Origin: Streptomyces seoulensis
Lineage (GTDB): Bacteria; Actinomycetota; Actinomycetes; Streptomycetales; Streptomycetaceae
Direction: 5' to 3'
DNA length: 64,000 bases
Assembly (NCBI RefSeq): GCF_022846655.1
Contig: NZ_AP025667.1
Span: 5,059,001 to 5,123,000 of the forward strand
Numbering within the stretch: position 1 is the first letter of the stretch; the number at the start of each line of letters is the position of its first letter. Positions 1 to 64,000 of the stretch are shown piece after piece. The notes beneath the pieces were generated by a model that made no database searches, was not told where the DNA came from, and saw only the letters and a program-made list of their open reading frames with translations. The position numbers and the translations under genes were made by a program.

Positions 1-139
1 CGGGCAGCGTACCGCGAGGATCGGGGACGCAGGCGTCCTCGATCATCACGATCCGCAGTAGATCGTTCTTGGCCGCCCGCTTCCGGCACCCCACACAGGT
101 GCGTTCAGGGCATGCTCGGGTGTGCGTCCGGCCAGACAC
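1..139 (-). CDS. ylxR: YlxR/DUF448 RNA-binding protein, N-terminal part
   Basis: Partial gene running off the left edge. Read leftward from a GTG at 139, the first 46 codons give a peptide with ERTCVGCRKR followed by DLLRIV and PDPRGTLP, the signature of the small YlxR (DUF448) family. It lies 125 bp downstream of nusA in the order rimP-nusA-ylxR, the conserved operon that normally continues to infB. YlxR proteins are small nucleoid or RNA-associated proteins of poorly defined role. The start is inferred from frame: the ATG at 113 is out of frame. No independent promoter is obvious. Confidence 0.85.
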   Translation of the reverse strand, partial: MSGRTHTRACPERTCVGCRKRAAKNDLLRIVMIEDACVPDPRGTLP

Positions 140-264
140 GGTTAAGTCTACCTCCCCGTACCGACCTCACCCCTTTGGGGCAGAGGTCGAACAGTTGCAG
201 TGTGGTGAACGGTCACGATCCGGTCGGGATCTGTCCGGATCCCGACCGTGATCAAGACGGTGAT

Positions 265-1251
265 CTAGTCGGTGACCTGCTCGGTGTCCGGGCGGATGTC
301 GATGCGCCAGCCGGTGAGGCGGGCGGCGAGCCGGGCGTTCTGCCCTTCCTTGCCGATCGCCAGCGAGAGCTGGTAGTCCGGCACGGTCACCCGGGCGGAG
401 CGGGCGGCGAGGTCGACGACCTCGACCTTGCTCACCCGAGCGGGTGACAGGGCGTTCGCCACCATCTCGGCCGGGTCGTCCGACCAGTCGACGATGTCGA
501 TCTTCTCGCCGTTCAGCTCGCCCATCACGTTGCGCACCCGGCCGCCCATCGGGCCGATGCAGGCACCCTTGGCGTTCAGGCCCGAACGGTTGGAGCGCAC
601 GGCGATCTTGGTGCGGTGGCCGGCCTCGCGGGCGATGGCGGCGATCTCCACCGAGCCGTCCGCGATCTCCGGCACCTCCAGGGAGAAGAGCTTCTTCACC
701 AGGTTGGGGTGGGTGCGGGACAGCGTGACCGAGGGGCCGCGCACGCCCTTGGCGACGCGGACCACGTAGGAACGCAGCCGCATGCCGTGCTGGTAGCTCT
801 CGCCGGGGACCTGCTCCTGCACCGGCAGGATGGCCTCCAGCTTGCCGATGTCGACCAGCACGTTCTTCGGGTCGCGGCCCTGCTGGACCACGCCGGTGAC
901 GATGTCGCCCTCGCGGCCGGCGTACTCGCCGAGCGTGGCGTCGTCCTCCGCGTCACGCAGCCGCTGCAGGATGACCTGCTTGGCGGTGGTGGCGGCGATC
1001 CGGCCGAACCCGGAAGGGGTGTCGTCGAACTCGCGACGCTCCTGCCCCTCCTCGATGTCCTCGGGGTCCTCCTTCGCCCACACGGTCACGTGGCCGGTCT
1101 GCCGGTTCAGCTCCACGCGTGCGTGGCGGCGGCTTCCCTCGGTGCGGTGGTACGCGATGAGGAGGGCCGACTCGATCGCCTCGACCAGCAGGTCGAAGGA
1201 GATCTCCTTCTCCCTGACCAAGCCCCGCAGGGCGCTCATGTCGATGTCCAC
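265..1251 (-). CDS. nusA: Transcription termination/antitermination factor NusA
   Basis: Binds RNA polymerase and nascent RNA to modulate pausing, termination and antitermination. The 328-residue protein has an N-terminal RNAP-binding domain (about 1-110), an S1 domain beginning near [11 protein letters not shown] (about 112-180) and two KH domains; the last KH ends with the conserved [19 protein letters not shown]. It lacks the C-terminal acidic repeats of enterobacterial NusA, which is normal for actinobacteria. The ATG start is 2 bp after the rimP stop, so the two genes are probably translationally coupled, and ylxR follows downstream. Confidence 0.97.
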
Positions 1252-1253
1252 GG

Positions 1254-1763
1254 CTACGCCTCCTCCTCTTCCTTCATGTCCGTCTTGTCTTTGCGGTTGA
1301 ACTCGACCTGTACCCGCGCCTTGGCGATCTCGGGGAACTGGAGCCTGCGCTCCTTGGGCTTGCGGCCCTTCACACCGGGAACCTCCAGGTCCAGACCCTC
1401 GTCGTCCACGCCCAGGATGCGCGCGACGAGCTCGTCGCCGTCGGCGAGCTGGAACTTGACCAGCCGGTCCACGGCACGCCGGTAGTGGCGGGGTTCGGTC
1501 AGAAGGCGCTCGGCGCCGGGGGTGCCGACCTCCAGGTCGTACGCCTGGTCTCCCATCGCGTCGGTCTCGTCGAGCTTCGCCGAGAGCGCGCGGCTCACAT
1601 CGGCGATCCGGTCCAGGTCCGCTCCGGTGTCGGAGTCGACGACCACGCGCAGCACCCGCTTGCGTCCGACGGAGTCGAGGGAGATCTCCTCGAGATCCAG
1701 CCCCTGGGAGGTGACGAGCGGTTCGAGCAGCTCTCGCAGCCTCTCGCTCTGGGTGGTGCTCAT
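1254..1763 (-). CDS. rimP: Ribosome maturation factor RimP
   Basis: RimP assists late maturation of the 30S subunit. The 169-residue product begins [16 protein letters not shown] and has the family pattern of an N-terminal alpha/beta domain with [21 protein letters not shown] and [14 protein letters not shown], then a C-terminal SH3-like domain and a lysine/glutamate-rich tail ending EEEEA. I chose the ATG at 1763. The same frame stays open upstream to 3239, but that extension is low-complexity Arg/Ala sequence antisense to real genes. First gene of the rimP-nusA-ylxR operon. Confidence 0.95.
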
Positions 1764-2037
1764 CCGGGTGACTCCTCGGCCGCGTGTGCTGTTGTGGGAT
1801 GGGTCGCGTGTCTGATCAAAGGGTATCCGGTCGCGATGGGTGTTGCCGTCCACCTCGGGCGGGGCACGGGCCGGCCGCGTCCGTCCGGTGGCCGTCGGGG
1901 CGCGGGGCGGTGCCGGTGAGTGGTGCGGGCACGGGGCGCGGGTACGGTGATCACGGGCGTGCCGCCCGTTCGACGGGCCCCGCCTTCCGGTGCCCTCCCC
2001 CGCGTCTCCCCGTACGAGTTCCCCGAGGACGTCTGCC

Positions 2038-2538
2038 GTGCCGTACTCCCCACCGCCGCGCGCCCGCTCGGGGCCGCGGAGAAGAACCCTGCTCGCCGCC
2101 CTCACCGGTGCCGCCGCCCTGCTGACGGGCTGCTCGTCCGGGTCCGGCCCCGCCGCACGCGCGGCGTCGGCGGCCACCCGCGCACGCGCGCGTGCGGCGC
2201 GCGACAGCACCGAGCTGCTGGCGCAGTACGACGCGGTGCTCGACGCGCACCCGGCGCTCGCGGACCGGCTGTCCCCGCTGCGGGCGGCGGTGGCCGCGCA
2301 CCGGGACGCCTTCGGCGGGAAGAACGAGCCCAAGGCGAAGAAGTCACCCACACCCGCTCCCACCGCGCCCGCCGACCGAAAGGACGCGCTGGCCTCGCTG
2401 GCGTCCGCCGAGCGGACCGTGGCGGACCGGCGCGCGGGAGCGCTGCTGGAGGTGCCCGGTGAGCTGGCGCGGCTGCTGGCGTCGGTGTCGGCCGCCGGGT
2501 CCGCGCACGCGTATCTGCTGACGGAGGCGGCGAAGTGA
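2038..2538 (+). CDS. Putative lipoprotein
   Basis: About 166 residues from a GTG at 2038; an in-frame GTG at 1990 would add 16 residues of Pro/Ser-rich sequence. A twin-arginine-like stretch (GPRRRTLLAAL) leads into a hydrophobic segment and the lipobox LLTGC, so the mature protein should be a lipid-anchored extracytoplasmic protein. The rest is Ala-rich and helical, with a Lys/Pro/Thr linker near the middle. It overlaps the next gene by four bases (GTGA), and that gene encodes a DUF4439 ferritin-like domain, so the two probably act together. Function unknown. Confidence 0.85.
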   Translation: MPYSPPPRARSGPRRRTLLAALTGAAALLTGCSSGSGPAARAASAATRARARAARDSTELLAQYDAVLDAHPALADRLSPLRAAVAAHRDAFGGKNEPKAKKSPTPAPTAPADRKDALASLASAERTVADRRAGALLEVPGELARLLASVSAAGSAHAYLLTEAAK

Positions 2539-3029
2539 GCGATCAGGCGAAGAAGGCCGAACTGACCGCCCTGCAGGCGGCGTTGGCGGCGGAGCACGCG
2601 GCGGTGTACGGCTACGGGGTCGTCGGCGGCCGGATCGGCACGCCCCGGCAGGGCGAGGCGCGGTCCGCGTACGACGCCCACCGCGCGGCCCGCGACACCC
2701 TGGCCCGCTCGGTCCGTGACCTGGGCGGTGAACCGGTGGCGGCGAGTCCCGCGTACGCGCTGCCCTTCACGGTGGCGGACTCCCCCGCCGCGCTGCGCCT
2801 CGCCGCCGAGCTGGAGGAACGTCTCGCCGGGGTCTACGCCGACCTGGTCCGCGCCTCCACCGGCTCCCGGCGCACCACGGCCACCGCCGCCCTGCGCGAG
2901 GCCGCGGTGCGCGCGACCCGCTGGAGCGGCACGGCCCCGGCCTTCCCCGGCCTCGCCGAGCGCACCGACGACACCACGGGCCGGGCCGGAGCGACGGACT
3001 CCGCCCCTTCGGCCTCGCCCACCGCCTGA
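2535..3029 (+). CDS. DUF4439 ferritin-like domain protein
   Basis: A 164-residue helical protein starting at the GTG that overlaps the preceding stop. The N-terminal half contains LQAALAAEHAAVYGYGVVGGRI, typical of the DUF4439 four-helix (ferritin-like) family, followed by YDAHRAARDTLARSV and an Ala-rich C-terminal helix. The last 25 residues are Thr/Ala/Ser-rich and probably disordered. No signal peptide is visible, unlike its partner lipoprotein. The biochemical role of DUF4439 proteins is not established, and metal binding has not been shown from this sequence. Confidence 0.88.
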   Translation: MSDQAKKAELTALQAALAAEHAAVYGYGVVGGRIGTPRQGEARSAYDAHRAARDTLARSVRDLGGEPVAASPAYALPFTVADSPAALRLAAELEERLAGVYADLVRASTGSRRTTATAALREAAVRATRWSGTAPAFPGLAERTDDTTGRAGATDSAPSASPTA

Positions 3030-3130
3030 CCTCGGCCTCGACGGGCGGCGAGCGGGAAGGGCGTAGCCTTCCCTGGGCCTCTCATCGTGGAGGGGCCCGA
3101 TGGACGCAGGAGAAGGGGAACGACTCGCGC

Positions 3131-4048
3131 ATGGCTTTCGAACCGCCTCGGCGACTGGTCCGGGCGAGCCGGGAGACCGCGCCGCCCGGTGACGACTGGC
3201 TGGCCGGGCTGCCCGAGGCGGCCGAACGGGCCGTCGCACAGCGCGAGTTGACCGTGGACCGGGTGCAGGTGCCGGGCGGCCGCAGCAGTCTGGTGCTGTT
3301 GGTGCGGCGCGCGGACGGCAGCCCCGCCGTGCTGAAGCTGGCCCCCTCGCGGGCCCGGCCGGAGAGCGAGCGGGCGGCGCTGGCGCACTGGGGCGGCCTG
3401 GGTGCCGTACAGGTGTTGGACGGCGGACCCGAGGACGTGGCGGAGGGCGCGCTGCTGCTGGAGCGGCTGCATCCGGACGTCTCGGTGCGGTCGCTGCCGG
3501 AGGCCAAGGCGCTGCTGGAGGCGGCCGGGACGCTGCGCCGCCTGTGGGTGGAGCCGCCCGCCGGTCAGGGCGCGCACCGGTTCGAGACGGTCGCGGAGCG
3601 CACCGGCCGGCAGGCCGAGGCGATGGCCGCGAATGCGCTGACGGACCCCGAGGCGGCGCCTCTGGTGGACGCGGCGCTCGCGGTGCGCGAGGAGCTGCTG
3701 GCCGGGGCGCCGGACCACCGGCTGCTGCACGGCACGTTCCGGCAGAGCAAGGTGCTCGGCGGGGAGCGGCTGCCGTGGCTCGCGGTGGGTCCGGACCCGG
3801 TGGTCGGTGAGTGCGCGTTCGATCTGGCGCGGCTGGTGCGCGACCGGGTGGAGGACCTGATCGCGGTGCCGTCGGGCGCCTCGGTGACCCGGCGCCGGAT
3901 CAAGCGGCTCGCGGAGTCGCTGGAGGTGGACCAGGAGCGGCTGCGCGGCTGGACGCTGTTCCGGGCCGTGGAGTCCGGGGTGCGGGCCCGTCGGGTGGGC
4001 CGGGAACAGGACGCGGACCTGCTGCTGGAGTTCGCCACCTGGCTGTGA
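3131..4048 (+). CDS. APH-fold kinase-like protein with degraded active site
   Basis: A 305-residue member of the aminoglycoside/choline phosphotransferase fold. It retains an N-lobe lysine context (AVLKLAPSRARPESERAALAHW) and the C-lobe layout with LLHGTF and DPVVGECAFDLARL. The canonical catalytic loop HGDxxxxN is here HGTFRQSK, so the catalytic Asp and the metal-binding Asn are both replaced. Phosphotransfer by the usual mechanism is therefore doubtful and a binding or regulatory role is possible. Its ATG is 101 bp after the DUF4439 stop. It converges on proS, with a shared terminator between them. Confidence 0.8.
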   Translation: MAFEPPRRLVRASRETAPPGDDWLAGLPEAAERAVAQRELTVDRVQVPGGRSSLVLLVRRADGSPAVLKLAPSRARPESERAALAHWGGLGAVQVLDGGPEDVAEGALLLERLHPDVSVRSLPEAKALLEAAGTLRRLWVEPPAGQGAHRFETVAERTGRQAEAMAANALTDPEAAPLVDAALAVREELLAGAPDHRLLHGTFRQSKVLGGERLPWLAVGPDPVVGECAFDLARLVRDRVEDLIAVPSGASVTRRRIKRLAESLEVDQERLRGWTLFRAVESGVRARRVGREQDADLLLEFATWL

Positions 4049-4057
4049 GAGCACGAA

Positions 4058-4088
4058 AGAGCCCGGCCGCGCGGTGCGGCCGGGCTCT
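4058..4088. terminator. Bidirectional hairpin terminator
   Basis: A perfect 13-bp stem (4058-4070 with 4076-4088, arm agagcccggccgc) and a 5-base loop lie between the convergent APH-fold gene and proS. It has no strong U tract, as is usual in Streptomyces, and can serve both strands. Confidence 0.85.
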
Positions 4089-4101
4089 TCGCTGTGCCTG
4101 A

Positions 4102-5805
4102 TCAGGCGGTGAGGCGGGCGATGGCCTCCTCGACCGTCAGCTCCTCGCGCTCACCGGTCCTGCGGTCCTTCAGCTCCAGCACGCCGTCGGCGGAGCGGCG
4201 GCCGGCGACCAGGATCTGCGGGACACCGATCAGCTCGGCGTCGGTGAACTTCACGCCCGGCGAGACCCCGGCCCGGTCGTCGACCAGGACGCGGACGCCC
4301 GCGGCGGACAGCTTCTCGGCGACGTCGAGGGCCAGCTCGGTCTGGAGCGCCTTGCCCGCGGCGACCACGTGCACGTCGGCCGGGGCGACCTCCTTGGGCC
4401 AGCACAGGCCGTGCTCGTCGGCGGTCTGCTCGGCGAGGGCGGCGACGGCGCGGGAGACGCCGATGCCGTAGGAGCCCATGGTGACGCGGACCGGCTTGCC
4501 GTTCTGGCCCAGCACGTCGAGCTTGAGGGCGTCGGCGTACTTGCGGCCGAGCTGGAAGATGTGGCCGATCTCGATGGCACGGTCCAGCTTCAGCCCGGCG
4601 CCGCACTTGGGGCAGGGGTCGCCGTCCTGGACGACGACGACGTCCACGTACTCGTCGACCTCGAAGTCACGGCCGGCGACGACGTTCCTGGCGTGCGTGT
4701 GCTCCTTGTTGGCGCCGGTGATCCAGTCGGTGCCGGGGGCCACGCGGGGGTCGGCGATGTACTTGACCTTCTCGCCCAGGCCCTGCGGGCCGACGTAGCC
4801 GCGCACCAGGTCGGGGCGGCCGACGAAGTCCTCGGCGGTGACCAGCTCGACGGCGGCCGGGGCGAAGTGCTCCTCGACCTTGCCCATGTCGACCTCGCGG
4901 TCACCGGGCACGCCCACGGCGACGATCTCGCCGTCCACCTTGACCAGCAGGTTCTTCAGGGTGGCGGAGGCGGGGACGCCGAGGGAGGCGGCGAGGGTCT
5001 CGATGGTCGGGGTGTCCGGGGTGGGGATCTCCTCCAGCGCGGGCACGGCCGAGCCGTCGACCGGGGCCAGCTCGTAGTGCACGGCCTCGGTGTTGGCGGC
5101 GAAGTCGCAGTCGGGGCAGTCGGCGAAGGTGTCCTCGCCGGCCTCGGCGGGGGCGAGGAACTCCTCCGACTGTGAGCCGCCCATGGCACCGGCGGTGGCC
5201 GCGACGATGCGGTAGTCGAGGCCGAGGCGCTCGTAGATCCGCTGGTAGGCGGCGCGGTGCAGGGCGTAGGAGGAGGCCAGGCCCTCGTCCTCGGTGTCGA
5301 AGGAGTACGAGTCCTTCATCAGGAACTCGCGGCCGCGCAGGATGCCCGCGCGGGGGCGCGCCTCGTCCCGGAACTTGGACTGGATCTGGTACAGGATCAC
5401 CGGCAGGTCCTTGTAGGAGGACGCCTGGTCCTTCACCAGCAGGGTGAAGATCTCCTCGTGGGTGGGGCCGAGGAGGTAGTCGCCGCCCTTGCGGTCCTGG
5501 AGGCGGAACAGCTCGGCGCCGTACTCGTCCCAGCGGCCGGTGGCCTCGTAGGGCTCGCGCGGCAGCAGGACGGGGAGGACGACCTCCTGGGCGCCGATGG
5601 CGTCCATCTCCTCGCGCACGATCCGCTCGACGTTGGCGAGGACCTTGGTGCCCAGCGGCAGCCAGGACCAGATGCCGGCGGCGGTGCGGCGGACGTAACC
5701 GGCGCGGACGAGGAGCTTGTGGCTGAGGACCTCGGCGTCCGCCGGGTCGTCGCGCAGCGTCTTCGCCAACAACTTGGACATGCGCTGGACCGGTACGTTC
5801 GCCAT
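4102..5805 (-). CDS. proS: Prolyl-tRNA synthetase
   Basis: Charges tRNA-Pro with proline in the cytoplasm. The 567-residue length and layout fit the bacterial ProS type: class II core with GPTHEE (about 113-118), motif 2 [17 protein letters not shown] (about 145-161), a YbaK-like editing insertion at roughly 240-370, motif 3 GSYGIGVSR near 440, and a C-terminal anticodon-binding domain. The start is the ATG at 5805 with a plausible upstream purine stretch. Essential housekeeping gene, 75 bp downstream of the GNAT gene and possibly co-transcribed with it. Confidence 0.97.
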
Positions 5806-5880
5806 TTTTCTCGTACTCCTGCCGGAAATGTGGGTGATGGCTAGGAGGTTAGCCGGGGCTCCCGCGCGGGCGGAAATCGG

Positions 5881-6411
5881 TTAACGGCGGCGCAGCGGCA
5901 GGGGGGCGCCCATGACGGCGTAGGGCTTGGGGGCGCTCGGGAAGTGGACCTGGCGGGCGAGGTCGGTGTAGCCGAGGGAGTGGTACAGGCCGCGGGCGGG
6001 GCTGTCGGTGTCGATGGCGGAGAGGATGGAGCGGGGTTCGGCCGCGCTGTCGGTGATGCGGGTGATCAGGTGGCGGCCGATGCCCCGGTTCTGGTGGCCC
6101 GGGTGGACGTGCAGCTCGGTGATGACGAAGGACTCGTCGAGCCAGCCGTCGTTGCCCTGGGCGCGCAGGTAGGGCTCCACGATGGTGGACCACCAGTGGG
6201 CGCGGGAGTTGGGCATGCCGTAGACGAAGCCGATCAGCGCGCCCCGGCTGGTGGCACCGAGGGCGCGGGCGCCGGGCATGCCCATGTGGCGCTGGACGAT
6301 CTGGCGGCGTACGGCGATCTCGTCCGGGCCGAGGCCGAAGGCCAGGGCCTGCACGGCGAGGGCCTCGTCGACGTGCGCTACGAGGTCCAGGGTGCCGATC
6401 ACGAGGTCCAT
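5881..6411 (-). CDS. GNAT family N-acetyltransferase
   Basis: A 176-residue protein with the GNAT acetyl-CoA binding motif ITELHVHPGHQNRGIGRHLI (about 112-131) and the C-terminal SPARGLYHSLGYTDL. GNAT enzymes transfer acetyl groups from acetyl-CoA to amines; the substrate cannot be told from sequence. The ATG start at 6411 lies 35 bp after the stop of a second acetyltransferase gene, and proS follows, so the three may form one unit. Confidence 0.9.
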   Translation of the reverse strand: MDLVIGTLDLVAHVDEALAVQALAFGLGPDEIAVRRQIVQRHMGMPGARALGATSRGALIGFVYGMPNSRAHWWSTIVEPYLRAQGNDGWLDESFVITELHVHPGHQNRGIGRHLITRITDSAAEPRSILSAIDTDSPARGLYHSLGYTDLARQVHFPSAPKPYAVMGAPLPLRRR

Positions 6412-6446
6412 GCCGGGAGCGTACAGGGGGCCCGGCGGCGCCCATC

Positions 6447-7295
6447 TCAGAAGAGGATGCTCATGAACGCGCCGACCTCCTGGAAGCCGACCTTCTGGTA
6501 GGTCCGGCGGGCGGCGGTGTTGAAGTCGTTGACGTAGAGGCTGGCCACGGGGGCGATGTCGGCGAGGGCGTAGCGCAGCACGGCGGCCATGCCGGGGGCG
6601 GCGAGGCCCTTGCCCCGGTACTCGGGGGCGACCCAGACGCCCTGGATCTGGCAGGCGTGGGTGGTGGCGGCGCCGATCTCGGCCTTGAAGACGACGTTGC
6701 CGTGCCGGTCGAGGCGGGCGAAGGAGCGGCCGGCGCCGACGAGTTCGGCGACGCGGGCCTGGTAGAGGAGTCCGCCGTCACCGGCCATCGGGGAGATGCC
6801 GACCTCCTCGGTGAACATGGCCACGCACGCGGGCATGATCGTGTCCATCTCGTCCTTGCGGACGCGGCGGACGTAGGGGTCGGGGGTGACGTCGGCCGGC
6901 ATGTGGTCGGTGACCATGAGGGGCTGGCGGGTCCGGACCTCGCGGGCGGGGCCCCAGTGGGGTTCCAGCAGGCGCCACAGCTCGGTGGTGGCCTCGGCGG
7001 GGCCGACGATGGAGGAGCAGCGGCGGCCGGCCCGGCGGGCGCGGTCGGCGAAGGCGCGGACGGCGCGGGGGGTGGCGCAGACGGGGACGAGGTTGGCTCC
7101 CGCGTAGCACAGGGACGTGAGCATGCCGTCCTCGTACCAGCCCCACATCTCGCCGCCGAGGCGCCAGGGGTCGAGGCCGGCGACCTGGACGCGGGCGGTC
7201 ACGAAGGCGTTGGCGACGGGCTCGCGGTCCAGGACGGCGAGCGCTGCGTCGAGGTCGCTCGGTTCGAGCACCCGTGAGGTGGTCTGGGTCAACAC
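6447..7295 (-). CDS. DUF4081-GNAT acetyltransferase
   Basis: A 282-residue protein in two parts: an N-terminal DUF4081 region (about 1-125, with GMLTSLCYAGANLVP) and a C-terminal GNAT domain containing IQGVWVAPEYRGKGLAAPGM and LYVNDFNTAARRTYQKVGF, the acetyl-CoA binding elements. I chose the GTG at 7295 (VLTQTTSRVLEPSDL). The longer frame to 7484 is proline-rich and lies over a terminator, so it is unlikely to be translated. Actinobacteria usually carry this gene near ispG, as here. Substrate unknown. Confidence 0.9.
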   Translation of the reverse strand: MLTQTTSRVLEPSDLDAALAVLDREPVANAFVTARVQVAGLDPWRLGGEMWGWYEDGMLTSLCYAGANLVPVCATPRAVRAFADRARRAGRRCSSIVGPAEATTELWRLLEPHWGPAREVRTRQPLMVTDHMPADVTPDPYVRRVRKDEMDTIMPACVAMFTEEVGISPMAGDGGLLYQARVAELVGAGRSFARLDRHGNVVFKAEIGAATTHACQIQGVWVAPEYRGKGLAAPGMAAVLRYALADIAPVASLYVNDFNTAARRTYQKVGFQEVGAFMSILF

Positions 7296-7437
7296 GTGCG
7301 GGGCCTCACCCTGGGGGTTCTGCTTTGGTCCCCGCACTATAGCTGCGCGGCTCCGGGGGCGCGCTCTTGAGCTCGGGTGCCTTGTGCTCGCCGGCGGGTG
7401 CGGGTTCGTCCTGGCTGGTCGCGCAGGTTCCCCGCGC

Positions 7438-7481
7438 CCCTGGAGGGGGAAGTGGGCCGGGGCCCGCCTCCCCCTCCAGGG
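7438..7481. terminator. Hairpin terminator downstream of ispG
   Basis: A 13-bp perfect inverted repeat (7438-7450 and 7469-7481, arm ccctggaggggga) with extra internal GGCC pairing. It lies just beyond the ispG stop at 7493 in the leftward direction. Confidence 0.8.
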
Positions 7482-7492
7482 CATGGGACTTC

Positions 7493-8650
7493 TCAGCCCG
7501 CGACCGCCACCGTCGGCTCGCCCGAGGTGATGCCGTCCGCTTCCATCTGCTCGGCGAGCTTCATGGCTTCTTCGATGAGGGTCTCCACGATCTTCGACTC
7601 CGGGACGGTCTTGATGACCTCGCCCTTCACGAAGATCTGACCCTTGCCGTTACCGGACGCCACACCGAGGTCCGCCTCACGAGCCTCACCCGGACCGTTC
7701 ACCACACAGCCCATGACCGCGACCCGCAGCGGAACCTCCATACCGGTCAGACCCGCCGTGACCTCCTCGGCCAGCTTGTAGACGTCCACCTGGGCCCGAC
7801 CACACGACGGGCAGGAGACGATCTCCAGACCCCGCTGCTTCAGGTTCAGCGACTCCAGGATCTGCAGACCGACCTTGACCTCCTCCACCGGAGGAGCCGA
7901 CAGCGAGACCCGGATGGTGTCGCCGATGCCCTCCGACAGCAGGGCGCCGAACGCCACGGCCGACTTGATCGTGCCCTGGAACGCCGGACCCGCCTCCGTC
8001 ACACCCAGGTGCAGCGGGTAGTCGCACTGGGCCGCGAGCTGCCGGTACGCCTCGATCATCACGACCGGGTCGTTGTGCTTCACCGAGATCTTGATGTCCC
8101 GGAAATCATGCTCCTCGAAGAGCGACGCCTCCCAGAGGGCCGACTCGACCAGGGCCTCCGGGGTCGCCTTGCCGTACTTCTGCAGCAGACGGCGGTCCAG
8201 CGAACCCGCGTTCACCCCGATCCGGATCGGGGTGCCGTGCTCCTTCGCCGCCTTCGCGATCTCACGGACCTTGTCGTCGAACTGCTTGATGTTGCCCGGA
8301 TTCACCCGGACCGCCGCGCAGCCCGCCTCGATCGCCGCGAACACGTACTTCGGCTGGAAGTGAATATCGGCGATCACCGGGATCTGCGACTTCCGCGCGA
8401 TCGTCGACAACGCGTCCGCGTCATCCTGCGTCGGACACGCCACCCGCACGATCTGACAACCCGACGCCGTCAGCTCCGCGATCTGCTGCAACGTCGCACC
8501 GATGTCCGACGTACGCGTCGTCGTCATCGACTGCACCGAGACGGGGGCGTCTCCGCCGACCGGAACGGTGCCGACCTGGATCTGCCGGCTCTTGCGGCGC
8601 TCGGCGATCTTGGTCGGTACGGACGGCATGCCGAGAGAAATCGCAGTCAT
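7493..8650 (-). CDS. ispG: 4-hydroxy-3-methylbut-2-enyl diphosphate synthase (IspG)
   Basis: MEP-pathway enzyme that reductively opens methylerythritol cyclodiphosphate to HMBPP using a [4Fe-4S] cluster. The 385-residue protein has [19 protein letters not shown] near the N terminus, the TIM-barrel segment, and the cluster ligands in SCPSCGR and [10 protein letters not shown] near the C terminus. The start is the ATG at 8650. It is separated from the upstream rseP-like gene by a terminator, so it probably has its own promoter within 8651-8770. Dxr, another enzyme of the pathway, is two genes upstream. Confidence 0.97.
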
Positions 8651-8773
8651 CTGCTGTGCAACCCCAAGTCGTGGATCAAGATCCGGTCCCGTGAACGGCG
8701 GGCTCCAGGCTTCGAGATTACGACACGGCACTGTCCGCCAGCACATCCCACCCGGCAAACCCACCCAATGGAT

Positions 8774-8802
8774 GGCGGCCCGGAACACCGGGTTCCGGGC
8801 CG
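8774..8802. terminator. Hairpin terminator downstream of the site-2 protease gene
   Basis: A 12-bp perfect stem (8774-8785 with 8791-8802, arm gcggcccggaac) and a 5-base loop, 22 bp past the stop codon at 8824 in the leftward direction. Confidence 0.82.
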
Positions 8803-8823
8803 CTTCACCTGTCGGACGCGTGG

Positions 8824-10128
8824 CTAGGAGATCCGTACCGGGTTGACCACGTCCGCGATCAGCACGAGCACCGTGAAGCAGACGAAGATCCCTGCCACCA
8901 CGTAGGCGACCGGCATGAGCTTCGCCACGTCGAACGGGCCGGGGTCGGGCCGCCGCAGCAGACGGGCCACCTGGCGCCGCAGCGACTCCCACAGGGCGCC
9001 CGCGATGTGCCCGCCGTCGAGCGGGAGCAGCGGGAGCATGTTGAACAGGAACAGCGAGAGGTTGAACCCGGCGACCACGAAGACGGCCATGGCCACCTGC
9101 TGGGAGGCGGGGATGTCCAGCGTGGCGATCTCACCGGTGACGCGGGCGGCGCCGACGATGCCCATCGGGGAGTCCGGCTCGCGCGGCCCGTCGCCGAAGG
9201 CGGCGTTCCACAGCGCCGGGATCTTGCCGGGCAGGTCGACGAGGGACTCCACCGCGTTGCCGACCTGGTCACCCATCCAGACCACGGAGTCGCCGAAGTC
9301 GAGCTTGACGACGCCGCGCGCCGGGCTGAAGCCGAGGAATCCGGCCGTGACGTACTGGCCCTGGACGTAGTTGCCGCTGGAGTCCTTCTTCGCCACCTGG
9401 TTGCTGGCGATGGTGGCGTGGAGGGTCAGCTCCTTGCCGCCCCGCTCGACCACGATCGGGACGTCACGTCCGGCGCTGTCGCGGATGAGGTCCGACAGCG
9501 TGTTCCACTTCTCGGTCGGCTTGCCGTCGAAGGAGACGATCTTGTCGCCGCCCTTGATCCCGGCCGCGGCGGCCGGAGAGGCAGGGTCGGACTTCTTGCA
9601 GTCGTCGCGGTGCTGGCTCTGCGCGATGACGCAGGCCGAGACCGAGGAGACGGTGTTGGTCTCCTGCTGGATGCCGAAGCCCATCAGCACGGAGAGGAAG
9701 AGCCCGACCGCCAGGATCAGGTTCATGAAGGGGCCCGCGAACATGACGATGACGCGCTTCCACGGCTTGCGCGTGTAGAACATGCGCGTCTCGTCGCCGG
9801 GCTTCAGCTCCTCGTACGCCGCCGAGCGGGCGTCCTCGATCATGCCGCGCCACGGGGAGGTGGAGCGGGCCGAGACCCGGCCGGCGTCGTCCGGCGGGAA
9901 CATGCCGATCATGCGGATGTAGCCGCCGAGCGGGACGGCCTTGATGCCGTACTCGGTCTCGCCCTTGTGCCGCGACCAGATGGTCGGGCCGAATCCGACC
10001 ATGTACTGCGGGACGCGGATGCCGAAGAGCTTGGCCGTCGACAGGTGCCCCAGCTCGTGCCAGGCGATCGAGACGAGCAGGCCGACCGCGAAGACCACTA
10101 TGCCGAGGATGAACATCAAGGTCGTCAT
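8824..10128 (-). CDS. rseP: M50 site-2 intramembrane zinc protease (RseP type)
   Basis: A 434-residue membrane protease of the RseP/RasP family, which cleaves membrane-anchored anti-sigma factors or remnant signal peptides. The zinc-binding HELGH sits at 24-28 in the first membrane segment and the partner LPLDGGH motif near the C terminus. A PDZ-like region with [15 protein letters not shown] lies between the membrane blocks. The start ATG overlaps the dxr stop (ATGA), giving tight coupling. This gene is conserved between dxr and ispG in actinobacteria. Its substrate cannot be inferred from the window. Confidence 0.93.
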
Positions 10129-11393
10129 GCACGCGCCTCCGCGGTTGCCGTCCGGTTGGTCAGTTCGCGGGCCCTGGCCCGGGCCCAGGTCTCCGCTTCG
10201 AGGACGTCCGACACCGTGAGCGAAGTTCCCGTGACCGGGGTGCCGTGTTCCTCGACCACCCGGATGACGGTCTCCATGATCCCGTTGAAGGGCAGAGCGC
10301 CGCCCAGGAAGGCTTCGACGCACTCCTCGTTGGCCGCATTGAACACCGCCGGGGCGGTGCCCGCGAGCCGGCCCACGTGCCGGGCGAGGTTCACCGAGGG
10401 GAAGGCGTCGTCGTCCAGCGGGAAGAACTCCCAGGTGGACGCCTTGCTCCAGTCGAAGGCCGGGGCGGCGTCCGGGACGCGCTCGGGCCAGCCCAGGCCG
10501 ATGGCGATCGGCCCACCCATGTCGGGGGGCGTCGCCTGGGCGATCGTGGAACCGTCGGTGAACTCGACCATCGAGTGGACATACGACTGGGGATGCACGA
10601 CCACCTCAATGCGGTCGAAGGGAATGTCGTAGAGCAGGTGCGCCTCGATGACCTCCAGACCCTTGTTGACCAGGGTCGCGGAGTTGACCGTGATCACCGG
10701 GCCCATCGCCCAGGTGGGGTGCGCGAGGGCGTCGGAGACCTTGACGTCCGCCAGCTCGGCCTTGGTGCGGCCGCGGAAGGGGCCGCCGGAGGCGGTGACG
10801 ACCAGCTTGCGCACGTCGGCGCGGTTGCCGGAGGCGAGGGCCTGGAAGAGGGCCGCGTGCTCGGAGTCGACCGGGATGATCTGGCCGGGCTTGGCCAGCG
10901 CCTTGACCAGCGGGCCGCCCACGATCAGCGACTCCTTGTTGGCGAGCGCCAGGGTGCGGCCCGCCTCCAGGGCGGCCAGCGTCGGCGCGAGGCCGATGGA
11001 GCCGGTGATGCCGTTCAGGACGGTGTGGCAGTCGGAAGCGGCGACCTGGGCGGCGGCGTCCGGGCCCACCAGGATCTCCGGGAGCGGCTCGCCGCCGTAC
11101 TGCCCGGCCAGGGCCTCGCGCAGCGCCGGTGCCGCGTCCTCACGGGCGACCGCGACGGTGCGTACCCCGAGCTTGCGCGCCTGCTCGGCGAGGAGGTCCA
11201 CCCGGCCGCCGTTCGCGGAGAGGGCGGTGACCCTGAAGCGGTCGGGGTTGCGCAGCACGAGGTCGATGGCCTGGGTGCCGATGGACCCGGTGGAGCCGAG
11301 GATCACCACGTCCTTCGGGCCGTCGCCCGCGACGGGGTCGTACACGAGGTGCGGGTCGGCGAGCGGGGCGGGGCTGGCGAGGCTGTCGGTCAT
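10125..11393 (-). CDS. dxr: 1-deoxy-D-xylulose 5-phosphate reductoisomerase
   Basis: NADPH-dependent enzyme converting DXP to MEP, the first committed step of the non-mevalonate isoprenoid pathway. The 422-residue protein has the nucleotide motif [18 protein letters not shown], the substrate-binding region [13 protein letters not shown] and the metal-site region around [10 protein letters not shown]. About 25 extra N-terminal residues precede the Rossmann core. ATG start at 11393. First gene of a two-gene unit with the site-2 protease; the terminator at 8774-8802 ends the unit before ispG. Confidence 0.97.
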
Positions 11394-11593
11394 CCCTCCA
11401 TTGTGGCCGCACGCGGGGACCGTCAGGACCGCGCGTCCCTCGGTCGGGTGGCCGGGCCGGGGACTCGGTGCGCTGCGAGGTTTCTCCCTTTGTGAATCTG
11501 GGGTGAAGATCCTGTGATAACAATTCAGTTGAACGGGTGAACTTCATTCCCGTGCAACGCCTTTGTGAACGACATCCTTGGGGGGATCTCTTC

Positions 11594-12052
11594 GTGCGTA
11601 CCGTGCGCCTTCGCGCCGCCCTGCCCGCCCTCGCCGGCGCGGCCCTGCTGACCGGCACCCTGCTGAGCACCCCGGCCCAGGCGGCCGGAAGTGTCCAGAT
11701 CCACCGGGTCTACTTCGACAGCCCCGGCACGGACACCCGCTCCAACTCCAGCCTGAACGGCGAGTGGGTGCAGCTCAAGAACACGAGCCGCTCGGCCGTC
11801 TCGCTGAAGGGGTGGATCCTCAAGGACACCTCGAACCACAAGTACTCGTTCCCGAACGTCAAGATCGGCGCCGGGAAGTACATGAAGATCCACACCGGGA
11901 GCGGCTCGGACACCGGCTCGGACAAGTACCAGGGCCGCCGTGCCTACGTCTGGAACAACACCAGCGACACGGCGACCCTGACCAAGTCGAACGGCTCCAA
12001 GGTCGACACCTGCTCGTGGACGACCCGGAACGGCAGCGACAAGTACTGCTAG
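11594..12052 (+). CDS. Secreted lamin-tail domain protein
   Basis: A 152-residue exported protein. I chose the GTG at 11594, seven bases after a strong ttggggggat ribosome binding site, over the longer frame from 11537. The N terminus (VRTVRLRAALPALAGAALL to AQAAG) is a Sec signal peptide. The mature part matches the lamin-tail (LTD) beta-sandwich: LNGEWVQLKN, VSLKGWILKD, YSFPNVKIGAGKYMKIHTG, YVWNNTSDTATL. LTD domains occur in secreted nucleases and surface proteins. Here it stands alone, so its activity is unknown. Confidence 0.88.
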   Translation: MRTVRLRAALPALAGAALLTGTLLSTPAQAAGSVQIHRVYFDSPGTDTRSNSSLNGEWVQLKNTSRSAVSLKGWILKDTSNHKYSFPNVKIGAGKYMKIHTGSGSDTGSDKYQGRRAYVWNNTSDTATLTKSNGSKVDTCSWTTRNGSDKYC

Positions 12053-12055
12053 CGG

Positions 12056-13993
12056 CTAACCGCCGTAGGGGCGGCGGGCGTTGACGTGCTCGCTCGCCCC
12101 TGGGGTGGCGTCCGCGATCCACGCGCCGTCGCCCGAGGGGTCGAGGATGCCCTCCTCCAGCCACTCGTAGGCCCCGCCGAGGACGCCCTTGACCACCTTG
12201 CGGTCGACACCGTCGGTGTTGTGCCACAGGCGGGCGAAGAGCTCGTCGACACGGACGCGGGCCTGGCGGCAGAAGGCGTCGGCGAGCTGGTACGCCTCGC
12301 GGCCGTGCTCGCCCTCCCGCCGCAGCCGCTCGGCCCGTACACAGGCCGCGCTCATGGCGAACAGCTCCGCGCCGATGTCCACGATCCGGCCGAGGAAGCC
12401 CTGCTTGGTCTCCATCCGGCCCTGCCATCGGGACATGCCGTAGAAGGTGGCGCGGGCCAGCTTGCGGGCGTGGCGCTCGACGAAGCGCAGGTGCCCGGAC
12501 AGGTCGACGCCGTGCTTGAACTCGGCGTACGAGGACGGGAGCTGCCCCGGACCCGCGACCAGCTTCGGCAGCCACTTGGCGTAGAAGGCGCCCGCTCCCG
12601 CACCGGCTCTCGCCTTGTCCTGGAGGGACTTGTCGGGGTCGATGAGGTCACCGGCGACCGAGAGGTGGGCGTCGACGGCCTCGCGCGCGATCAGCAGGTG
12701 CATGATCTCGGTGGAGCCCTCGAAGATGCGGTTGATGCGCAGGTCCCGCAGCATCTGCTCGGCCGGCACCGCCCGCTCGCCGCGTGCCCCGAGCGACTCG
12801 GCGGTCTCGTAGCCGCGGCCGCCCCGGATCTGGACCAGCTCGTCGGCCATCAGCCAGGACATCTCCGAGCCGTACAGCTTGGCGAGGGCGGCCTCGATGC
12901 GGATGTCGTTGCGGTCCTCGTCGGCCATCTGGGAGGCGAGGTCGACGACGGCCTCCAGCGCGAACGTGGTCGCCGCGATGAAGCTGATCTTGGAGCCGAC
13001 GGCCTCGTGGAGCGCGACCGGCTTGCCCCACTGCTCGCGCTCGGCGGCCCACTCACGGGCGATCTTCAGGCACCACTTGCCCGCGCCCGCGCACATCGCG
13101 GGCAGGGACAGCCGGCCGGTGTTGAGGGTGGTGAGCGCGATCTTCAGGCCCGCGCCCTCGGGGCCGATCCGGTTGGCGGCCGGGACCCGCACCCGGTGGA
13201 AGCGGGTGACGCCGTTCTCGATGCCGCGCAGACCCATGAAGGCGTTGCGGTTCTCGACGGTGATCCCCTCGGCGTCGGCCTCCACCACGAACGCGGTGAT
13301 GCCGCCGGGGTGCCCCTCCGACTTCGGCACCCGCGCCATGACCACGAGGAGGTCGGCGACGACGCCGTTGGTGGTCCACAGCTTCACGCCGTCCAGGACG
13401 TATTCGTCGCCCTCCGGGACGGCCGAGGTGGCCAGGCGCGCCGGGTCCGAGCCGACGTCCGGCTCGGTGAGCAGGAAGGCGGAGATGTCGGTGGTGGCGC
13501 AGCGGGGCAGGAAGGCGTCCTTCTGCTCCTGGGTGCCGAAGATCTTCAGCGGCTGCGGTACGCCGATCGACTGGTGGGCGGAGAGCAGTGCGCCGACGGC
13601 GGGGCTGACCGAGCCGACCAGGGCGAGGGCCTTGTTGTAGTAGAGCTGGGAGAGGCCGAGGCCGCCGTACTTGGTGTCGATCTTCATCCCGAGGGCGCCG
13701 AGCCGCTTCAGGCCGGCCACGACCTCGTCGGGGATGCGGGCCTCGCGCTCGATGCGGGCCGCGTCGATCTCCGTCTCGCAGAAGGCGCGCAGCTCGGCGA
13801 GGAAGGCCTCACCGCGCCGGACGCTCTCGGCGTCGGGGAGCGGGTGGGGGTGGATGAGGTCGAGCCGGAAGCGCCCGAGGAACAGCTCCTTGGCGAAGCT
13901 CGGCTTGCGCCAGTTCTGCTCCCGGGCGGCCTCCGCCACCTGTCGGGCCTCGCGCTCGGAGACGGTGGTGCGTTGAGTGGTGGGGGCGGACAT
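12056..13993 (-). CDS. Acyl-CoA dehydrogenase family protein
   Basis: A 645-residue flavoenzyme of the acyl-CoA dehydrogenase superfamily, which oxidises acyl-CoA thioesters with FAD. Visible elements are LLTEPDVGSDPARLATSA (substrate/FAD loop), LWTTNGVVADLLVVMAR, GIENGVTRFHRVRVPAANRIG, and the C-terminal FAD segment IRGGRGYETAESLG with INRIFEGSTEIMHLLIAREAV. The extra 200-residue C-terminal extension makes it longer than the usual 380-residue enzymes. The start ATG at 13993 follows a gaggtgag site; the GTG nine bases upstream is less likely. It converges on the lamin-tail gene with only 3 bp between the stops. Confidence 0.93.
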   Translation of the reverse strand: MSAPTTQRTTVSEREARQVAEAAREQNWRKPSFAKELFLGRFRLDLIHPHPLPDAESVRRGEAFLAELRAFCETEIDAARIEREARIPDEVVAGLKRLGALGMKIDTKYGGLGLSQLYYNKALALVGSVSPAVGALLSAHQSIGVPQPLKIFGTQEQKDAFLPRCATTDISAFLLTEPDVGSDPARLATSAVPEGDEYVLDGVKLWTTNGVVADLLVVMARVPKSEGHPGGITAFVVEADAEGITVENRNAFMGLRGIENGVTRFHRVRVPAANRIGPEGAGLKIALTTLNTGRLSLPAMCAGAGKWCLKIAREWAAEREQWGKPVALHEAVGSKISFIAATTFALEAVVDLASQMADEDRNDIRIEAALAKLYGSEMSWLMADELVQIRGGRGYETAESLGARGERAVPAEQMLRDLRINRIFEGSTEIMHLLIAREAVDAHLSVAGDLIDPDKSLQDKARAGAGAGAFYAKWLPKLVAGPGQLPSSYAEFKHGVDLSGHLRFVERHARKLARATFYGMSRWQGRMETKQGFLGRIVDIGAELFAMSAACVRAERLRREGEHGREAYQLADAFCRQARVRVDELFARLWHNTDGVDRKVVKGVLGGAYEWLEEGILDPSGDGAWIADATPGASEHVNARRPYGG

Positions 13994-14098
13994 GAGGCTC
14001 ACCTCGCCGCGAAGAGGGATGTTGGCGGACCGTGGGTAACCGACCCGTTGCTACTGGATCGTTGGTACCTGAATCGGGCGCACCCCACCACCCCTTGC

Positions 14099-14122
14099 GC
14101 GTCCGTTCAGGTGAACGGACGC
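14099..14122. terminator. Hairpin terminator after the formate/nitrite-type channel gene
   Basis: An 11-base perfect inverted repeat (gcgtccgttca / tgaacggacgc) with a minimal loop, 20 bp past the stop of the channel gene at 14142 in the leftward direction. Confidence 0.7.
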
Positions 14123-14141
14123 GGCAGGGGGAACCGGCGGC

Positions 14142-15005
14142 TCAGGCGGTCTCGAGGGACGGGACCAGGGGCTTCGAGCCCTCGGCGGGGCCGTCCTGGG
14201 CGGCGGCCGGGGGGTTCCGGCGGCCGGCGACGGCGTACGCGACGCCGACCAGCAGTCCGCCGCCGACGAGGTTGCCGAGGCCGACCAGGAGGAGGTTGTG
14301 GCCGAAGGCGGCGAGGGTGTCGTGGGGGACGTGCTCGAAGAGGCCGAGCGAGAAGGTCGTCATGTTGGCGACGACGTGCTCGAAGCCGGAGGCGACGAAG
14401 GCCAGGATGCCCGCGAAGATCAGCATGATCTTGGCGGCGTCGGAGCGGGTGCGCATGCCCATCCACACGGTCAGGCAGACCAGGAAGTTGCAGAGCACAC
14501 CGCGGAAGAACATCGCCTCGCCACTCTCGGCCATCTTGGCGTTGAGCATGCCGGTCAGGCCGGCCAGACCGGGGGCGGGAGCTCCGGGCGCGGACACGAC
14601 GTCCAGCACCCCGGCGGCGTGCACCAGCCAGGCGAGGGCGACCGAGCCGACCAGGTTGCCGACGAAGGAGCCGACGATCACGGCGAGCGCGACGAGCGGC
14701 GAGAAGGCCCGGCGGACCGCGCCCTGGACCATCGTCATCATGTTGCTGGTGGCCAGCTCGCCACCGGCGAAGATCACCAGCGTCAGCGCGACACCGAAGA
14801 CCAGGCCCTGGATCAGCCTGACCCAGGGAGAGTGCGCGAGGCTGAGCGGGCCGGACACCATGACCATCAGGACGACGCCCATGCCGATGAAGGCCCCGGC
14901 GAGCGCCGAGAGCACCAGGTAGCGGCCGGGGGAACGGAGCAGCTTCGCCTTGCTCCGGGCGCTGGCGACCTGGTCGTCCAGGGCGTCTTCAATGGGTATC
15001 GGCAC
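14142..15005 (-). CDS. Formate/nitrite transporter (FNT) family channel
   Basis: A 287-residue polytopic membrane protein with six hydrophobic segments. FNT members form pentameric channels for small monovalent anions such as formate, nitrite or hydrosulfide. The family pattern is present: GGELATSNM in the first half and FEHVVANMTTFSLGL in the second, with the conserved pore histidine. The start is a GTG at 15005 (MPIPIEDALDDQVAS). The substrate is not decided by sequence and no formate or nitrite metabolism genes are adjacent. The upstream region holds an inverted repeat that could be an operator. Confidence 0.9.
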   Translation of the reverse strand: MPIPIEDALDDQVASARSKAKLLRSPGRYLVLSALAGAFIGMGVVLMVMVSGPLSLAHSPWVRLIQGLVFGVALTLVIFAGGELATSNMMTMVQGAVRRAFSPLVALAVIVGSFVGNLVGSVALAWLVHAAGVLDVVSAPGAPAPGLAGLTGMLNAKMAESGEAMFFRGVLCNFLVCLTVWMGMRTRSDAAKIMLIFAGILAFVASGFEHVVANMTTFSLGLFEHVPHDTLAAFGHNLLLVGLGNLVGGGLLVGVAYAVAGRRNPPAAAQDGPAEGSKPLVPSLETA

Positions 15006-15090
15006 GGTGCCCTCTCACTTTCCGCGAATGTCCGCTCTATGCGGGTGGAAGTGTGCTCCTCCGTGCGCGAAAAAGTCAAAAGCGCAATCA

Positions 15091-15144
15091 ATCGCTCGAT
15101 AGGCAGTGTTTATCGGACTTAAGAGGTCAAACCTATCGCGCGAT
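15091..15144. promoter_or_regulatory. Inverted repeat upstream of the FNT channel gene
   Basis: Arms atcgctcgatagg (15091-15103) and cctatcgcgcgat (15132-15144) match at 12 of 13 positions around a 28-base A/T-rich spacer. The stretch is strikingly AT-rich for this genome and lies 86-139 bp upstream of the channel start. An operator or a cruciform-type regulator site is inferred; no regulator is identified. Confidence 0.45.
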
Positions 15145-15172
15145 CGGCCGTGCTTATCACCTGAGGAAAAGA

Positions 15173-15211
15173 GAACGGCCGGAGCCCCCGCACAGCGGGC
15201 TCCGGCCGTTC
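15173..15211. terminator. Hairpin terminator downstream of the aldehyde dehydrogenase gene
   Basis: A 15-bp perfect stem (15173-15187 with 15197-15211, arm gaacggccggagccc), 23 bp beyond the stop at 15234 in the leftward direction. Confidence 0.85.
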
Positions 15212-15233
15212 CGTGTGACCTGTCCGTGGCAGG

Positions 15234-16679
15234 TCAGAGTGCGAGGCCCGTGAGGACCAGGACGCGCTCGTAGGTGTAGTCGTCCATCGCGGAGCGCACG
15301 CCCTCGCGGCCCACGCCGGACTGCTTGACGCCGCCGTACGGCATCTGGTCGGCACGGTAGGACGGGACGTCGCCGATGACGACACCGCCGACCTCCAGCG
15401 CGCGGTGAGCGCGGAAGGCGGTCTGCAGGTCGTGGGTGAACACACCTGCCTGGAGGCCGTACTTGGAGTCGTTGACCGCGGCGAACGCCTCGGCCTCGCC
15501 GTCGACCTTCGTGACGGTGAGGACCGGTCCGAAGACCTCCTCGGTGGCGAGGGTGGCGCCCGCGGGCACGTCGGTGAGGACGGTCGGCGCGTAGGTGGCG
15601 CCGTCGCGCTCGCCGCCGGTGAGCAGGGTGGCGCCCAGCTCGACGGCCTCGTTCACCCAGGACTCGACGCGCTGCGCGGCGGCCTCGCTGACCAGCGGGC
15701 CGACCTCGGTCTTGTCGTCGGCCGGGTCACCGGTGACCTGGGCCTCGACGGCGGCCACGATGCGCGGCAGCAGCCGCTCGTACACCGCGCCGTCGACGAT
15801 CACGCGCTGCACCGAGATGCAGGACTGGCCGCCCTGGTAGTTGGAGAAGGTGGCGATGCGGGTCGCGGCCCAGTCCAGGTCGGCGTCGCTCGCCCAGTCG
15901 CCGAGGACGACGGCCGCGCCGTTGCCGCCCAGCTCCAGCGTGCAGTGCTTGCGCGGCACCGAGTCCATGATCGCGTAGCCGACCTGCTCGGAGCCGGTGA
16001 AGGAGATCACCGGGAGCCGCTCGTCCTGGACCAGCGCGGGCATCTTGTCGTTGGCGACCGGCAGGACGCTCCAGGACCCGGCGGGCAGGTCGGTCTCGGC
16101 CAGCAGCTCGCCGATGACCAGGCCGGACAGCGGGGTGGCCGGGGCGGGCTTGAGGATGATCGGGACACCGGCGGCGATGGCCGGGGCGACCTTGTGGGCG
16201 CACAGGTTCAGCGGGAAGTTGAACGGCGCGATGCCGAGGACGACGCCCTTGGGGAAGCGGCGGATCAGCGCCATGCGTCCCTGGCCGCCCGCGTCGGTGT
16301 CGAGCCGCTGGGCCTCGCCGCCGTTGAACCGGCGGGCCTCCTCGGCCGCGAGCTTGAAGACGGAGACGGCACGGCCGACCTCGCCGCGGGCCCACTTGAT
16401 CGGCTTGCCGTTCTCGCCGGAGATGAGCTGGGCGATCTCCTCGGTGCGCTCGGTCAGCCGCGTGGCGACGTGGTCGAGGGCGGCGGCGCGGACGTGCGCG
16501 GGGACGGCGGCGAACTCGTCGCGCACGGCGTACGCGGCGGCCACGGCCTCCTCGACCTGGGCGTCGCTGGGCACGCTCGCCCGGCCGACGACACGGCCGT
16601 CCCACGGAGAGGTGACGTCGAAGCTGTCCTCGCCGGTGGCCTGGCGGCCGGCCAGCCAGAAGGCGTGGGTGGAGGTCAT
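15234..16679 (-). CDS. NAD(P)-dependent aldehyde dehydrogenase
   Basis: A 481-residue aldehyde dehydrogenase oxidising an aldehyde to the acid. Motifs seen are GIAPFNFPLNL and ILKPAPATPLS (cofactor binding), SFTGSEQVGY, ELGGNGAAVV (general-base Glu), GGQSCISVQR (catalytic Cys near 285) and EEVFGPVLTV. It lies near gabT and the polyamine genes, so succinate semialdehyde is a possible substrate. The family cannot be fixed from sequence alone and it is not closely similar to the two aminobutyraldehyde dehydrogenases in this window. ATG start at 16679. PucR is the next gene upstream, 231 bp away. Confidence 0.92.
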   Translation of the reverse strand: MTSTHAFWLAGRQATGEDSFDVTSPWDGRVVGRASVPSDAQVEEAVAAAYAVRDEFAAVPAHVRAAALDHVATRLTERTEEIAQLISGENGKPIKWARGEVGRAVSVFKLAAEEARRFNGGEAQRLDTDAGGQGRMALIRRFPKGVVLGIAPFNFPLNLCAHKVAPAIAAGVPIILKPAPATPLSGLVIGELLAETDLPAGSWSVLPVANDKMPALVQDERLPVISFTGSEQVGYAIMDSVPRKHCTLELGGNGAAVVLGDWASDADLDWAATRIATFSNYQGGQSCISVQRVIVDGAVYERLLPRIVAAVEAQVTGDPADDKTEVGPLVSEAAAQRVESWVNEAVELGATLLTGGERDGATYAPTVLTDVPAGATLATEEVFGPVLTVTKVDGEAEAFAAVNDSKYGLQAGVFTHDLQTAFRAHRALEVGGVVIGDVPSYRADQMPYGGVKQSGVGREGVRSAMDDYTYERVLVLTGLAL

Positions 16680-16827
16680 GTGCGGGTCCGGCCCTTCCGC
16701 GTCGGGGGGGTGTGCTTTGCGTGATCCACGGTAGGGCGGGCGCGCTCGGCGGTCGCTTGTCCGAGTCGTACGGAAACGGGCGGGGGATGCTCCGGTTCGG
16801 CGTGGTCGGCGGCGGGCGGGGGGCGGC

Positions 16828-16934
16828 TACTCCGCCGGGGTGGCCTTCAGCGGGCCGGGGGGGGGCCGGCTACTCCGCCGAGGTGGCCTTCAGTGGGCGG
16901 GGGGGGCCGGCTACTCCGCCGAGGTGGCCTTCAG
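16828..16934. repeat. Three tandem copies of the pucR 3' end
   Basis: The 23-base segment tactccgccgaggtggccttcag occurs at 16871-16893 and 16912-16934, with a one-mismatch copy at 16828-16850. Periods are 43 and 41 bp and G-runs separate the copies. The rightmost copy holds the last codons and stop of pucR (LKATSAE), so the stop-proximal end has been duplicated twice into the downstream spacer. The positions above contain the whole motif. Confidence 0.85.
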
Positions 16935-18491
16935 TGCCAGCCACAGCTCCATCCGGACGTCCGGGTCGTCCAGCGAGCGGCCGAGGATCTCCTCGACCCG
17001 GCGCATCCGGTAGCGCAGGGTGTGCCGGTGCACGCCGAGGTCGGCGGCTGCCGCGTCCCACTGCCCGTGCCGGGACAGCCACGCCCGCAGCGAGGCGACC
17101 AGGTCGCCGCGCCCGGTCGCGTCGTGGTCGCGCAGCGCCCGCAGCAGGCCGTCCGCGAACGCCCGTACCGCGTCGTCGGCCAGGAGCGGCAGCACCGAGC
17201 CCGCGGCGACGTGCTCGTGCTCGACCATGGCCCGGCCGCGCCGCCGGGCCACCGACAGCGCCTGCTCGGCCTGCCGGTAGGCGGAGGCGGCCGCGATCGG
17301 GCCCGCGGGGGCCGAGAGGCCGACGACGAGTCCGCCGTCCTCGCCGCCCGAGGACTCCGGCACGAGCCGGGCCGCCTCCAGCGCGCCCGCGTACGCCGTG
17401 CACGCGGCGACGGCCGCGCCGCCGTCGGTGGCGAGCACCACCAGCCGCTCGCGCTCCGGCACGACCAGCACGGATTCACCGGAGCGGGCGGCGGCGGACT
17501 CGGCGGCCTCCGCGAGCCCGCCGAGCGGCTCGCCGTCCGTCCCCGGGGGCGCGGACTCGGCGACGAGGACCCGGAAGGGCGCGTCCAGCAGCCCGCCGTA
17601 CAGATCTCCGGCGACCGTGCGGGCGTGGTCGGGCTCGCCGGCCAGCAGCATGCGCAGCACCGCCGCGCCGACCCGCCCTTCGGCGGCCTGCAGCGAGCGG
17701 GAGCGCTCGGTGGTGAGGGTGAGCAGGGCGATCGCGGAGTGCACGGCGTAGCGCTCGGCGGTGCCGGGGGCGGCTGCGGTGCCGACGGCGAGCGCGGCGC
17801 GGGGGCGGCGGCCGGTGCCGAGGGAGTGCAGTTCGATCCGGTCCTCGGTGTCGGGGGCGGCGACCACCGAAGAGGCGGGGGCGGGCCGTTCGCGCAGCCG
17901 CTCGACCTCCGCGGTGAGCCGGGCGGCCCGGCGGCCGGCCCACTCGGGCGCGGCGGCGACGACGGCGCCGGACGCGTCGTACAGCGCGGCCCAGCCGTCG
18001 ACCTGGGCGGCGAGGGCGGCGAGCAGGCCCTCGGGGCCGGTGGTCAGCGCCTGCCGGGTCAGTTCGCGCTGGGCGGCGAAGCCCGCGGTGACGGCCCGGT
18101 ACTGGTCGGCGGCGATGGCGGCCGAGACCGCCTTGCTGATGGCGAGGAAGGGGGTGCGCCGGGGCACCTCCAGCAGGGGCAGCCCCTCCTGCCGGGCCGC
18201 CCCGACCAGCGCCTCGGGGATGTCGTCGTAGTTCACGCCCACCGCGAAGCCGAGGCCGACGACTCCCGCGCCGGCCAGCCGCTTCACGTACCGCCGCATC
18301 GCCTCGGGGTCCTCCGCGTCCAGCTTGAGCGCGGTGATGAGCAGCAGCTCCCCGCCCTCCATGTACGGCACGGGGTCGGCCAGCTCGCTGACGTGCGCCC
18401 AGCGGACGGGCACGTCGAGCCGGTCCTCGCCCGCGCGGACGGTGAGCTTGAGCGCGGAGTGGTGGACGAGCGAGGCGAGCGTCGGCGGCAT
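16911..18491 (-). CDS. PucR-family transcriptional regulator
   Basis: A 526-residue regulator with an N-terminal purine-catabolism (PucR) sensory domain (about 1-125, MPPTLASLVHHSALKL), a central GGDEF-like/CdaR region, and a C-terminal helix-turn-helix QWDAAAADLGVHRHTLRYRM with RRVEEILG. The family controls purine, amino-acid and GABA utilisation, and gabT lies 2.8 kb away, so control of nitrogen catabolism is a reasonable guess. I chose the ATG at 18491, preceded by gaagg; the upstream 28 codons in frame look non-coding. Its 3' end is triplicated downstream. Confidence 0.9.
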   Translation of the reverse strand: MPPTLASLVHHSALKLTVRAGEDRLDVPVRWAHVSELADPVPYMEGGELLLITALKLDAEDPEAMRRYVKRLAGAGVVGLGFAVGVNYDDIPEALVGAARQEGLPLLEVPRRTPFLAISKAVSAAIAADQYRAVTAGFAAQRELTRQALTTGPEGLLAALAAQVDGWAALYDASGAVVAAAPEWAGRRAARLTAEVERLRERPAPASSVVAAPDTEDRIELHSLGTGRRPRAALAVGTAAAPGTAERYAVHSAIALLTLTTERSRSLQAAEGRVGAAVLRMLLAGEPDHARTVAGDLYGGLLDAPFRVLVAESAPPGTDGEPLGGLAEAAESAAARSGESVLVVPERERLVVLATDGGAAVAACTAYAGALEAARLVPESSGGEDGGLVVGLSAPAGPIAAASAYRQAEQALSVARRRGRAMVEHEHVAAGSVLPLLADDAVRAFADGLLRALRDHDATGRGDLVASLRAWLSRHGQWDAAAADLGVHRHTLRYRMRRVEEILGRSLDDPDVRMELWLALKATSAE

Positions 18492-18881
18492 GGGACCTTC
18501 AGGTCGGGACGGCCGGCGCACCATCGCGCCGTCCGGGGGCGGTGATCTCTTGGCCGCCGCGTATGAACGGCCCACCCTGATTCTGCCTCACCGTACGATG
18601 GCGGGCCGCCGCTCCGGCCGACCGGCACGGTTCGCTCGGCGAAGGTGCCGCACTCGGCGGGCGCGGGTGGGGATCGGCTCGGGGTGCGCGGGGCCGGACG
18701 GTGATCGGCGCACCTGACCGCACAGGCGCCGCTCGGCGTGGGACGGCCCTGCGGCGCCCCGGCTGGGCCGCCGCTCGACGAGCGCCGCCGCGGCCGCTCA
18801 GCTCGCCGGGCTGCCCGTGCGCCACGGCGGCCCGGCTGCGGGCGCGCCTCCCTGGACCGCTGAACCCCCGGACGGGCCCCT
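18492..18881. other. Intergenic region upstream of pucR
   Basis: About 390 bp between the leftward pucR gene and the end of the leftward ATPase gene. Open frames here are Arg/Pro/Ala-rich and have no family features. I see no convincing terminator, RNA gene or repeat. It should contain the pucR promoter. Confidence 0.6.
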
Positions 18882-21014
18882 TCAGCCCCGCAGGTCAACC
18901 AGCAGCGGTGGTGCGTGTTCGCCCCGGACCGTGGTCAGGGAGAGGACCGCGTGGCCCGGCGGGACCGCGTGGGCCAGTTCGGAGGCGGACCAGCGCTCCC
19001 GTTCGACCTGGCGGACGGTGACCGCGCGGGCGGTGGGCGCCTGGCCGGTGATGACGCGGCGCAGCATGTGCACGGCCTTGCCGGCCGGGGTCTCGGCGAT
19101 GATCTGCCGGTCGGTGACGTCGCGGGCCTCGATCCACTCCTTGCCCCACACGTCGGCGAAGTCCTGCCCGTCCCAGGGCGTGAGTCCGGAGAACGCCATC
19201 CGGCAGCCGGTGGCGCCGAGCAGCGGGCCGCGCAGCGGGCGGGGCACGTCGTCCAGGGTGCGCAGGGTGAGGACGACGCCCGCACCGGCGGAGCGCAGCC
19301 TCTGGATGCCGCGCACGGACTCGGGGGTGACGACCCCGGCCGCCTCGTCGAGCAGCAGGCAGGCGAAGAGGGACCGGTCCTCGCGGGCGGTGACGGCGGC
19401 CGTGAACTGGGCGAGGACCAGCCGGGCCAGGATGCGGGAGGCGTCGGCGTGGCCGCGCTGGGGCAGGTCGATGCGGACGCGGACCGGGTGGTCGAGGGCC
19501 TTCAGGGTGAACGGCCGGGAGCCGCCGGAGGTGTCGAAGAAGGCGGCGAAGGCGGGCCGGTCGAGCAGCGCGACCCGGTCGGCGAGCACGGCAGCCACGT
19601 CGCCGGGGTGGGCCTGCTGCCGTTCCCGCGCGTCGAGTTCGCGCAGCAGGGACGCGTGCCCGGTCTCGGTCAGCGCCTTGCGCAGCGCGGCGAGCGGGCC
19701 GGGCGAGCCGTCGAGGAGCTGGCGCAGCTCGGGGACGGAGGGGAAGCGGTCGTGGACGGCGCGGAAGGGGCCGAGGAGCTGGGCGAGGACGGTGGTGGAG
19801 CGTCGGCTGTCGGAGCCGGGGTGCGGCTCGGCGAGGTCGCCGACGAGGGCCTCGGCGAGTATGGCGGCGGCCTCGTCCGGGTCGGTGGTGCCGCCGTAGA
19901 GGTCGAGGTCGTACACGGAGTCGGGGTGGCCGACCCGGACGACCACGTCGTAAGCCTCGGCCGGGCCGATTCCGGCGCCGGCGGCGCCGACGCTGACCAC
20001 GGCGGCGCGGCCGGCGAGGGCGTGCAGGCACAGCGACTCGGCGAGCGGCCGGACGAGGCTGCCGGTCTTGCCGGAGCCGGCCGGGCCGACGGCGACCAGG
20101 GAGGTGCCGAGCAGATCGGTGCCGAGGGCGAGTCCGGCGCCCCGGTACTGGTAGGGGTTGCGCGGGTCGTCGGCGGCGGCGCCGAGGCGGACCTGGCCGG
20201 TGAGCAGGTCGTGACGGGCCTGGCGGGCTGGCAGATCACGCTCGCCCGAGGGGTGCGGGCAGGCGGCGGAGCCGTCACGGAGGACGGCTCCGGTGAACGC
20301 GGCCAGCGGGTACGCGCCGGAGCGCACGCCCTGCCAGGCGCGGTCGATCCGGGCGTGGTCGACGTCGCGCATGAGCCCGGTGCGCGCCTCGGCGGCGAGC
20401 CGCTCGGCGGCCTCGTGGGCGCCGTGGGCACGCAGCTCGGGCCAGTCGGCGGGGTCGTGGCCGGGCGCGGGCGGCGGCGGCTCGGCCGGGGTGGTGGACC
20501 GGAGCCAGGCGGGGGGTCCGAAGCGCCGCCAGACCTCGCCCCAGCGGCCGATGCGGCCGACGGCGAGCAGGATGACGGCGGCGATGAGGGTGTAGTACGA
20601 GTACCAGAGGACGGCGTTGCCGACGCGGTCGTTGCCCTCGCGCCAGGAGTCCGGGGTGAACAGCTCCAGCGGCAGCACCCACCAGCCGCCCAGGTAGCCG
20701 TTCCAGAGCAGGGACCACACCAGCCAGCCGACCAGGAACGCGATCACGGCCCCGCTGAGCAACTGGCGGGCCGGGGTCTGCTCGGGCTCGGTCTCGGGCC
20801 GGGGCCGGTGTCCGAGGCGCCAGACACCGGGCGCTGCGGCAGGCCGGGAGGCGCGCAGCCAGGCGAGGAAGGCCGAGCCGTCCGGGCGGGGCGGCGCTCC
20901 GGGTGGCATCGTGGGCATGGGCGGCGGCGCGGCGGGCCCTTCCGGGGGCCGCGTCGGGCGCGGCACCGCACCGCTGTGGGTGGCGCGCGTGTCCCGCGTA
21001 CCTTCGCCGTCCAT
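18882..21014 (-). CDS. VirD4/TraD-like membrane-anchored ATPase
   Basis: A 710-residue protein with a Pro-rich N terminus and two membrane segments (about 86-105 and 136-153). A soluble P-loop ATPase follows, with Walker A GPAGSGKT at 310-317 and Walker B LFACLLLDEAAG near 555, then LRSAGAGVVLTLRTLDDVPRP. The layout is that of type IV secretion coupling proteins (VirD4/TraG/TraD) or related DNA pumps. No relaxase, other secretion components or oriT are visible nearby, so it may do a chromosomal job. ATG start at 21014, divergent from gabT. Such ATP-binding proteins are, as I recall, common in Streptomyces chromosomes, with unknown function. Confidence 0.82.
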   Translation of the reverse strand: MDGEGTRDTRATHSGAVPRPTRPPEGPAAPPPMPTMPPGAPPRPDGSAFLAWLRASRPAAAPGVWRLGHRPRPETEPEQTPARQLLSGAVIAFLVGWLVWSLLWNGYLGGWWVLPLELFTPDSWREGNDRVGNAVLWYSYYTLIAAVILLAVGRIGRWGEVWRRFGPPAWLRSTTPAEPPPPAPGHDPADWPELRAHGAHEAAERLAAEARTGLMRDVDHARIDRAWQGVRSGAYPLAAFTGAVLRDGSAACPHPSGERDLPARQARHDLLTGQVRLGAAADDPRNPYQYRGAGLALGTDLLGTSLVAVGPAGSGKTGSLVRPLAESLCLHALAGRAAVVSVGAAGAGIGPAEAYDVVVRVGHPDSVYDLDLYGGTTDPDEAAAILAEALVGDLAEPHPGSDSRRSTTVLAQLLGPFRAVHDRFPSVPELRQLLDGSPGPLAALRKALTETGHASLLRELDARERQQAHPGDVAAVLADRVALLDRPAFAAFFDTSGGSRPFTLKALDHPVRVRIDLPQRGHADASRILARLVLAQFTAAVTAREDRSLFACLLLDEAAGVVTPESVRGIQRLRSAGAGVVLTLRTLDDVPRPLRGPLLGATGCRMAFSGLTPWDGQDFADVWGKEWIEARDVTDRQIIAETPAGKAVHMLRRVITGQAPTARAVTVRQVERERWSASELAHAVPPGHAVLSLTTVRGEHAPPLLVDLRG

Positions 21015-21251
21015 CGCCCTGCCCCCTTGACCAGCCGCTCCGTCACCGTCAGCGAGTCAATCTAACGCCCCCGCAAGGGGAGTTCACCGTTTACGCGGCC
21101 GACAGCCGCTCCGGCGTCCCGCACCACTATGTCCACCACGGACAACGGGCCGCGCCGACAACGCCCACATGGAGCATGCCCACCCCCCGGCACCCGTCTT
21201 AGCCTGCGGGAAAACAAGGCAAGCGTCCGTAATACCCCCCAGGAGCCCCGC

Positions 21252-22586
21252 ATGACCGCACTTCCGCAGGAGCGCCGCGTCGTCACCGCCATTCCCGGCC
21301 CGAAGTCGCAGGAGCTGCAGGCCCGCCGTACCGCGGTCGTCGCGCAGGGCGTCGGCTCCACGCTGCCGGTGTTCGTCACGCGCGCGGGCGGCGGCGTCAT
21401 CGAGGACGTCGACGGCAACAGCCTGATCGACTTCGGTTCCGGCATCGCCGTGACCTCGGTGGGCGCCTCCGCCGAGGCCGTGGTGCGCCGCGCGAGCGCC
21501 CAGCTCGCCGACTTCACCCACACGTGTTTCATGGTCACCCCGTACGAGGGCTACGTGGAGGTCGCCGAGGCCCTCGCCGAGCTGACGCCGGGTGACCACG
21601 CGAAGAAGTCGGCGCTGTTCAACTCGGGCGCCGAGGCGGTCGAGAACGCGGTGAAGATCGCCCGCGCGCACACCAAGCGCCAGGCGGTCGTCGTCTTCGA
21701 CCACGGCTACCACGGCCGCACCAACCTGACGATGGCGCTGACGGCGAAGAACATGCCGTACAAGAACGGCTTCGGTCCGTTCGCGCCCGAGGTGTACCGC
21801 GTGCCGGTGGCCTACGGCTACCGCTGGCCGACCGGCCCGGAGAACGCGGGCCCGGAGGCCGCCAAGCAGGCCATCGACCAGATCACCAAGCAGGTCGGCG
21901 CCGACAACGTGGCCGCGATCATCATCGAGCCGGTGCTCGGTGAGGGCGGCTTCATCGAGCCGGCCAAGGGCTTCCTGCCGGAGATCGTGAAGTTCGCCAA
22001 GGACAACGGCATCGTCTTCGTGGCGGACGAGATCCAGTCCGGCTTCTGCCGCACCGGCCAGTGGTTCGCGTGCGAGGACGAGGGCATCGTCCCGGACCTG
22101 ATCACCACCGCCAAGGGCATCGCGGGCGGTCTGCCGCTCGCCGCCGTCACCGGCCGCGCCGAGATCATGGACGCCGCGCACGCGGGCGGCCTGGGCGGCA
22201 CCTACGGCGGCAACCCGGTGGCCTGCGCCGCCGCGCTCGGCGCGATCGAGACGATGAAGGAGCAGGACCTCAACGGCAAGGCCAAGCACATCGAGAAGGT
22301 CATGAAGGGCCGCCTCGCCACGATGGCCGAGAAGTTCGACATCATCGGTGACATCCGGGGCCGGGGCGCGATGGTCGCCATCGAGCTGGTCAAGGACCGC
22401 GCCACCAAGGAGCCGAACGCCGAGGCGGCCGCCGCGCTGGCCAAGGCGTGCCACCAGGAGGGCCTGCTGGTCCTGACCTGTGGCACCTACGGCAACGTGC
22501 TGCGCTTCCTGCCCCCGCTGGTCATCGGCGAGGACCTGCTGAACGAGGGCCTGGACATCATCGAGCAGGCTTTCTCGCGCATCTGA
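21252..22586 (+). CDS. gabT: 4-aminobutyrate aminotransferase
   Basis: PLP enzyme converting GABA plus 2-oxoglutarate to succinate semialdehyde and glutamate. The 444-residue class III aminotransferase shows FNSGAEAVENAVKIAR, FDHGYHGRTNLTMALT, IIEPVLGEGGF, VFVADEIQSGFCRTG and the PLP-lysine region LITTAKGIAGGLPLAAV. The ATG at 21252 follows an aggag site by six bases; the frame upstream to 21129 is rejected. It fits at the end of the putrescine-to-succinate route encoded further along, and the PucR regulator is a likely controller. Divergent from the VirD4-like gene. Confidence 0.95.
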   Translation: MTALPQERRVVTAIPGPKSQELQARRTAVVAQGVGSTLPVFVTRAGGGVIEDVDGNSLIDFGSGIAVTSVGASAEAVVRRASAQLADFTHTCFMVTPYEGYVEVAEALAELTPGDHAKKSALFNSGAEAVENAVKIARAHTKRQAVVVFDHGYHGRTNLTMALTAKNMPYKNGFGPFAPEVYRVPVAYGYRWPTGPENAGPEAAKQAIDQITKQVGADNVAAIIIEPVLGEGGFIEPAKGFLPEIVKFAKDNGIVFVADEIQSGFCRTGQWFACEDEGIVPDLITTAKGIAGGLPLAAVTGRAEIMDAAHAGGLGGTYGGNPVACAAALGAIETMKEQDLNGKAKHIEKVMKGRLATMAEKFDIIGDIRGRGAMVAIELVKDRATKEPNAEAAAALAKACHQEGLLVLTCGTYGNVLRFLPPLVIGEDLLNEGLDIIEQAFSRI

Positions 22587-22995
22587 GCGACCGGGTCGCA
22601 CGACGGGCGACTGGTCCGTACCTCTGACGGACGACTGCGGCAGGCCGTGTGAAGAACGTGTGCGAGGTGGATGACAGGACGCGATTGCGTCTGTCCGACC
22701 GCCTCCGCCTGCCGTAGGTTCGGTCCCGATGAGAGATACACCCCGCTCGCAGGGAACTGCGGGCGGCTTCAGGCCGGGGCCTCCCCAGCTTCGACCTGGT
22801 CGTGCCCTCGCGCACACAACCGGGGCCTGAGGGCTCCGGGATCTCCACACCGATCGGACGGTCGCCGCCCCAAACCCCCCGGGGCGTGCGACATCCCGGT
22901 CCGGACGGCCGCCCCGGAACCACCCCCCCCTGTTCCGGGGCGGCCGACCTCCTTCTCGCCCTTCTCGCCGCTCGCGCCCGTGCGAAGCTGGCCCG
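22587..22995. other. Intergenic region with hairpins and a possible 33-codon ORF
   Basis: Between gabT and the phosphatase gene. A hairpin at 22674-22697 (gacaggacgc/gcgtctgtc) and a 15-bp perfect hairpin at 22906-22946 could terminate gabT. A TAGGTT box at 22715-22720 stands eight bases before an ATG at 22729 that opens a 33-codon frame ending at 22830. This resembles a leaderless mini-gene, but there is no good -35 and the peptide has no recognisable family. Confidence 0.5.
22906..22946. terminator. Hairpin terminator between gabT and the PAP2 gene
   Basis: A 15-bp perfect stem (22906-22920 with 22932-22946, arm cggccgccccggaac) around an 11-base C-rich loop. Confidence 0.75.
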
Positions 22996-23748
22996 GTGCC
23001 GAATCCCGCCCGCCGCCTCGCCCTCGCCGCCGCCCTCCTGCTCGGCCTCCCGGCGCTGCTGTTCGCTTGGCTCACCTGGCAGGTCCTGGCACACGGACCG
23101 CTGCTCACGCTGGACGCCCGGCTCAGCCGCGCCCTGGTCCGTCCGGACCGCTTCTCCGAACTCCTCTCCGACCTCGGCAACATCGAGGTGGCCGTACCCC
23201 TGCTCGCCCTCGCCCTCGGCTACACGGCCTGGCGGGGCCGGTCCGCCGGGGCGCACCGCTGGTGGCTGCCGCCGGCGGCGGCCGCGCTGCTGATGGCGGT
23301 GCTCCCGGCGATCGTCGTCCCGCTGAAGCTGTGGACCGCGCGGCCGGGGACCCCCGTGGTGCCCCCGGCCACCGGCTACTTCCCCTCCGGCCACACCGCG
23401 ACGGCCGCCGTGGCCTACGGCGCCTCGGCGCTGCTCCTCCTGCCCTGGTGCCGCACCCGCGCCGCACGCCTCGCGGCGGTCGCCGTCCCGGCCGCGCTGG
23501 TGCTCGCGGTGTCGTACGGGCTGGTGCGGCGGGGCTTCCACTGGCCGCTGGACGTGCTGGCGTCCTGGTGCCTGGGCGCGGTGCTGCTGACCTGTCTGGC
23601 GCTGGTGGTCAGCCGAAGTAGGAGTCGAAGGTCCGCTGGAACTCCCAGCCCGCGAACCGGTCCCAGTTCACCGACCAGGTCATCAGACCGCGCAGCGCGG
23701 GCCAGGTTCCGTGGGTCGCGTACGAGCCGCAGTTCGTCCGCTTCGTGA
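22996..23748 (+). CDS. PAP2-family membrane phosphatase
   Basis: A 250-residue integral membrane phosphatase with the three PAP2 motifs: KLWTARP, YFPSGHTATA and VRRGFHWPLDVLASW. Members dephosphorylate lipid phosphates such as phosphatidate or undecaprenyl pyrophosphate at the outer membrane face. About five hydrophobic segments are visible up to residue 205. The start is the GTG at 22996. The last 45 residues (from about SRSRSRRSAG) are Ser/Arg-rich and lie antisense to the 3' end of the chitinase gene, a 140-bp convergent overlap. That tail looks like read-through after loss of the natural stop. Confidence 0.85.
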   Translation: MPNPARRLALAAALLLGLPALLFAWLTWQVLAHGPLLTLDARLSRALVRPDRFSELLSDLGNIEVAVPLLALALGYTAWRGRSAGAHRWWLPPAAAALLMAVLPAIVVPLKLWTARPGTPVVPPATGYFPSGHTATAAVAYGASALLLLPWCRTRAARLAAVAVPAALVLAVSYGLVRRGFHWPLDVLASWCLGAVLLTCLALVVSRSRSRRSAGTPSPRTGPSSPTRSSDRAARARFRGSRTSRSSSAS

Positions 23749-25408
23749 GGCAGTCCAGGGTCTTGGTGACCTCGGCGGGGGCGACGTAGCCGTTGCCGGC
23801 GTTGACCGAGGCGGGCATGCCAATGGCGACCTGGTCGGGGCGCAGCGGCGGGAAGACGTTGTTCGCGTCGCCCGCGACCGGGAAGCCGGTGAGCAGCATG
23901 TCGGTCATGGCGATGTGGAAGTCGGCGCCGCCCATGGAGTGGTACTGGTTGTCCAGGCCCATGATCGGGCCGGAGTTGTAGTCCTGGACGTGCAGCAGGG
24001 TGAGGTCGTCGCGCAGGGCGTGGATGACCGGGAGGTAGGCGCCGCAGCGCGGGTCCTGCCCGCCCCACTTGCCGCTGCCGTAGAACTGGTAGCCGTTCTG
24101 CACGAAGAAGGTCTCCGGGGCCATGGTGAGCACGAACTTGGTGCCGTACTTGGCCTTGAGCGTCTTCAGCGCGGAGATCAGGTTGACGATCACCGGGGTG
24201 GTCGGGTTCTTGAAGTCGGTGTCGCCGGTGTTCAGCGAGAGCGAGTGGCCCTCGAAGTCGATGTCGAGGCCGTCGAGTCCGTACTGGTCGATGATCTTCG
24301 AGACGGAGGAGACGAAGGCGTCGCGGGCGGCGGTGGTGGTGAGCTGGACCTGGCCGTTCTGGCCGCCGATGGAGATCAGCACCTTCTTGCCGGCGGCCTG
24401 CTTGGCCTTGATGGCCGCCTTGAAGTCGGCGTCGCTCTCCACGTTCGGGCACTCGGACACCGGGCAGCGGTTGAAGCGGATGTCGCCTGAGGTGACCGAG
24501 GTCGGCTCGCCGAAGGCCAGGTCGATGACGTCCCAGCTTTCGGGTACGTCGGCCATGCGGGTGTAGCCGGAGCCGTTGGCGAAGCTGGCGTGGAGGTAGC
24601 CGACCAGGGCGTGGGCGGGCAGTTCGGCGCCGCCCCCGCCGTCGCTGCGGGCCGGGGTGGTCGCGGTCACCGTGGCGGACCGGGCGGACTCCCCCGCGTC
24701 ATTGCTCGCGGTGACCTGGAAGGCGTACGCAGTCGAGGGGTTCAGGCCGCTCACGGTGGCCGAAGTGCCGCTGCCACTCTGCACTTTGACGCCGTCCCGG
24801 TAGACCGAGTAGCCGGTCGCGCCGCTCACCGGGGTCCAGGACAGGGCCACGGAGGTGGCGGTGACGGTGCCGGTCCTCAGTCCCGTGGGCACGGTGGGCG
24901 GCTGGGTGGTGGTGCCGCCGGGGCCGGTGAGGGAGATGTCGTCGGCGTAGTAGGCGCCGGTGCCGTACCAGCCGTGGGCGTAGATGGTGACCTTGGTGGT
25001 GTTCGCGCCGGTGGTGAAGGTGGTGGCGAGCCTCTGCCAGTCGGGGGCCGACTGGGTCCAGGCGGAGACGTCGGTGGTGCCGGTGCCGCTCGCGCCGAGG
25101 TAGACGTAGGAACCGCGCACGTAACCGGCGAGCGTGTACTGGGAGTTGGGTCTGACGTTCACCGTCTGGGCGCACTGGGCGTTGTCGCTGCCCTCCGGGG
25201 TCGCCTTGAGCGCGGAGGAGCCGCCGTGCACCGGGGAGGTGACGGTCGCACCGGCGGTACAGGTCCAGGGGGACAGCCCGGACTCGAATCCGCCGTTGAC
25301 CGCTGCGTCCGCGTCGGCCGCGCGGGCGGCCGACGAGAGCGCGGCACTGCCGGGCACGGCGAGAGCCATGACCGTGAGGAATGCGACCAGAGGTCGGGGT
25401 CTGTCCAC
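23609..25408 (-). CDS. Secreted GH18 chitinase with CBM and FN3 domains
   Basis: Extracellular endochitinase of 599 residues. The order is signal peptide (1-31, ending AARAAD), a carbohydrate-binding jelly-roll module (about 36-165, NGGFESGLSPWTC), a fibronectin type III domain (about 172-253), a Gly linker, then a GH18 catalytic domain (about 266-599) with DGLDIDFEG at 379-387, the catalytic acid being Glu386. I chose the GTG at 25408, six bases after ggagg. The promoter carries a DasR-type operator, so induction by N-acetylglucosamine or chitin is expected. Its 3' end overlaps the PAP2 gene. Confidence 0.94.
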   Translation of the reverse strand: MDRPRPLVAFLTVMALAVPGSAALSSAARAADADAAVNGGFESGLSPWTCTAGATVTSPVHGGSSALKATPEGSDNAQCAQTVNVRPNSQYTLAGYVRGSYVYLGASGTGTTDVSAWTQSAPDWQRLATTFTTGANTTKVTIYAHGWYGTGAYYADDISLTGPGGTTTQPPTVPTGLRTGTVTATSVALSWTPVSGATGYSVYRDGVKVQSGSGTSATVSGLNPSTAYAFQVTASNDAGESARSATVTATTPARSDGGGGAELPAHALVGYLHASFANGSGYTRMADVPESWDVIDLAFGEPTSVTSGDIRFNRCPVSECPNVESDADFKAAIKAKQAAGKKVLISIGGQNGQVQLTTTAARDAFVSSVSKIIDQYGLDGLDIDFEGHSLSLNTGDTDFKNPTTPVIVNLISALKTLKAKYGTKFVLTMAPETFFVQNGYQFYGSGKWGGQDPRCGAYLPVIHALRDDLTLLHVQDYNSGPIMGLDNQYHSMGGADFHIAMTDMLLTGFPVAGDANNVFPPLRPDQVAIGMPASVNAGNGYVAPAEVTKTLDCLTKRTNCGSYATHGTWPALRGLMTWSVNWDRFAGWEFQRTFDSYFG

Positions 25409-25454
25409 AAATGCCTCCAGGCATGGGGGAGTTGGAGGTCGAGGGTGCACCCAA

Positions 25455-25481
25455 CTTGGTCCAGACCAATTGCGTTGTCAA
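25455..25481 (-). promoter_or_regulatory. DasR-responsive element (dre) and -35 box of the chitinase promoter
   Basis: The 16-base site cttggtccagaccaat (25455-25470) has a 14-base near-perfect palindrome TTGGTC-CA-GACCAA that fits the dre consensus bound by the GntR regulator DasR at chitinase and GlcNAc genes of Streptomyces. A consensus -35 TTGACA (reverse strand, 25481-25476) lies directly upstream, so a bound repressor would cover the space between -35 and -10. The regulator assignment rests on known family biology. Confidence 0.82.
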
Positions 25482-25527
25482 GGAGTTCCCGCCAAAGGAG
25501 CCCGGGCGAGGAACCTCCGTCAGGGAG

Positions 25528-25989
25528 TCAGGAGCGTCGCCCGCCCTCGTCCCTGGCCAGCGCGGCCGCCGCCTCGTGCATCGCCAGCTCCAGCAGCGCC
25601 GGGTCGGTCAGCGTCCCCGACCCGTCCGGCGGCACCAGCCAGCGCACCCCCTGGGTCGCCCGGCCGGGGTACGGCACCACGATCCAGGTACCGGAGCCCG
25701 CCGTGCGGATGCCGGTGCCCAGCCAGCGGGCGGCGGTGCCGGGCGGCACGAAGAAGCCCACCCGGTTGTCCCCGAAGTCGACCAGCACCGGGCCCGGTTG
25801 ATCGAGGACGCGGGTGAGCACATCCAGCGTCGGATAGCCCAGCTCCCCCGGCAGGATGAGCACGTCCCAGGCTTTCCCCGCGGGCAGCAGGGCGACCCCC
25901 AGCGGGCTGCGTTCCCACTCCCACCGACAGGCTTCCGGATCCGGTGCCACGGACGCCAGCCACTCGACCGCAGTCTTCGCCCCAGTCAT
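25528..25989 (-). CDS. Conserved actinobacterial protein of unknown function
   Basis: A 153-residue soluble protein (MTGAKTAVEWLASVAPDPEACRWEWERS...). Segments such as SPLGVALLPAGKAWDVLILPG and VGFFVPPGTAARWLGTGIRTAG recall the N-terminal region of bifunctional primase/polymerase proteins, but the catalytic acidic residues are not evident, so I give no function. I chose the ATG at 25989 after a gggagg site. That site lies inside a long hairpin. The same frame stays open upstream to a GTG at 26070, which would add 27 residues and encode through both hairpins. Confidence 0.75.
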   Translation of the reverse strand: MTGAKTAVEWLASVAPDPEACRWEWERSPLGVALLPAGKAWDVLILPGELGYPTLDVLTRVLDQPGPVLVDFGDNRVGFFVPPGTAARWLGTGIRTAGSGTWIVVPYPGRATQGVRWLVPPDGSGTLTDPALLELAMHEAAAALARDEGGRRS

Positions 25990-25995
25990 GAACAG

Positions 25996-26043
25996 ACCTC
26001 CCTCTCTCACGGACGCGCGCGCGTCTGTGCATGAGAGGGAGGT
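25996..26043 (-). promoter_or_regulatory. Leader hairpin masking the ribosome binding site
   Basis: An 11-bp perfect pairing (25996-26006 with 26033-26043) encloses a smaller GC-rich palindrome (26012-26025). In the leftward transcript the 3' arm is gagagggaggt, which is the Shine-Dalgarno sequence of the gene starting at 25989. When folded, the ribosome site would be fully paired. Confidence 0.6.
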
Positions 26044-26070
26044 GAACCCGCGCTCATTACGCGGGTTCAC
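26042..26070 (-). terminator. Perfect hairpin after the flavin oxidase gene
   Basis: An 11-bp perfect stem (gtgaacccgcg / cgcgggttcac) with a 7-base loop, 45 bp beyond the stop of the upstream leftward gene and directly abutting the RBS-masking hairpin. It can act as the terminator of the polyamine operon or as part of a paired leader structure. Confidence 0.6.
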
Positions 26071-26114
26071 CCGTATCTTTCGAGTGACCTGGCTCACACG
26101 GCCGAGGTTGGGGG

Positions 26115-27545
26115 CTAACTGTCGAAACCGAGGCCCAGCCGGTCCATGGCCCGCAGCCACAGGTTGCGTCGGCCGCCGTGCGCGTCGGCCCGCGCCAGCG
26201 ACCAGCGGGTCAGCGCGATCCCGGTCCAGGCGAACGGCTCGGGCGGGAACGGCAGCGGTTTCCTGCGGACCATCTCCAGCCGGGTGCGCTCGGTGTCCGC
26301 GCCGTCCAGCAGGTCCAGCATCACGTCGGCGCCGAAGCGGGTGGCGCCCACCCCCAGCCCGGTGTACCCGGCCGCGTAGGCGACCCGGCCCTGATGGGCG
26401 GTGCCGAAGAACGCCGAGAAACGCGAGCAGGTGTCGATGGCGCCGCCCCAGGCGTGGGTGAAGCGGACGCCCTCCAACTGCGGGAAGCAGGTGAAGAAGT
26501 GCCCGGCCAGCTTGGCGTAGGTCTCCGGCCGGTCGTCGTACTCCGCGCGGACCCGGCCGCCGTAGGGGTAGATCGCGTCGTAGCCGCCCCACAGCACCCG
26601 GTTGTCGGGGGTCAGCCGGAAGTAGTGGAACTGGTTCGCCGCGTCGCCGAGGCCCTGGCGGTTCTTCCAGCCGAGCGAGGCGAGCTGCTCCGCGTTCAGC
26701 GGCTCGCTCGTCAGCACGTAGTCGTAGACCGGCACCGTGTAGGAACGGACCCGGCGCAGCAGGCTCGGGAAGATGTTGGTGCCGAGCGCCACCTTGCGGG
26801 CGCGCACCGTGCCGTACGGGGTGCCGACCTCCATGCCGGCGCCGTACTGCTTCATGGTCAGGGCCGGGGTGTGCTCGTACACCCGCACCCCGAGGGCGAC
26901 GCAGGCCCGCTTCAGGCCCCAGGCCAGTTTGGCCGGGTGCAGCAGGGCCACGCCCCGGCGGTCCCACAGCCCGGCCTCGAAGGTGGGCGAGTCGACCTGG
27001 GCGCGCAGGGCGTCCCGGTCCAGGAACTCCATGCCGTCCGCGAGGCCCTTGTCCCGCAGCTCCCGGTGCCAGTCGCGCAGTTCCCACGCCTGGTAGGTCT
27101 CGGTGGCCACGTCGATCTCGCCGGTGCGCTCGAAGTCGCAGTCGATGCCGTGCCGGGCGAGCGCCGCCTCGATCTCGTCGAGGTTGCGCGTGCCCAGCTC
27201 CTCGAGTGTGCCGATCTCCCCCGGCCAGCGGGCCAGGCCGTTGGCGAGGCCGTGGGTGAGGGAGGCGGCGCAGAACCCTCCGTTGCGGCCCGAGGCGGCC
27301 CAGCCCACCTCGCGCCCTTCCAGCAGCACCACGTCACGGCCGGGATCGCGCTCCTTGGCGTTGAGCGCGCTCCACAGTCCGCTGTACCCGCCGCCGACCA
27401 CGAGCAGGTCGCAGGTGTCGGTGCCGGTGAGGGCGGGCTCGGGGTGGGGCTTGCCGGGGTCCTCCAGCCAGTACGGCACGGGCCGGGCTTCGGAGAGGGA
27501 AGCGGTCCAGTTGTCTTTTCCACGGCTCATGGCGCTAGGGGCCAT
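26115..27545 (-). CDS. FAD-dependent oxidoreductase (PuuB/gamma-glutamylputrescine oxidase-like)
   Basis: A 476-residue flavoprotein of the DAO/GlpO family. The FAD Rossmann motif DLLVVGGGYSGLWSA lies at about 46-60, followed by VVLLEGREVGWAASGRNGGF, and a C-terminal AGYTGLGVGATRFGADVMLDLL closes the FAD site. The best-known relatives with this layout oxidise gamma-glutamylputrescine or other amines. It is the last gene of the potABCD-aldehyde dehydrogenase unit, 22 bp after potC, which supports polyamine oxidation to an aldehyde. No gamma-glutamylputrescine synthetase gene is in the window. ATG start at 27545 after tagggag. Confidence 0.88.
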   Translation of the reverse strand: MAPSAMSRGKDNWTASLSEARPVPYWLEDPGKPHPEPALTGTDTCDLLVVGGGYSGLWSALNAKERDPGRDVVLLEGREVGWAASGRNGGFCAASLTHGLANGLARWPGEIGTLEELGTRNLDEIEAALARHGIDCDFERTGEIDVATETYQAWELRDWHRELRDKGLADGMEFLDRDALRAQVDSPTFEAGLWDRRGVALLHPAKLAWGLKRACVALGVRVYEHTPALTMKQYGAGMEVGTPYGTVRARKVALGTNIFPSLLRRVRSYTVPVYDYVLTSEPLNAEQLASLGWKNRQGLGDAANQFHYFRLTPDNRVLWGGYDAIYPYGGRVRAEYDDRPETYAKLAGHFFTCFPQLEGVRFTHAWGGAIDTCSRFSAFFGTAHQGRVAYAAGYTGLGVGATRFGADVMLDLLDGADTERTRLEMVRRKPLPFPPEPFAWTGIALTRWSLARADAHGGRRNLWLRAMDRLGLGFDS

Positions 27546-27567
27546 GATTTCAACTCCCTACAGGGCT

Positions 27568-28368
27568 TTACGCCTTCTGCTGACCGCGACGGTGGGTGAC
27601 GAGCATCGAGACCAGCACGAACAGTACGGCGACCAGGAACATGGCCGTGCCGATGACATTGATCTGGACGGGCGTTCCGCGCTGTGCCGAGCCCCAGACG
27701 AACATGGGGAAGGTGACGGTCGAGCCCGCGTTGAAATTGGTGATGATGAAATCGTCGAAGGAGAGCGCGAAGGACAGCAGCGCGCCCGCGGCGATCCCGG
27801 GTGCCGCGATGGGCAGGGTGACCCGCCAGAAGGTCTGTACCGGCCCCGCGTAGAGATCGCGGGCGGCCTCTTCCAGGCGCGGGTCCATCGACATCACGCG
27901 CGCCTTGACCGCGGTGACGACGAAGCTGAGGCAGAACATGATGTGTGCGATCAGGATCGTCCAGAAGCCGAGCTGGGCGCCCATGTTGAGGAACAGCGTG
28001 AGCAGCGAGGCGGCCATGACGACCTCGGGCATCGCCATCGGCAGGAAGATCAGCGAGTTGACCGCGCCGCGCGCCCGGAACCGGTAGCGGACCAGCGCGA
28101 ACGCGATCATCGTGCCGAGCGCGGTGGCGCCGACGGTGGCCCACAGGGCGATCTGGAGGCTGAGCGAGAGCGCGCCGCACATGTCGGCGACCCCGCACGG
28201 GTCCTTCCAGGCGTCGGCGGAGAACTGCTGCCACTCGTAGTTGAAGCGGCCCTTGGGCTTGTTGAAGGAGAACACCGTCACGACGATGTTCGGCAGCAGC
28301 AGGTAGGCGAGCGTCAGCAGTCCCGCTACGACGACGAGACGGTGCTTGAGCCAGGTGAAGACGGCCAT
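27568..28368 (-). CDS. potC: Spermidine/putrescine ABC transporter permease PotC
   Basis: A 266-residue inner-membrane permease with six hydrophobic segments and the EAA cytoplasmic loop [26 protein letters not shown] that contacts the ATPase. N-terminal [25 protein letters not shown] is typical of PotC. It starts 1 bp after the potB stop and is followed 22 bp later by the flavin oxidase gene. Together with PotA, PotB and PotD it should import putrescine or spermidine. Confidence 0.94.
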
Positions 28369-28369
28369 G

Positions 28370-29293
28370 TCAGACGAGGTCCTCCGTCCCGGCCCGGCGG
28401 ATGTAGAACGTGACCATGGCCAGGATCGCGGCCATGAGGATGAAGGAGAGCGCGGCGGCCGTCGGATAGTCCAGGACGCGCAGGAACTGGGTCTGGATGA
28501 CGTTGCCGATCATGCGGGTGTCGGTGGAGCCGAGCAGCTCGGCGTTGACGTAGTCACCGGCCGCCGGGATGAAGGTCAGCAGCGTGCCGGAGACCACGCC
28601 GGGCATGGACAGCGGGAAGGTCACCTTGCGGAAGGTGGTCCAGGGCCGGGCGTACAGGTCGCCGGCCGCCTCGTGCAGCCGTACGTCGATCCGCTCCAGG
28701 GAGGTGTAGAGCGGCAGGATCATGAACGGCAGGAAGTTGTACGTGAGCCCGCACACCACCGCCAGCGGGGTGGCCAGCACCCGGTCCCCCGCCGTCCAGC
28801 CGAGCCAGCCGGTGACGTCGAGGACGTGCAGGGTGTTCAGCGCGTGCACCACGGGCCCGTTGTCCGCGAGGATCGTCTTCCAGGCGAGGGTGCGGATCAG
28901 GAAGCTGGTGAAGAACGGCGCGATCACCAGGATCATGATCAGGTTCCGCCAGCGCCCGGCCCGGAACGCGATCAGGTAGGCCAGCGGATAGCCCAGCAGC
29001 AGGCACAGCACGGTCGCGGCGGCCGCGTAGAGCACCGAGCGGACGAACTGCGGCCAGTACTCGGCGAGCGCGTGCCAGTAGGTGGCGAAGTGCCAGGTGA
29101 CCTTGTAGCCCTGCTCCAGCGAACCGGTCTGCACGGAGGTCGACGCCTGGTAGACCATCGGCAGCGCGAAGAACACGATCAGCCACAGGATGCCGGGCAG
29201 CAGCAGCCAGTACGGGGTGAACCGGCCGCGCCCGCGGGGTGGCTTCGCGGGCTCCGGCGGGGCGAGCGGCGGCGCCTCGGTGAGCGTCGGCAT
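28370..29293 (-). CDS. potB: Spermidine/putrescine ABC transporter permease PotB
   Basis: A 307-residue permease beginning with a Pro/Arg-rich cytoplasmic tail and six membrane segments. The EAA motif is in [33 protein letters not shown] and [16 protein letters not shown] are typical of PotB. The ATG overlaps the potA stop by one base (TGATG), indicating coupled translation. Partner of PotC in the transmembrane pore. Confidence 0.94.
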
Positions 29294-30453
29294 CAGAGAG
29301 CCGCCTCTTCCTCGGTGCCGGCGTCGATGTCCTGGGCGGCGTCGAGGGCGAAGGTGTGCGCCGGGTTCCAGTGCAGGACGACCTCGGCGCCGGGGACGAG
29401 CCGGGTGTCCCGCTCGACGTTCTGGGCGTACACCGCGAGCGCGCCCGCCACGGGGCTGTCGATCACGTACTGGGTGGAGACGCCGATGAAGCCGGCGTCG
29501 GCGATGGTGCCGGTGAGGCGGTTGCGGCCCTCGGGGACCGAGCCCGCGTCGTCGGCGTGGGTGAGCGCGATCTTCTCGGGGCGGATGCCGACCAGGACCT
29601 TGCCGCCGGTGGGCGCAGGGGCCGAACAGCGTGCCTCGGGCAGCAGCAGCTTGCCGTCCCCGGCGCGCAGCACGATGTCGCCGCCGCTGCGGGAGTCGAC
29701 CTCGGCCTCGATCAGGTTGGAGGTGCCGAGGAAGTTGGCGACGAAGGTGGTGCCCGGGTTCTCGTACAGCTCGGCGGGCGAGCCGAGCTGCTCGACGCGG
29801 CCCGCGTTCATCACGGCGACCGTGTCGGCCATGGTCATGGCCTCCTCCTGGTCGTGCGTGACATGGACGAAGGTGATGCCGACCTCGGTCTGGATGCGCT
29901 TGAGCTCCAGTTGCATCTGGCGGCGCAGCTTGAGGTCGAGGGCGCCGAGGGGTTCGTCGAGCAGGAGCACCTTGGGGTGGTTGATCAGGGCGCGGGCGAC
30001 CGCGACGCGCTGCTGCTGGCCGCCGGAGAGCTGGTGCGGCTTCTTGCGGGCCTGCTCGCCGAGCTGGACCAGCTCCAGCATCTCCTCGACCTGCTTCTTC
30101 ACGCTCTTGACGCCACGCCGGCGCAGGCCGAAGGCGACGTTCTCGAAGATGTCGAGGTGCGGGAAGAGGGCGTAGGACTGGAAGACCGTGTTGACCGGCC
30201 GCTTGTACGGGGGCAGCCCGGTGACGTCGAGTTCGCCGAGGTGCACGGTGCCGGAGGTCGGCTCCTCCAGCCCGGCGATCATGCGCAGGGTGGTGGTCTT
30301 GCCGCAGCCGGAGGCGCCGAGCAGGGCGAAGAAGGAGCCCTGGGGCACGGTCAGGTCCAGCGGGTGCACGGCGGTGAACGAGCCGTACTTCTTGCCGATC
30401 CCGGTGAGGCGGACGTCGCCGCTGCCGTCTGTCGTCGTCTTCATCCTCGTCAC
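29293..30453 (-). CDS. potA: Spermidine/putrescine ABC transporter ATPase PotA
   Basis: A 386-residue ATP-binding subunit that powers polyamine import. Walker [10 protein letters not shown] (about 46-54), signature [15 protein letters not shown], Walker [13 protein letters not shown] and switch His in VTHDQEEAM are intact, and a C-terminal TOBE-type domain (from about 250) follows. The GTG at 30453 overlaps the potD stop by four bases; an ATG at 30444 is a possible alternative. Cytoplasmic, associated with PotB and PotC. Confidence 0.95.
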
Positions 30454-31697
30454 GCCCCTGTGAGCTTTGCGAACTTCTCTTCGTAGGCCGTCTCTTCCTT
30501 CTGGCTCAGGGAGCGGAAGGCGTGGGACTTCGCCTGCATGGCCTTGTCGGGGACGATCAGCGGATTGTCCGCCGCGTCCCGGTCGATCTTCGCAAGCCAG
30601 GGCTTCACGCCGTCGACCGGAGTGACGTAGTTGATGTAGGCGGCGAGCGCGGCGGCCTGCTCGGGTTCGTAGAAGAAGTCGATCAGCCGCTCGGCGTTCG
30701 TCTTGTGACGTGCCTTGTTAGGGATCAGCATATTGTCCGTCGAGGTGACATATCCGCTGTCAGGAATGATGAAGTCCACATCGGGGCTGTCCGCCTTGAG
30801 CTGGACCACGTCCCCGGCCCAGGCGACACAGGCCGCGAAGTCCCCCTTGGCGAGGTCGGCGGTGTAGTCGTTGCCGGTGAAACGGCGTATCTGGCCCTTG
30901 TCGACGGCCTTCTGGAGCCGGGATATCGCCGCGTCGTAGTCGTCGTCGGTGAAGTCGGCGGGGTCCTTGCCCATGTCGAGCAGGGTCATCCCGACGCTGT
31001 CCCGCATCTCCGAGAGGAAGCCGACCCGGCCCTTCAGCTTCGGATTGTCGAGCAGGTCGGAGACGGATCTCACCTCGATGCCGTCCAGCGCCTTCTTGTT
31101 GTAGGCGATGACCGTGGAGATGCCCTGCCAGGGGTAGGAGTAGGCCCGGCCGGGGTCCCAGTCCGGCTCGCGGAACTGGGGCGAGAGGTGGGCGAAGGCG
31201 TTCGGCAGATGGGCGGGGTCCAGCTTCTGCACCCAGCCGAGCCGGATCAGCCGGGCGGCCAGCCAGTCGGTGAGCACGATCAGGTCGCGGCCGGTGTCCT
31301 GGCCCGCCGCGAGCTGCGGCTTGATCTTGCCGAAGAACTCGTTGTTGTCGTTGATGTCCTCGGTGTAGCGGACCGTGATGCCGGTGCTTCGCTGGAATGC
31401 GGCGAGCGTGGGGTGACGCTTGCCGCTGTCGTCGACGTCGATGTACTCGGTCCAGTTGGAGAAGTCGACCGTCTTCTCCCGGTCCGAGCGGTCGTCGGCC
31501 GCGGTGCCGCCCGGTGTCCGTCCGGCCGCCGGGATGCCACAGGCGCTCAGCGTCCCCAGACCGCCGACCGCTAGCGCGCCCGAGGCGGACGCCCGCAGCA
31601 GCGACCGGCGGGTGAGCGCCGCCCGCCCGTTGCGCATGCTGCGCCGCACGGCGGCCGACTGGGCCGGGGTGAGGCGGTCGGGCTCGTACTGATCCAT
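30450..31697 (-). CDS. potD: Polyamine-binding lipoprotein PotD
   Basis: A 415-residue solute-binding protein. A Tat-type signal (LTRRSLLRASASGALAVGG) leads to the lipobox LSACG, so it is exported folded and lipid-anchored. The binding-protein core has FSNWTEYIDVDDSGKRHPT, YTEDINDNNEFFGKI, RRFTGNDYTADLAKGDFAACVAWAGDV and YINYVTPVDGV, as in PotD/PotF. It begins 33 bp after the aldehyde dehydrogenase stop and precedes potA. A paralogue with the same neighbour order lies at 42828-44021. Confidence 0.95.
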   Translation of the reverse strand: MDQYEPDRLTPAQSAAVRRSMRNGRAALTRRSLLRASASGALAVGGLGTLSACGIPAAGRTPGGTAADDRSDREKTVDFSNWTEYIDVDDSGKRHPTLAAFQRSTGITVRYTEDINDNNEFFGKIKPQLAAGQDTGRDLIVLTDWLAARLIRLGWVQKLDPAHLPNAFAHLSPQFREPDWDPGRAYSYPWQGISTVIAYNKKALDGIEVRSVSDLLDNPKLKGRVGFLSEMRDSVGMTLLDMGKDPADFTDDDYDAAISRLQKAVDKGQIRRFTGNDYTADLAKGDFAACVAWAGDVVQLKADSPDVDFIIPDSGYVTSTDNMLIPNKARHKTNAERLIDFFYEPEQAAALAAYINYVTPVDGVKPWLAKIDRDAADNPLIVPDKAMQAKSHAFRSLSQKEETAYEEKFAKLTGA

Positions 31698-31730
31698 ACG
31701 CGTGGTGCCCTTTCGGAAAGCGGGGGGGGC

Positions 31731-33269
31731 TTAGTGGCGGTCCCCGAAGACCGTGCGGTGCCAGTCCTTGCGGGCGACCGCCGTGTTGTCGTACATGACG
31801 TGCTTGACCTGGGTGTATTCCTCGAACGAGTACGCCGACATGTCCTTGCCGAAGCCGGACGCCTTGTGTCCGCCGTGCGGCATCTCGCTGATGATCGGGA
31901 TGTGGTCGTTGATCCACACGCAGCCCGCCCGCAGCTCACGGGTGGCGCGTCCGGCGCGGTAGACGTTGCCGGTCCACGCGGAGGCGGCGAGCCCGTACGG
32001 GGTGTCGTTGGCGAGGCGCAGGCCCTCGTCGTCGGTGTCGAAGGGGAGCACGACCAGCACCGGGCCGAAGATCTCCGACTGGACGATCTCGCTGTCCTGG
32101 GCGGCGCCGGTGACGAGGGTGGGCCGGTAGTAGGCGCCGTTCTTCAGGTCGCCGCCGGGAGCCTCGCCGCCGGTGACCACCCGGGCGTAGGCGCGGGCGC
32201 GGTCCACGAAGCCGGCGACGCGGTCGCGGTGGGCGTGCGAGACGAGCGGGCCGAGGTCGGTGCCGGGCGCGAAGGGGTCGCCGAGCCGCACGGTCTCCAT
32301 CAGCGCGGCGGTCCGCTCGACGAACGCCTCGTACAGCGGGCGCTGGACGTAGGCGCGGGTGGCCGCCGTGCAGTCCTGGCCGGTGTTGATGAGCGCGCCC
32401 GCGACCGCGCCGTTGACGGCGGCGTCCAGGTCGGCGTCGTCGAAGACGACGAAGGGCGCCTTGCCGCCCAGCTCCAGGTGGAGCCGCTTGACGGTGGCCG
32501 TGGCGATCTCCGCGACCCGGCGGCCGACCGCGGTGGACCCGGTGAACGAGGTCATGGCCACGTCCGGGTGTCCGACCAGCCGCTCCCCCGCCTCGGGCCC
32601 GGTCCCGCTGACGATGTTGATCACCCCGTCCGGGATGCCCGCGTCGGTGGCCGCGCGGGCGAAGAGCAGCGAGGTGAGCGGGGTCAGCTCGGCGGGCTTG
32701 AGCACGATGGTGTTGCCCGCGGCCACGGCCGGGAGGATCTTCCAGGCGGCCATCTGGAGCGGGTAGTTCCAGGGCGCGATCGACCCGACGACACCGATGG
32801 GCTCGCGCCGCACGTACGAGGTGTGGTCCCCGGAGTACTCCCCCGCCGACTGCCCCTGGAGATGCCGGGCGGCGCCCGCGAAGAAGGCGGTGTTGTCGAT
32901 GGTGCCGGGTACGTCGAACTCGCGCGTGAGCTTCAGCGGCTTGCCGCACTGGAGCGACTCGGCGCGGGCGAATTCCTCGGCCCGGTCCGCGAGCACGGCG
33001 GCGAAGCGGTGGAGGGCGTCGGAGCGCTCGCCGGGCGTGGCGGCGGCCCAGTCGGGGAAGGCGGCGCGGGCTGCGGCCACGGCCGCGTCCACGTCCCGCT
33101 CCCCGGCGAGTTCGTAGCGGTACACCTCTTCGCCGGTCGCCGGGTCGGTCACCGCCTGGGTGCGGCCCGAGGTGCCCGGCGCGGGACGGCCCGCGATGAA
33201 CTGCGCACCCTCGGCGAAGCGGTCGCGCGCGGTGAATCGTTCCGGGGTGGCGCTGCCCGGCTTGTGCAT
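31731..33269 (-). CDS. Gamma-aminobutyraldehyde dehydrogenase-like enzyme (copy 1)
   Basis: A 512-residue NAD-dependent aldehyde dehydrogenase, likely oxidising 4-aminobutanal to GABA. Seen are IAPWNYPLQMAAWKILPA, VLKPAELTPLTSL, SFTGSTAVGRRV, LELGGKAPFVVF (base Glu) and NTGQDCTAATRAYV (catalytic Cys). First gene of the leftward polyamine unit; the ATG at 33269 is six bases after ggaggagag. About 100-136 bp upstream is an inverted repeat resembling one before the second aldehyde dehydrogenase gene, which suggests a shared regulator. The frame upstream of the ATG is rejected as it covers the promoter. Confidence 0.93.
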   Translation of the reverse strand: MHKPGSATPERFTARDRFAEGAQFIAGRPAPGTSGRTQAVTDPATGEEVYRYELAGERDVDAAVAAARAAFPDWAAATPGERSDALHRFAAVLADRAEEFARAESLQCGKPLKLTREFDVPGTIDNTAFFAGAARHLQGQSAGEYSGDHTSYVRREPIGVVGSIAPWNYPLQMAAWKILPAVAAGNTIVLKPAELTPLTSLLFARAATDAGIPDGVINIVSGTGPEAGERLVGHPDVAMTSFTGSTAVGRRVAEIATATVKRLHLELGGKAPFVVFDDADLDAAVNGAVAGALINTGQDCTAATRAYVQRPLYEAFVERTAALMETVRLGDPFAPGTDLGPLVSHAHRDRVAGFVDRARAYARVVTGGEAPGGDLKNGAYYRPTLVTGAAQDSEIVQSEIFGPVLVVLPFDTDDEGLRLANDTPYGLAASAWTGNVYRAGRATRELRAGCVWINDHIPIISEMPHGGHKASGFGKDMSAYSFEEYTQVKHVMYDNTAVARKDWHRTVFGDRH

Positions 33270-33369
33270 GTCGCTCTCCTCCGCCGGACACCCCGTTCGG
33301 GGGCCGGGTGGCGTGGCTCCAGCTCGATTTGAGTGCCGATCCTGGCAGAGGGGTGGCACTCCAACAAGG

Positions 33370-33405
33370 GATTCCGTTGTTGCCTTTTGGTTACGCGACG
33401 GAATC
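33370..33405. promoter_or_regulatory. Inverted repeat in the ALDH1/NADAR divergent promoter region
   Basis: Perfect 8-base arms GATTCCGT (33370-33377) and ACGGAATC (33398-33405) are separated by 20 bases. The right half gcgACGGAATCtgtcg matches 11 of 16 positions of the right half of the repeat at 45664-45701 upstream of the second aldehyde dehydrogenase. It is a candidate binding site for the Lrp/AsnC regulator at 45735-46265. Confidence 0.5.
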
Positions 33406-33478
33406 TGTCGACCGGGCTGTCGAGTCGGCGCGGAAAAGGCCGGACGGATTGTCGGTGGCGGGTGCCACACTCGCGTGC

Positions 33479-34042
33479 ATGGGGAAGATCGACGGTGTGG
33501 AAGCGCTGATCAGCGCGGTCCGGGCGGGGGCGCCCGTGAAGTACCTGCACTTCTGGGGGCACCGCCCGCAGCGGGACGGCGGGGTGGGCGCGGGGTGCCT
33601 GAGCCAGTGGTGGCCCGCGCCGTTCACGGTGGACGGGGCCGGCTACGCGACGGCCGAGCACTGGATGATGGCGGGCAAGGCGCGGCTCTTCGCGGACCCG
33701 GATGCCGAGCGCCTGGTGCTGGCCGCGCGGCATCCGGCCGAGGCGAAGAAGGCGGGGCGGCTGGTCCGGGGCTTCGACGAGGAGACATGGCGCCGGGAGC
33801 GGTTCCGGATCGTCGTCGAGGGCAGCGTGCACAAGTTCGCCGCCCACCCTGACCTGCGGGAGTTCCTGCTCGGCACGGGCGAGCGGGTGCTCGTGGAGGC
33901 GAGCCCGGTGGACCGCGTGTGGGGCATCGGGCTCAGCGCGCAGGACGAGGCCGCGTTCGACCCGGCCCGCTGGAAGGGGCCGAACCTCCTGGGCTTCGCC
34001 CTGATGGAGGCTCGGGAGCGGTTGCGGTCAGACGCGGGGTGA
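33479..34042 (+). CDS. NADAR (DUF1768) family protein
   Basis: A 187-residue protein with the NADAR signature LHFWGH, CLSQWWPAPFTVDGAGYATAEHWMMAGKARLF, and the C-terminal VWGIGL and NLLGFALM. NADAR proteins are N-glycosidases linked to riboflavin intermediates or to removal of ADP-ribose-type modifications; the exact substrate varies by subfamily. I chose the ATG at 33479 (MGKIDGVEALI), though the frame is open from 33308. There is no strong ribosome site, so the transcript may be leaderless. Its last 400 bp are antisense to the tail of the next gene. Confidence 0.9.
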   Translation: MGKIDGVEALISAVRAGAPVKYLHFWGHRPQRDGGVGAGCLSQWWPAPFTVDGAGYATAEHWMMAGKARLFADPDAERLVLAARHPAEAKKAGRLVRGFDEETWRRERFRIVVEGSVHKFAAHPDLREFLLGTGERVLVEASPVDRVWGIGLSAQDEAAFDPARWKGPNLLGFALMEARERLRSDAG

Positions 34043-34818
34043 GGCGGGTTCCGCGGCGCCGAGTTGTAGGAGGTACCGGCGGGCTCGTCCGGCCGGCTGT
34101 CCTCCTTGTGGGCGACGAAGGCGAAGAGGCCGATGAAGAACGCCACGATGGCCAGGCCGACCACGATGCCGATGATGCCGAGCACGAAGCCCGCCTGAGC
34201 CTGCGAGCGGTTGGTGGCCTCGCCTCGGTCGGCACGCCTGCGGCCCTGGACGCCGAGGACCACGGCGACGACCCCGAGAACGATGGAGGGGATGCCGTAG
34301 AGGCAGAAGAGGACGATGGAGAGGATGCCGAGCACCATGGCGGCGGTGCCCGCGTTGTTCTGCGGGACGGGACCCATGGGCGCGCCGGACCAGCCGTAGG
34401 CCGGGGGCTGGGGGTAGCCCTGAGGGGTCGGGTAGCCCTGAGGGGTCGGATAACCCTGGGGGTTCGGGTAACCCTGGGGGTTCGGGTAGCCGGGGTGGCT
34501 CGGGTAGCCGTAGCCGACAGGGGGCGCGGGGGCGCCGTTGGGGGCGAAGGGCGGGACGCCGGGGCCGGTGGGCGCGATCGGCGGGGGCGGGACGGCCGGG
34601 CCGGTGGGCTGGGGCGGCACCGTGGGGCCCGCGTGCGGACCGAAGCCGACGGCGGGCATCGCGGCCATGGTCGCCTGATCGTGGACCGAGGGCTGCTGCG
34701 GGGCGGAGGGCGCCGGGTTCTTCCGGAGCGACGGTCCCTGAGGCGGCGCCCACGGATCGGAGCCAGGCTCCTGCCCGGCCGCCGCTCGTCCGCCGTCGGG
34801 CTGCGTCTGCTCCGTCAC
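33643..34818 (-). CDS. Proline-rich DUF4190 membrane protein with read-through tail
   Basis: As open, a 391-residue frame. Residues 1-155 are Pro/Gly-rich with GYPxPQ repeats. Residues about 160-245 form a DUF4190 domain with two membrane segments (MVLGILSIVLFCLYGIPSIVL and FVLGIIGIVVGLAIVAFF) around QGRRRADRGEATNRSQAQAG. From about 262 on, the sequence is Ser/Arg-rich and antisense to the NADAR gene for 400 bp. In the neighbouring frame a stop occurs at 34030-34028, so the true end may be near there and a frameshift or lost stop is suspected. ATG start at 34818. Function unknown. Confidence 0.7.
   Translation of the reverse strand: MTEQTQPDGGRAAAGQEPGSDPWAPPQGPSLRKNPAPSAPQQPSVHDQATMAAMPAVGFGPHAGPTVPPQPTGPAVPPPPIAPTGPGVPPFAPNGAPAPPVGYGYPSHPGYPNPQGYPNPQGYPTPQGYPTPQGYPQPPAYGWSGAPMGPVPQNNAGTAAMVLGILSIVLFCLYGIPSIVLGVVAVVLGVQGRRRADRGEATNRSQAQAGFVLGIIGIVVGLAIVAFFIGLFAFVAHKEDSRPDEPAGTSYNSAPRNPPHPASDRNRSRASIRAKPRRFGPFQRAGSNAASSCALSPMPHTRSTGLASTSTRSPVPSRNSRRSGWAANLCTLPSTTIRNRSRRHVSSSKPRTSRPAFFASAGCRAASTRRSASGSAKSRALPAIIQCSAVA
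34411..34490. repeat. 18-bp tandem repeats encoding GYPxPQ
   Basis: Four to five near-identical 18-bp units, of the type ggggttcgggtaaccctg, occur within the Pro-rich N-terminal region of the DUF4190 gene. They encode GYPNPQ and GYPTPQ repeats. Length variation between strains is likely. Confidence 0.8.
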
Positions 34819-35020
34819 GTCCTCATCCCCCCGCTTGGATCGTCAGATCATGTTAGAGCCGCCCCACGGGCCGTACTCACCCACGTCCCCCTCCGACCGT
34901 AGCGCCTCGGCCGCCGCTCCTGCCCCGCTCTAGGATGTCTGCGCACCATCCGATCAGCCGATCACCCGCGCCCGGGCCCCACCCTCTGGTCCGCGAGCGC
35001 CTTTCCCCGGGGAGGACCCC

Positions 35021-36070
35021 TTGTCCGAGCGCAGCGCCGCCCGCGATCCGCACACGTTCATCGCCGGACTGCCGAAGGCCGAACTGCACGTCCACCACGT
35101 CGGCTCCGCCTCCCCCCGCATCGTCTCGGAACTGGCAGCCCGGCACCGCGACTCCAAGGTCCCGACCGACCCGGAGGCGCTGGCGGACTACTTCACGTTC
35201 ACCGACTTCGCGCACTTCATCCAGGTGTACCTGTCGGTCGTGGACCTGGTCCGCACCCCGGAGGACGTCCGGCTGCTGACGTACGAGATCGCGCGTGACA
35301 TGTCCCGGCAGCAGGTGCGCTACGCCGAGCTGACCCTCACCCCGTTCTCCTCCACCCGGCGCGGCATAGAGGACCGGGCGTTCATGGACGCGATCGAGGA
35401 CGCCCGCAAGTCCGCCGAGGCCGACTTCGGGACCGTGCTGCGCTGGTGCTTCGACATCCCCGGCGAGGCCGGTCTGGAGTCGGCGGCGGAGACGGCGCGG
35501 ATGGCGACGGACGACCGCGTCCGCCCGGAGGGCCTGGTCTCCTTCGGCCTGGGCGGCCCGGAGATCGGCGTACCCCGGCCGCAGTTCAAGCCGTACTTCG
35601 ACCGCGCGATCGCCGCGGGCCTGCACTCGGTGCCGCACGCGGGCGAGACGACCGGCCCCCAGACGGTGTGGGACGCGCTCACCACGCTGGGCGCGGAGCG
35701 GATCGGCCACGGCACCAGCTCGGCCCAGGACCCGAAGCTGCTCGCCCACCTGGCCGAGCACCGCATCGCCCTGGAGGTCTGCCCGACCTCGAACATCGCC
35801 ACCCGCGCGGTACGGACGCTGGACGAGCACCCGCTGAGGCAGTTCGTGGACGCGGGCGTCCTGGTCACGATCAACTCCGACGACCCGCCGATGTTCGGCA
35901 CCGACCTGAACAAGGAGTACGCGATCGCGGCCCGCCTGCTCGACCTGGACGAGCGGGGCATCGCGGATCTGGCGAAGAACGCGGTCGAGGCGTCCTTCCT
36001 GGACGCGGCGGGCAAGGAGCGGATCGCGGCGGAGATCGACGCGTACACGGAATCCTGGCTGGCGGGCTGA
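35021..36070 (+). CDS. Adenosine deaminase-family enzyme, probable aminodeoxyfutalosine deaminase
   Basis: A 349-residue zinc hydrolase of the adenosine deaminase family. It has the metal motif ELHVHHVGSAS (His23, His25), HAGETTGPQTVWDAL, RIGHGTSSAQD, EVCPTSNIAT and NSDDPPMFGT. The ordinary adenosine deaminase motif HxHxDG/xEG is altered to HVHHVGS. From memory, the S. coelicolor gene at this position (SCO5662) is an aminodeoxyfutalosine deaminase of the futalosine menaquinone pathway, so I favour that over adenosine. The TTG start at 35021 follows ggggagg. It is divergent from the DUF4190 gene; no other menaquinone genes are near. Confidence 0.82.
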   Translation: MSERSAARDPHTFIAGLPKAELHVHHVGSASPRIVSELAARHRDSKVPTDPEALADYFTFTDFAHFIQVYLSVVDLVRTPEDVRLLTYEIARDMSRQQVRYAELTLTPFSSTRRGIEDRAFMDAIEDARKSAEADFGTVLRWCFDIPGEAGLESAAETARMATDDRVRPEGLVSFGLGGPEIGVPRPQFKPYFDRAIAAGLHSVPHAGETTGPQTVWDALTTLGAERIGHGTSSAQDPKLLAHLAEHRIALEVCPTSNIATRAVRTLDEHPLRQFVDAGVLVTINSDDPPMFGTDLNKEYAIAARLLDLDERGIADLAKNAVEASFLDAAGKERIAAEIDAYTESWLAG

Positions 36071-36080
36071 CGCCGCTTCA

Positions 36081-36111
36081 GCGCCGGGGAAGCTCGCACC
36101 AGCCCCGGCGC
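36081..36111. terminator. Hairpin terminator after the deaminase gene
   Basis: A 9-bp perfect stem (gcgccgggg / ccccggcgc, 36081-36089 with 36103-36111) with a 13-base loop, 10 bp past the stop at 36070. Confidence 0.7.
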
Positions 36112-36163
36112 CCACCAGGCCGGTTCGCCCGCTGAGGCACCGTCGGCTGCCAGAATGACGCCC

Positions 36164-36853
36164 ATGCAGACCTGGACCGCCGTCGCACACCGGGGCGACC
36201 CCTACCGCTTCCGCGAGAACACCCTCGCCTCGCTGCGCTCCGCGCTCGACCGGGGTGCGGACGCGGTCGAGATCGACGTACGCCTGACGCGCGACGGCGT
36301 ACCCGTCCTGCTGCACGACGCCTCGCTGAAGCGCCTCTGGGAGATCGACCGCCCGCTGTCATCCCTCGCGGCGGCCCAGGTGACGGAACTGACGGCGGGC
36401 GGCGTCCCCACCCTGGCGGAAGCCCTGTCCGCCACGGAGGGCACCCGCGTGATGGCGGACCTGTGCGGCGGCGTGACCCCCCGCACGGCGGACCGCGTCC
36501 TGGACGTGGTCCGCGAGGCCGACGCGGAGGACCGCGTCTACTACTCCGCGGGCGCCGAATCCCTCCTGACCCTCCGCGCCGCGGCCCCCTCCGCCGAACT
36601 GGCCCTCACCTGGACCAGCACGGCCCGCCCCCGCCCGGCCGTCCTCACGGCCCTGCGCCCCCGCTACCTCAACTACCGCTTCTCCCTCGTCGACCGCGAC
36701 CTGGCCCACCGGGTCCACAAGGAGGGCTACCTCCTTTCGGTATGGACCCCGGACACGGGCCGCTCGATGCGCAAGCTGCTGTCCCTGGGCGCGGACTCGA
36801 TCACGACGAACCGGATCGACACGCTGACCGCGCTGCGAAAGCAGGCGGGGTAG
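36164..36853 (+). CDS. Glycerophosphodiester phosphodiesterase
   Basis: A 229-residue GDPD-family TIM-barrel enzyme hydrolysing glycerophosphodiesters to glycerol 3-phosphate and an alcohol. Visible are AHRGDPYRFRENTLASLRSAL (metal and catalytic His), VEIDVRLTRDGVPVLLHDASLKRLW (second His and acidic ligands) and the C-terminal VWTPDTGRSMRKLLSLGADSITTNR. No signal peptide is present, so it acts in the cytoplasm. A cagaat -10-like box ends eight bases before the ATG at 36164, fitting a leaderless transcript; the ATG at 36155 is an alternative. Confidence 0.9.
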   Translation: MQTWTAVAHRGDPYRFRENTLASLRSALDRGADAVEIDVRLTRDGVPVLLHDASLKRLWEIDRPLSSLAAAQVTELTAGGVPTLAEALSATEGTRVMADLCGGVTPRTADRVLDVVREADAEDRVYYSAGAESLLTLRAAAPSAELALTWTSTARPRPAVLTALRPRYLNYRFSLVDRDLAHRVHKEGYLLSVWTPDTGRSMRKLLSLGADSITTNRIDTLTALRKQAG

Positions 36854-36954
36854 ACACCGGCCGGCAGAACGTCCAAGCCGTGAGCGCCCGTCGAAAGGCC
36901 CCCTTGGCTGAAGGCCCCCGCCGAGGTTTGCTGTCCTCAGGGGAGGGATGGCGT

Positions 36955-37410
36955 ATGGCCGACGAGTCCGACGTCCTGCTCGAACTGTGGAAGGGACAGC
37001 GCGAGGAAGCCCGGCAGATGGAGAACCAGCGGGCAGCGCTCACCAACATCGTGATCATCGTGGCGGCCGCCGCTTTCGGCTTCCTCACCCAGCAAGGCGG
37101 CCTCAGTGCCTCTTCGCTGGGCGTGACCGTGCCCCTGTGTGCGTTGGGGACGTTCGGCGCGTTGGCGAGCGCGAAGTACGGAGAGCGGTGGGCCGTCCAC
37201 TCCGGCCTTGCGGGCAGGCTGCGCCACGAGCTCGGGGTCCGTCACCCGGGACTCGGGCTGCCCGACCTCATCGCCGGCAACCAGGCGGTGCACAGAGCGA
37301 AGTTCCCTCAGGTGCTCAAGCTCAAGATCTGGATGCTCTGGGTGGTGCTCCACGCGGCCATCGCCCTCGGAGGGCTGCTTCTCAGTGTCTGGATCGTGGT
37401 GACCCTATGA
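36955..37410 (+). CDS. Small membrane protein of unknown function
   Basis: A 151-residue protein. A charged N-terminal helix (ELWKGQREEARQMENQRAAL) precedes two closely spaced membrane segments (NIVIIVAAAAFGFLT and LGVTVPLCALGTFGALASA), a soluble stretch, and a last membrane segment at the C terminus (LWVVLHAAIALGGLLLSVWIVV). The layout resembles SLATT-type or other small effector-like membrane proteins, but I do not recognise a family. The ATG at 36955 follows ggggaggg. It is followed, with a four-base overlap, by a short Arg-rich frame of doubtful status. Confidence 0.75.
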   Translation: MADESDVLLELWKGQREEARQMENQRAALTNIVIIVAAAAFGFLTQQGGLSASSLGVTVPLCALGTFGALASAKYGERWAVHSGLAGRLRHELGVRHPGLGLPDLIAGNQAVHRAKFPQVLKLKIWMLWVVLHAAIALGGLLLSVWIVVTL

Positions 37411-37522
37411 GTCGCCGGCGCTGCCGGACACGGGGTCGGAGGAGACGTGGACGACGTCATCGTCCGGATGCACGACCTGCTCCGACCGGGGCGACGGTCC
37501 TGACGCCCCGGTCGGTGACGCC

Positions 37523-39895
37523 TCACTCCCCCACGTACTCCGCCAGGTGCTGCCCGGTGAGCGTCGACCGGTCCGCCACCAGCTCGGCCGGCGTCCCCTC
37601 GAAGACGACCCGGCCGCCGTCGTGGCCCGCGCCGGGGCCCAGGTCGATGATCCAGTCCGCGTGGGCCATCACCGCCTGGTGGTGCTCCACCACGATGACG
37701 GACTTACCGGAGTCGACCAACCGGTCGAGCAGACCGAGGAGTTGCTCGACATCGGCGAGGTGCAGTCCGGCGGTCGGCTCGTCGAGGACGTAGATGCCGC
37801 CCTTGTCCCCCATGTGCGTGGCCAGCTTGAGCCGCTGGCGTTCGCCGCCGGAGAGGGTGGTCAGCGGCTGGCCGAGGGTGAGGTAGCCGAGGCCCACGTC
37901 CGAGAGCCGGGTCAGGATGCGGTGCGCGGCCGGGATACGGGCCTCTCCCTCGGCGAAGAACCGCTCCGCCTCACTCACCGGCATCGCCAGCACCTCGCTG
38001 ATGTCGCGGCCCCCGAGCCGGTACTCCAGCACCGCCGACTGGAAGCGCCTGCCCTCGCACTCCTCGCACGTCGTGGCGACGCCCGCCATCATGGCGAGGT
38101 CGGTGAAGACGACGCCGACGCCGTTGCACGTGGGGCACGCGCCCTCGGAATTGGCGCTGAACAGCGCGGGCTTGACCCCGTTGGCCTTGGCGAACGCCTT
38201 GCGGATCGGGTCCAACAACCCTGTGTACGTGGCGGGGTTGCTCCGCCGCGAGCCCTTGATCGCGCCCTGGTCGACGGAGATGACCCCCTCGCCCTCGGGC
38301 ACCGACCCGTGTACCAGCGAGCTCTTGCCGGACCCGGCGACCCCGGTCACGGCGACCAGCACCCCGAGCGGGATGTCCACGTCGACACCGCGCAGGTTGT
38401 TGGTGTCCGCACCCCGGATCTCCAGCGCGCCCTTGGGCTCGCGGACCGTCTCCTTGACCGAGGCCCGGTCGTCGAGATGGCGCCCGGTGACGGTGTCCGA
38501 GGCCCGCAGCCCCTCGACCGTGCCCTCGAAGCAGACGGCGCCGCCGCCCGTGCCGGCGCCCGGACCGAGGTCGACCACATGGTCGGCGATGGCGATCGTC
38601 TCCGGCTTGTGCTCCACGACGAGCACCGTGTTGCCCTTGTCGCGCAGCCGCAGCAGCAGGCCGTTCATCCGCTGGATGTCGTGCGGGTGCAGTCCGGTGG
38701 TGGGCTCGTCGAAGACGTATGTGACGTCGGTGAGCGAGGAGCCGAGGTGCCGGATCATCTTCACCCGCTGCGCCTCGCCGCCGGACAGCGTGCCCGAGGG
38801 GCGGTCGAGGGAGAGATAGCCGAGGCCGATCTCCACGAACGAGTCGAGGCTGTGGCCCAGCGCGGTGAGCAGCGGGGCCACGGAGGGGTCGTCGAGTCCG
38901 CGTACCCAGTCGGCGAGGTCGGTGATCTGCATCGCGCAGGCGTCCGCGATGCTCACTCCGTCGATCTTCGACGTACGGGCGCCCTCGTTCAGCCGGGTGC
39001 CCTCGCATTCGGGGCAGACGGTGAAGGTGACGGCCCGCTCCACGAAGGCGCGCACGTGCGGCTGGAGCGTGTCGACGTCCTTGGACAGGAACGACTTCTG
39101 GATCTTCGGGATCAGACCCTCGTAGGTGAGGTTGATGCCCTCCACCTTGATCTTGGTGGGCTCCTTGTGGAGCAGGTCGTGCAGCTCGCGCTTGGTGAAC
39201 TTCGCGATCGGCTTGTCCGGGTCGAAGAAGCCGCAGCCGGTGTAGATACGGCCGTACCAGCCGTCGACGCTGTACCCGGGGATGGTCAGCGCGCCCTCAC
39301 GCAGCGACTTGGAGTCGTCGTAGAGCTGGGTGAGGTCGATGTCGGTGACCGCGCCCCGGCCCTCGCAGCGCGGGCACATCCCGCCAGTGCGGCTGAAGGT
39401 CACCTTCTCCGCCCTGCGCGCCCCTTTTTCCACCTTGATCGCGCCGCTGGCCTGCACCGACGCGACGTTGAAGGCGTACGCGCCGGGCGGGCCGATGTGC
39501 GGGGCGGCGAGCCGGCTGAACAGGATGCGCAGCATGGCGTTGGCGTCGGTGGCGGTGCCGACGGTGGAGCGGGGGTCGGCGCCGAGGCGCTGCTGGTCCA
39601 CGATGATCGCGGTGGTCAGCCCGTCGAGCACGTCCACCTCGGGGCGGGCGAGCGTCGGCATGAAGCCCTGCACGAACGCGCTGTACGTCTCGTTGATCAG
39701 CCGCTGCGACTCGGCGGCGATGGTGCCGAACACCAGCGAACTCTTGCCGGAGCCGGAGACGCCGGTGAACACCGTCAGCCGGCGCTTGGGGATCTCGACG
39801 CTGACGTCCTTGAGGTTGTTCACCCGCGCGCCGTGGACCCGGATCATCTCGTGGCTGTCGGCGGCGTGCGCGTCCGTGCCCGTGCCCGTGCTCAT
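37523..39895 (-). CDS. UvrA-like ABC ATPase lacking the UvrB-binding domain (UvrA2 type)
   Basis: A 790-residue tandem ABC ATPase of the excinuclease UvrA family. It has two Walker A motifs (GVSGSGKSS at 45-53 and GVAGSGKSS in the second half), signatures LSGGEAQRV and LSGGERQRL, and four CxxC zinc modules (CPRCEGRG, CPECEGTRL, CPTCNGVGV, CEECEGRRF). It is about 150 residues shorter than UvrA because the UvrB-binding insertion is missing. Such class II proteins often protect against DNA-binding antibiotics or peptides. ATG start at 39895, 47 bp after a VOC gene on the same strand. Confidence 0.93.
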   Translation of the reverse strand: MSTGTGTDAHAADSHEMIRVHGARVNNLKDVSVEIPKRRLTVFTGVSGSGKSSLVFGTIAAESQRLINETYSAFVQGFMPTLARPEVDVLDGLTTAIIVDQQRLGADPRSTVGTATDANAMLRILFSRLAAPHIGPPGAYAFNVASVQASGAIKVEKGARRAEKVTFSRTGGMCPRCEGRGAVTDIDLTQLYDDSKSLREGALTIPGYSVDGWYGRIYTGCGFFDPDKPIAKFTKRELHDLLHKEPTKIKVEGINLTYEGLIPKIQKSFLSKDVDTLQPHVRAFVERAVTFTVCPECEGTRLNEGARTSKIDGVSIADACAMQITDLADWVRGLDDPSVAPLLTALGHSLDSFVEIGLGYLSLDRPSGTLSGGEAQRVKMIRHLGSSLTDVTYVFDEPTTGLHPHDIQRMNGLLLRLRDKGNTVLVVEHKPETIAIADHVVDLGPGAGTGGGAVCFEGTVEGLRASDTVTGRHLDDRASVKETVREPKGALEIRGADTNNLRGVDVDIPLGVLVAVTGVAGSGKSSLVHGSVPEGEGVISVDQGAIKGSRRSNPATYTGLLDPIRKAFAKANGVKPALFSANSEGACPTCNGVGVVFTDLAMMAGVATTCEECEGRRFQSAVLEYRLGGRDISEVLAMPVSEAERFFAEGEARIPAAHRILTRLSDVGLGYLTLGQPLTTLSGGERQRLKLATHMGDKGGIYVLDEPTAGLHLADVEQLLGLLDRLVDSGKSVIVVEHHQAVMAHADWIIDLGPGAGHDGGRVVFEGTPAELVADRSTLTGQHLAEYVGE

Positions 39896-39942
39896 GCTGT
39901 CTCCATCTTCAGGTACCGGCCCCTTTTCCCGCGCTGGACCGC

Positions 39943-40353
39943 TCAGCGGTGTTCCTGGATGCGGAGCATGTTGCCCGCGGGGTCCCGCACCGCGCAGTCC
40001 CGGATGCCGTACGGCTGGTCGGCCGGCTCCTGGACGATGTCGGCGTCGGCGGCCACCAGCCGGTCGAAGGTACCGTCCAGGTCGGGGGTGGCGAGGACCA
40101 GGCTGGCGTAGGTGCCCTTGGCCATCATCTCGGCGATGACGCGGCGCTCGTCGTCCGTGATGCCGGGGTCCATGGCGGGCGGGCTCAGCACGATGTTCGT
40201 GTCCGGCTGGCCCTTGGGGCCGACGGTGAGCCAGCGCAGGTCGTTGTGTCCCACGTCGTTGCGCAGCTCGAAGCCGAGGGTGTCCCGGTAGAAGGCGAGG
40301 GCCGCCTCCGGGTCGTCCTGGGGGAGGAAGCTGGCGTGAATGCTGATGTCCAT
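39943..40353 (-). CDS. VOC-fold protein
   Basis: A 136-residue glyoxalase/bleomycin-resistance/dioxygenase fold protein (MDISIHASFLPQDDPEAALAFYRDTLGFELRNDVG ending CAVRDPAGNMLRIQEHR, read in two parts). It contains the paired beta-alpha-beta modules and the typical DPAGN near the end. The substrate is unknown; VOC proteins may bind drugs or act as metal-dependent enzymes. I chose the ATG at 40353, 10 bp after the AraC gene stop; a GTG at 40362 is possible. Likely co-transcribed with the AraC and UvrA2 genes. Confidence 0.85.
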   Translation of the reverse strand: MDISIHASFLPQDDPEAALAFYRDTLGFELRNDVGHNDLRWLTVGPKGQPDTNIVLSPPAMDPGITDDERRVIAEMMAKGTYASLVLATPDLDGTFDRLVAADADIVQEPADQPYGIRDCAVRDPAGNMLRIQEHR

Positions 40354-40363
40354 GGCCGTCACG

Positions 40364-40807
40364 CTAGCCGCGGCCGGAAACCCGCGCTTCTCGATTCCTG
40401 ACCGGTCTGGTCACCACCTTGACCACGCAGGTCGGCAGCCCCTCCGTGGCCCGCGCGGCCTCGGTCCGGTACACGCTCGGCGGCATCCCGACCAGCTCGC
40501 TGAACCGCGTGCTGAAGGTCCCGAGCGAGGAGCACCCCACCTCGAAGCACACCTCGGTCACACTCAGATCCCCCCGCCGCAACAACGCCATCGCCCGCTC
40601 GATGCGCCGCGTCATCAGATAGCTGTACGGCGACTCCCCGTACGCCGCCCGGAACTGCCGGCTCAGATGCCCCGCCGACATGTTCACCCCCCGCGCGAGC
40701 GCCTCGACGTCCAGCGGCCGCGCGTACTCCCGGTCGATCCGGTCCCGCACGCGCCGCAACAACCGAAGATCCCGCAGTCGGCGCGCGTCACCGGATGACT
40801 CACTCAT
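40364..40807 (-). CDS. AraC-family transcriptional regulator
   Basis: A 147-residue regulator consisting almost only of the AraC DNA-binding domain. The first HTH lies in PLDVEALARGVNMSAGHLSRQF and the second in VTEVCFEVGCSSLGTFSTRFSELVGMPPSVYR, the family signature. There is no effector domain, so it may respond to levels or partners, like the MarA/SoxS group. The ATG at 40807 overlaps the preceding DUF6308 gene stop (ATGA). It sits directly before the VOC and UvrA2 genes, which it may control. Confidence 0.9.
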   Translation of the reverse strand: MSESSGDARRLRDLRLLRRVRDRIDREYARPLDVEALARGVNMSAGHLSRQFRAAYGESPYSYLMTRRIERAMALLRRGDLSVTEVCFEVGCSSLGTFSTRFSELVGMPPSVYRTEAARATEGLPTCVVKVVTRPVRNREARVSGRG

Positions 40808-41487
40808 CCTGAAATCGTGCCATGTCCGGCGCACCGCAAGGGTCGATGATCTTCGTGGTGTGCCATCCAGAGGACCACGTCACAGACTCGCAGCGCGCTC
40901 ACGGTCTCGGGTATCCCGGCTCGTTCCCGCAGGTCGAGCAGTTCGTGGTGGAGGGCGTGGCCATCGGCTCGGAGCGCGCGGTGAAGATCGAGCCAGAAGG
41001 ACGACGGACTGCCGAGGACGCACCTGACGACCCTGTCGTAGACGGGGACCAGCCGGGGCCGCTTGCGCGCCAGCAGCTTGCCTGCCGTGACCCAGCCGAC
41101 GCCGTGCTGGGCATCGAGAAGATCCCACGCCCACTCGGCGGCGGACCCGCTCTCCAGTTCTCCGGCTTCGGCGTCCGCCATGTCGAGCTCACGCGGCATC
41201 TCGGGCAACAGCCTCGACATCTGCTGACCGAGGTCGCCTTCGAGCAGGTCGAGCGAGACCCGGCCGGGCACGGTCACCGACAACATCTGCACCGCGACCA
41301 GATCCTCAGCCGTCACCACATCCGCGACCCCGCCCCGATCACCCCCACCCCCCAGAAGCTCGAACCGAGCCCCCGTATAGGGCGCCCCACCCTCCAGCCC
41401 GAAATACCTCCGCAGAGCGACCACGGCACGTTCCGAGCCCAGGTGGCTCCGCACTATGTCCCCCAGACGCGACGACTCCGCCGTCAT
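40804..41487 (-). CDS. DUF6308 family protein
   Basis: A 227-residue soluble protein (MTAESSRLGDIVRSHLGSE...). It contains YFGLEGGAPYTGARFELLGGGG, an LLPEMPRELDM segment and GWVTAGKLLARKRPRLVPVYDRVVRCVLG, which I recognise as typical of DUF6308 proteins common in Streptomyces. No catalytic motif is evident. The ATG at 41487 follows an aggaggggag site; the GTG at 41517 would overlap the TerD gene and is rejected. It is 14 bp after the TerD/vWA stop and overlaps the araC start. Confidence 0.78.
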   Translation of the reverse strand: MTAESSRLGDIVRSHLGSERAVVALRRYFGLEGGAPYTGARFELLGGGGDRGGVADVVTAEDLVAVQMLSVTVPGRVSLDLLEGDLGQQMSRLLPEMPRELDMADAEAGELESGSAAEWAWDLLDAQHGVGWVTAGKLLARKRPRLVPVYDRVVRCVLGSPSSFWLDLHRALRADGHALHHELLDLRERAGIPETVSALRVCDVVLWMAHHEDHRPLRCAGHGTISG

Positions 41488-41501
41488 CCCCACTCCCCTC
41501 C

Positions 41502-42710
41502 TCAAGACCGCATCCACAACGCGAACCCGTCCACAAGTCCCGCGTAGAACCGCTCGTCCGGCACCGCCCCCGGATTCTTGCTCGCGTCGTAGAACGCGAC
41601 GTTGGGGAACCTGGCGCCGGTGGAGGCGTCGAGGTTCTTGTAGAAGGCGAGCTTGCCCCGGCCGAAGCCCACGAAGAGCCAGAACACCCCGAGGGACGCC
41701 GTGTTCTGGAGGAGGGACCGCACCTCGGCCTTGTCCCAGGGCTCGTCCCCGACCTGCGTCACGATGAACGCCGGGTCCTGAGCCCCGGACTCCCGGTAGT
41801 GCCCGACGGCGTGCCGCATGGCCGCCGCGACATTTCCCCAGCCCCAGTCCACCTGGGTGTGCAACTGGTCGATGCGCCCCCGGTAGTTGTCGAGCCGGAT
41901 GTCCTCCAGGAACGGCTGGTCCCCGCTGGAGAAAAGGACGGGGACGGTGCCGTCGTCGTCCAGGTTCGCCGAGAGGGCCAGCACCCGCTCCGCGAAGGCC
42001 TGGACCGCGAACGACTCGTACAGCTCCTCCATGTTCCAGCCGTGGTCCAGGAGCAGGTACACCGCCGCCCGTCGCTGCCCGATGCCCCGTACCGCCAGCG
42101 CGCGGGACGCCTGCCGGGCCGGGGCGACCAGGGCCGGGGCCACCCGCTCCACCTTCGCCAGATCCACCACGGCGCTCGGCGCCCGCGGCTTCTGCACCGG
42201 AACCGGGGCGGGCGCGGGAGGCTCCACGTCGACGCCGTAGTCGGTGGCGAGACCGGCCAGCCCGGACGCGTACCCCTGGCCCACGGCACGGACCTTCCAG
42301 CCGCCGTCGCGCCGGTACAGCTCGGCGAGGACGACGACCGTCTCCCCCGAGGTGAAGTCGGGTGCGGTGAAGGAGAGTTCGGTGGCACCCGGCTGGCTGA
42401 TCGTGAGCACAGGGGCGCGGGTGAAGACCCCGCCCGGCTGCCCCGGATCCACGCTGACGACGACGGCCAGCCGGTCCACGTCGGCGGGCACACGGCCGAG
42501 ATCCGCCGTCACCACCGATCCCGAGACCGATACGCCGTCCTGAGCCGGATGGTTGTAGAAGACCAGGTCGTGGTCGCCCCGGACCTTGCCCCGCGTGCCC
42601 AGCAGCAGCGCCGAGACATCGGAAGCCGGCCCCTGCACCGACACCGACAGCAGCACCGGTGCCGACGACAGCGCCGCGTTCTCCCCCTTGCGCAATGACG
42701 TTGCCCGCAT
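41502..42710 (-). CDS. TerD-vWA fusion protein (tellurite-resistance family)
   Basis: A 402-residue protein. Residues about 1-170 form a TerD domain (MRATSLRKGENAALSS, HDLVFYNHPAQDGVSVSGSV, VVVLAELYRRDGGWKVRAVGQGY), and a Pro-rich linker leads to a C-terminal von Willebrand A-type domain (AVYLLLDHGWNMEELYESFAVQ, FIVTQVGDEPWDKAEV, FWLFVGFGRGKLAFYKNLD). This is the TerF-like architecture seen in ter stress gene sets; TerD domains bind calcium. The usual MIDAS DxSxS is weak. The ATG at 42710 follows a G-rich site. It heads the run DUF6308-AraC-VOC-UvrA2. Confidence 0.9.
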   Translation of the reverse strand: MRATSLRKGENAALSSAPVLLSVSVQGPASDVSALLLGTRGKVRGDHDLVFYNHPAQDGVSVSGSVVTADLGRVPADVDRLAVVVSVDPGQPGGVFTRAPVLTISQPGATELSFTAPDFTSGETVVVLAELYRRDGGWKVRAVGQGYASGLAGLATDYGVDVEPPAPAPVPVQKPRAPSAVVDLAKVERVAPALVAPARQASRALAVRGIGQRRAAVYLLLDHGWNMEELYESFAVQAFAERVLALSANLDDDGTVPVLFSSGDQPFLEDIRLDNYRGRIDQLHTQVDWGWGNVAAAMRHAVGHYRESGAQDPAFIVTQVGDEPWDKAEVRSLLQNTASLGVFWLFVGFGRGKLAFYKNLDASTGARFPNVAFYDASKNPGAVPDERFYAGLVDGFALWMRS

Positions 42711-42827
42711 ACGCCCCCCCCTGATCGCAGGAAGGGAAACGCTAGACCCCCCACGCCCGCTCATGGCAGCTTTTGAGGGAATTTGGTCCGGCTCGGCGAG
42801 ACGGGTCCTGCCGCTGCCGCGAAGCCC

Positions 42828-44021
42828 CTACAACCCCACGATCCCGTTCCACCGCCGCGTGAACTCCTGCCTCTCCGTCGGCTTGATGTCGCGGGCGATG
42901 GCCAGGCGCTTGCGCATCGTGGGGGTGGGGAAGATCAGGGGGTTCGCGGCGAGGGCCGCCGTTTCCTCGTCGGGGCTGTCGGCGAGGATGTGCTGGGCTG
43001 CCGGGACCGGGCAGACGTAGTTGACCCAGGTGGCGAGTTCGGCGGCCACCTCGGGGGTGTAGTAGTAGTCGATCAGGCGCTCGGCGCCCAACTTGTGGGC
43101 GGCGCGGTCGGGGATCATCAGGGAGTCCGACCACAGCTCGGCGCCCTCTTCGGGGACGACGAAGCGGATGTGCGGGTTGTCGGCCTGGAGCTGGATGACG
43201 TCGCCGGAGTACGCCTGACAGGCGAGGACGTCGCCGCTGACCAGGTCCTTGGTGTAGTCGTTGCCGGTGAAGCGGCGGATCTGGCCCCGGCGCACCTCGC
43301 GTTCCACCTGGTCGCACATGGTGTGGAAGTCGTCCGCCGTCCAGCGGGTGATGTCCACGCCGTCGCCCTGCATCAGCAGCGCGAACGCCTCGTTCAGTCC
43401 GGAGAACAGCGTCACCCGGCCCTTGAGGTCGCTCGCCCAGAGGTCCTTCACGTTCCGGATCTCGCGGCCGAGGCGGCGGCGGTCGTAGGCGATGCCGGTG
43501 ATGCCGGACTGCCAGGGGACGGTGAACATGCGGCCGGGGTCGAAGGCGGGCCGGCGCAGCAGCGGGTCCAGGTACTTCGCCACGTTGGGCTGGCGGGCCC
43601 GGTCCATCCGCTGCACCCAGCCCAGCCGGACGTACCGCGCGCACATCCAGTCGCTGATGACGATCAGGTCGCGGCCGGTGGGCCGGTGGTTCATCAGCGC
43701 GGGGCTGATCTTGCCGAAGAACTCGTCGTTGTCGTTGATCTCCTCGACGTAGTCGACGGAGATCCCGGTGCGCTTCTCGAAGGCGTCCAGCGTGGGCCGC
43801 TTGTTGGGGTCGTCGTCATCGGTGTCGATGTACAGCGGCCAGTTCGACCAGGTCAGCCGGTGGTCGGTGGCGGACCGGTCGGGGGCGGAGCGGTCGCCGG
43901 GGCGGACGTACGCCGAGGGCACCCCGCACCCGGCGAGCGCGCCGAGCGCGGCGGTGCCCCCGAGGGCCCGCAGCACGGACCGGCGGGAGGGGGCGGAACC
44001 ACGAACAGAGGTGTGAAGCAC
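42828..44021 (-). CDS. Orphan PotD-like polyamine-binding lipoprotein (copy 2)
   Basis: A 397-residue solute-binding protein, clearly paralogous to PotD at 30450-31697. Both share NDNxEFFGKI, TGRDLIV, RLGWVQ, GQIRRFTGNDYT and a late WVNYVCP/YINYVTP block. A Tat-type signal (PSRRSVLRALGGTAALGALAG) precedes the lipobox ALAGC. The GTG at 44021 is chosen; a TTG at 44057 would add 12 residues. It lies 46 bp after the second aldehyde dehydrogenase gene, but no permease or ATPase follows. It must use PotABC elsewhere or serve as a sensor. Confidence 0.92.
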   Translation of the reverse strand: MLHTSVRGSAPSRRSVLRALGGTAALGALAGCGVPSAYVRPGDRSAPDRSATDHRLTWSNWPLYIDTDDDDPNKRPTLDAFEKRTGISVDYVEEINDNDEFFGKISPALMNHRPTGRDLIVISDWMCARYVRLGWVQRMDRARQPNVAKYLDPLLRRPAFDPGRMFTVPWQSGITGIAYDRRRLGREIRNVKDLWASDLKGRVTLFSGLNEAFALLMQGDGVDITRWTADDFHTMCDQVEREVRRGQIRRFTGNDYTKDLVSGDVLACQAYSGDVIQLQADNPHIRFVVPEEGAELWSDSLMIPDRAAHKLGAERLIDYYYTPEVAAELATWVNYVCPVPAAQHILADSPDEETAALAANPLIFPTPTMRKRLAIARDIKPTERQEFTRRWNGIVGL

Positions 44022-44067
44022 CCGGAAAGTGTGCCGCCCCGTCCCCCGGAGGGACAATCGGCCCTGG

Positions 44068-45516
44068 TCAGGCGTCCAGCGACGTCATGACGTGCTTGAT
44101 CCGCGTGTAGTCGTCGAACCCGTACGCCGAGAGGTCCTTGCCGTAGCCCGACTTCTTAAAGCCGCCGTGGGGCATCTCGGCGACCAGCGGGATGTGGGTG
44201 TTGATCCACACGCAGCCGAAGTCCAGCTTCTTGGACATGCGCATCGCGCGTCCGTGGTCCTTGGTCCACACCGAGGAGGCCAGCGCGTAGTCGACGCCGT
44301 TGGCCCACTCGACGGCCTGGGCCTCGTCGGTGAAGGACTGGACGGTGATGACCGGGCCGAAGACCTCGTTCTGGATGATCTCGTCGTCCTGCTTCAGGCC
44401 GGAGACGACGGTGGGGGCGTAGAAGTAGCCCTTGTCGCCGACCTGGTGGCCGCCCGCCTCGACCTTGGCGTGCGCGGGGAGCCGCTCGATGAAGCCGGCG
44501 ACCTGCTTGAGCTGGCCGGGGTTGTTCAGCGGGCCGAAGAGCACGTCCTCGTCGTCCGGCTGCCCGGTCTTGGTCTCGGACGCGGCCTTGGCGAGCGCGG
44601 CCACGAACTCGTCGTGGATGGACTCCTGGACGAGGACGCGGGTCGCGGCCGTGCAGTCCTGGCCGGCGTTGAAGAAGCCCGCCACCGAGATGTCCTCCAC
44701 GGCCTTGGGGATGTCGGTGTCCTCGAAGACGACGACCGGCGCCTTGCCGCCCAGCTCCAGGTGGACCCGCTTGAGGTCCTTGGAGGCCGACTCGGCGACC
44801 GACATGCCCGCGCGCACCGAGCCGGTGATGGAGGCCATGGCCGGGGTGGGGTGCTCGACCATCATGCGGCCGGTGTCACGGTCGCCGCAGATGACGTTGA
44901 AGACGCCCTCGGGCAGGACCGAGCCGATGATGTCGGCGATGAGGACCGTGGAGGCCGGGGTGGTGTCCGAGGGCTTGAGGACGACCGTGTTGCCCGCGGC
45001 GAGCGCCGGGGCGAACTTCCACACGGCCATCATCATCGGGTAGTTCCACGGCGCGACCTGGGCGCAGACGCCGATCGGCTCGCGGCGGATGATCGAGGTA
45101 AGGCCGTCCATGTACTCGCCGGCCGAGCGCCCCTCCAGCATCCGGGCCGCGCCCGCGAAGAAGCGGATCTGGTCGACCATCGGCGGGATCTCCTCGGAGC
45201 GGGTGAGCCCGATGGGCTTGCCCGTGTTCTCCACCTCGGCCGCGATGAGTTCCTCGGCCCGCTCCTCGAACGCGTCGGCGATCTTCAGCAGGGCCTTCTG
45301 CCGCTCGGCGGGGGTGGTGTCGCGCCAGGCCGGGAAAGCCTTGGCGGCGGCGTCCATGGCGGCGTCCACGTCCGCCTGCCCGGACAGCGGCGCGGTCGCG
45401 TACACCTCACCGGTGGCGGGGTTGACCACCTCGGTGGTGCGTCCGTCGGCGGCGTCCCGGAACTCACCGGCGACATAGTTCCGGAGTTTGCGCAGCCCAC
45501 GCGGCTCGGTGCTCAC
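44068..45516 (-). CDS. Gamma-aminobutyraldehyde dehydrogenase-like enzyme (copy 2)
   Basis: A 482-residue aldehyde dehydrogenase, closely related in motif layout to copy 1. It shows VAPWNYPMMMAVWKFAPA, VLKPSDTTPASTV, SITGSVRAGMSV, LELGGKAPVVVF, NAGQDCTAATRVLV (catalytic Cys) and NEVFGPVITV. It probably oxidises 4-aminobutanal, formed by the adjacent aminotransferase, to GABA. The GTG at 45516 lies a few bases after ggaggccggca; the longer frame to 45654 covers the promoter. Divergent from the Lrp/AsnC regulator and followed by the orphan PotD. Confidence 0.93.
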   Translation of the reverse strand: MSTEPRGLRKLRNYVAGEFRDAADGRTTEVVNPATGEVYATAPLSGQADVDAAMDAAAKAFPAWRDTTPAERQKALLKIADAFEERAEELIAAEVENTGKPIGLTRSEEIPPMVDQIRFFAGAARMLEGRSAGEYMDGLTSIIRREPIGVCAQVAPWNYPMMMAVWKFAPALAAGNTVVLKPSDTTPASTVLIADIIGSVLPEGVFNVICGDRDTGRMMVEHPTPAMASITGSVRAGMSVAESASKDLKRVHLELGGKAPVVVFEDTDIPKAVEDISVAGFFNAGQDCTAATRVLVQESIHDEFVAALAKAASETKTGQPDDEDVLFGPLNNPGQLKQVAGFIERLPAHAKVEAGGHQVGDKGYFYAPTVVSGLKQDDEIIQNEVFGPVITVQSFTDEAQAVEWANGVDYALASSVWTKDHGRAMRMSKKLDFGCVWINTHIPLVAEMPHGGFKKSGYGKDLSAYGFDDYTRIKHVMTSLDA

Positions 45517-45663
45517 TGCCGGCCTCCTGATCTGGTTCGAGGGTTCGAGCTGGTCAGCCCGGTCGGCCGGTGCGGCGGTCCGCTGCGACCGTCCGGTGAC
45601 TTCAGTCAGCCACCCTAGTCCGCACCCCCGCGTTTTCAACACCCCCATCGGCACTGATGCTGC

Positions 45664-45701
45664 GAAATCCGCACGCTGCGGGCTCGTAAACGACGGATTT
45701 C
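45664..45701. promoter_or_regulatory. Inverted repeat between the Lrp/AsnC gene and ALDH2
   Basis: Perfect 8-base arms GAAATCCG (45664-45671) and CGGATTTC (45694-45701) with a 22-base spacer, in the divergent promoter region. The right half acgACGGATTTCatcg resembles the site upstream of the first aldehyde dehydrogenase gene. Lrp/AsnC autoregulation through this site is inferred. Confidence 0.5.
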
Positions 45702-45734
45702 ATCGCCGAAGCCTTGCGAAACCGACGAGACGTC

Positions 45735-46265
45735 GTGCACAGTGAAGCCGTGGCCAGTCGAAGCGCAGACCAGAGGGACTCGCCCCGCGAGTCCAGGAGC
45801 GAGTCCAGGGGCGCGACCCCCCAGTTGGACGCCGTCTCCCTCGCGATCATCGAGCAGCTCCAGGAGGACGGCCGCCGGCCCTACGCCGCGATCGGCAAGG
45901 CGGTCGGTCTCTCCGAGGCGGCCGTGCGACAGCGGGTGCAGAAGCTGCTCGACCAGGGCGTGATGCAGATCGTCGCCGTCACGGACCCGCTCACCGTGGG
46001 CTTCCGCCGCCAGGCGATGGTCGGAGTCCATGTCGAGGGTGACGTGGAGAGCGTCGCGGACGCGCTGAGCGCCATGTCGGAGGTGGAGTACGTGGTGATG
46101 ACCGCGGGTTCCTTCGACGTCCTCGCCGAGATCGTCTGCGAGGACGACGACCACCTGCTGGACGTGATCAACCGGCGCATCCGGGCCCTGCCCGGTGTCC
46201 GCTCCACCGAGAGCTTCGTCTATCTCAAGCTCAAGAAGCAGACCTACATGTGGGGAACCCGATAA
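45735..46265 (+). CDS. Lrp/AsnC-family transcriptional regulator
   Basis: A 176-residue regulator. After a Ser/Arg-rich N-terminal tail, an HTH (LDAVSLAIIEQLQEDGRRPY with AIGKAVGLSEAAVRQRVQKLL) and a RAM ligand domain (VGVHVEGDVESVADALSAM, EYVVMTAGSFDVLAEIVCED, LPGVRSTESFVYLKLKK) follow. It is adjacent to a putrescine-type aminotransferase and divergent from ALDH2-PotD2, so control of polyamine catabolism is likely. From memory, the S. coelicolor gene in this position is a polyamine-linked regulator. GTG 45735 is chosen; GTG 45750 is possible. Confidence 0.9.
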   Translation: MHSEAVASRSADQRDSPRESRSESRGATPQLDAVSLAIIEQLQEDGRRPYAAIGKAVGLSEAAVRQRVQKLLDQGVMQIVAVTDPLTVGFRRQAMVGVHVEGDVESVADALSAMSEVEYVVMTAGSFDVLAEIVCEDDDHLLDVINRRIRALPGVRSTESFVYLKLKKQTYMWGTR

Positions 46266-46267
46266 CC

Positions 46268-47632
46268 GTGACGCAGAAGGACCTCAGCCGCACCGCGTAC
46301 GACCACCTGTGGATGCACTTCACCCGCATGTCCTCGTACGAGAACTCGCCCGTGCCGACCATCGTCCGCGGCGAGGGCACCCACATCTACGACGACAAGG
46401 GCAAGCGCTACCTCGACGGCCTCGCGGGCCTGTTCGTCGTCCAGGCCGGGCACGGCCGGGTGGAACTGGCCGAGACCGCCCTCAAGCAGGCCCAGGAGCT
46501 GGCCTTCTTCCCGGTGTGGTCCTACGCCCACCCGAAGGCGATCGAGCTGGCCGAGAGGCTGGCCGGCTACGCGCCCGGCGACCTCAACAAGGTCTTCTTC
46601 ACCACCGGCGGCGGCGAGGCCGTGGAGACCGCGTGGAAGCTGGCCAAGCAGTACTTCAAGCTGGTCGGCAAGCCCACCAAGCACAAGGTCATATCCCGCT
46701 CGCTGGCCTACCACGGCACCCCGCAGGGCGCCCTCTCCATCACCGGCCTGCCCGCGCTGAAGGCCCCCTTCGAACCGCTGGTGCCGGGCGCGCACAAGGT
46801 GACGAACACCAACATCTACCGCGCCCCGATCCACGGCGACGACCCGGAGGCGTTCGGCCGCTGGGCCGCCGACCAGATCGAGCAGCAGATCCTGTTCGAG
46901 GGCCCGGACACGGTCGCCGCGGTCTTCGTGGAGCCGGTGCAGAACGCCGGCGGCTGCTTCCCGCCGCCGCCCGGCTACTTCCAGCGGGTGCGCGAGATCT
47001 GCGACCAGTACGACGTCCTGCTCGTCTCCGACGAGGTCATCTGCGCCTTCGGCCGCCTCGGCACGATGTTCGCCTGCGACAAGTTCGGCTACGTCCCGGA
47101 CATCATCACCTGCGCCAAGGGCATGACCTCGGGCTACTCCCCGATCGGCGCGACGATCGTGTCCGACCGGATCGCGGAGCCCTTCTACCGGGACGACAAC
47201 GTCTTCCTGCACGGCTACACCTTCGGCGGCCACCCGGTCTCCGCCGCGGTCGGCCTCGCCAACCTCGACCTGTTCGAGCGCGAGGGCCTGAACCAGCACG
47301 TCCTGGACAACGAGGGCGCCTTCCTGCGCACCCTCCAGAAGCTGCACGACCTGCCGATCGTCGGCGACGTCCGCGGCAACGGCTTCTTCTACGGCATCGA
47401 GCTGGTCAAGGACAAGAACACCAAGGAGTCCTTCGACGCCGACGAGATCGAGCGCGTCCTGTACGGCTTCCTCTCCAAGGCCCTGTTCGAGAACGGCCTG
47501 TACTGCCGCGCCGACGACCGGGGCGACCCGGTGGTCCAGCTCGCCCCGCCGCTGATCGCCGACCAGGAGACGTTCGACGAGATCGAGCAGATCCTGCGCG
47601 CCACCCTGACGGAGGCGTGGACCAAGCTCTGA
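46268..47632 (+). CDS. Putrescine-type class III aminotransferase
   Basis: A 454-residue PLP aminotransferase probably transferring the amino group of putrescine to pyruvate or 2-oxoglutarate, giving 4-aminobutanal. Motifs are LDGLAGLFVVQAGHGRVELA, FFTTGGGEAVETAWKLAKQY, SRSLAYHGTPQGALSITG, VFVEPVQNAGGCFPPP, LLVSDEVICAFGRLG and the PLP lysine in IITCAKGMTSGYSPIGA. The layout matches SpuC-type polyamine transaminases. The GTG at 46268 is two bases after the Lrp stop; an ATG at 46250 inside lrp is in frame. Co-transcribed with the regulator. Confidence 0.9.
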   Translation: MTQKDLSRTAYDHLWMHFTRMSSYENSPVPTIVRGEGTHIYDDKGKRYLDGLAGLFVVQAGHGRVELAETALKQAQELAFFPVWSYAHPKAIELAERLAGYAPGDLNKVFFTTGGGEAVETAWKLAKQYFKLVGKPTKHKVISRSLAYHGTPQGALSITGLPALKAPFEPLVPGAHKVTNTNIYRAPIHGDDPEAFGRWAADQIEQQILFEGPDTVAAVFVEPVQNAGGCFPPPPGYFQRVREICDQYDVLLVSDEVICAFGRLGTMFACDKFGYVPDIITCAKGMTSGYSPIGATIVSDRIAEPFYRDDNVFLHGYTFGGHPVSAAVGLANLDLFEREGLNQHVLDNEGAFLRTLQKLHDLPIVGDVRGNGFFYGIELVKDKNTKESFDADEIERVLYGFLSKALFENGLYCRADDRGDPVVQLAPPLIADQETFDEIEQILRATLTEAWTKL

Positions 47633-47670
47633 CCTTCCCGCGCGGATGCCTCCGGTCGGTCGACCGGCAC

Positions 47671-47716
47671 CGGCCCCGGCGCCGCCCGTTCGAGTGAGAA
47701 CGGCGGTCCGGGGCCG
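47671..47716. terminator. Hairpin terminator after the aminotransferase gene
   Basis: Outer 9-bp arms cggccccgg / ccggggccg with an inner ccgcccgttc / gaacggcgg pairing form one long stem-loop, 38 bp past the stop at 47632. Confidence 0.75.
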
Positions 47717-47837
47717 TGTGCTGTGCCCCCTCCTCCTCGGCGCTGCCTAGCGTGCCAGTGACCGATCGGCCCGGTCTTCGTTCCCCCGAACAGGGCATAC
47801 GGACACGGGAAAACGGATCAGAACCGAGGTGTACGCC

Positions 47838-48578
47838 ATGGAGGCTCCGCCGGACAACGACGTGCTCTGGGCACGCTCCCTGCACTACAGGTACCCCGAC
47901 GGCTCCCCCGGCGTGGCCGGCGTCTCGCTGGGCGTACGGGAGAGCGAGATCCTCGCGGTCGGCGGCCCGCGCGGCAGCGGCAAGACCACCCTGCTGCGCT
48001 GCCTGTCCGGGCAGGTCAAGGTGGACGACGGCGAGGTGTGGTTCAACAGCTCCCCGGTGCACACCCTGGGCCCGATGGGCCGCGAACGGCTGCGCCGCGA
48101 CCGGTTCGGCTGGATCGACCCGGCCCCGGCGCTCGTCCCCGAGCTGAACGTCTGGGAGAACGCGGCGCTCCCGCTGATGCTGCGCGGCACGAGCCGCCGG
48201 CGCGCCAAGGTGGCCGCGATGGAGTGGCTGGAGCGGCTGGACGTCGGCGACAAGTCACGCAAGCGCCCGCACGAACTGCTCCAGGCCGAGCGCCAGCGCG
48301 TCGCCATCGCCCGCGCGCTCGCCCCCGGGCCCACGGTGCTGTTCGCCGACGAGCCGACCGCGCCGCTGCACCGCGCCGACCGCGGCCATGTGCTGCGCAC
48401 GCTCACCACGGCGGCCCGCTCGCACGGCATCACGGTCGTCCTCGCCACCCACGACCCGGAGACCACGGCCCTGGCCGACCGCACGGTCTCGCTGCTGGAC
48501 GGGCGGCGCGTGAAGACCGTGAACCTGCCCGACACCCCGGACACGGAAGGCCGGGCGGCGTGCTCGCTCTCCGTCTGA
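47838..48578 (+). CDS. ABC transporter ATPase with degenerate signature motif
   Basis: A 246-residue ATP-binding protein of the MacB/LolD-like group. Walker A GGPRGSGKTTLL, Walker B TVLFADEPTA and the switch His in VLATHDPET are intact. The signature LSGGQ is replaced: HELLQAERQRVAIARAL has LLQAE at that place. One half-site of the dimer would therefore be altered in both subunits, though the QRVAIARAL part remains. The ATG at 47838 follows gagg by eight bases. The next gene, a multi-span permease, overlaps it by 19 bp. Confidence 0.87.
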   Translation: MEAPPDNDVLWARSLHYRYPDGSPGVAGVSLGVRESEILAVGGPRGSGKTTLLRCLSGQVKVDDGEVWFNSSPVHTLGPMGRERLRRDRFGWIDPAPALVPELNVWENAALPLMLRGTSRRRAKVAAMEWLERLDVGDKSRKRPHELLQAERQRVAIARALAPGPTVLFADEPTAPLHRADRGHVLRTLTTAARSHGITVVLATHDPETTALADRTVSLLDGRRVKTVNLPDTPDTEGRAACSLSV

Positions 48579-49822
48579 CCCGCGCGGCCCGGCCCGCCGT
48601 CCAGTTGCGCCGCCTGCTCGTGGCGGCCGCCTCGGCGGGCACCGGCTTCCTGCTGCTCGGCTCCCTCGGCTACGCGATGGACCACCCCCGCACCCCGGGC
48701 GCGGCCGCGCTGCGCCTGGCCTGGTGCGTGGTGCCGATCGCCGCGACGGTGTACCTGGCGCGCGCGGTGGCCCGTACCGACCCGGGCACCCGTCCCCGGC
48801 CGGGGCTGTCGGCGGTGGGTCTCGGGCCGGGCCGGCTGATGGCGGTCTCCGCGCTGACCACGCTGCTCTCCTGCACGCTGGGCTCGCTGGTCGCGCTGAT
48901 GTTCTTCCTGCATCTGCGGGGCGATCTGACGGGCATGCCCTTCGACGGGAAGGGCGCGCAGTTCCTCGCGGCCGACCGGCCGTTCCCGGTCCCGGCCGCG
49001 CTGACCCTGCTGGCGCTGCTGCCGGTCGCCGCCTCCTCGGCGGTCGCGCTGAGCCTGCGCCCCAGGGACCCGCGCCGGCCGGCCGAGAAGGGCCGCTCCG
49101 GGGCGTCCTTCGGTGCCCGCCGGCTCGCCGTCACCCGCCAGGCCCGGACTCCGGAGGAGGAACCCGCGGAGGTCGCCGCCGAGGAGGCGGGCTGGTCGGA
49201 CGTGCTGACCGTCGCGCCGCCGCCCCGCGAGGCTCCGGCGGGCTTCCCCTGGGGTGTCGCCGCGCTGGCGGCCGGTCTCGCCGTACAGGCGTACGCGAAC
49301 CGGACCGCCCCGGCGTCCGTGCTCGCGCTGCCCGTGGAGGGCGCCGCCGTGCTGGGCGCCTGGCTGCTCACCGCGCTCGGGCTGGTCCTGGCCGCACCCG
49401 GTCTCACCTACCTGTGCGGGCGGCTGCTCCAGTCGGCACAGCCCGGCGCGCTGCGACTGCTGGCGGGGCGGGTGCTGATGTCCGAGGCCACGCGGATCGG
49501 GCGCCCGCTCGGCGTGGTCTGCGCGGTGACGTCGGCCGCGCTCGCCACGACCGCGATGTACGACCAGCCGGCCGCCGCCTTCGGGCCGCTGTCCACGGTG
49601 GCCACGCTGGTGGTGGGCGGCTGCACGCTGGCCACGCTGCTGACGGCGGCCGTCGAGGCCCGCCAGTCCCGCGCCGGCACGACGGCCGCGCTGCTCCGGC
49701 TCGGCGCCCCGGCCACGATGCTGCGGGGCTCCGCCGCACTGCGGGCCGCCGCACTGATCACCTTGTTCGTGCCGCTCACCCTGCTGATCGCCTACCTGTC
49801 GGCGCTCCCGCCGACCGGCTGA
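48560..49822 (+). CDS. ABC transporter permease
   Basis: A 420-residue protein with about nine hydrophobic segments, a long cytoplasmic loop near residues 170-220 (Arg/Glu-rich), and a C-terminal cluster LATLLTAAVEARQSRAGTTAALLRLGAPATMLRG that resembles the coupling region of FtsX/MacB-type permeases. It begins at the GTG at 48560 inside the end of the ATPase gene and should form an exporter with it. The substrate is unknown. A terminator follows. Confidence 0.83.
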   Translation: MLALRLTRAARPAVQLRRLLVAAASAGTGFLLLGSLGYAMDHPRTPGAAALRLAWCVVPIAATVYLARAVARTDPGTRPRPGLSAVGLGPGRLMAVSALTTLLSCTLGSLVALMFFLHLRGDLTGMPFDGKGAQFLAADRPFPVPAALTLLALLPVAASSAVALSLRPRDPRRPAEKGRSGASFGARRLAVTRQARTPEEEPAEVAAEEAGWSDVLTVAPPPREAPAGFPWGVAALAAGLAVQAYANRTAPASVLALPVEGAAVLGAWLLTALGLVLAAPGLTYLCGRLLQSAQPGALRLLAGRVLMSEATRIGRPLGVVCAVTSAALATTAMYDQPAAAFGPLSTVATLVVGGCTLATLLTAAVEARQSRAGTTAALLRLGAPATMLRGSAALRAAALITLFVPLTLLIAYLSALPPTG

Positions 49823-49835
49823 GGAAGACGGTCCA

Positions 49836-49865
49836 CGGGCCGCCGATGAGTTTTCCGGCGGCCCG
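49836..49865. terminator. Hairpin terminator after the ABC permease gene
   Basis: A 10-bp stem (cgggccgccg / cggcggcccg, 49836-49845 with 49856-49865) and 10-base loop, reinforced by flanking agacgg/ccgtct. Confidence 0.75.
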
Positions 49866-49914
49866 CCGTCTATACCGGCGTACGGCATCGCGCACACACT
49901 TCAGGGGAGAACCC

Positions 49915-50322
49915 ATGTACCAGCAGATGATCTTCGTGAACCTGGTGACCGCCGACGTGCCCGCCACCCGCAAGTTCTACAGCGGCCTGGGCTACGGCAT
50001 CAACGAGCAGTTCAGCAGCGACGACTGCGTCAGCGTGGTGATCAGCGACACCATCGTGGCGATGTTCCTGACGCCCGAGCACTACGCCCGCTTCACCCAG
50101 AAGAAGATCGTGGACGCCCGCACCTCCAGCGAGGTCCTGCTCTGCCTGAGCGCCGAGAGCCGCTCGAAGGTGGACGAGCTGGTGGACAAGGCCATCGCGG
50201 CGGGCGGCACCTCCCACGGCGACCCCCAGGACCACGGCTTCATGTACGGCCGCGCCTTCGACGACCTCGACGGCCACACCTGGGAGGTCATGTGGATGGA
50301 CCCGGCCGCGATCCAGGGGTGA
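49915..50322 (+). CDS. VOC-fold protein
   Basis: A 135-residue VOC protein (MYQQMIFVNLVTADVPATRKFYSGLGYGINE) with SSEVLLCLSAESRSKVDELVDKAIAAGG and the ending DLDGHTWEVMWMDPAAI, the pattern of the PhnB/glyoxalase-like group. The enzymatic activity is unknown. The ATG at 49915 follows aggggaga by six bases. A CPT-like kinase gene starts 10 bp downstream, so the two are likely co-transcribed. Confidence 0.87.
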   Translation: MYQQMIFVNLVTADVPATRKFYSGLGYGINEQFSSDDCVSVVISDTIVAMFLTPEHYARFTQKKIVDARTSSEVLLCLSAESRSKVDELVDKAIAAGGTSHGDPQDHGFMYGRAFDDLDGHTWEVMWMDPAAIQG

Positions 50323-50332
50323 GCATGCCCGC

Positions 50333-50905
50333 ATGACAGCAGGCCGGATCATCTTCCTCAACGGCACGTCGAGTTCGGGAAAGTCGAGCATCGCGCGCGA
50401 GCTGCTCGACATCCTGGACGACGGCGTCTTCTCCCACCTGTCGGTGGACGACTTCAACTCGATGCGCACGCGGCGGGAACTGGGCCCGCGGGAGTTCGAC
50501 GCCGCCCTGCGCCGGACCCGGCTCGGCTTCCACCGCTCGATCGCGGCCATGGCCGAGGTGGGCAACGACCTCGTGGTGGACCATGTGCTCAGCGAGCCGT
50601 GGCGGCTGGCCGACTGTCTGACCGTGCTGCCGCCCGAGGACGTCCTCTTCGTCGGCGTCCACTGCCCGCTGGAGGAACTCCAGCGGCGCGAGCGGGCGCG
50701 CGGCGACCGCGAACCGGGCCTCGCCGCGCTGCAGTACGACCAGGTCCACGGCCACGGCGACTACGACCTGGAGTGCGACACCGGTAAGGCGAGCCCGCGG
50801 GCCTGCGCCGAGCGGATCAAGGAGTTCCTCCCCCGCCGGCCGACACCCACCGCGTTCAGCCGCCTGCGCGAACTCCTGGACCAGGACCGGATGCCGCGCC
50901 ACTAG
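50333..50905 (+). CDS. Chloramphenicol phosphotransferase-like P-loop protein
   Basis: A 190-residue P-loop kinase-fold protein with Walker A FLNGTSSSGKSSIARELL (about 8-25), SVDDFNSMRTRREL, an acidic VVDHVLSE segment and LFVGVHCPLEELQRRERARGDRE, matching the chloramphenicol phosphotransferase (CPT) family. CPT enzymes phosphorylate the primary hydroxyl of the antibiotic, but most family members are uncharacterised and resistance should not be assumed. ATG start at 50333, just after the VOC gene; the LOG-like gene follows 9 bp later. Confidence 0.85.
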   Translation: MTAGRIIFLNGTSSSGKSSIARELLDILDDGVFSHLSVDDFNSMRTRRELGPREFDAALRRTRLGFHRSIAAMAEVGNDLVVDHVLSEPWRLADCLTVLPPEDVLFVGVHCPLEELQRRERARGDREPGLAALQYDQVHGHGDYDLECDTGKASPRACAERIKEFLPRRPTPTAFSRLRELLDQDRMPRH

Positions 50906-50914
50906 CATGTGCGG

Positions 50915-52042
50915 ATGCCTCCGATACCCGCCCGGCCCGAAGAGGTCGCCCCGGACCATGAGATCGAGTCGCTGGCGGAGTTCGACGCCGTCGTCGCCGC
51001 GCACGGAACCCTCGCGCGGTTCCGGGTGCAGGCCGTCGATCTGACCGGCCGTACGGAAGACCTGCTGAAGCTGGACACCACGGGCGCCGTCTTCCTCGGG
51101 TGCCCCATGCACACCGGGGCGGCCGCTCACGTCGCGGCCCGCGGCGCCCTGGTCTTCCCGCCGGTGCCGGGCCTCCCCTTCGATCCGTACCGTGGATTCG
51201 CCTACACCCCCGAGGAGTTGTTCGCCTCGCTGGCGAACGGGTACGAGGCGACGCCGGACGCTCGGGCGTACGAGTGGTTCCAGCGGACCAAGGACGACGG
51301 CGACATCCTCGCCTCGATGCTGCGCGCGGTCCACGACGACTCCGTCTCCGACGCCCTGGACGAACTCCTGGTCGACGCACGGGTGGTGGGCGTCATGGGC
51401 GGCCACGCCATGGCCCGCGGCACCGACGCGTACGCGGGTGCGGCCCGGCTCGGACGCGAACTGGCGCGCTCCGGCTTCACGGTGGCGACCGGGGGCGGAC
51501 CTGGCGCGATGGAGGCGGCCAACCTCGGTGCTTACGCTGCCCCGTTCGAGGACGGGATGCTGACCGAGGCCCTCCGGGTCCTGGCCAAGGCGCCCTCCTT
51601 CACGCCGTCCGTGACGGACTGGGCGCGGGCCGCCTTCGAGGTGCGGGAACGCTGGCCGGACGGGGGAGAGTCGGTGGGCATCCCGACCTGGTTCTACGGC
51701 CACGAGCCACCCAACGCGTTCGCCTCGCACCTGGGCAAGTACTTCGCCAACGCCACGCGGGAGGACGGCCTGCTGGCCCGCTCCAACGCCGGGGTGGTGT
51801 TCCTGCCGGGCGCGGCCGGGACCGTGCAGGAGATCTTCGACAACGCCACGCCCAACTACTACGGCTCGCGCGGCAATCCGACGCCCATGGTGCTGGTGGA
51901 CGAGGAACACTGGACGGAGAAGCTCCCCACCTGGCCGCTCCTGCGGGCGTTGGCGCGGGAACGGCCGATGGAGTCCCGTATCGCCCTGGTTGGCCGGATC
52001 GAGCAGGCTTCCGACGCGTTGAAACGTCTCGGTGGGCAATAA
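50915..52042 (+). CDS. LOG-family Rossmann nucleotide-binding protein
   Basis: A 375-residue protein. The C-terminal half is a LOG/lysine-decarboxylase-like Rossmann domain: VVGVMGGHAMARG, VATGGGPGAMEAANLG and the phosphoribohydrolase signature variant LPGAAGTVQEIFD. The N-terminal half has LDTTGAVFLGCPMHTGAAAHV. LOG proteins cleave nucleoside monophosphates or bind nucleotides; the canonical PGGxGTxxE is here PGAAGTVQE, so activity is uncertain. The ATG at 50915 is chosen, with tagcat ten bases before it suggesting a leaderless start; GTG 50909 is possible. Confidence 0.8.
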   Translation: MPPIPARPEEVAPDHEIESLAEFDAVVAAHGTLARFRVQAVDLTGRTEDLLKLDTTGAVFLGCPMHTGAAAHVAARGALVFPPVPGLPFDPYRGFAYTPEELFASLANGYEATPDARAYEWFQRTKDDGDILASMLRAVHDDSVSDALDELLVDARVVGVMGGHAMARGTDAYAGAARLGRELARSGFTVATGGGPGAMEAANLGAYAAPFEDGMLTEALRVLAKAPSFTPSVTDWARAAFEVRERWPDGGESVGIPTWFYGHEPPNAFASHLGKYFANATREDGLLARSNAGVVFLPGAAGTVQEIFDNATPNYYGSRGNPTPMVLVDEEHWTEKLPTWPLLRALARERPMESRIALVGRIEQASDALKRLGGQ

Positions 52043-52051
52043 AAAAGTAAA

Positions 52052-52104
52052 GTCAACGCCCGTTGACGGCCTACGCATTGACATGCTTATGGCGCGCTTA
52101 TAAA
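52052..52104 (+). promoter_or_regulatory. AT-rich promoter region of the LAETG protein gene
   Basis: A perfect 7-base palindrome arm pair GTCAACG / CGTTGAC (52052-52067) is followed by a consensus -35 TTGACA (52078-52083) and TATAAA (52099-52104). The 15-base spacing is short for a strong sigma-70-type promoter. The region is markedly AT-rich for this genome. Confidence 0.5.
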
Positions 52105-52200
52105 CCTGTGTGTCTCGTGGGGGTGCTGGGGCATCGCTCCGTCCGTCGCTCCAACTCCCCCTCTACCCCCCGCAGTTCTGCACTCAGCAAAGGACAAGAC

Positions 52201-52908
52201 TTGTCCATATCCCGCCGTAACGCGCGCCGCTCCGTGCGCATCCTGGGTGTTGCCTCCGCCTCGGCCGCGCTGGCCCTCGGCGTCGCCGGCCAGGCCCTCG
52301 CGTGCAACATCAACGACTTCTCGGCCGAGGCCAAGTGCACGGGCGACAAGGGTCAGATCGTCGTCAAGGACATCGACCCCTCCCGCAAGACCGCCACCGT
52401 CACCGTGTTCCTCGAGAACAACGGCGCCGATGAGAAGAAGATCGGCGAGCAGCAGGTCACCGGTTCCCGTGAGGGCGCGACGATCACCTTCGACGAGGAC
52501 TGGAAGGCCAACGCGACCTACCGCGTCCACGTCAAGGTGCCCGGCATCGTCGACGAGGACATCAAGGGCAACCTGACGACCCAGGCGACCGCCTGCGCGA
52601 AGGAGGAGGCCCCCTCCCCGAGCGCCCCGGCCTCCGACTCCCCGAAGCCGACCCCGTCGGCCTCCTCCCCGGCCGAGGAGAGCGCCTCCCCGGCCCCCTC
52701 CGAGAGCGAGAGCGGCAACGCCGCCGCCCCGGCGTCCGAGGCCCCGAGCAACGCCCCCTCCGCGGCGATCGGTGACTCCAACCTCGCCGAGACCGGTGCG
52801 AACTCCAACACCGGCATGATCGCCGGTGTCGCCGGCGCCCTCGTCGTCGTCGGCGGTGGCGCGGTGTACTTCGGCATGCGCCGCCGTGGCGCGAAGAGCG
52901 GCGGCTGA
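52201..52908 (+). CDS. LAETG-anchored cell-wall surface protein (sortase substrate)
   Basis: A 235-residue exported protein. The TTG start at 52201, after aaaggacaagac, gives a Sec signal peptide ([16 protein letters not shown] to AGQALAC). The globular part (about 35-135, [20 protein letters not shown]) has beta-sandwich character. A Ser/Pro/Glu-rich stalk follows, then the sorting motif LAETG, a hydrophobic segment and the tail [10 protein letters not shown]. LAxTG is the motif used by Streptomyces class E sortases, so it should be covalently attached to peptidoglycan. No sortase gene is in this window. Confidence 0.9.
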
Positions 52909-52924
52909 CGCCTTCGCCCGCCGA

Positions 52925-52975
52925 GCACGACAGCGGCCCGTCCCCGTCTCGTACGGGGGCGGGCCGCTGTCGTGC
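52925..52975. terminator. Bidirectional hairpin terminator
   Basis: A 16-bp perfect stem (52925-52940 with 52960-52975, arm gcacgacagcggcccg) with further pairing inside lies between the convergent LAETG gene and the thiamine transporter ATPase gene. Confidence 0.88.
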
Positions 52976-52983
52976 GCGCGGTG

Positions 52984-54006
52984 TCAGCCGAGGACGACGA
53001 TCTCCGCCGCGTCGAACTCCACCCCGACCTCGGCGCCGGTCTCGGGCGCGTCCCGCAGCGGGCAGGCCGCCTCCAGGTGCGGGGCGCCGCCCTGGGGCTG
53101 GAGCCGGAGCGCCACATGGGTGCCCCGGAAGGTGCGGGCGGTGACCGTGCAGGTCAGCCCCTCGTCGGCGGCCACGAGCCGTACCCCGGCGGGCCGCACC
53201 AGCAGCTCCCCGGCGCCCTGCGGCGAACCCTCGGGCACCGGCAGCTTGCCCCACGGGGTGTCGGCGGCCGTCCCGGTGACGCTCGCCGGGACCACGTTCT
53301 CGAAGCCGAGGAACCGCGCCACGAACGCGTCGGCGGGCCGGCGCCACACCTCCAGCGGGGTACCGGACTGCGCGATCCGTCCGTCCCGCATCACCACCAC
53401 CCGGTCGGCCAGCGCGAACGCCTCGCCCTGGTCGTGGGTGACGGCGAGCACGGTGGTGCCCAGCCGGGTGAACAGTTCCCTCAGTTCGACCACCAGCCGC
53501 TCCCGCAGCGAGCGGTCCAACTGACCCAGCGGCTCGTCCAGCATGAGCAGCCTCGGCCGGGGTGCGAGCGCCCGCGCGAGGGCCACCCGCTGCTGCTCAC
53601 CGCCGGAGAGCCCGGCCACCGCCCGCCGGGCCGAGCCGGGCAGTCCGACCAGCTCCAGCAACTCCCCGACCCGCTCGTCCCGTCGGCCCTTGGGCATGCC
53701 GTGCATCCGCAGTCCGAAGCCGACGTTGCCGCCCACGTCCCGCTGCGGGAAGAGCTGATGGTCCTGGAACATCAGGCCGACCCCGCGCCGGTGCGCGGGA
53801 ACGCCCGCCTGGTCCCGGCTGTCGAGCGACACCCTTCCGGCGTCCAGCGGTTGCAGCCCCGCCACGCTCCGCAGCAGGGTCGACTTCCCGCTGCCGCTCG
53901 GCCCGAGCACGCACACCACCTCGTGCTCGGCGACATCGAGGTCCACCGCGTCGAGCACCGCACGCCCGCCGAGACGGACGGTCGCCGCCTCAAGACTCAG
54001 CAGCAT
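52984..54006 (-). CDS. thiQ: Thiamine ABC transporter ATPase
   Basis: A 340-residue ATPase with Walker A GPSGSGKSTLL, signature LSGGEQQRVALARAL, Walker B LLMLDEPLGQLD and switch VTHDQGEAFAL, plus a C-terminal TOBE-like domain (from about 245). It is the last gene of a leftward unit whose leader is a TPP riboswitch, so thiamine or a thiamine precursor is the expected substrate. The ATG at 54006 overlaps the permease stop by one base. It is longer than enterobacterial ThiQ, with the extra regulatory domain. Confidence 0.9.
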   Translation of the reverse strand: MLLSLEAATVRLGGRAVLDAVDLDVAEHEVVCVLGPSGSGKSTLLRSVAGLQPLDAGRVSLDSRDQAGVPAHRRGVGLMFQDHQLFPQRDVGGNVGFGLRMHGMPKGRRDERVGELLELVGLPGSARRAVAGLSGGEQQRVALARALAPRPRLLMLDEPLGQLDRSLRERLVVELRELFTRLGTTVLAVTHDQGEAFALADRVVVMRDGRIAQSGTPLEVWRRPADAFVARFLGFENVVPASVTGTAADTPWGKLPVPEGSPQGAGELLVRPAGVRLVAADEGLTCTVTARTFRGTHVALRLQPQGGAPHLEAACPLRDAPETGAEVGVEFDAAEIVVLG

Positions 54007-55670
54007 CAGAACTCCCCCGTCCGGTCGGTGCGCAGCCGCTCCAGAACGAGGAGCGCGGCCGCGCAGACGACCATGAGAATCGTGGAAAGGGCCATCGCCT
54101 GGCCGTAGTTCAGCTCCCCCGGCCGGCTCAGCAGCCGGGCCACCGCCACCGGGAGCGTCGGGTCGTCGGGCCGGGCGATGAACACGGTCGCCCCGAACTC
54201 ACCGAGCGACACCGCGAACGCGAACCCGGCGGCGACCAGCGACGCCCGCCGCACCAGCGGCAGATCGACCTCCCGCCACACCCGCCAGGGCGAAGCCCCG
54301 AGCACGGCCGCCGCCTCCCTGAGCCGGGTGTCCACCGCCCGCAGCACCGGCAGCATGGTCCGTACGACGAAGGGGGCGCCCACCAGCGCCTGGGCGAGCG
54401 GGACCAGGAACCAGGACTGGCGCAGGTCCAGCGGCGGCTCGTCCAGCGCGATCAGGAAGCCGAAGCCGACCGTCACCGCGGAGACGCCGAGCGGCAGCAT
54501 CAGCAGCGCGTCGAACCCGCGCACCAGCCGCCCCGCGTCCCGGCGGGCCAGCGCGGCGGCGGCGAGACCGCCGACGGCCAGGGCGATGCCGGTGGCGGCG
54601 AACGCGTACTCCAGCGAGGTCCACACCGCGTGCAGCGGCGCGACCAGGAACGTACCGCCGTCGGCGTCGGTGAGCGCCTGGTAGTAGCCGAACCCGGGCG
54701 CGTCCAGCGAGCGGCGCACCAGCACGGCGAGCGGCAGCACCAGCAGCACCGCGACGGTGGCGAGCACCCCGCCGAGCAGCGCCCACTGTCCGGCGCCGCG
54801 CGGACGGCGGGCGGTGACGGAGGCGTCGACCAGGCGCAGCGCGCTCTCCCGGCGCCGTACCGTCCAGGCGTGCACGGCGAGGATCGCGCCGACCGCGGCG
54901 AACTGGACCAGGGTCAGGACGGCGGCCGTGGTCAGGTCGAAGACCTCGGAGGTCTGGCGGTAGATCTCCACCTCCAGGGTGGAGAAGGTGGGCCCGCCGA
55001 GGATCTGGACCACGCCGAAGGAGGTGAAGGTGAACAGGAAGACCATCAGCGCGGCGGCGGCCACGGCGGGCGCCAGCGCGGGCAGGGTGACCTGCCGCCA
55101 GGCGCGCAGCGGGGACGCGCCGAGCATCCGGGCGGCCTCCTCCTGCCGGGGGTCGAGCTGTCCCCACAGCCCGCCGACGGTACGGACGACGACGGCGTAG
55201 TTGAAGAAGACGTGCGCGAGCAGGATGGCCCACACCGTGGTGTCCAGGCGGACGCCCCACAGCTCGTCCAGCAGTCCGCCGTGGCCGACCAGCGCGAGGA
55301 ACGCGGTGCCGACGACCACCGTGGGCAGCACGAACGGCACGGTGACCACGGCCCGCAGCACCTGCTTGCCGGGGAACTCCAGCCGGGCGAAGGCGTAGGC
55401 GGCGGGCAGCGCGAGCAGCAGGGTGAGCGCCGTGGAGGCGAGCGCCTGCCAGGTGGTGAACCACAGCACGTGCCGGATGTCGGGGCGGGCCAGCACCTCG
55501 GCGAAGCGCCCGAGGTGCCAGGTGCCGTCGGCCTTGAGCCCGCGCGCCGTGATCGCGGTGACGGGCCAGGCGAAGAACAGCGCGAAGAACGCGACGGGCA
55601 GGGCCATCAGCCCCAGCCGCGCCACGCTCCCGCGGCTTCGCCGTGCGGCTACTTCAGTACGAGCGACGTC
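54006..55670 (-). CDS. thiP: Thiamine ABC transporter permease (fused two-domain)
   Basis: A 554-residue permease made of two BPD-type halves, each with about six membrane segments. EAA loops are LDPRQEEAARMLGASPLRAW in the first half and VDTRLREAAAVLGASPWRVW in the second. This duplicated single-chain layout is that of ThiP. The start is uncertain: GTG 55670 is taken; GTG 55685 and GTG 55625 (after cgggagc) are alternatives. It overlaps the end of thiB by about 20 bp. Confidence 0.9.
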   Translation of the reverse strand, partial: DVARTEVAARRSRGSVARLGLMALPVAFFALFFAWPVTAITARGLKADGTWHLGRFAEVLARPDIRHVLWFTTWQALASTALTLLLALPAAYAFARLEFPGKQVLRAVVTVPFVLPTVVVGTAFLALVGHGGLLDELWGVRLDTTVWAILLAHVFFNYAVVVRTVGGLWGQLDPRQEEAARMLGASPLRAWRQVTLPALAPAVAAAALMVFLFTFTSFGVVQILGGPTFSTLEVEIYRQTSEVFDLTTAAVLTLVQFAAVGAILAVHAWTVRRRESALRLVDASVTARRPRGAGQWALLGGVLATVAVLLVLPLAVLVRRSLDAPGFGYYQALTDADGGTFLVAPLHAVWTSLEYAFAATGIALAVGGLAAAALARRDAGRLVRGFDALLMLPLGVSAVTVGFGFLIALDEPPLDLRQSWFLVPLAQALVGAPFVVRTMLPVLRAVDTRLREAAAVLGASPWRVWREVDLPLVRRASLVAAGFAFAVSLGEFGATVFIARPDDPTLPVAVARLLSRPGELNYGQAMALSTILMVVCAAALLVLERLRTDRTGEF

Positions 55671-56722
55671 CACGAGCTGACCCACTGGTCGCGGTTGGCG
55701 GCGATCCTCCCGGGCGCCATGGTCGCCGGGTCCTTGGCCGCGGGCCCGTACTCGGTGAACTCGGCGGGCACCTCGGCGCCCTTGATCACCGGGTACACGA
55801 ACATGTTCATCGGCATGTCCTGCTGGAACTTCCTGGACAGCAGGAAGTCGAGGAACGCCTTGCCGCCCTCGGGGTTCTTCGCGTTCTTCAGCAGCCCGGC
55901 GAACTCGACCTGCCGGAAGCAGGTGCCCTCGGCGACACCGGTCGGGGCGGTCGTCGGCTTCTTCTTGGCGTAGATCACCTCGGCGGGCGGCGAGGAGGCG
56001 TACGACACGACCAGCGGCCGGTCACCGCCCGCCTTCTTGCCCTCGGAAGAGCCGGAGAACTCCTGGTAGTAGGCCTGCTCCCAGCCGTCGACGACCTTGA
56101 CCCCGTTGGCCTTGAGCTTCTTCCAGTACCCCTCCCAGCCCTTGTCGCCGTAGGTCGCGGCGCTGCCGAGCAGGAAGCCGAGGCCGGGTGAGGAGGTGGC
56201 GGCGTTCTCGGTGACCAGGAGGTTCTTGTACTTCGGGTCGGCGAGGTCGGCGAAGGTGCGCGGCGGCTTCAGCTTGTGCTTGTCGAAGTACGCCTTGTCG
56301 TAGTTGACGCAGACGTCGCCGTGGTCGACGGGCGTGACCCGGTGCCCCGCGCGGTCGAGCTGGAAGGCGGGGTCGGCCTGGTCGAGGCCCTTGGCCGCGT
56401 ACGGCTGGAAGAGGCCGTTGTCGAGGGCGCGGGAGAGCAGGGTGTTGTCGACGCCGAAGAAGACGTCGCCCTGGGGGTTGTCCTTGGTGAGGACCGCCTT
56501 GTTGACGGCCTGTCCGGCGTCGCCGTCCTTGAGGACGCGCAACCGGTAGCCGGACTGCTTCTCGAAGTCCGCGATCACGTTCTTGGACGCGGCCCACGAG
56601 TCGTGGCTGACGAGGGTCACGGTCTTGGTGTCCGCGGCCCCCTTGGTGTCGGTTGACCCGCACGCGGAGAGCGTGAGCAGGCCGAGGCCGACCGCCGCGG
56701 CCACGAAGGTCTTGGTGTGCAC
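55649..56722 (-). CDS. thiB: Thiamine-binding lipoprotein
   Basis: A 357-residue solute-binding protein with a lipoprotein signal (MHTKTFVAAAVGLGLLTLSAC, lipobox LSAC). The core contains VTLVSHDSWAASKNVIADFEKQSGYRL, VNKAVLTKDNPQGDVFFGVDN, DHGDVCVNYDK, TSSPGLGFLLGSA and VVSYASSPPAEV, matching TbpA/ThiB. The GTG at 56722 follows aggaggacc. It is first in thiB-thiP-thiQ and lies directly behind the TPP riboswitch. Confidence 0.93.
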   Translation of the reverse strand: MHTKTFVAAAVGLGLLTLSACGSTDTKGAADTKTVTLVSHDSWAASKNVIADFEKQSGYRLRVLKDGDAGQAVNKAVLTKDNPQGDVFFGVDNTLLSRALDNGLFQPYAAKGLDQADPAFQLDRAGHRVTPVDHGDVCVNYDKAYFDKHKLKPPRTFADLADPKYKNLLVTENAATSSPGLGFLLGSAATYGDKGWEGYWKKLKANGVKVVDGWEQAYYQEFSGSSEGKKAGGDRPLVVSYASSPPAEVIYAKKKPTTAPTGVAEGTCFRQVEFAGLLKNAKNPEGGKAFLDFLLSRKFQQDMPMNMFVYPVIKGAEVPAEFTEYGPAAKDPATMAPGRIAANRDQWVSSWTSLVLK

Positions 56723-56758
56723 TGGTGGTCCTCCTGGGTGGGCCAGGAAGAGACGCGG

Positions 56759-56793
56759 CCCTGCCCGGACTCCGCGCGGGAGGCCGGGCAGGG
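56759..56793 (-). terminator. Expression-platform hairpin of the TPP riboswitch
   Basis: A stable two-part stem, ccctgcccgg/ccgggcaggg (56759-56768 with 56784-56793) plus ctcc/ggag around gcgcg, lies between the aptamer and the thiB ribosome site (56728-56736). It could act as the regulated terminator or compete with aptamer folding. Confidence 0.65.
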
Positions 56794-56813
56794 CGCAACA
56801 GCTTGAGTGATGA

Positions 56814-56904
56814 CCGAACTTCCTACCCAGAATGACCTGGGCGAGGTTCAGAGGGTCTGCGGCCTGGTTGCCGCACTCTCAGCGCTGTGGCGCTCCCCTG
56901 TCGG
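56814..56904 (-). ncRNA. TPP riboswitch (THI element) aptamer
   Basis: Read leftward the sequence contains caggggagcgcc, gcgctgagagtgcgg, cagaccctctgaacct and a terminal gggtaggaagttcgg, the conserved blocks of the thi-box: the GGGGxGC entry, CUGAGA, ACCCUxUGAACCU and GUAGGGA-like exit. Short ccga/tcgg ends can form P1. It precedes thiB-thiP-thiQ, so it should reduce transporter expression when thiamine pyrophosphate is plentiful. A strong upstream promoter could not be assigned. Confidence 0.95.
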
Positions 56905-56950
56905 AATATGCAGATGTATGACCGTATGAAGTTGTGCTGACCGGCCCAGG

Positions 56951-58057
56951 TTACCGCTCGGTGGCGGCGAGCTGGCCACACGCCCCGTCGATCTCCTGAC
57001 CGCGGGTGTCCCGGACGGTCACCGGCACGCCGTGCGCGGCGATGGCCTTCACGAACGCCTCCTCGTCCTCGGGACGCGAGGCGGTCCACTTGGAACCGGG
57101 GGTGGGGTTGAGCGGGATGAGGTTGACGTGCACGGGCCTGCCCTTGAGCAGCCGGCCGAGCCGGTCACCGCGCCACGCCTGGTCGTTGATGTCCCGGATC
57201 AGCGCGTACTCGATGGACAGCCGACGGCCCGACTTCTCCGCGTACTCGAACCCGGCGTCCAGGACCTCGCGCACCTTCCACCGCGTGTTCACGGGGACGA
57301 GGGTGTCGCGCAGTTCGTCGTCGGGGGCGTGCAGGGAGATCGCCAGCCGGCACTTGAAGCCCTCGTCGGCGAAGCGGTGGATGGCGGGGACCAGGCCGAC
57401 GGTCGACACGGTGATGCCGCGCTGCGACAGGCCGAGGCCGTCGGGGGCGGGGTCGGTGAGGGCGCGGATGGCGCCGACGACGCGCTTGTAGTTGGCGAGC
57501 GGCTCGCCCATGCCCATGAAGACGATGTTGGACAGCCGGGCGGGCCCGCCGGGGACCTCTCCGTCCCGGAGCGCCCGCATCCCGTCCACGATCTGGTGCA
57601 CGATCTCGGCGGTGGACAGGTTCCGGTCCAGCCCCGCCTGCCCGGTCGCGCAGAACGGGCAGTTCATGCCGCATCCGGCCTGCGAGCTGATGCACATGGT
57701 GACCCGGTCCGGGTACCGCATCAGCACGGACTCGACCAGCGTGCCGTCGAACAGCCGCCACAGCGTCTTACGGGTGGTGCCCTGGTCCGTGGACAGATGC
57801 CGGACCACCGACATCAGGTCCGGGAACAGCGCCTCCCGCAGCTTCTCCCGCGCACCGGCCGGGATGTCCGTCCAGTGCTCGGGGTCGTGCGTGTACCGCG
57901 CGAAGTAGTGCTGCGAGAGCTGCTTGGCACGAAACGGCTTCTCCCCCGCCTCGGCGACAGCGTCCTTCCGCTCCGCGGGCGAAAGGTCGGCGAGGTGCCG
58001 CGGCGGCTTCTTGGCTCCGCGGGGGGCGACGAATGTGAGTTCTCCGGGCTTGGGCAT
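56951..58057 (-). CDS. rlmN: 23S rRNA (adenine2503-C2) / dual-specificity RNA methyltransferase RlmN
   Basis: A 368-residue radical-SAM enzyme methylating A2503 of 23S rRNA and A37 of some tRNAs. The cluster motif CGMNCPFC gives Cys129, Cys133 and Cys136. The methyl-carrying Cys is probably Cys361 in [12 protein letters not shown], and [15 protein letters not shown] and [19 protein letters not shown] are typical. The ATG at 58057 gives [15 protein letters not shown] diverged copy of this start and its leader occurs near 62123-62206 on the other side of an element remnant. Confidence 0.96.
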
Positions 58058-58155
58058 GGTGATACCAGTGTCTCAGATCGACTCGGGGTGCCCAGGCCGG
58101 AGCGGGGTGGGGGTGGTCACCCGTGGGTGGCGTCTGTCGGCGTTGGTCGACCTCG

Positions 58156-58179
58156 GACGGCCCAGGGACGGCCCAGGGG
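58156..58179. repeat. Left copy of the GACGGCCCA end repeat
   Basis: The sequence gacggcccagggacggccca resembles 62036-62055 (gacggcccagagacggcccg) at 18 of 20 positions, in the same orientation. The right copy lies immediately after the integrase stop. Such paired short repeats at both ends of the remnant suggest element-end sequences. Confidence 0.6.
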
Positions 58180-58221
58180 TGCGTGCTCTGGGGATGGGAT
58201 GATCTCTCCGGAGGGGTGCGA

Positions 58222-58449
58222 GTGGACATGCTTGAGCTGATGGAGTGGCTGGCCGAGCGCGGAGTCACGACCGTCTTCAAGGTCGACGGTGACCGCATGG
58301 TTGAGCGACGGACGGCATGGATGGTCATCGTCAGCGGTGGGCCGCTCGGTGACGACTCGTTCTTCCGTGCCGACCTGGCCACGGCAGACGCATGCCTTGA
58401 CTCGTTGCTCGCCCATCTGGAGAGCAAGGGACTGTCGCCGTTCACATGA
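58222..58449 (+). CDS. Small hypothetical protein
   Basis: A 75-residue acidic protein (VDMLELMEWLAERGVTT...). It is predicted as mixed helix and strand with an EWLAERG helix, MVIVSGGPLGDD and a C-terminal helix LATADACLDSLLAHLESKG. There is a good ribosome site (ggaggggtgcga) before the GTG at 58222; the ATG at 58228 is possible. I recognise no family. It is divergent from rlmN and sits at the left edge of the element remnant, so it may be cargo. Confidence 0.65.
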   Translation: MDMLELMEWLAERGVTTVFKVDGDRMVERRTAWMVIVSGGPLGDDSFFRADLATADACLDSLLAHLESKGLSPFT

Positions 58450-58544
58450 TCAGGATGTTCCCAGAAGCTGTTGCTGCCGCTCGCAGTTCCGGCGAGCCGG
58501 GCCTCCGGATCGATCTCGGAAAACGTCGTGGCAGCGATGTCACC

Positions 58545-58569
58545 GTGGGTTCAAATCCCACCGCCTCCG
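58545..58569 (+). tRNA. tRNA 3' fragment (T arm and acceptor strand)
   Basis: GTGGG-TTCAAAT-CCCAC (58545-58561) is a perfect T arm and CGCCTCC-G follows as acceptor 3' strand and discriminator. The matching 5' acceptor GGAGGCG and the D and anticodon arms are not found upstream, so this is not a whole gene. The sequence is like the end of tRNA-Ser. It is followed by a strong terminator, as a real tRNA gene would be. It probably marks an integration site (att) of the element. Confidence 0.75.
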
Positions 58570-58588
58570 CTTGATGAGCAGTGAGAAC

Positions 58589-58619
58589 GGCGCCCGACCA
58601 GGAACATCGGTCGGGCGCC
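58589..58619 (+). terminator. Terminator downstream of the tRNA fragment
   Basis: An 11-bp perfect stem (ggcgcccgacc / ggtcgggcgcc) with a 9-base loop followed by ttcctc, 20 bp after the tRNA fragment. Confidence 0.85.
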
Positions 58620-58646
58620 TTCCTCATGCGCGGTGCCTTCTAATGA

Positions 58647-58699
58647 CCGTGGTTCCCCGTGAGTTCCCGGTCTACCGGGCACGGATGGGGCACGGCTTC
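58647..58699. repeat. Element repeat, copy A
   Basis: Contains ccgtggttccccg (58647-58659) and then ggcacggatggggca with ggcttc. A diverged second copy lies at 60547-60590. The two are in the same orientation and about 1.9 kb apart. The function is unknown. Confidence 0.55.
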
Positions 58700-59036
58700 A
58701 GTCGCCCTGGAACCACAGATAGCTGCCTGGAGTGCCGGCGCACCGCTCCAGCAACCTTGCCAGGTCGTCCAAGGCACGGAGCTGACGCTCATCGGTGCAC
58801 CGTTGCCGTAGATCGGGGATCTCACCGAGAGCAACGGCAGCCTCCTGCTCGTTCATCAGAGCATCCCCGTACGGATCTACGGCGGTCAGCCGCCCAGGCA
58901 CTCCGAGCAGCCGTAGCAAGCCGATCGCATCCGCCAACGCGTCCCCGTGCCCGAACGAACTCTGTATCAGCGTCGCTCGGGACTTGCGCCAGTTACGCGT
59001 TGGCCGTGCTGAGTGCAGCTCCACGTCTATCCCCAC
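58698..59036 (-). CDS. Hypothetical protein
   Basis: A 112-residue protein from the GTG at 59036 (VGIDVELHSARPTRNWRKSR...); a TTG at 59066 would add 10 residues. It contains SFGHGDALADAIGLLRLLGVPGRL, LMNEQEAAVALGEIPDLRQ and a C-terminal LARLLERC, with no signal peptide or membrane segment. I do not recognise a family. The codon use is less GC-biased than neighbours, in keeping with element cargo. The stop of the next gene leftward is absent; it reads toward the tRNA fragment. Confidence 0.6.
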   Translation of the reverse strand: MGIDVELHSARPTRNWRKSRATLIQSSFGHGDALADAIGLLRLLGVPGRLTAVDPYGDALMNEQEAAVALGEIPDLRQRCTDERQLRALDDLARLLERCAGTPGSYLWFQGD

Positions 59037-59105
59037 GGGCTCATGATGCCTGCTACAGAGACTCAACCTCTGATCCGTAGCTCTAGCCAGCTCGGTCTAG
59101 GACGG

Positions 59106-59498
59106 TCATTCCGGTCGCTCCGAGGCCTCTGAGGGACGCCGATGGGCGGGGGCAGTTGTTGGGGTTGCGGTACCGCGCTGCTGTACGGCTTGCTTCGCTG
59201 CCAGGTTCCGGGCGTGAGCTTCACGTCGCAGCCGCCGTTCGTAGTCGGCGATCTGACGGGCAACGGGGACGCTGGTGGACGTTCGGATCAACCGCTCGTT
59301 TTCACGATCCACCAGGAAAGGACCGTTGCCCCCCAATCGAGGGCGCTGTCCCTGACCGTCCCAGACGGCTCCCCAGTAGAAGATCCACCCGAACGGCAAG
59401 GCCACCACGCGCAGGATCCGAAGGTCGTACTCGACGCAGCCCCGTGCGCCGTCGATCTCGGCAAGCACCAGTCTGCGCGCGTCCTCCTCGGTCAGCAT
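59106..59498 (-). CDS. YrhB/Imm35-like immunity-type protein
   Basis: A 130-residue protein. The first 85 residues (LTEEDARRLVLAEIDGARG, RVVALPFGWIFYWGAVWDG, LGGNGPFLVDRENERLIRTSTSVPVARQIADYERR) match the YrhB domain, proposed to be an immunity protein fold (Imm35). A basic/Ala tail of about 45 residues follows. No polymorphic toxin gene is adjacent. I chose the ATG at 59498. It sits inside the element remnant, so it may be an orphan immunity gene. Confidence 0.78.
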   Translation of the reverse strand: MLTEEDARRLVLAEIDGARGCVEYDLRILRVVALPFGWIFYWGAVWDGQGQRPRLGGNGPFLVDRENERLIRTSTSVPVARQIADYERRLRREAHARNLAAKQAVQQRGTATPTTAPAHRRPSEASERPE

Positions 59499-59704
59499 CG
59501 CCCGATGATGGCATGGCGCCTTCACACGCCGGGACGTTTCACGCCTGGCGTACACCCGCTTTAGGAGCGAGGTTGGGTAGCTCCGGGCCTGACCTGTGGG
59601 TTTCCACCCGTGGAAGGGGTGGACCGATCGTGCCTTTGAGCACCGTAGTTCCCCCTGGGGGCCCGCCTGTTCTAGCACGAGAGTGGCACAGCGCCGGGCC
59701 CGTT

Positions 59705-59718
59705 TGACTAGCCAGTCA
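59705..59718. repeat. Short palindrome TGACT-AGCC-AGTCA
   Basis: Five-base arms around AGCC at 59705-59718. It overlaps the stop codon of the small membrane protein gene that follows. It could be an operator, but the significance is low. Confidence 0.3.
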
Positions 59719-59955
59719 GATGTCCAGCCGCCGCGGATCACCGGGGACCGTCCGTATCCAGGAGCGCAGTTTCCAGCAGACTGCGATGGGCCCCACGAGC
59801 ATGCAAAGCATCCACAGGCCCACGCTGGCGGGGGAGATCATGTAGTACTCCCACCGCTCCGGAAGCAGGGCTGGAAGTGCGATCGCCAGCACGAGGGAAA
59901 GCCACGTGCCTATCACCGTGAGTACGGCCTTAGACACGATTACCGCTCTCCGCAT
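59716..59955 (-). CDS. Small two-span membrane protein
   Basis: A 79-residue protein with two hydrophobic segments (IVSKAVLTVIGTWLSLVLAIALP and SVGLWMLCMLVGPIAVCW) and a short Arg/Pro C-terminal tail. The ATG at 59955 follows a ggggaa site. It is probably an inner-membrane protein of unknown role, carried by the element and oriented like the neighbouring immunity-type gene. Confidence 0.65.
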   Translation of the reverse strand: MRRAVIVSKAVLTVIGTWLSLVLAIALPALLPERWEYYMISPASVGLWMLCMLVGPIAVCWKLRSWIRTVPGDPRRLDI

Positions 59956-60136
59956 TGCATTCCCCGCCTTCGATGTTCTCCTTCGGCCGTAGATTACATC
60001 GCGATTTTTTGAGGTCTGGCCTCATCTTTATCAGGTCGATCACGGCCCGCCTGGGGGCTGGAGGGACCCCAGCCCTAGGACAACCTTCTGACTGCCAGGG
60101 GCCGCTCCCGTCCGGTCGTGTTCGTCGCTGTTGGTG

Positions 60137-60454
60137 TCAGCCGTTGGTGTCAGGCGTCAGACCTGTTCTTGACAGATCAGCCCCCTGTGGCGTCTTCCGG
60201 TGCCGCCGGCCCTGGGCCCGCCACGTCAGCGCGACGCCAGCCAGCATGAGCAGACTCTGGCCGTGGAAGGGCACCAGCCAAGTTGCCGTGAGGCTCGCAG
60301 CAATCAGCGACGTCCCAGCACCCCACACGCGAGGCTGTTTGACTCCCTTGCGCACCCAAGGGAATGCGATGCGCCCAGTCGTCATGGCCAACAAGCCGGT
60401 CACGGTTAGTGTCAAGGCCATCACGAGAATGAGCACAAGAACGACAGGCGACAC
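60137..60454 (-). CDS. Small three-span membrane protein
   Basis: A 105-residue protein with three hydrophobic segments (VVLVLILVMALTLTVTGLLA, VWGAGTSLIAASLTATWLV, SLLMLAGVALTW) and a basic C-terminal tail. The GTG at 60454 follows gggggaggg. No family is recognised. Together with the 79-residue gene it gives the remnant two membrane proteins on the same strand. Confidence 0.65.
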   Translation of the reverse strand: MSPVVLVLILVMALTLTVTGLLAMTTGRIAFPWVRKGVKQPRVWGAGTSLIAASLTATWLVPFHGQSLLMLAGVALTWRAQGRRHRKTPQGADLSRTGLTPDTNG

Positions 60455-60546
60455 AGGACCCTCCCCCGGCGCCTTCTCTAGGCACTCGCCGTAATGATCT
60501 CAGCGCTCCACGGGGGGCACAATGCCGTGAGCCTGACCGGTGTTCG

Positions 60547-60590
60547 CCGTGGTTCCCCGCTCGATCAGGCACGGTTGGGGCATGCCTTCT
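60547..60590. repeat. Element repeat, copy B
   Basis: Contains ccgtggttccccg (60547-60559), identical to copy A at 58647, then ggcacggttggggca with gccttc. It lies between the small membrane gene and the GntR fragment. Confidence 0.55.
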
Positions 60591-60674
60591 GATCCGTAGC
60601 TGCAGAGATCGGTCATCAGCGGTCATACAGGCTGCCTGAAGAGTGCTGATGGGTACTGCTGGGCGTAGTCCCTT

Positions 60675-61280
60675 CGATGGCATGCGGGAGCGGACTTCCT
60701 CGCGGAAGTGCACAGGCTTGTAGCCGAGTTCGGCAAGCCTGGCGTAGGTGCCGCCTGGCCCTGTGTCCTTCTGGGTGATCGCGGAGTCGGCGACCAGCGA
60801 CATGGGCAGGTAGCTCGTTGCGAGCAGGACGGGCTTGCCATCAAGGACGAAGCGCCGACGCCGCACGCAGACCCGCTCGCCATCATCAAGGTCTAGAACG
60901 GCGCTGACGTGATCCGGCGCGACCTCTTCGCACACCGTGACCTGATCAACCTCAAGGGCACGATTCTCAGTGTCGGCGGACCAGATCGACCGGCCGCTGC
61001 CCCACTGCTTCTGGGACAACCGCTGAATGCCTCGACGACGAAGCGGCTTGAAGTCCCGGACGAACACGCCGGCACCCTTGCGGGCCTCGACTACACCCTC
61101 GTCGCGGAGCACGCTCAGCGCTTGCCGCGCAGTCATGCGGGCCACGCCGTGCGCGGCCATCAGCTCGTTCTCTCCCGGAAGCCGATCACCCGGACCGTAC
61201 TCGCCCGACTGGATCGCCTCGCGCAGGGAGTCCGCGATCCGTTGGTACTTGGGCCGACGGTCATCGTCGGTGCTGGCCAT
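60675..61280 (-). pseudogene. GntR-family regulator, truncated at the 3' end
   Basis: Begins with a good ribosome site (aaggaggagagg) and ATG at 61280. The winged helix (PKYQRIADSLREAIQSGEY, DRLPGENELMAAHGVARMTARQALSVLRDEGVVEARK) and a UTRA-type ligand domain (VRRRRFVLDGKPVLLATSYLP, EEVRSRMPS) are intact to residue about 202. The frame then runs into unrelated sequence, so the last 40-50 residues usual for the family are missing. KorSA-type GntR repressors of this form control transfer genes of Streptomyces elements. Probably non-functional. Confidence 0.75.
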
Positions 61281-61327
61281 TCGGGAGCCTCTCCTCCTTG
61301 ATCGATGGAACTTCGTCAAGACGCTTC

Positions 61328-61341
61328 GACGTTTTGACGTC
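61328..61341. promoter_or_regulatory. Palindrome upstream of the GntR gene
   Basis: GACGT-TTTG-ACGTC at 61328-61341, 48-61 bp upstream of the GntR start. GntR repressors of this type usually bind inverted repeats at their own promoter, so autoregulation is possible. Confidence 0.35.
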
Positions 61342-61389
61342 TTTTCCAGGTCTCTAGACAGCTTGGGCCATAGGTATGTCGGTCGCGCT

Positions 61390-62037
61390 ATGCATGTAAC
61401 CGCGATCCATCTCCGATACCGGCCCATGGTCGACATGGGCGCCGGCTGCGGTCTTCGGCAAGGGGAGATCGTGGGGCTGGCTGAGGACGCCCTCGACTTC
61501 GAGAACGGCACCGTGCACGTGGTCCGGCAGGTGAAGCTGATCCGCGGCAAGGCCGTGTTCGCCCCGCCGAAATGCAACAAGGAGCGTGACGTGCCGTTGC
61601 CGTCGTCGGTGGTCGACGCGTTACGTGCCCACATGGACCGATACACGCCAGTGGAGATCACGTTGCCGTGGCGGAAGCCTGACGGCCCGAAGGTATCGGC
61701 ACGCCTGCTGTTCACGAACACCGCGAGCGGGTTGGTCTGGCGCAGCAACTTCAACATCCAGGAATGGAAGCCCGCGCTCGCCTCAGCCGGCCTGATCGCG
61801 GAAGCAGGGGACGACGGGAAGTACGCGTTCGCCCGCGAGCACGGGATGCACGCCCTGCGGCACTTCTATGCTTCGGTGCTCCTGGACGCCGGCGAGAGCA
61901 TCAAGGCCGTGAGCGAGTACCTGGGCCACTCCGATCCGGGGCTGACGCTGCGGGTCTACGCGCACCTGATGCCGTCGAGTCAGGAACGCACCCGGAAGGC
62001 CGTGGACACGGTGCTGCTGCCCGCTCCTCGAACCTGA
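61390..62037 (+). pseudogene. Tyrosine recombinase (integrase), N-terminally truncated
   Basis: A 215-residue catalytic domain. The first catalytic Arg is in GAGCGLRQGEIVGL. HALRHFY supplies the His and second Arg, and YLGHSDPGLTLRVYAHLMP the third His and nucleophilic Tyr. Full-length integrases of these elements are near 390-400 residues, so about 170 residues including the core-binding domain are missing; the frame is open upstream but without homology. The 3' end is complete. It could not bind att DNA normally. Confidence 0.8.
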
Positions 62038-62055
62038 CGGCCCAGAGACGGCCCG
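62036..62055. repeat. Right copy of the GACGGCCCA end repeat
   Basis: Overlaps the integrase stop. It matches the left copy at 58156 at 18 of 20 bases, same orientation. Confidence 0.6.
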
Positions 62056-62122
62056 ACGGCCCCGACCGAGCCCCCTGCCTGGCGCTAAACTCCCTGGTAG
62101 GGGGCTTGTTCGTGCCCGGCCA

Positions 62123-62206
62123 CTGCAAGTTCTCCGGGCTTCGGCATAACCCTTCCAGTGTCGCAGATCAACACGGCCCGCCCAGGCCAGAGGCGGGTGT
62201 GCGCGG
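62123..62206 (-). pseudogene. Diverged copy of the rlmN start codon region and leader
   Basis: Read leftward, the stretch aligns with the 85 bp around the real rlmN start: ggtgaccxcxcacaccc, gcctgggc, gatctgcgacactgg and then ATG with MPKPGEL, after which homology ends. The leader and first seven codons are therefore repeated about 4.1 kb from the functional gene, in the same orientation. The divergence (roughly a quarter of positions) is too great for a recent duplication. Confidence 0.7.
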
Positions 62207-62683
62207 TCACCTCCGGGGGACGACTGCGGACGTATCCACCTCCGGAGCACCCTCGTCGGCCCGACCGGAGCAGCAGCCGCCGGCCGGGGCGGGGGCGGCG
62301 CTCTTGCCCAGGGTGCCGGCGTCGGCCTTGACCACGTAGACCTCCCAGGGCTCCTTGCCGGGGCCGTGGACCCACACCTTGTCCTGGAGGGCGTAGCAGC
62401 AGGAGGTGTCGCGCTCCTCGAAGGCGGCCAGGCCGGCTTCCTTCAGCCGTCCGGTCGCCGCGGAGACCTGGTCGGTGGAGTCGACCTCGACGCCGAGGTG
62501 GTCCAGGCGGGTGTCCTGTCCGGGCTCGCCTTCGATCAGGACGAGCTTGAGCGGCGGTTCGGTGATCGCGAAGTTGGCGTAGCCGTCGCGCCGCTTCGCC
62601 GGTTCGACGCCGAACAGCTTCGAGTAGAAGTCGACCGACGCTTCGAGGTCGCTGACGCGGAGGGCGAGCTGGACGCGAGACAT
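62207..62683 (-). CDS. arsI: ArsI-type C-As lyase / CadI-like VOC dioxygenase
   Basis: A 158-residue VOC protein (MSRVQLALRVSDLEASVDFY). The vicinal cysteine pair Cys95-Cys96 in DTSCCYALQDKVWV is the mark of ArsI lyases that cleave the carbon-arsenic bond of methylarsenite. Gln5, His62 and Glu114 are candidates for the iron site. A second Cys pair (GGCCSG, about 137-138) lies in the tail. It is divergent from arsR and the ACR3 pump, giving an arsenic detoxification cluster. ATG start at 62683. Confidence 0.9.
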   Translation of the reverse strand: MSRVQLALRVSDLEASVDFYSKLFGVEPAKRRDGYANFAITEPPLKLVLIEGEPGQDTRLDHLGVEVDSTDQVSAATGRLKEAGLAAFEERDTSCCYALQDKVWVHGPGKEPWEVYVVKADAGTLGKSAAPAPAGGCCSGRADEGAPEVDTSAVVPRR

Positions 62684-62762
62684 GGCGGTGCTCCCATCGA
62701 CTTGCATTGACATCTGTCGATGCAACATTGCGCCCTGCATAGAAGCCTGTCAATATCGAAGC

Positions 62763-63170
62763 ATGTCGAAGCAAGAGCCTGCCGTGTCGGACCGGACCTC
62801 CGGGGACGATGACTGCTGCCCGGGACTGCTGACCGCTCCCCTGGGCGAGGACCAGGCGGTCGAGTTGGCGAAGGTGTTCAAGGCACTGGGGGACCCGGTC
62901 AGGCTGCGGCTGCTGTCGCTGATCGCTTCGAGGGCGGGCGGGGAGGTCTGCGTCTGTGACCTGACTCCGGCGTTCGACCTGTCCCAGCCGACCATCTCCC
63001 ATCACCTCAAGCTGCTGCGCCAGGCCGGCCTCATCGACTGCGAGCGGCGCGGCACCTGGGTCTACTACTGGTCGCTGCCGGAGACGACCGACCGTCTCGC
63101 GGGCATCCTCACCCGCCCGAGCGGCGAGCCCCTGCCCCTCCACGCGGAGACCGCCGGAGCGTCGTCGTGA
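62763..63170 (+). CDS. arsR: ArsR/SmtB-family metalloregulator
   Basis: A 135-residue repressor with a winged helix (VFKALGDPVRLRLLSLIASR, DLSQPTISHHLKLLRQAGLI). Metal-site cysteines are likely in VCVCDL (Cys63, Cys65) and DCCPG (Cys18, Cys19), which suits As(III). It probably represses arsI and the pump from the 80-bp divergent spacer. The ATG at 62763 follows caatat by six bases, suggesting a leaderless transcript. Confidence 0.92.
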   Translation: MSKQEPAVSDRTSGDDDCCPGLLTAPLGEDQAVELAKVFKALGDPVRLRLLSLIASRAGGEVCVCDLTPAFDLSQPTISHHLKLLRQAGLIDCERRGTWVYYWSLPETTDRLAGILTRPSGEPLPLHAETAGASS

Positions 63171-64000
63171 GCATGAGCGCACCTGACCGGAACGTGGCCG
63201 GACGCCTGTCGTTCCTGGACCGTCATCTGGCGCTGTGGATCCTCGCCGCGATGGTGGCCGGGCTCGGCCTGGGGCGCCTGGTGCCCGGGCTCGGGGACAC
63301 GCTGGCGACGGTGACCGTGAGCGGGGTGTCCCTGCCGATCGCGGCGGGCCTGCTCGTGATGATGTACCCGGTGCTGGCCAAGGTCCGCTACGACCGCCTC
63401 GACACCGTCACCCGGGACCGCCGGCTCCTGTTGCCCTCGCTGCTGCTGAACTGGATCGTCGGCCCCGCGCTCATGTTCGCCCTGGCCTGGCTGTTCCTGC
63501 CGGACCTGCCCGAGTACCGCACCGGCCTGATCATCGTCGGCCTCGCCCGCTGCATCGCCATGGTCGTCATCTGGAACGACCTCGCCTGCGGAGACCGCGA
63601 GGCCGCCGCCGTCCTGGTCGCCCTGAACTCCGTGTTCCAGGTGATCGCGTTCTCGGCCCTCGGCTGGTTCTACCTGAGCTTCCTGCCCGGCCTGCTCGGC
63701 CTGGCGCAGAGCGGACTGGACGTCTCGGTCTGGGAGATCGCCCGCAGCGTGCTGATCTTCCTGGGCATCCCGCTCGCGGCCGGCTACCTCACCCGCCGCA
63801 TCGGCGAGAGGACCAGGGGCCGCACCTGGTACGAGTCGAAGCTGATCCCGCGCGTCGGCCCCTTCGCCCTCTACGGACTGCTGTTCACCGTCGTCATCCT
63901 CTTCGCCCTCCAAGGCGACGCCATCACGTCCAAGCCCCTCGACGTGGCCCGCATCGCCCTGCCGCTGCTGGTCTACTTCGCGCTCATGTGGTCCGGCTCC
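63167..64000 (+). CDS. acr3: ACR3-family arsenite efflux transporter, N-terminal part
   Basis: Partial gene running off the right edge (about 278 codons seen). It starts at the GTG overlapping the arsR stop (GTGA), or at the ATG at 63173. The protein has many membrane segments (LALWILAAMVAGLGLGRLVPGL, LNWIVGPALMFALAWLF) and the ACR3 signature GLARCIAMVVIWNDLACGD with the catalytic Cys. It exports arsenite from the cytoplasm. Co-transcribed with arsR. Confidence 0.93.
   Translation, partial: MSMSAPDRNVAGRLSFLDRHLALWILAAMVAGLGLGRLVPGLGDTLATVTVSGVSLPIAAGLLVMMYPVLAKVRYDRLDTVTRDRRLLLPSLLLNWIVGPALMFALAWLFLPDLPEYRTGLIIVGLARCIAMVVIWNDLACGDREAAAVLVALNSVFQVIAFSALGWFYLSFLPGLLGLAQSGLDVSVWEIARSVLIFLGIPLAAGYLTRRIGERTRGRTWYESKLIPRVGPFALYGLLFTVVILFALQGDAITSKPLDVARIALPLLVYFALMWSGS

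Follow-up and report, generated by a model that had tools for sequence, protein, structure and literature searches.

A decayed AICE-type element very probably occupies the start of rlmN in Streptomyces seoulensis

Introduction

In Streptomyces seoulensis, the leader and first codons of the rRNA-methylase gene rlmN recur, in diverged form and in the same orientation, about 4.1 kb away from the gene. Why should the start of a gene be present twice, with mobile-DNA sequences in between? An initial annotation, made from the sequence alone, suggested either the remnant of an integrative element that had carried in the rlmN leader or a fossil tandem rlmN. We examined the locus within a 64,000-nucleotide stretch of the chromosome (the window) and compared it with other genomes of the genus. 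We find that a decayed element of the AICE type (actinomycete integrative and conjugative element) very probably sits in the start of rlmN, and that the two copies are its attachment sites, attL and attR. Insertion into rlmN is already known in Streptomyces, so for the most part this is an ordinary case, although some of its details are instructive.

Results

The start of rlmN is repeated

The features at the two ends are as follows (window positions).

56951..58057, minus strand: rlmN, intact, 368 amino acids (open frame; TIGR00048; Radical_SAM and RlmN_N); its first codons are the likely integration site
58038..58077, plus strand: left core (attL), made up of leader and codons 1-7 of rlmN, with one mismatch to the core pattern (G000:C1:5117038-5117077)
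58078..58155, plus strand: leader from the core to the left arm pair; it now lies ahead of rlmN and, from leader comparison, is read as element-supplied
58156..58174, plus strand: left arm pair (two GACGGCCC repeats), 119 bp past the core start; putative integrase arm site
62036..62054, plus strand: right arm pair, some 91 bp ahead of the right core (from the repeat and from comparison across genomes)
62128..62167, plus strand: right core (attR), no mismatches to the core pattern
62168..62233, plus strand: stretch past the right core, similar to the left-arm leader of another element (leader comparison) and read as the remnant of an older insertion

The profile search gave rlmN 323 bits against TIGR00048 (cut-off, 290). 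In an ungapped, same-strand pairwise alignment of 58027-58143 with 62117-62233, which takes in the beginning of the rlmN coding sequence and extends about 86 bp upstream of it, 84 of 117 bases were identical. When this 117-mer was slid along the window, the right copy scored 10.0 standard deviations over the mean offset, and the runner-up offsets had 60 (plus strand) and 57 (minus strand) of 117 bases identical. A genome-wide search gave E = 9.1e-12 for the best 84 bp of the repeat. The recurrence noted in the initial annotation is real. The gacggccca repeat reported near either end is there as well (58156-58174 versus 62036-62054, 95% identical over 19 nt). The two cores are identical at 32 of 40 bases; because they differ at the other 8, no exact direct repeat is left and the exchange point is unreadable here. 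No third core was found beyond the window, in 40 kb of this genome, on both strands and with up to 6 substitutions; the search returned the two known cores only.

Similar pairs of cores look like element ends in other genomes

We searched for the 40-bp core (rlmN codons 1-7 plus leader) and counted as a pair two matches on the same strand within 20 kb. Pairs were present in 25 of 392 genomes of the genus, and 24 of these look like element ends. The pair in G192 was dropped as an element; there, the whole rlmN-tsf block is duplicated. Under this definition, genomes with two core matches on separate contigs (G105, G166, G206, G238, G303, G391, and G396) do not count as having pairs, nor does G278, whose matches lie 3.9 Mb apart; G009 falls outside the 24 with a second core that has 4 mismatches.

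The anatomy of the pairs is consistent. All 23 pairs examined have an ACGGCCC arm pair 118-141 bp past the left core start (one mismatch allowed) and sequence of one integrase family between the cores, and 21 have an ACGGCCC arm pair 88-91 bp ahead of the right core (L086 and L096 lack it at the usual position). cdsA lies past the right core in 21 of the 23. The exact arm-gap-core pattern occurs in 23 of 392 genomes, and a reversed control in none among the matches listed. Cores within rlmN coding sequence never had the right arm before them (0 of 60) and had the left arm after them in 37 of 60 cases; of 60 core copies outside rlmN coding sequence, 54 had the right arm. Since the paired ACGGCCC motifs stand at set spacings with one integrase family between them, the gacggccca repeats probably serve as arm sites for the integrase.

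rlmN and cdsA are neighbors in relatives, and here they are separated by the core-bounded element. In support of a remnant, related genomes have longer elements that are bounded by the same pair of cores. The locus L024 (in G005) has a complete-looking, AICE-like element: between identical cores, it encodes a GntR regulator, a Prim-Pol protein, an FtsK-like protein (which scores below Pfam's cut-off), and a 525-amino-acid integrase. We saw no empty site of the same species.

The interior of the element has decayed

Between the arm pairs we identified the following.

58228..58449, plus strand: short ORF, 73 amino acids from an inner ATG; a Pfam scan of the longer frame (58123-58449) gave no match
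58507..58570, plus strand: 3' part of tRNA-Ser(UGA), 92% identical to L207:3991-4054, taken to be a piece of the attachment site of an element that targets tRNA-Ser
58520..59193, plus strand: terminator-like inverted repeat, arm-like sequence, and short ORF (93% to G000:C1:4371547-4372220)
60524..60635, plus strand: second copy of the tRNA-Ser-type arm-like sequence, split into two pieces with 77-80% identity to portions of L021
60671..61282, minus strand: GntR/UTRA regulator, C-terminal end missing (Pfam; 94% to G000:C1:783552-784176)
61378..62037, plus strand: integrase, catalytic part only (PF00589, E = 1.5e-16)

Both genes that had been described as truncated are indeed cut. The regulator has PF00392 but only positions 4-99 of 141 of the UTRA profile, and its DNA similarity to the genome's own full GntR gene (L206:8568-9326) ends at 60671. 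The integrase retains 219 residues, versus 525 in the complete relative in L024. No match to a transfer or replication gene is left: the FtsK-like protein of L024 had no tblastn match between the cores (E 1e-6), the scanned ORFs had no Pfam match to an FtsK/SpoIIIE-type transfer protein, and L024's Prim-Pol and the protein that follows it also had no tblastn match between the cores. Of the parts of an intact AICE, the element thus keeps the attachment repeats at both ends and lacks a full integrase and recognizable transfer and replication genes; as a decayed AICE at rlmN, it has an integrase of the rlmN group and lies between rlmN and cdsA with a core at each end.

The remaining integrase part clearly belongs to the group found at rlmN in other genomes, as it is 81-91% identical to rlmN-type integrases of many relatives. 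Among 80 named integrase loci, an rlmN core was present in 40 of 41 at 71-91% identity and in 1 of 39 at 65-70%. The best match in plasmid records was 63% identical, and only two records fell at 60-80%. A sister group (65-70% identical to the window's integrase, e.g., L156) has the same arm repeat pair after int, but of its 16 loci among the matches listed, 14 use the 3' end of a gene of the histidine-phosphatase family and 2 are at another site. We read this gene as phosphoglycerate mutase; a literature search for AICEs and phosphoglycerate mutase found nothing.

A tRNA-Ser fragment lies inside the element

The tRNA 3' fragment that had been noticed in the window is present: 58507-58570 lines up with nucleotides 25-88 of the intact tRNA-Ser(UGA) that this genome has elsewhere (L207:3967-4054). 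ARAGORN detected no full tRNA anywhere in the window. We also considered whether the rlmN locus has a tRNA gene of its own and rejected this, as ARAGORN found none in the 14 rlmN loci scanned (L022-L034 and L036). Where did the fragment come from? It may have been added by accretion, through integration of a later tRNA-Ser-type AICE into the rlmN remnant or recombination between the two, in which case the fragment was not inherited with the rlmN element; we regard this as evenly balanced. tRNA fragments with the same arm-like neighbor occur twice at 4.37 Mb of the same genome, where ARAGORN finds no tRNA, and tRNA remnants are described as usable sites in PMC3218068. The fragment occurs beside the rlmN core in G000 (the genome of the window), G009, and G033; the ORF ahead of it differs among these three cases, and the integrase sequence is short or broken in all of them. 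However, the distance between the fragment and the core start is nearly constant (428-487 bp) in all three (3 of 37 arm-bearing leaders and 0 of 23 armless ones), which would be expected if it were borne by the element. A possible, if somewhat doubtful, reading of that near-fixed distance is that the remnant keeps a fossil attP: a tRNA-Ser(UGA)-using AICE would have gained an rlmN integrase-and-attP module beside its old attP.

The start of rlmN was probably replaced twice

Judged from its sequence, the leader that now adjoins rlmN is the element's: it bears the element's arm repeats, which supports the earlier proposal that it was carried in. The nearest match of an arm-bearing rlmN leader was another arm-bearing leader in 35 of 37 cases, and armless leaders were nearest to armless ones in 12 of 23. 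The motif TGCGACACT, conserved upstream of the rlmN start codon, might be an extended -10 promoter element; the 60 cores underlying this conservation were picked by pattern, so it is partly built in.

The right copy resembles yet another leader. The right core is identical over 45 bases to the single leader of G025 and over 47 bases to that of G024, and from 62128 on, 76 of 84 bases match the G025 leader. This agreement could mean that the sequence past the right core is the lineage's native rlmN leader and that the start of rlmN was replaced only once. No arm pair follows the right copy in the window, and native leaders do vary, as the 12 of 23 armless leaders indicate. But the G025 and G024 leaders carry an arm pair, the sequence past the right core is nearer to an arm-bearing leader (46 of 60 bases) than to the best armless one (41 of 60), and in L107 a right core is followed by another left arm pair, so that accretion is seen directly. 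Past the core of 54 attR copies, 26 sequences were nearer to armless leaders, 23 were nearer to arm-bearing leaders, and 5 were ties, so a native right side holds for part of the cases only. We therefore consider a single replacement unlikely here; comparison of leaders suggests that the start of rlmN was probably replaced twice, with an older element's arm past the right core.

Two starts in the same orientation would also result if rlmN had once been duplicated in tandem and the duplication had afterwards eroded and taken in mobile DNA. Whole-block duplication does occur (rlmN to tsf twice in G192), but a fossil tandem is extremely improbable here and is disfavored by the lack of any rlmN past the first codons at the right copy, by the right arm pair that precedes this copy (as in 21 of 23 pairs, and in 54 of 60 non-coding core copies), and by the complete-looking element of L024.

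Discussion

If the decayed AICE accounts for the two starts, then the attP of the circular element would consist of an arm pair, about 72 bp, the core, about 80 bp, and the other arm pair. The element's tyrosine integrase would recombine attP with the matching core of rlmN, which spans codons 1-7, the start codon, and the leader; attL would then lie next to rlmN, and attR on the cdsA side. Strand exchange is predicted close to the end of the core that encodes rlmN. In that case, rlmN would now use a start codon, leader, and upstream DNA derived from the element, and it would stay expressed. An older element may already have given rlmN a leader, and insertion of the younger one would have displaced that leader by 4.1 kb. 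The tRNA-Ser 3' part and its arm-like neighbors may come from a tRNA-Ser-targeting element that merged into the remnant.

To call the event unusual, as the initial annotation did, overstates it: element-like pairs are found in 24 of 392 genomes, and AICE03 of Streptomyces sp. RLB3-6 is likewise inserted in rlmN (Choufa et al. 2022, PMC9513070). According to that report, AICE03 has an 11-nt direct repeat, whereas what is left in the window spans 4.1 kb, has cores that have diverged, and contains a tRNA-Ser fragment nested inside. The same report describes integrase exchange as a route to a new site, along with AICE decay and accretion. It was the only one found in a literature search for rlmN, Streptomyces, and integrative elements or genomic islands. 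AICEs generally share a tyrosine integrase with the window's group, but Ghinet et al. 2011 (PMC3218068) describe most tyrosine-integrase AICEs as using tRNA 3' ends, with the pSLS integrase subfamily as an exception, in contrast to the start of rlmN here. SXT/R391 ICEs in prfC and IMEVchUSA3 in dusA, as described in PMC8409611 and PMC2786100, also hit the 5' end of a conserved gene and give it a new promoter and start, as we read the rlmN case. Those hosts and genes are unrelated, and in the window at most the first codons change; dusA expression was measured for IMEVchUSA3, whereas continued rlmN expression is our inference.

An odd repeat is thus explained by ordinary site-specific recombination. 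The analysis proposes attB and attP sites (core, arm repeats, and spacings) for the group of AICE integrases at rlmN, which might serve as an integration tool, and it supplies cases for the study of accretion and target-site change. If the remnant does keep a fossil attP, this would be a DNA record of an element that gave up a tRNA 3' end as its target in favor of the start of a protein-coding gene, and also of repeated replacement of the rlmN start by successive elements. As with SXT at prfC and IMEVchUSA3 at dusA, mobile DNA would here exchange the start codon and upstream DNA of a translation-related gene.

The start of rlmN recurs beside a decayed element

In the window (bases 5059001-5123000 of a single-contig genome of 6.54 Mb), the first codons of rlmN and about 86 bp upstream have a second copy. 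The initial annotation held that this start recurs in the same orientation, and it does: the copies are identical at 84 of 117 positions, versus 60 of 117 at the next best offset within the window. The features are:

56951-58057, minus strand: rlmN, 368 aa, intact
58038-58077: left copy of the 40-bp core (rlmN codons 1-7 and leader)
Between the copies, in order: GACGGCCC repeat pair; short ORF; 3' part of tRNA-Ser(UGA); several short ORFs; 3'-truncated GntR gene; integrase
62117-62233, same strand as rlmN: second copy of the rlmN start (core at 62128-62167)
Past the right copy, inside the window: glyoxalase, arsR-type regulator, sodium/bile-acid symporter family gene
Past those genes, outside the window: cdsA, frr, pyrH, tsf

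The glyoxalase, arsR-type, and symporter genes (window 62207-64000) separate the right core from cdsA, and the stop codon of the glyoxalase gene lies inside a stretch that resembles the arm of an older element.

The integrase is the catalytic part only and runs into a second GACGGCCC pair. The G005 locus L024 carries a complete-looking relative of the element; its transfer protein, its Prim-Pol, and the protein after Prim-Pol have no match in the window element. Because of these absences, and because both the integrase and the GntR gene are cut, the window element looks dead. We found no counterpart of the glyoxalase in the other rlmN loci that we searched, so the three genes past the right copy may have been carried in by an older element as cargo.

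Core pairs across the genus

In relatives, the 5' side of rlmN continues into cdsA-frr-pyrH-tsf. An element with a copy of the 40-bp core at either end lies between rlmN and these genes in G005, G007, and G032; the core copies are identical in G005 and in G032 and are 1 base apart in G007. These related genomes have a longer element; the initial annotation had proposed looking for an intact element with the rlmN-like end.

The core pattern (at most 3 mismatches) matched in 279 of the 392 genomes of the genus. Selection by eye from the per-genome counts gave 33 genomes that have at least 2 same-direction matches; we added G009 and listed all places for these 34. A same-strand pair of cores less than 20 kb apart on one contig was present in 25 of the 392 genomes. 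We removed G192, in which the whole rlmN-tsf block is duplicated, which left 24 (including the window's genome). At the G192 locus (L085, 2797-15999 in rlmN-left orientation), the rlmN-cdsA-frr-pyrH-tsf block is present as two tandem copies roughly 8.9 kb apart, and no element genes were found there; this is either a real duplication or an assembly error.

We examined 23 of the 24 pairs, all but that of G079. In each of the 23, a left arm pair (a doubled repeat on the inner side of the core, one mismatch allowed) lies 118-141 bp from the start of the left core. On the other side, a right arm pair precedes the right core by 88-91 bp in 21 (the exceptions are L086 and L096). All 23 also contain window-type integrase sequence (only about 27 residues in L080 and L094). 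cdsA lies past the right core in 21; the L093 and L096 stretches stop short of its position. The exact arm-gap-core pattern was found in 23 of the 392 genomes, and its reversed control was absent among the matches listed. In a lambda-type attP, the arm sites flank the core at fixed distances on both sides. By this analogy, we infer that the paired repeats are integrase arm sites.

The leader next to rlmN is probably supplied by the element

We compared 120 non-redundant core copies, many of them from loci picked for having an element, so that the proportions are not prevalences. A simple residue test sorted them into 60 rlmN-coding and 60 other copies, and it may have mislabelled a few (L027 and L059 failed it, yet each has a left arm). 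None of the 60 rlmN-coding cores has a right arm before it, and 37 have a left arm after it; 54 of the 60 other cores have a right arm.

We then determined the nearest leader from the 60 bases that follow the core. Among 37 arm-bearing rlmN leaders, the nearest was another arm-bearing leader for 35 and an armless one for 2, so the leader adjoining rlmN appears to be element-supplied, in agreement with the earlier suggestion that the rlmN leader was carried in. The 23 armless leaders were nearest to armless (12) or arm-bearing (9) leaders, with 2 ties. For the 54 right-hand (attR) copies, the nearest leader was armless in 26, arm-bearing in 23, and tied in 5, so past the right core there is native sequence in some cases and, in a good many others, something nearer an element's arm. 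The strongest attR matches were to armless leaders (L145, 60/60; L087, 59/60; L024, L130, and L134, 58/60).

Over the same 60 bases, the right copy in the window matches the arm-bearing leader of L016 at 46 positions versus 41 for the armless leader of L030, which places the window among the cases nearer an arm. From its core, the sequence agrees without a mismatch with the single leader of G025 over 45 bases and with that of G024 over 47 bases; both of these leaders carry the arm pair. These matches suggest that the window's rlmN got its start twice, from an older element and then from the now-decayed one; the older element's leader seems to remain in use in G025 and G024. The window has no arm pair after the right core, which leaves room for a simpler reading, that a native leader lies there and that the rlmN start was replaced once. 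In L107, another left arm pair comes after a right core, which shows accretion directly.

Related integrases use other sites

The window integrase has 155 relatives in named genomes, of which we analysed the best 80; this set overlaps the first census in some genomes, and the two are not independent. Among these best 80 of 155, integrases with 71-91% identity have the rlmN core (at most 6 substitutions) at 40 of 41 loci (the exception is L139), and those with 65-70% identity have it at 1 of 39 (L147). From the latter, we printed 16 of the 39 loci, chosen for an arm pair behind int, and in 14 of these (L156:10729-11565 and 13 others) the site is the 3' end of the same gene. As read in L156, this gene belongs to the histidine phosphatase family and is presumably phosphoglycerate mutase, judging by motif. 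L154 and L184 have a site in common that is distinct from both of these. This sister group carries the same arm repeats as the rlmN group, at other sites, so it appears that related integrases retain the arms and switch the core.

A tRNA-Ser fragment inside the element

The tRNA-Ser(UGA) fragment begins close to the anticodon and continues through the 3' end, and attachment sites in tRNA genes often have this extent. After it come a terminator-like repeat and an arm-like segment; the segment is also found behind intact tRNA-Ser(UGA) genes in other genomes (for example, in G009). The 674 bp that start in the fragment have a 93% identical copy at 4.37 Mb in the same genome, at which ARAGORN found no tRNA. 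This stretch (L021, G000:C1:4366000-4379000) contains, at 3970-4148 and 5548-6221, two tRNA-Ser 3' fragments with similar arm-like sequence after them and a different short ORF before each. A full GntR gene at 0.78 Mb in this genome (8568-9326 in L206, G000:C1:775000-792000) shares 94% identity with the fragment in the window; the L206 block has integrase, excisionase-like, transfer-like, and GntR genes (named by eye).

The tRNA-Ser fragment is present in 3 of the 37 arm-bearing rlmN leaders (G000, G009, and G033), 428-487 bp from the core start, and in none of the 23 armless leaders. The ORF before it differs in each of the three. Two histories would fit: a tRNA-Ser element acquired a new integrase module and gave rise to the rlmN element, or a tRNA-Ser element joined at a later stage. 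Another short rlmN remnant (L078, in G236) has a different T arm resembling a tRNA 3' end, on the minus strand and some 1.04 kb inward from the left core.

Integration at the start of rlmN

Choufa et al. 2022 (PMC9513070) describe an actinomycete integrative and conjugative element (AICE) inserted in rlmN, as well as changes of site through exchange of the integrase, decay, and accretion. For most AICEs with a tyrosine integrase, the target is a tRNA 3' end, with the pSLS subfamily as the exception (PMC3218068). For IMEVchUSA3 in dusA and SXT in prfC, an element in the 5' end of the gene supplies a new promoter and start (PMC8409611). A search of a literature library with few subscription papers and no supplements gave no earlier account of the arms at rlmN, of their frequency across the genus, or of the nested tRNA-Ser fragment.

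As the comparison of loci shows, the integrase group, the core, and the arms mark the rlmN start as the element's site, and integration places element DNA directly upstream of rlmN. Strand exchange would occur where the core covers codons 3-7; AGTTCTCCGGG, at that end of the core, has 11 nt, and an 11-nt direct repeat is reported for the published rlmN AICE (PMC9513070). Expression of rlmN would be maintained by its start codon and the conserved block that precedes it, since the core includes both.
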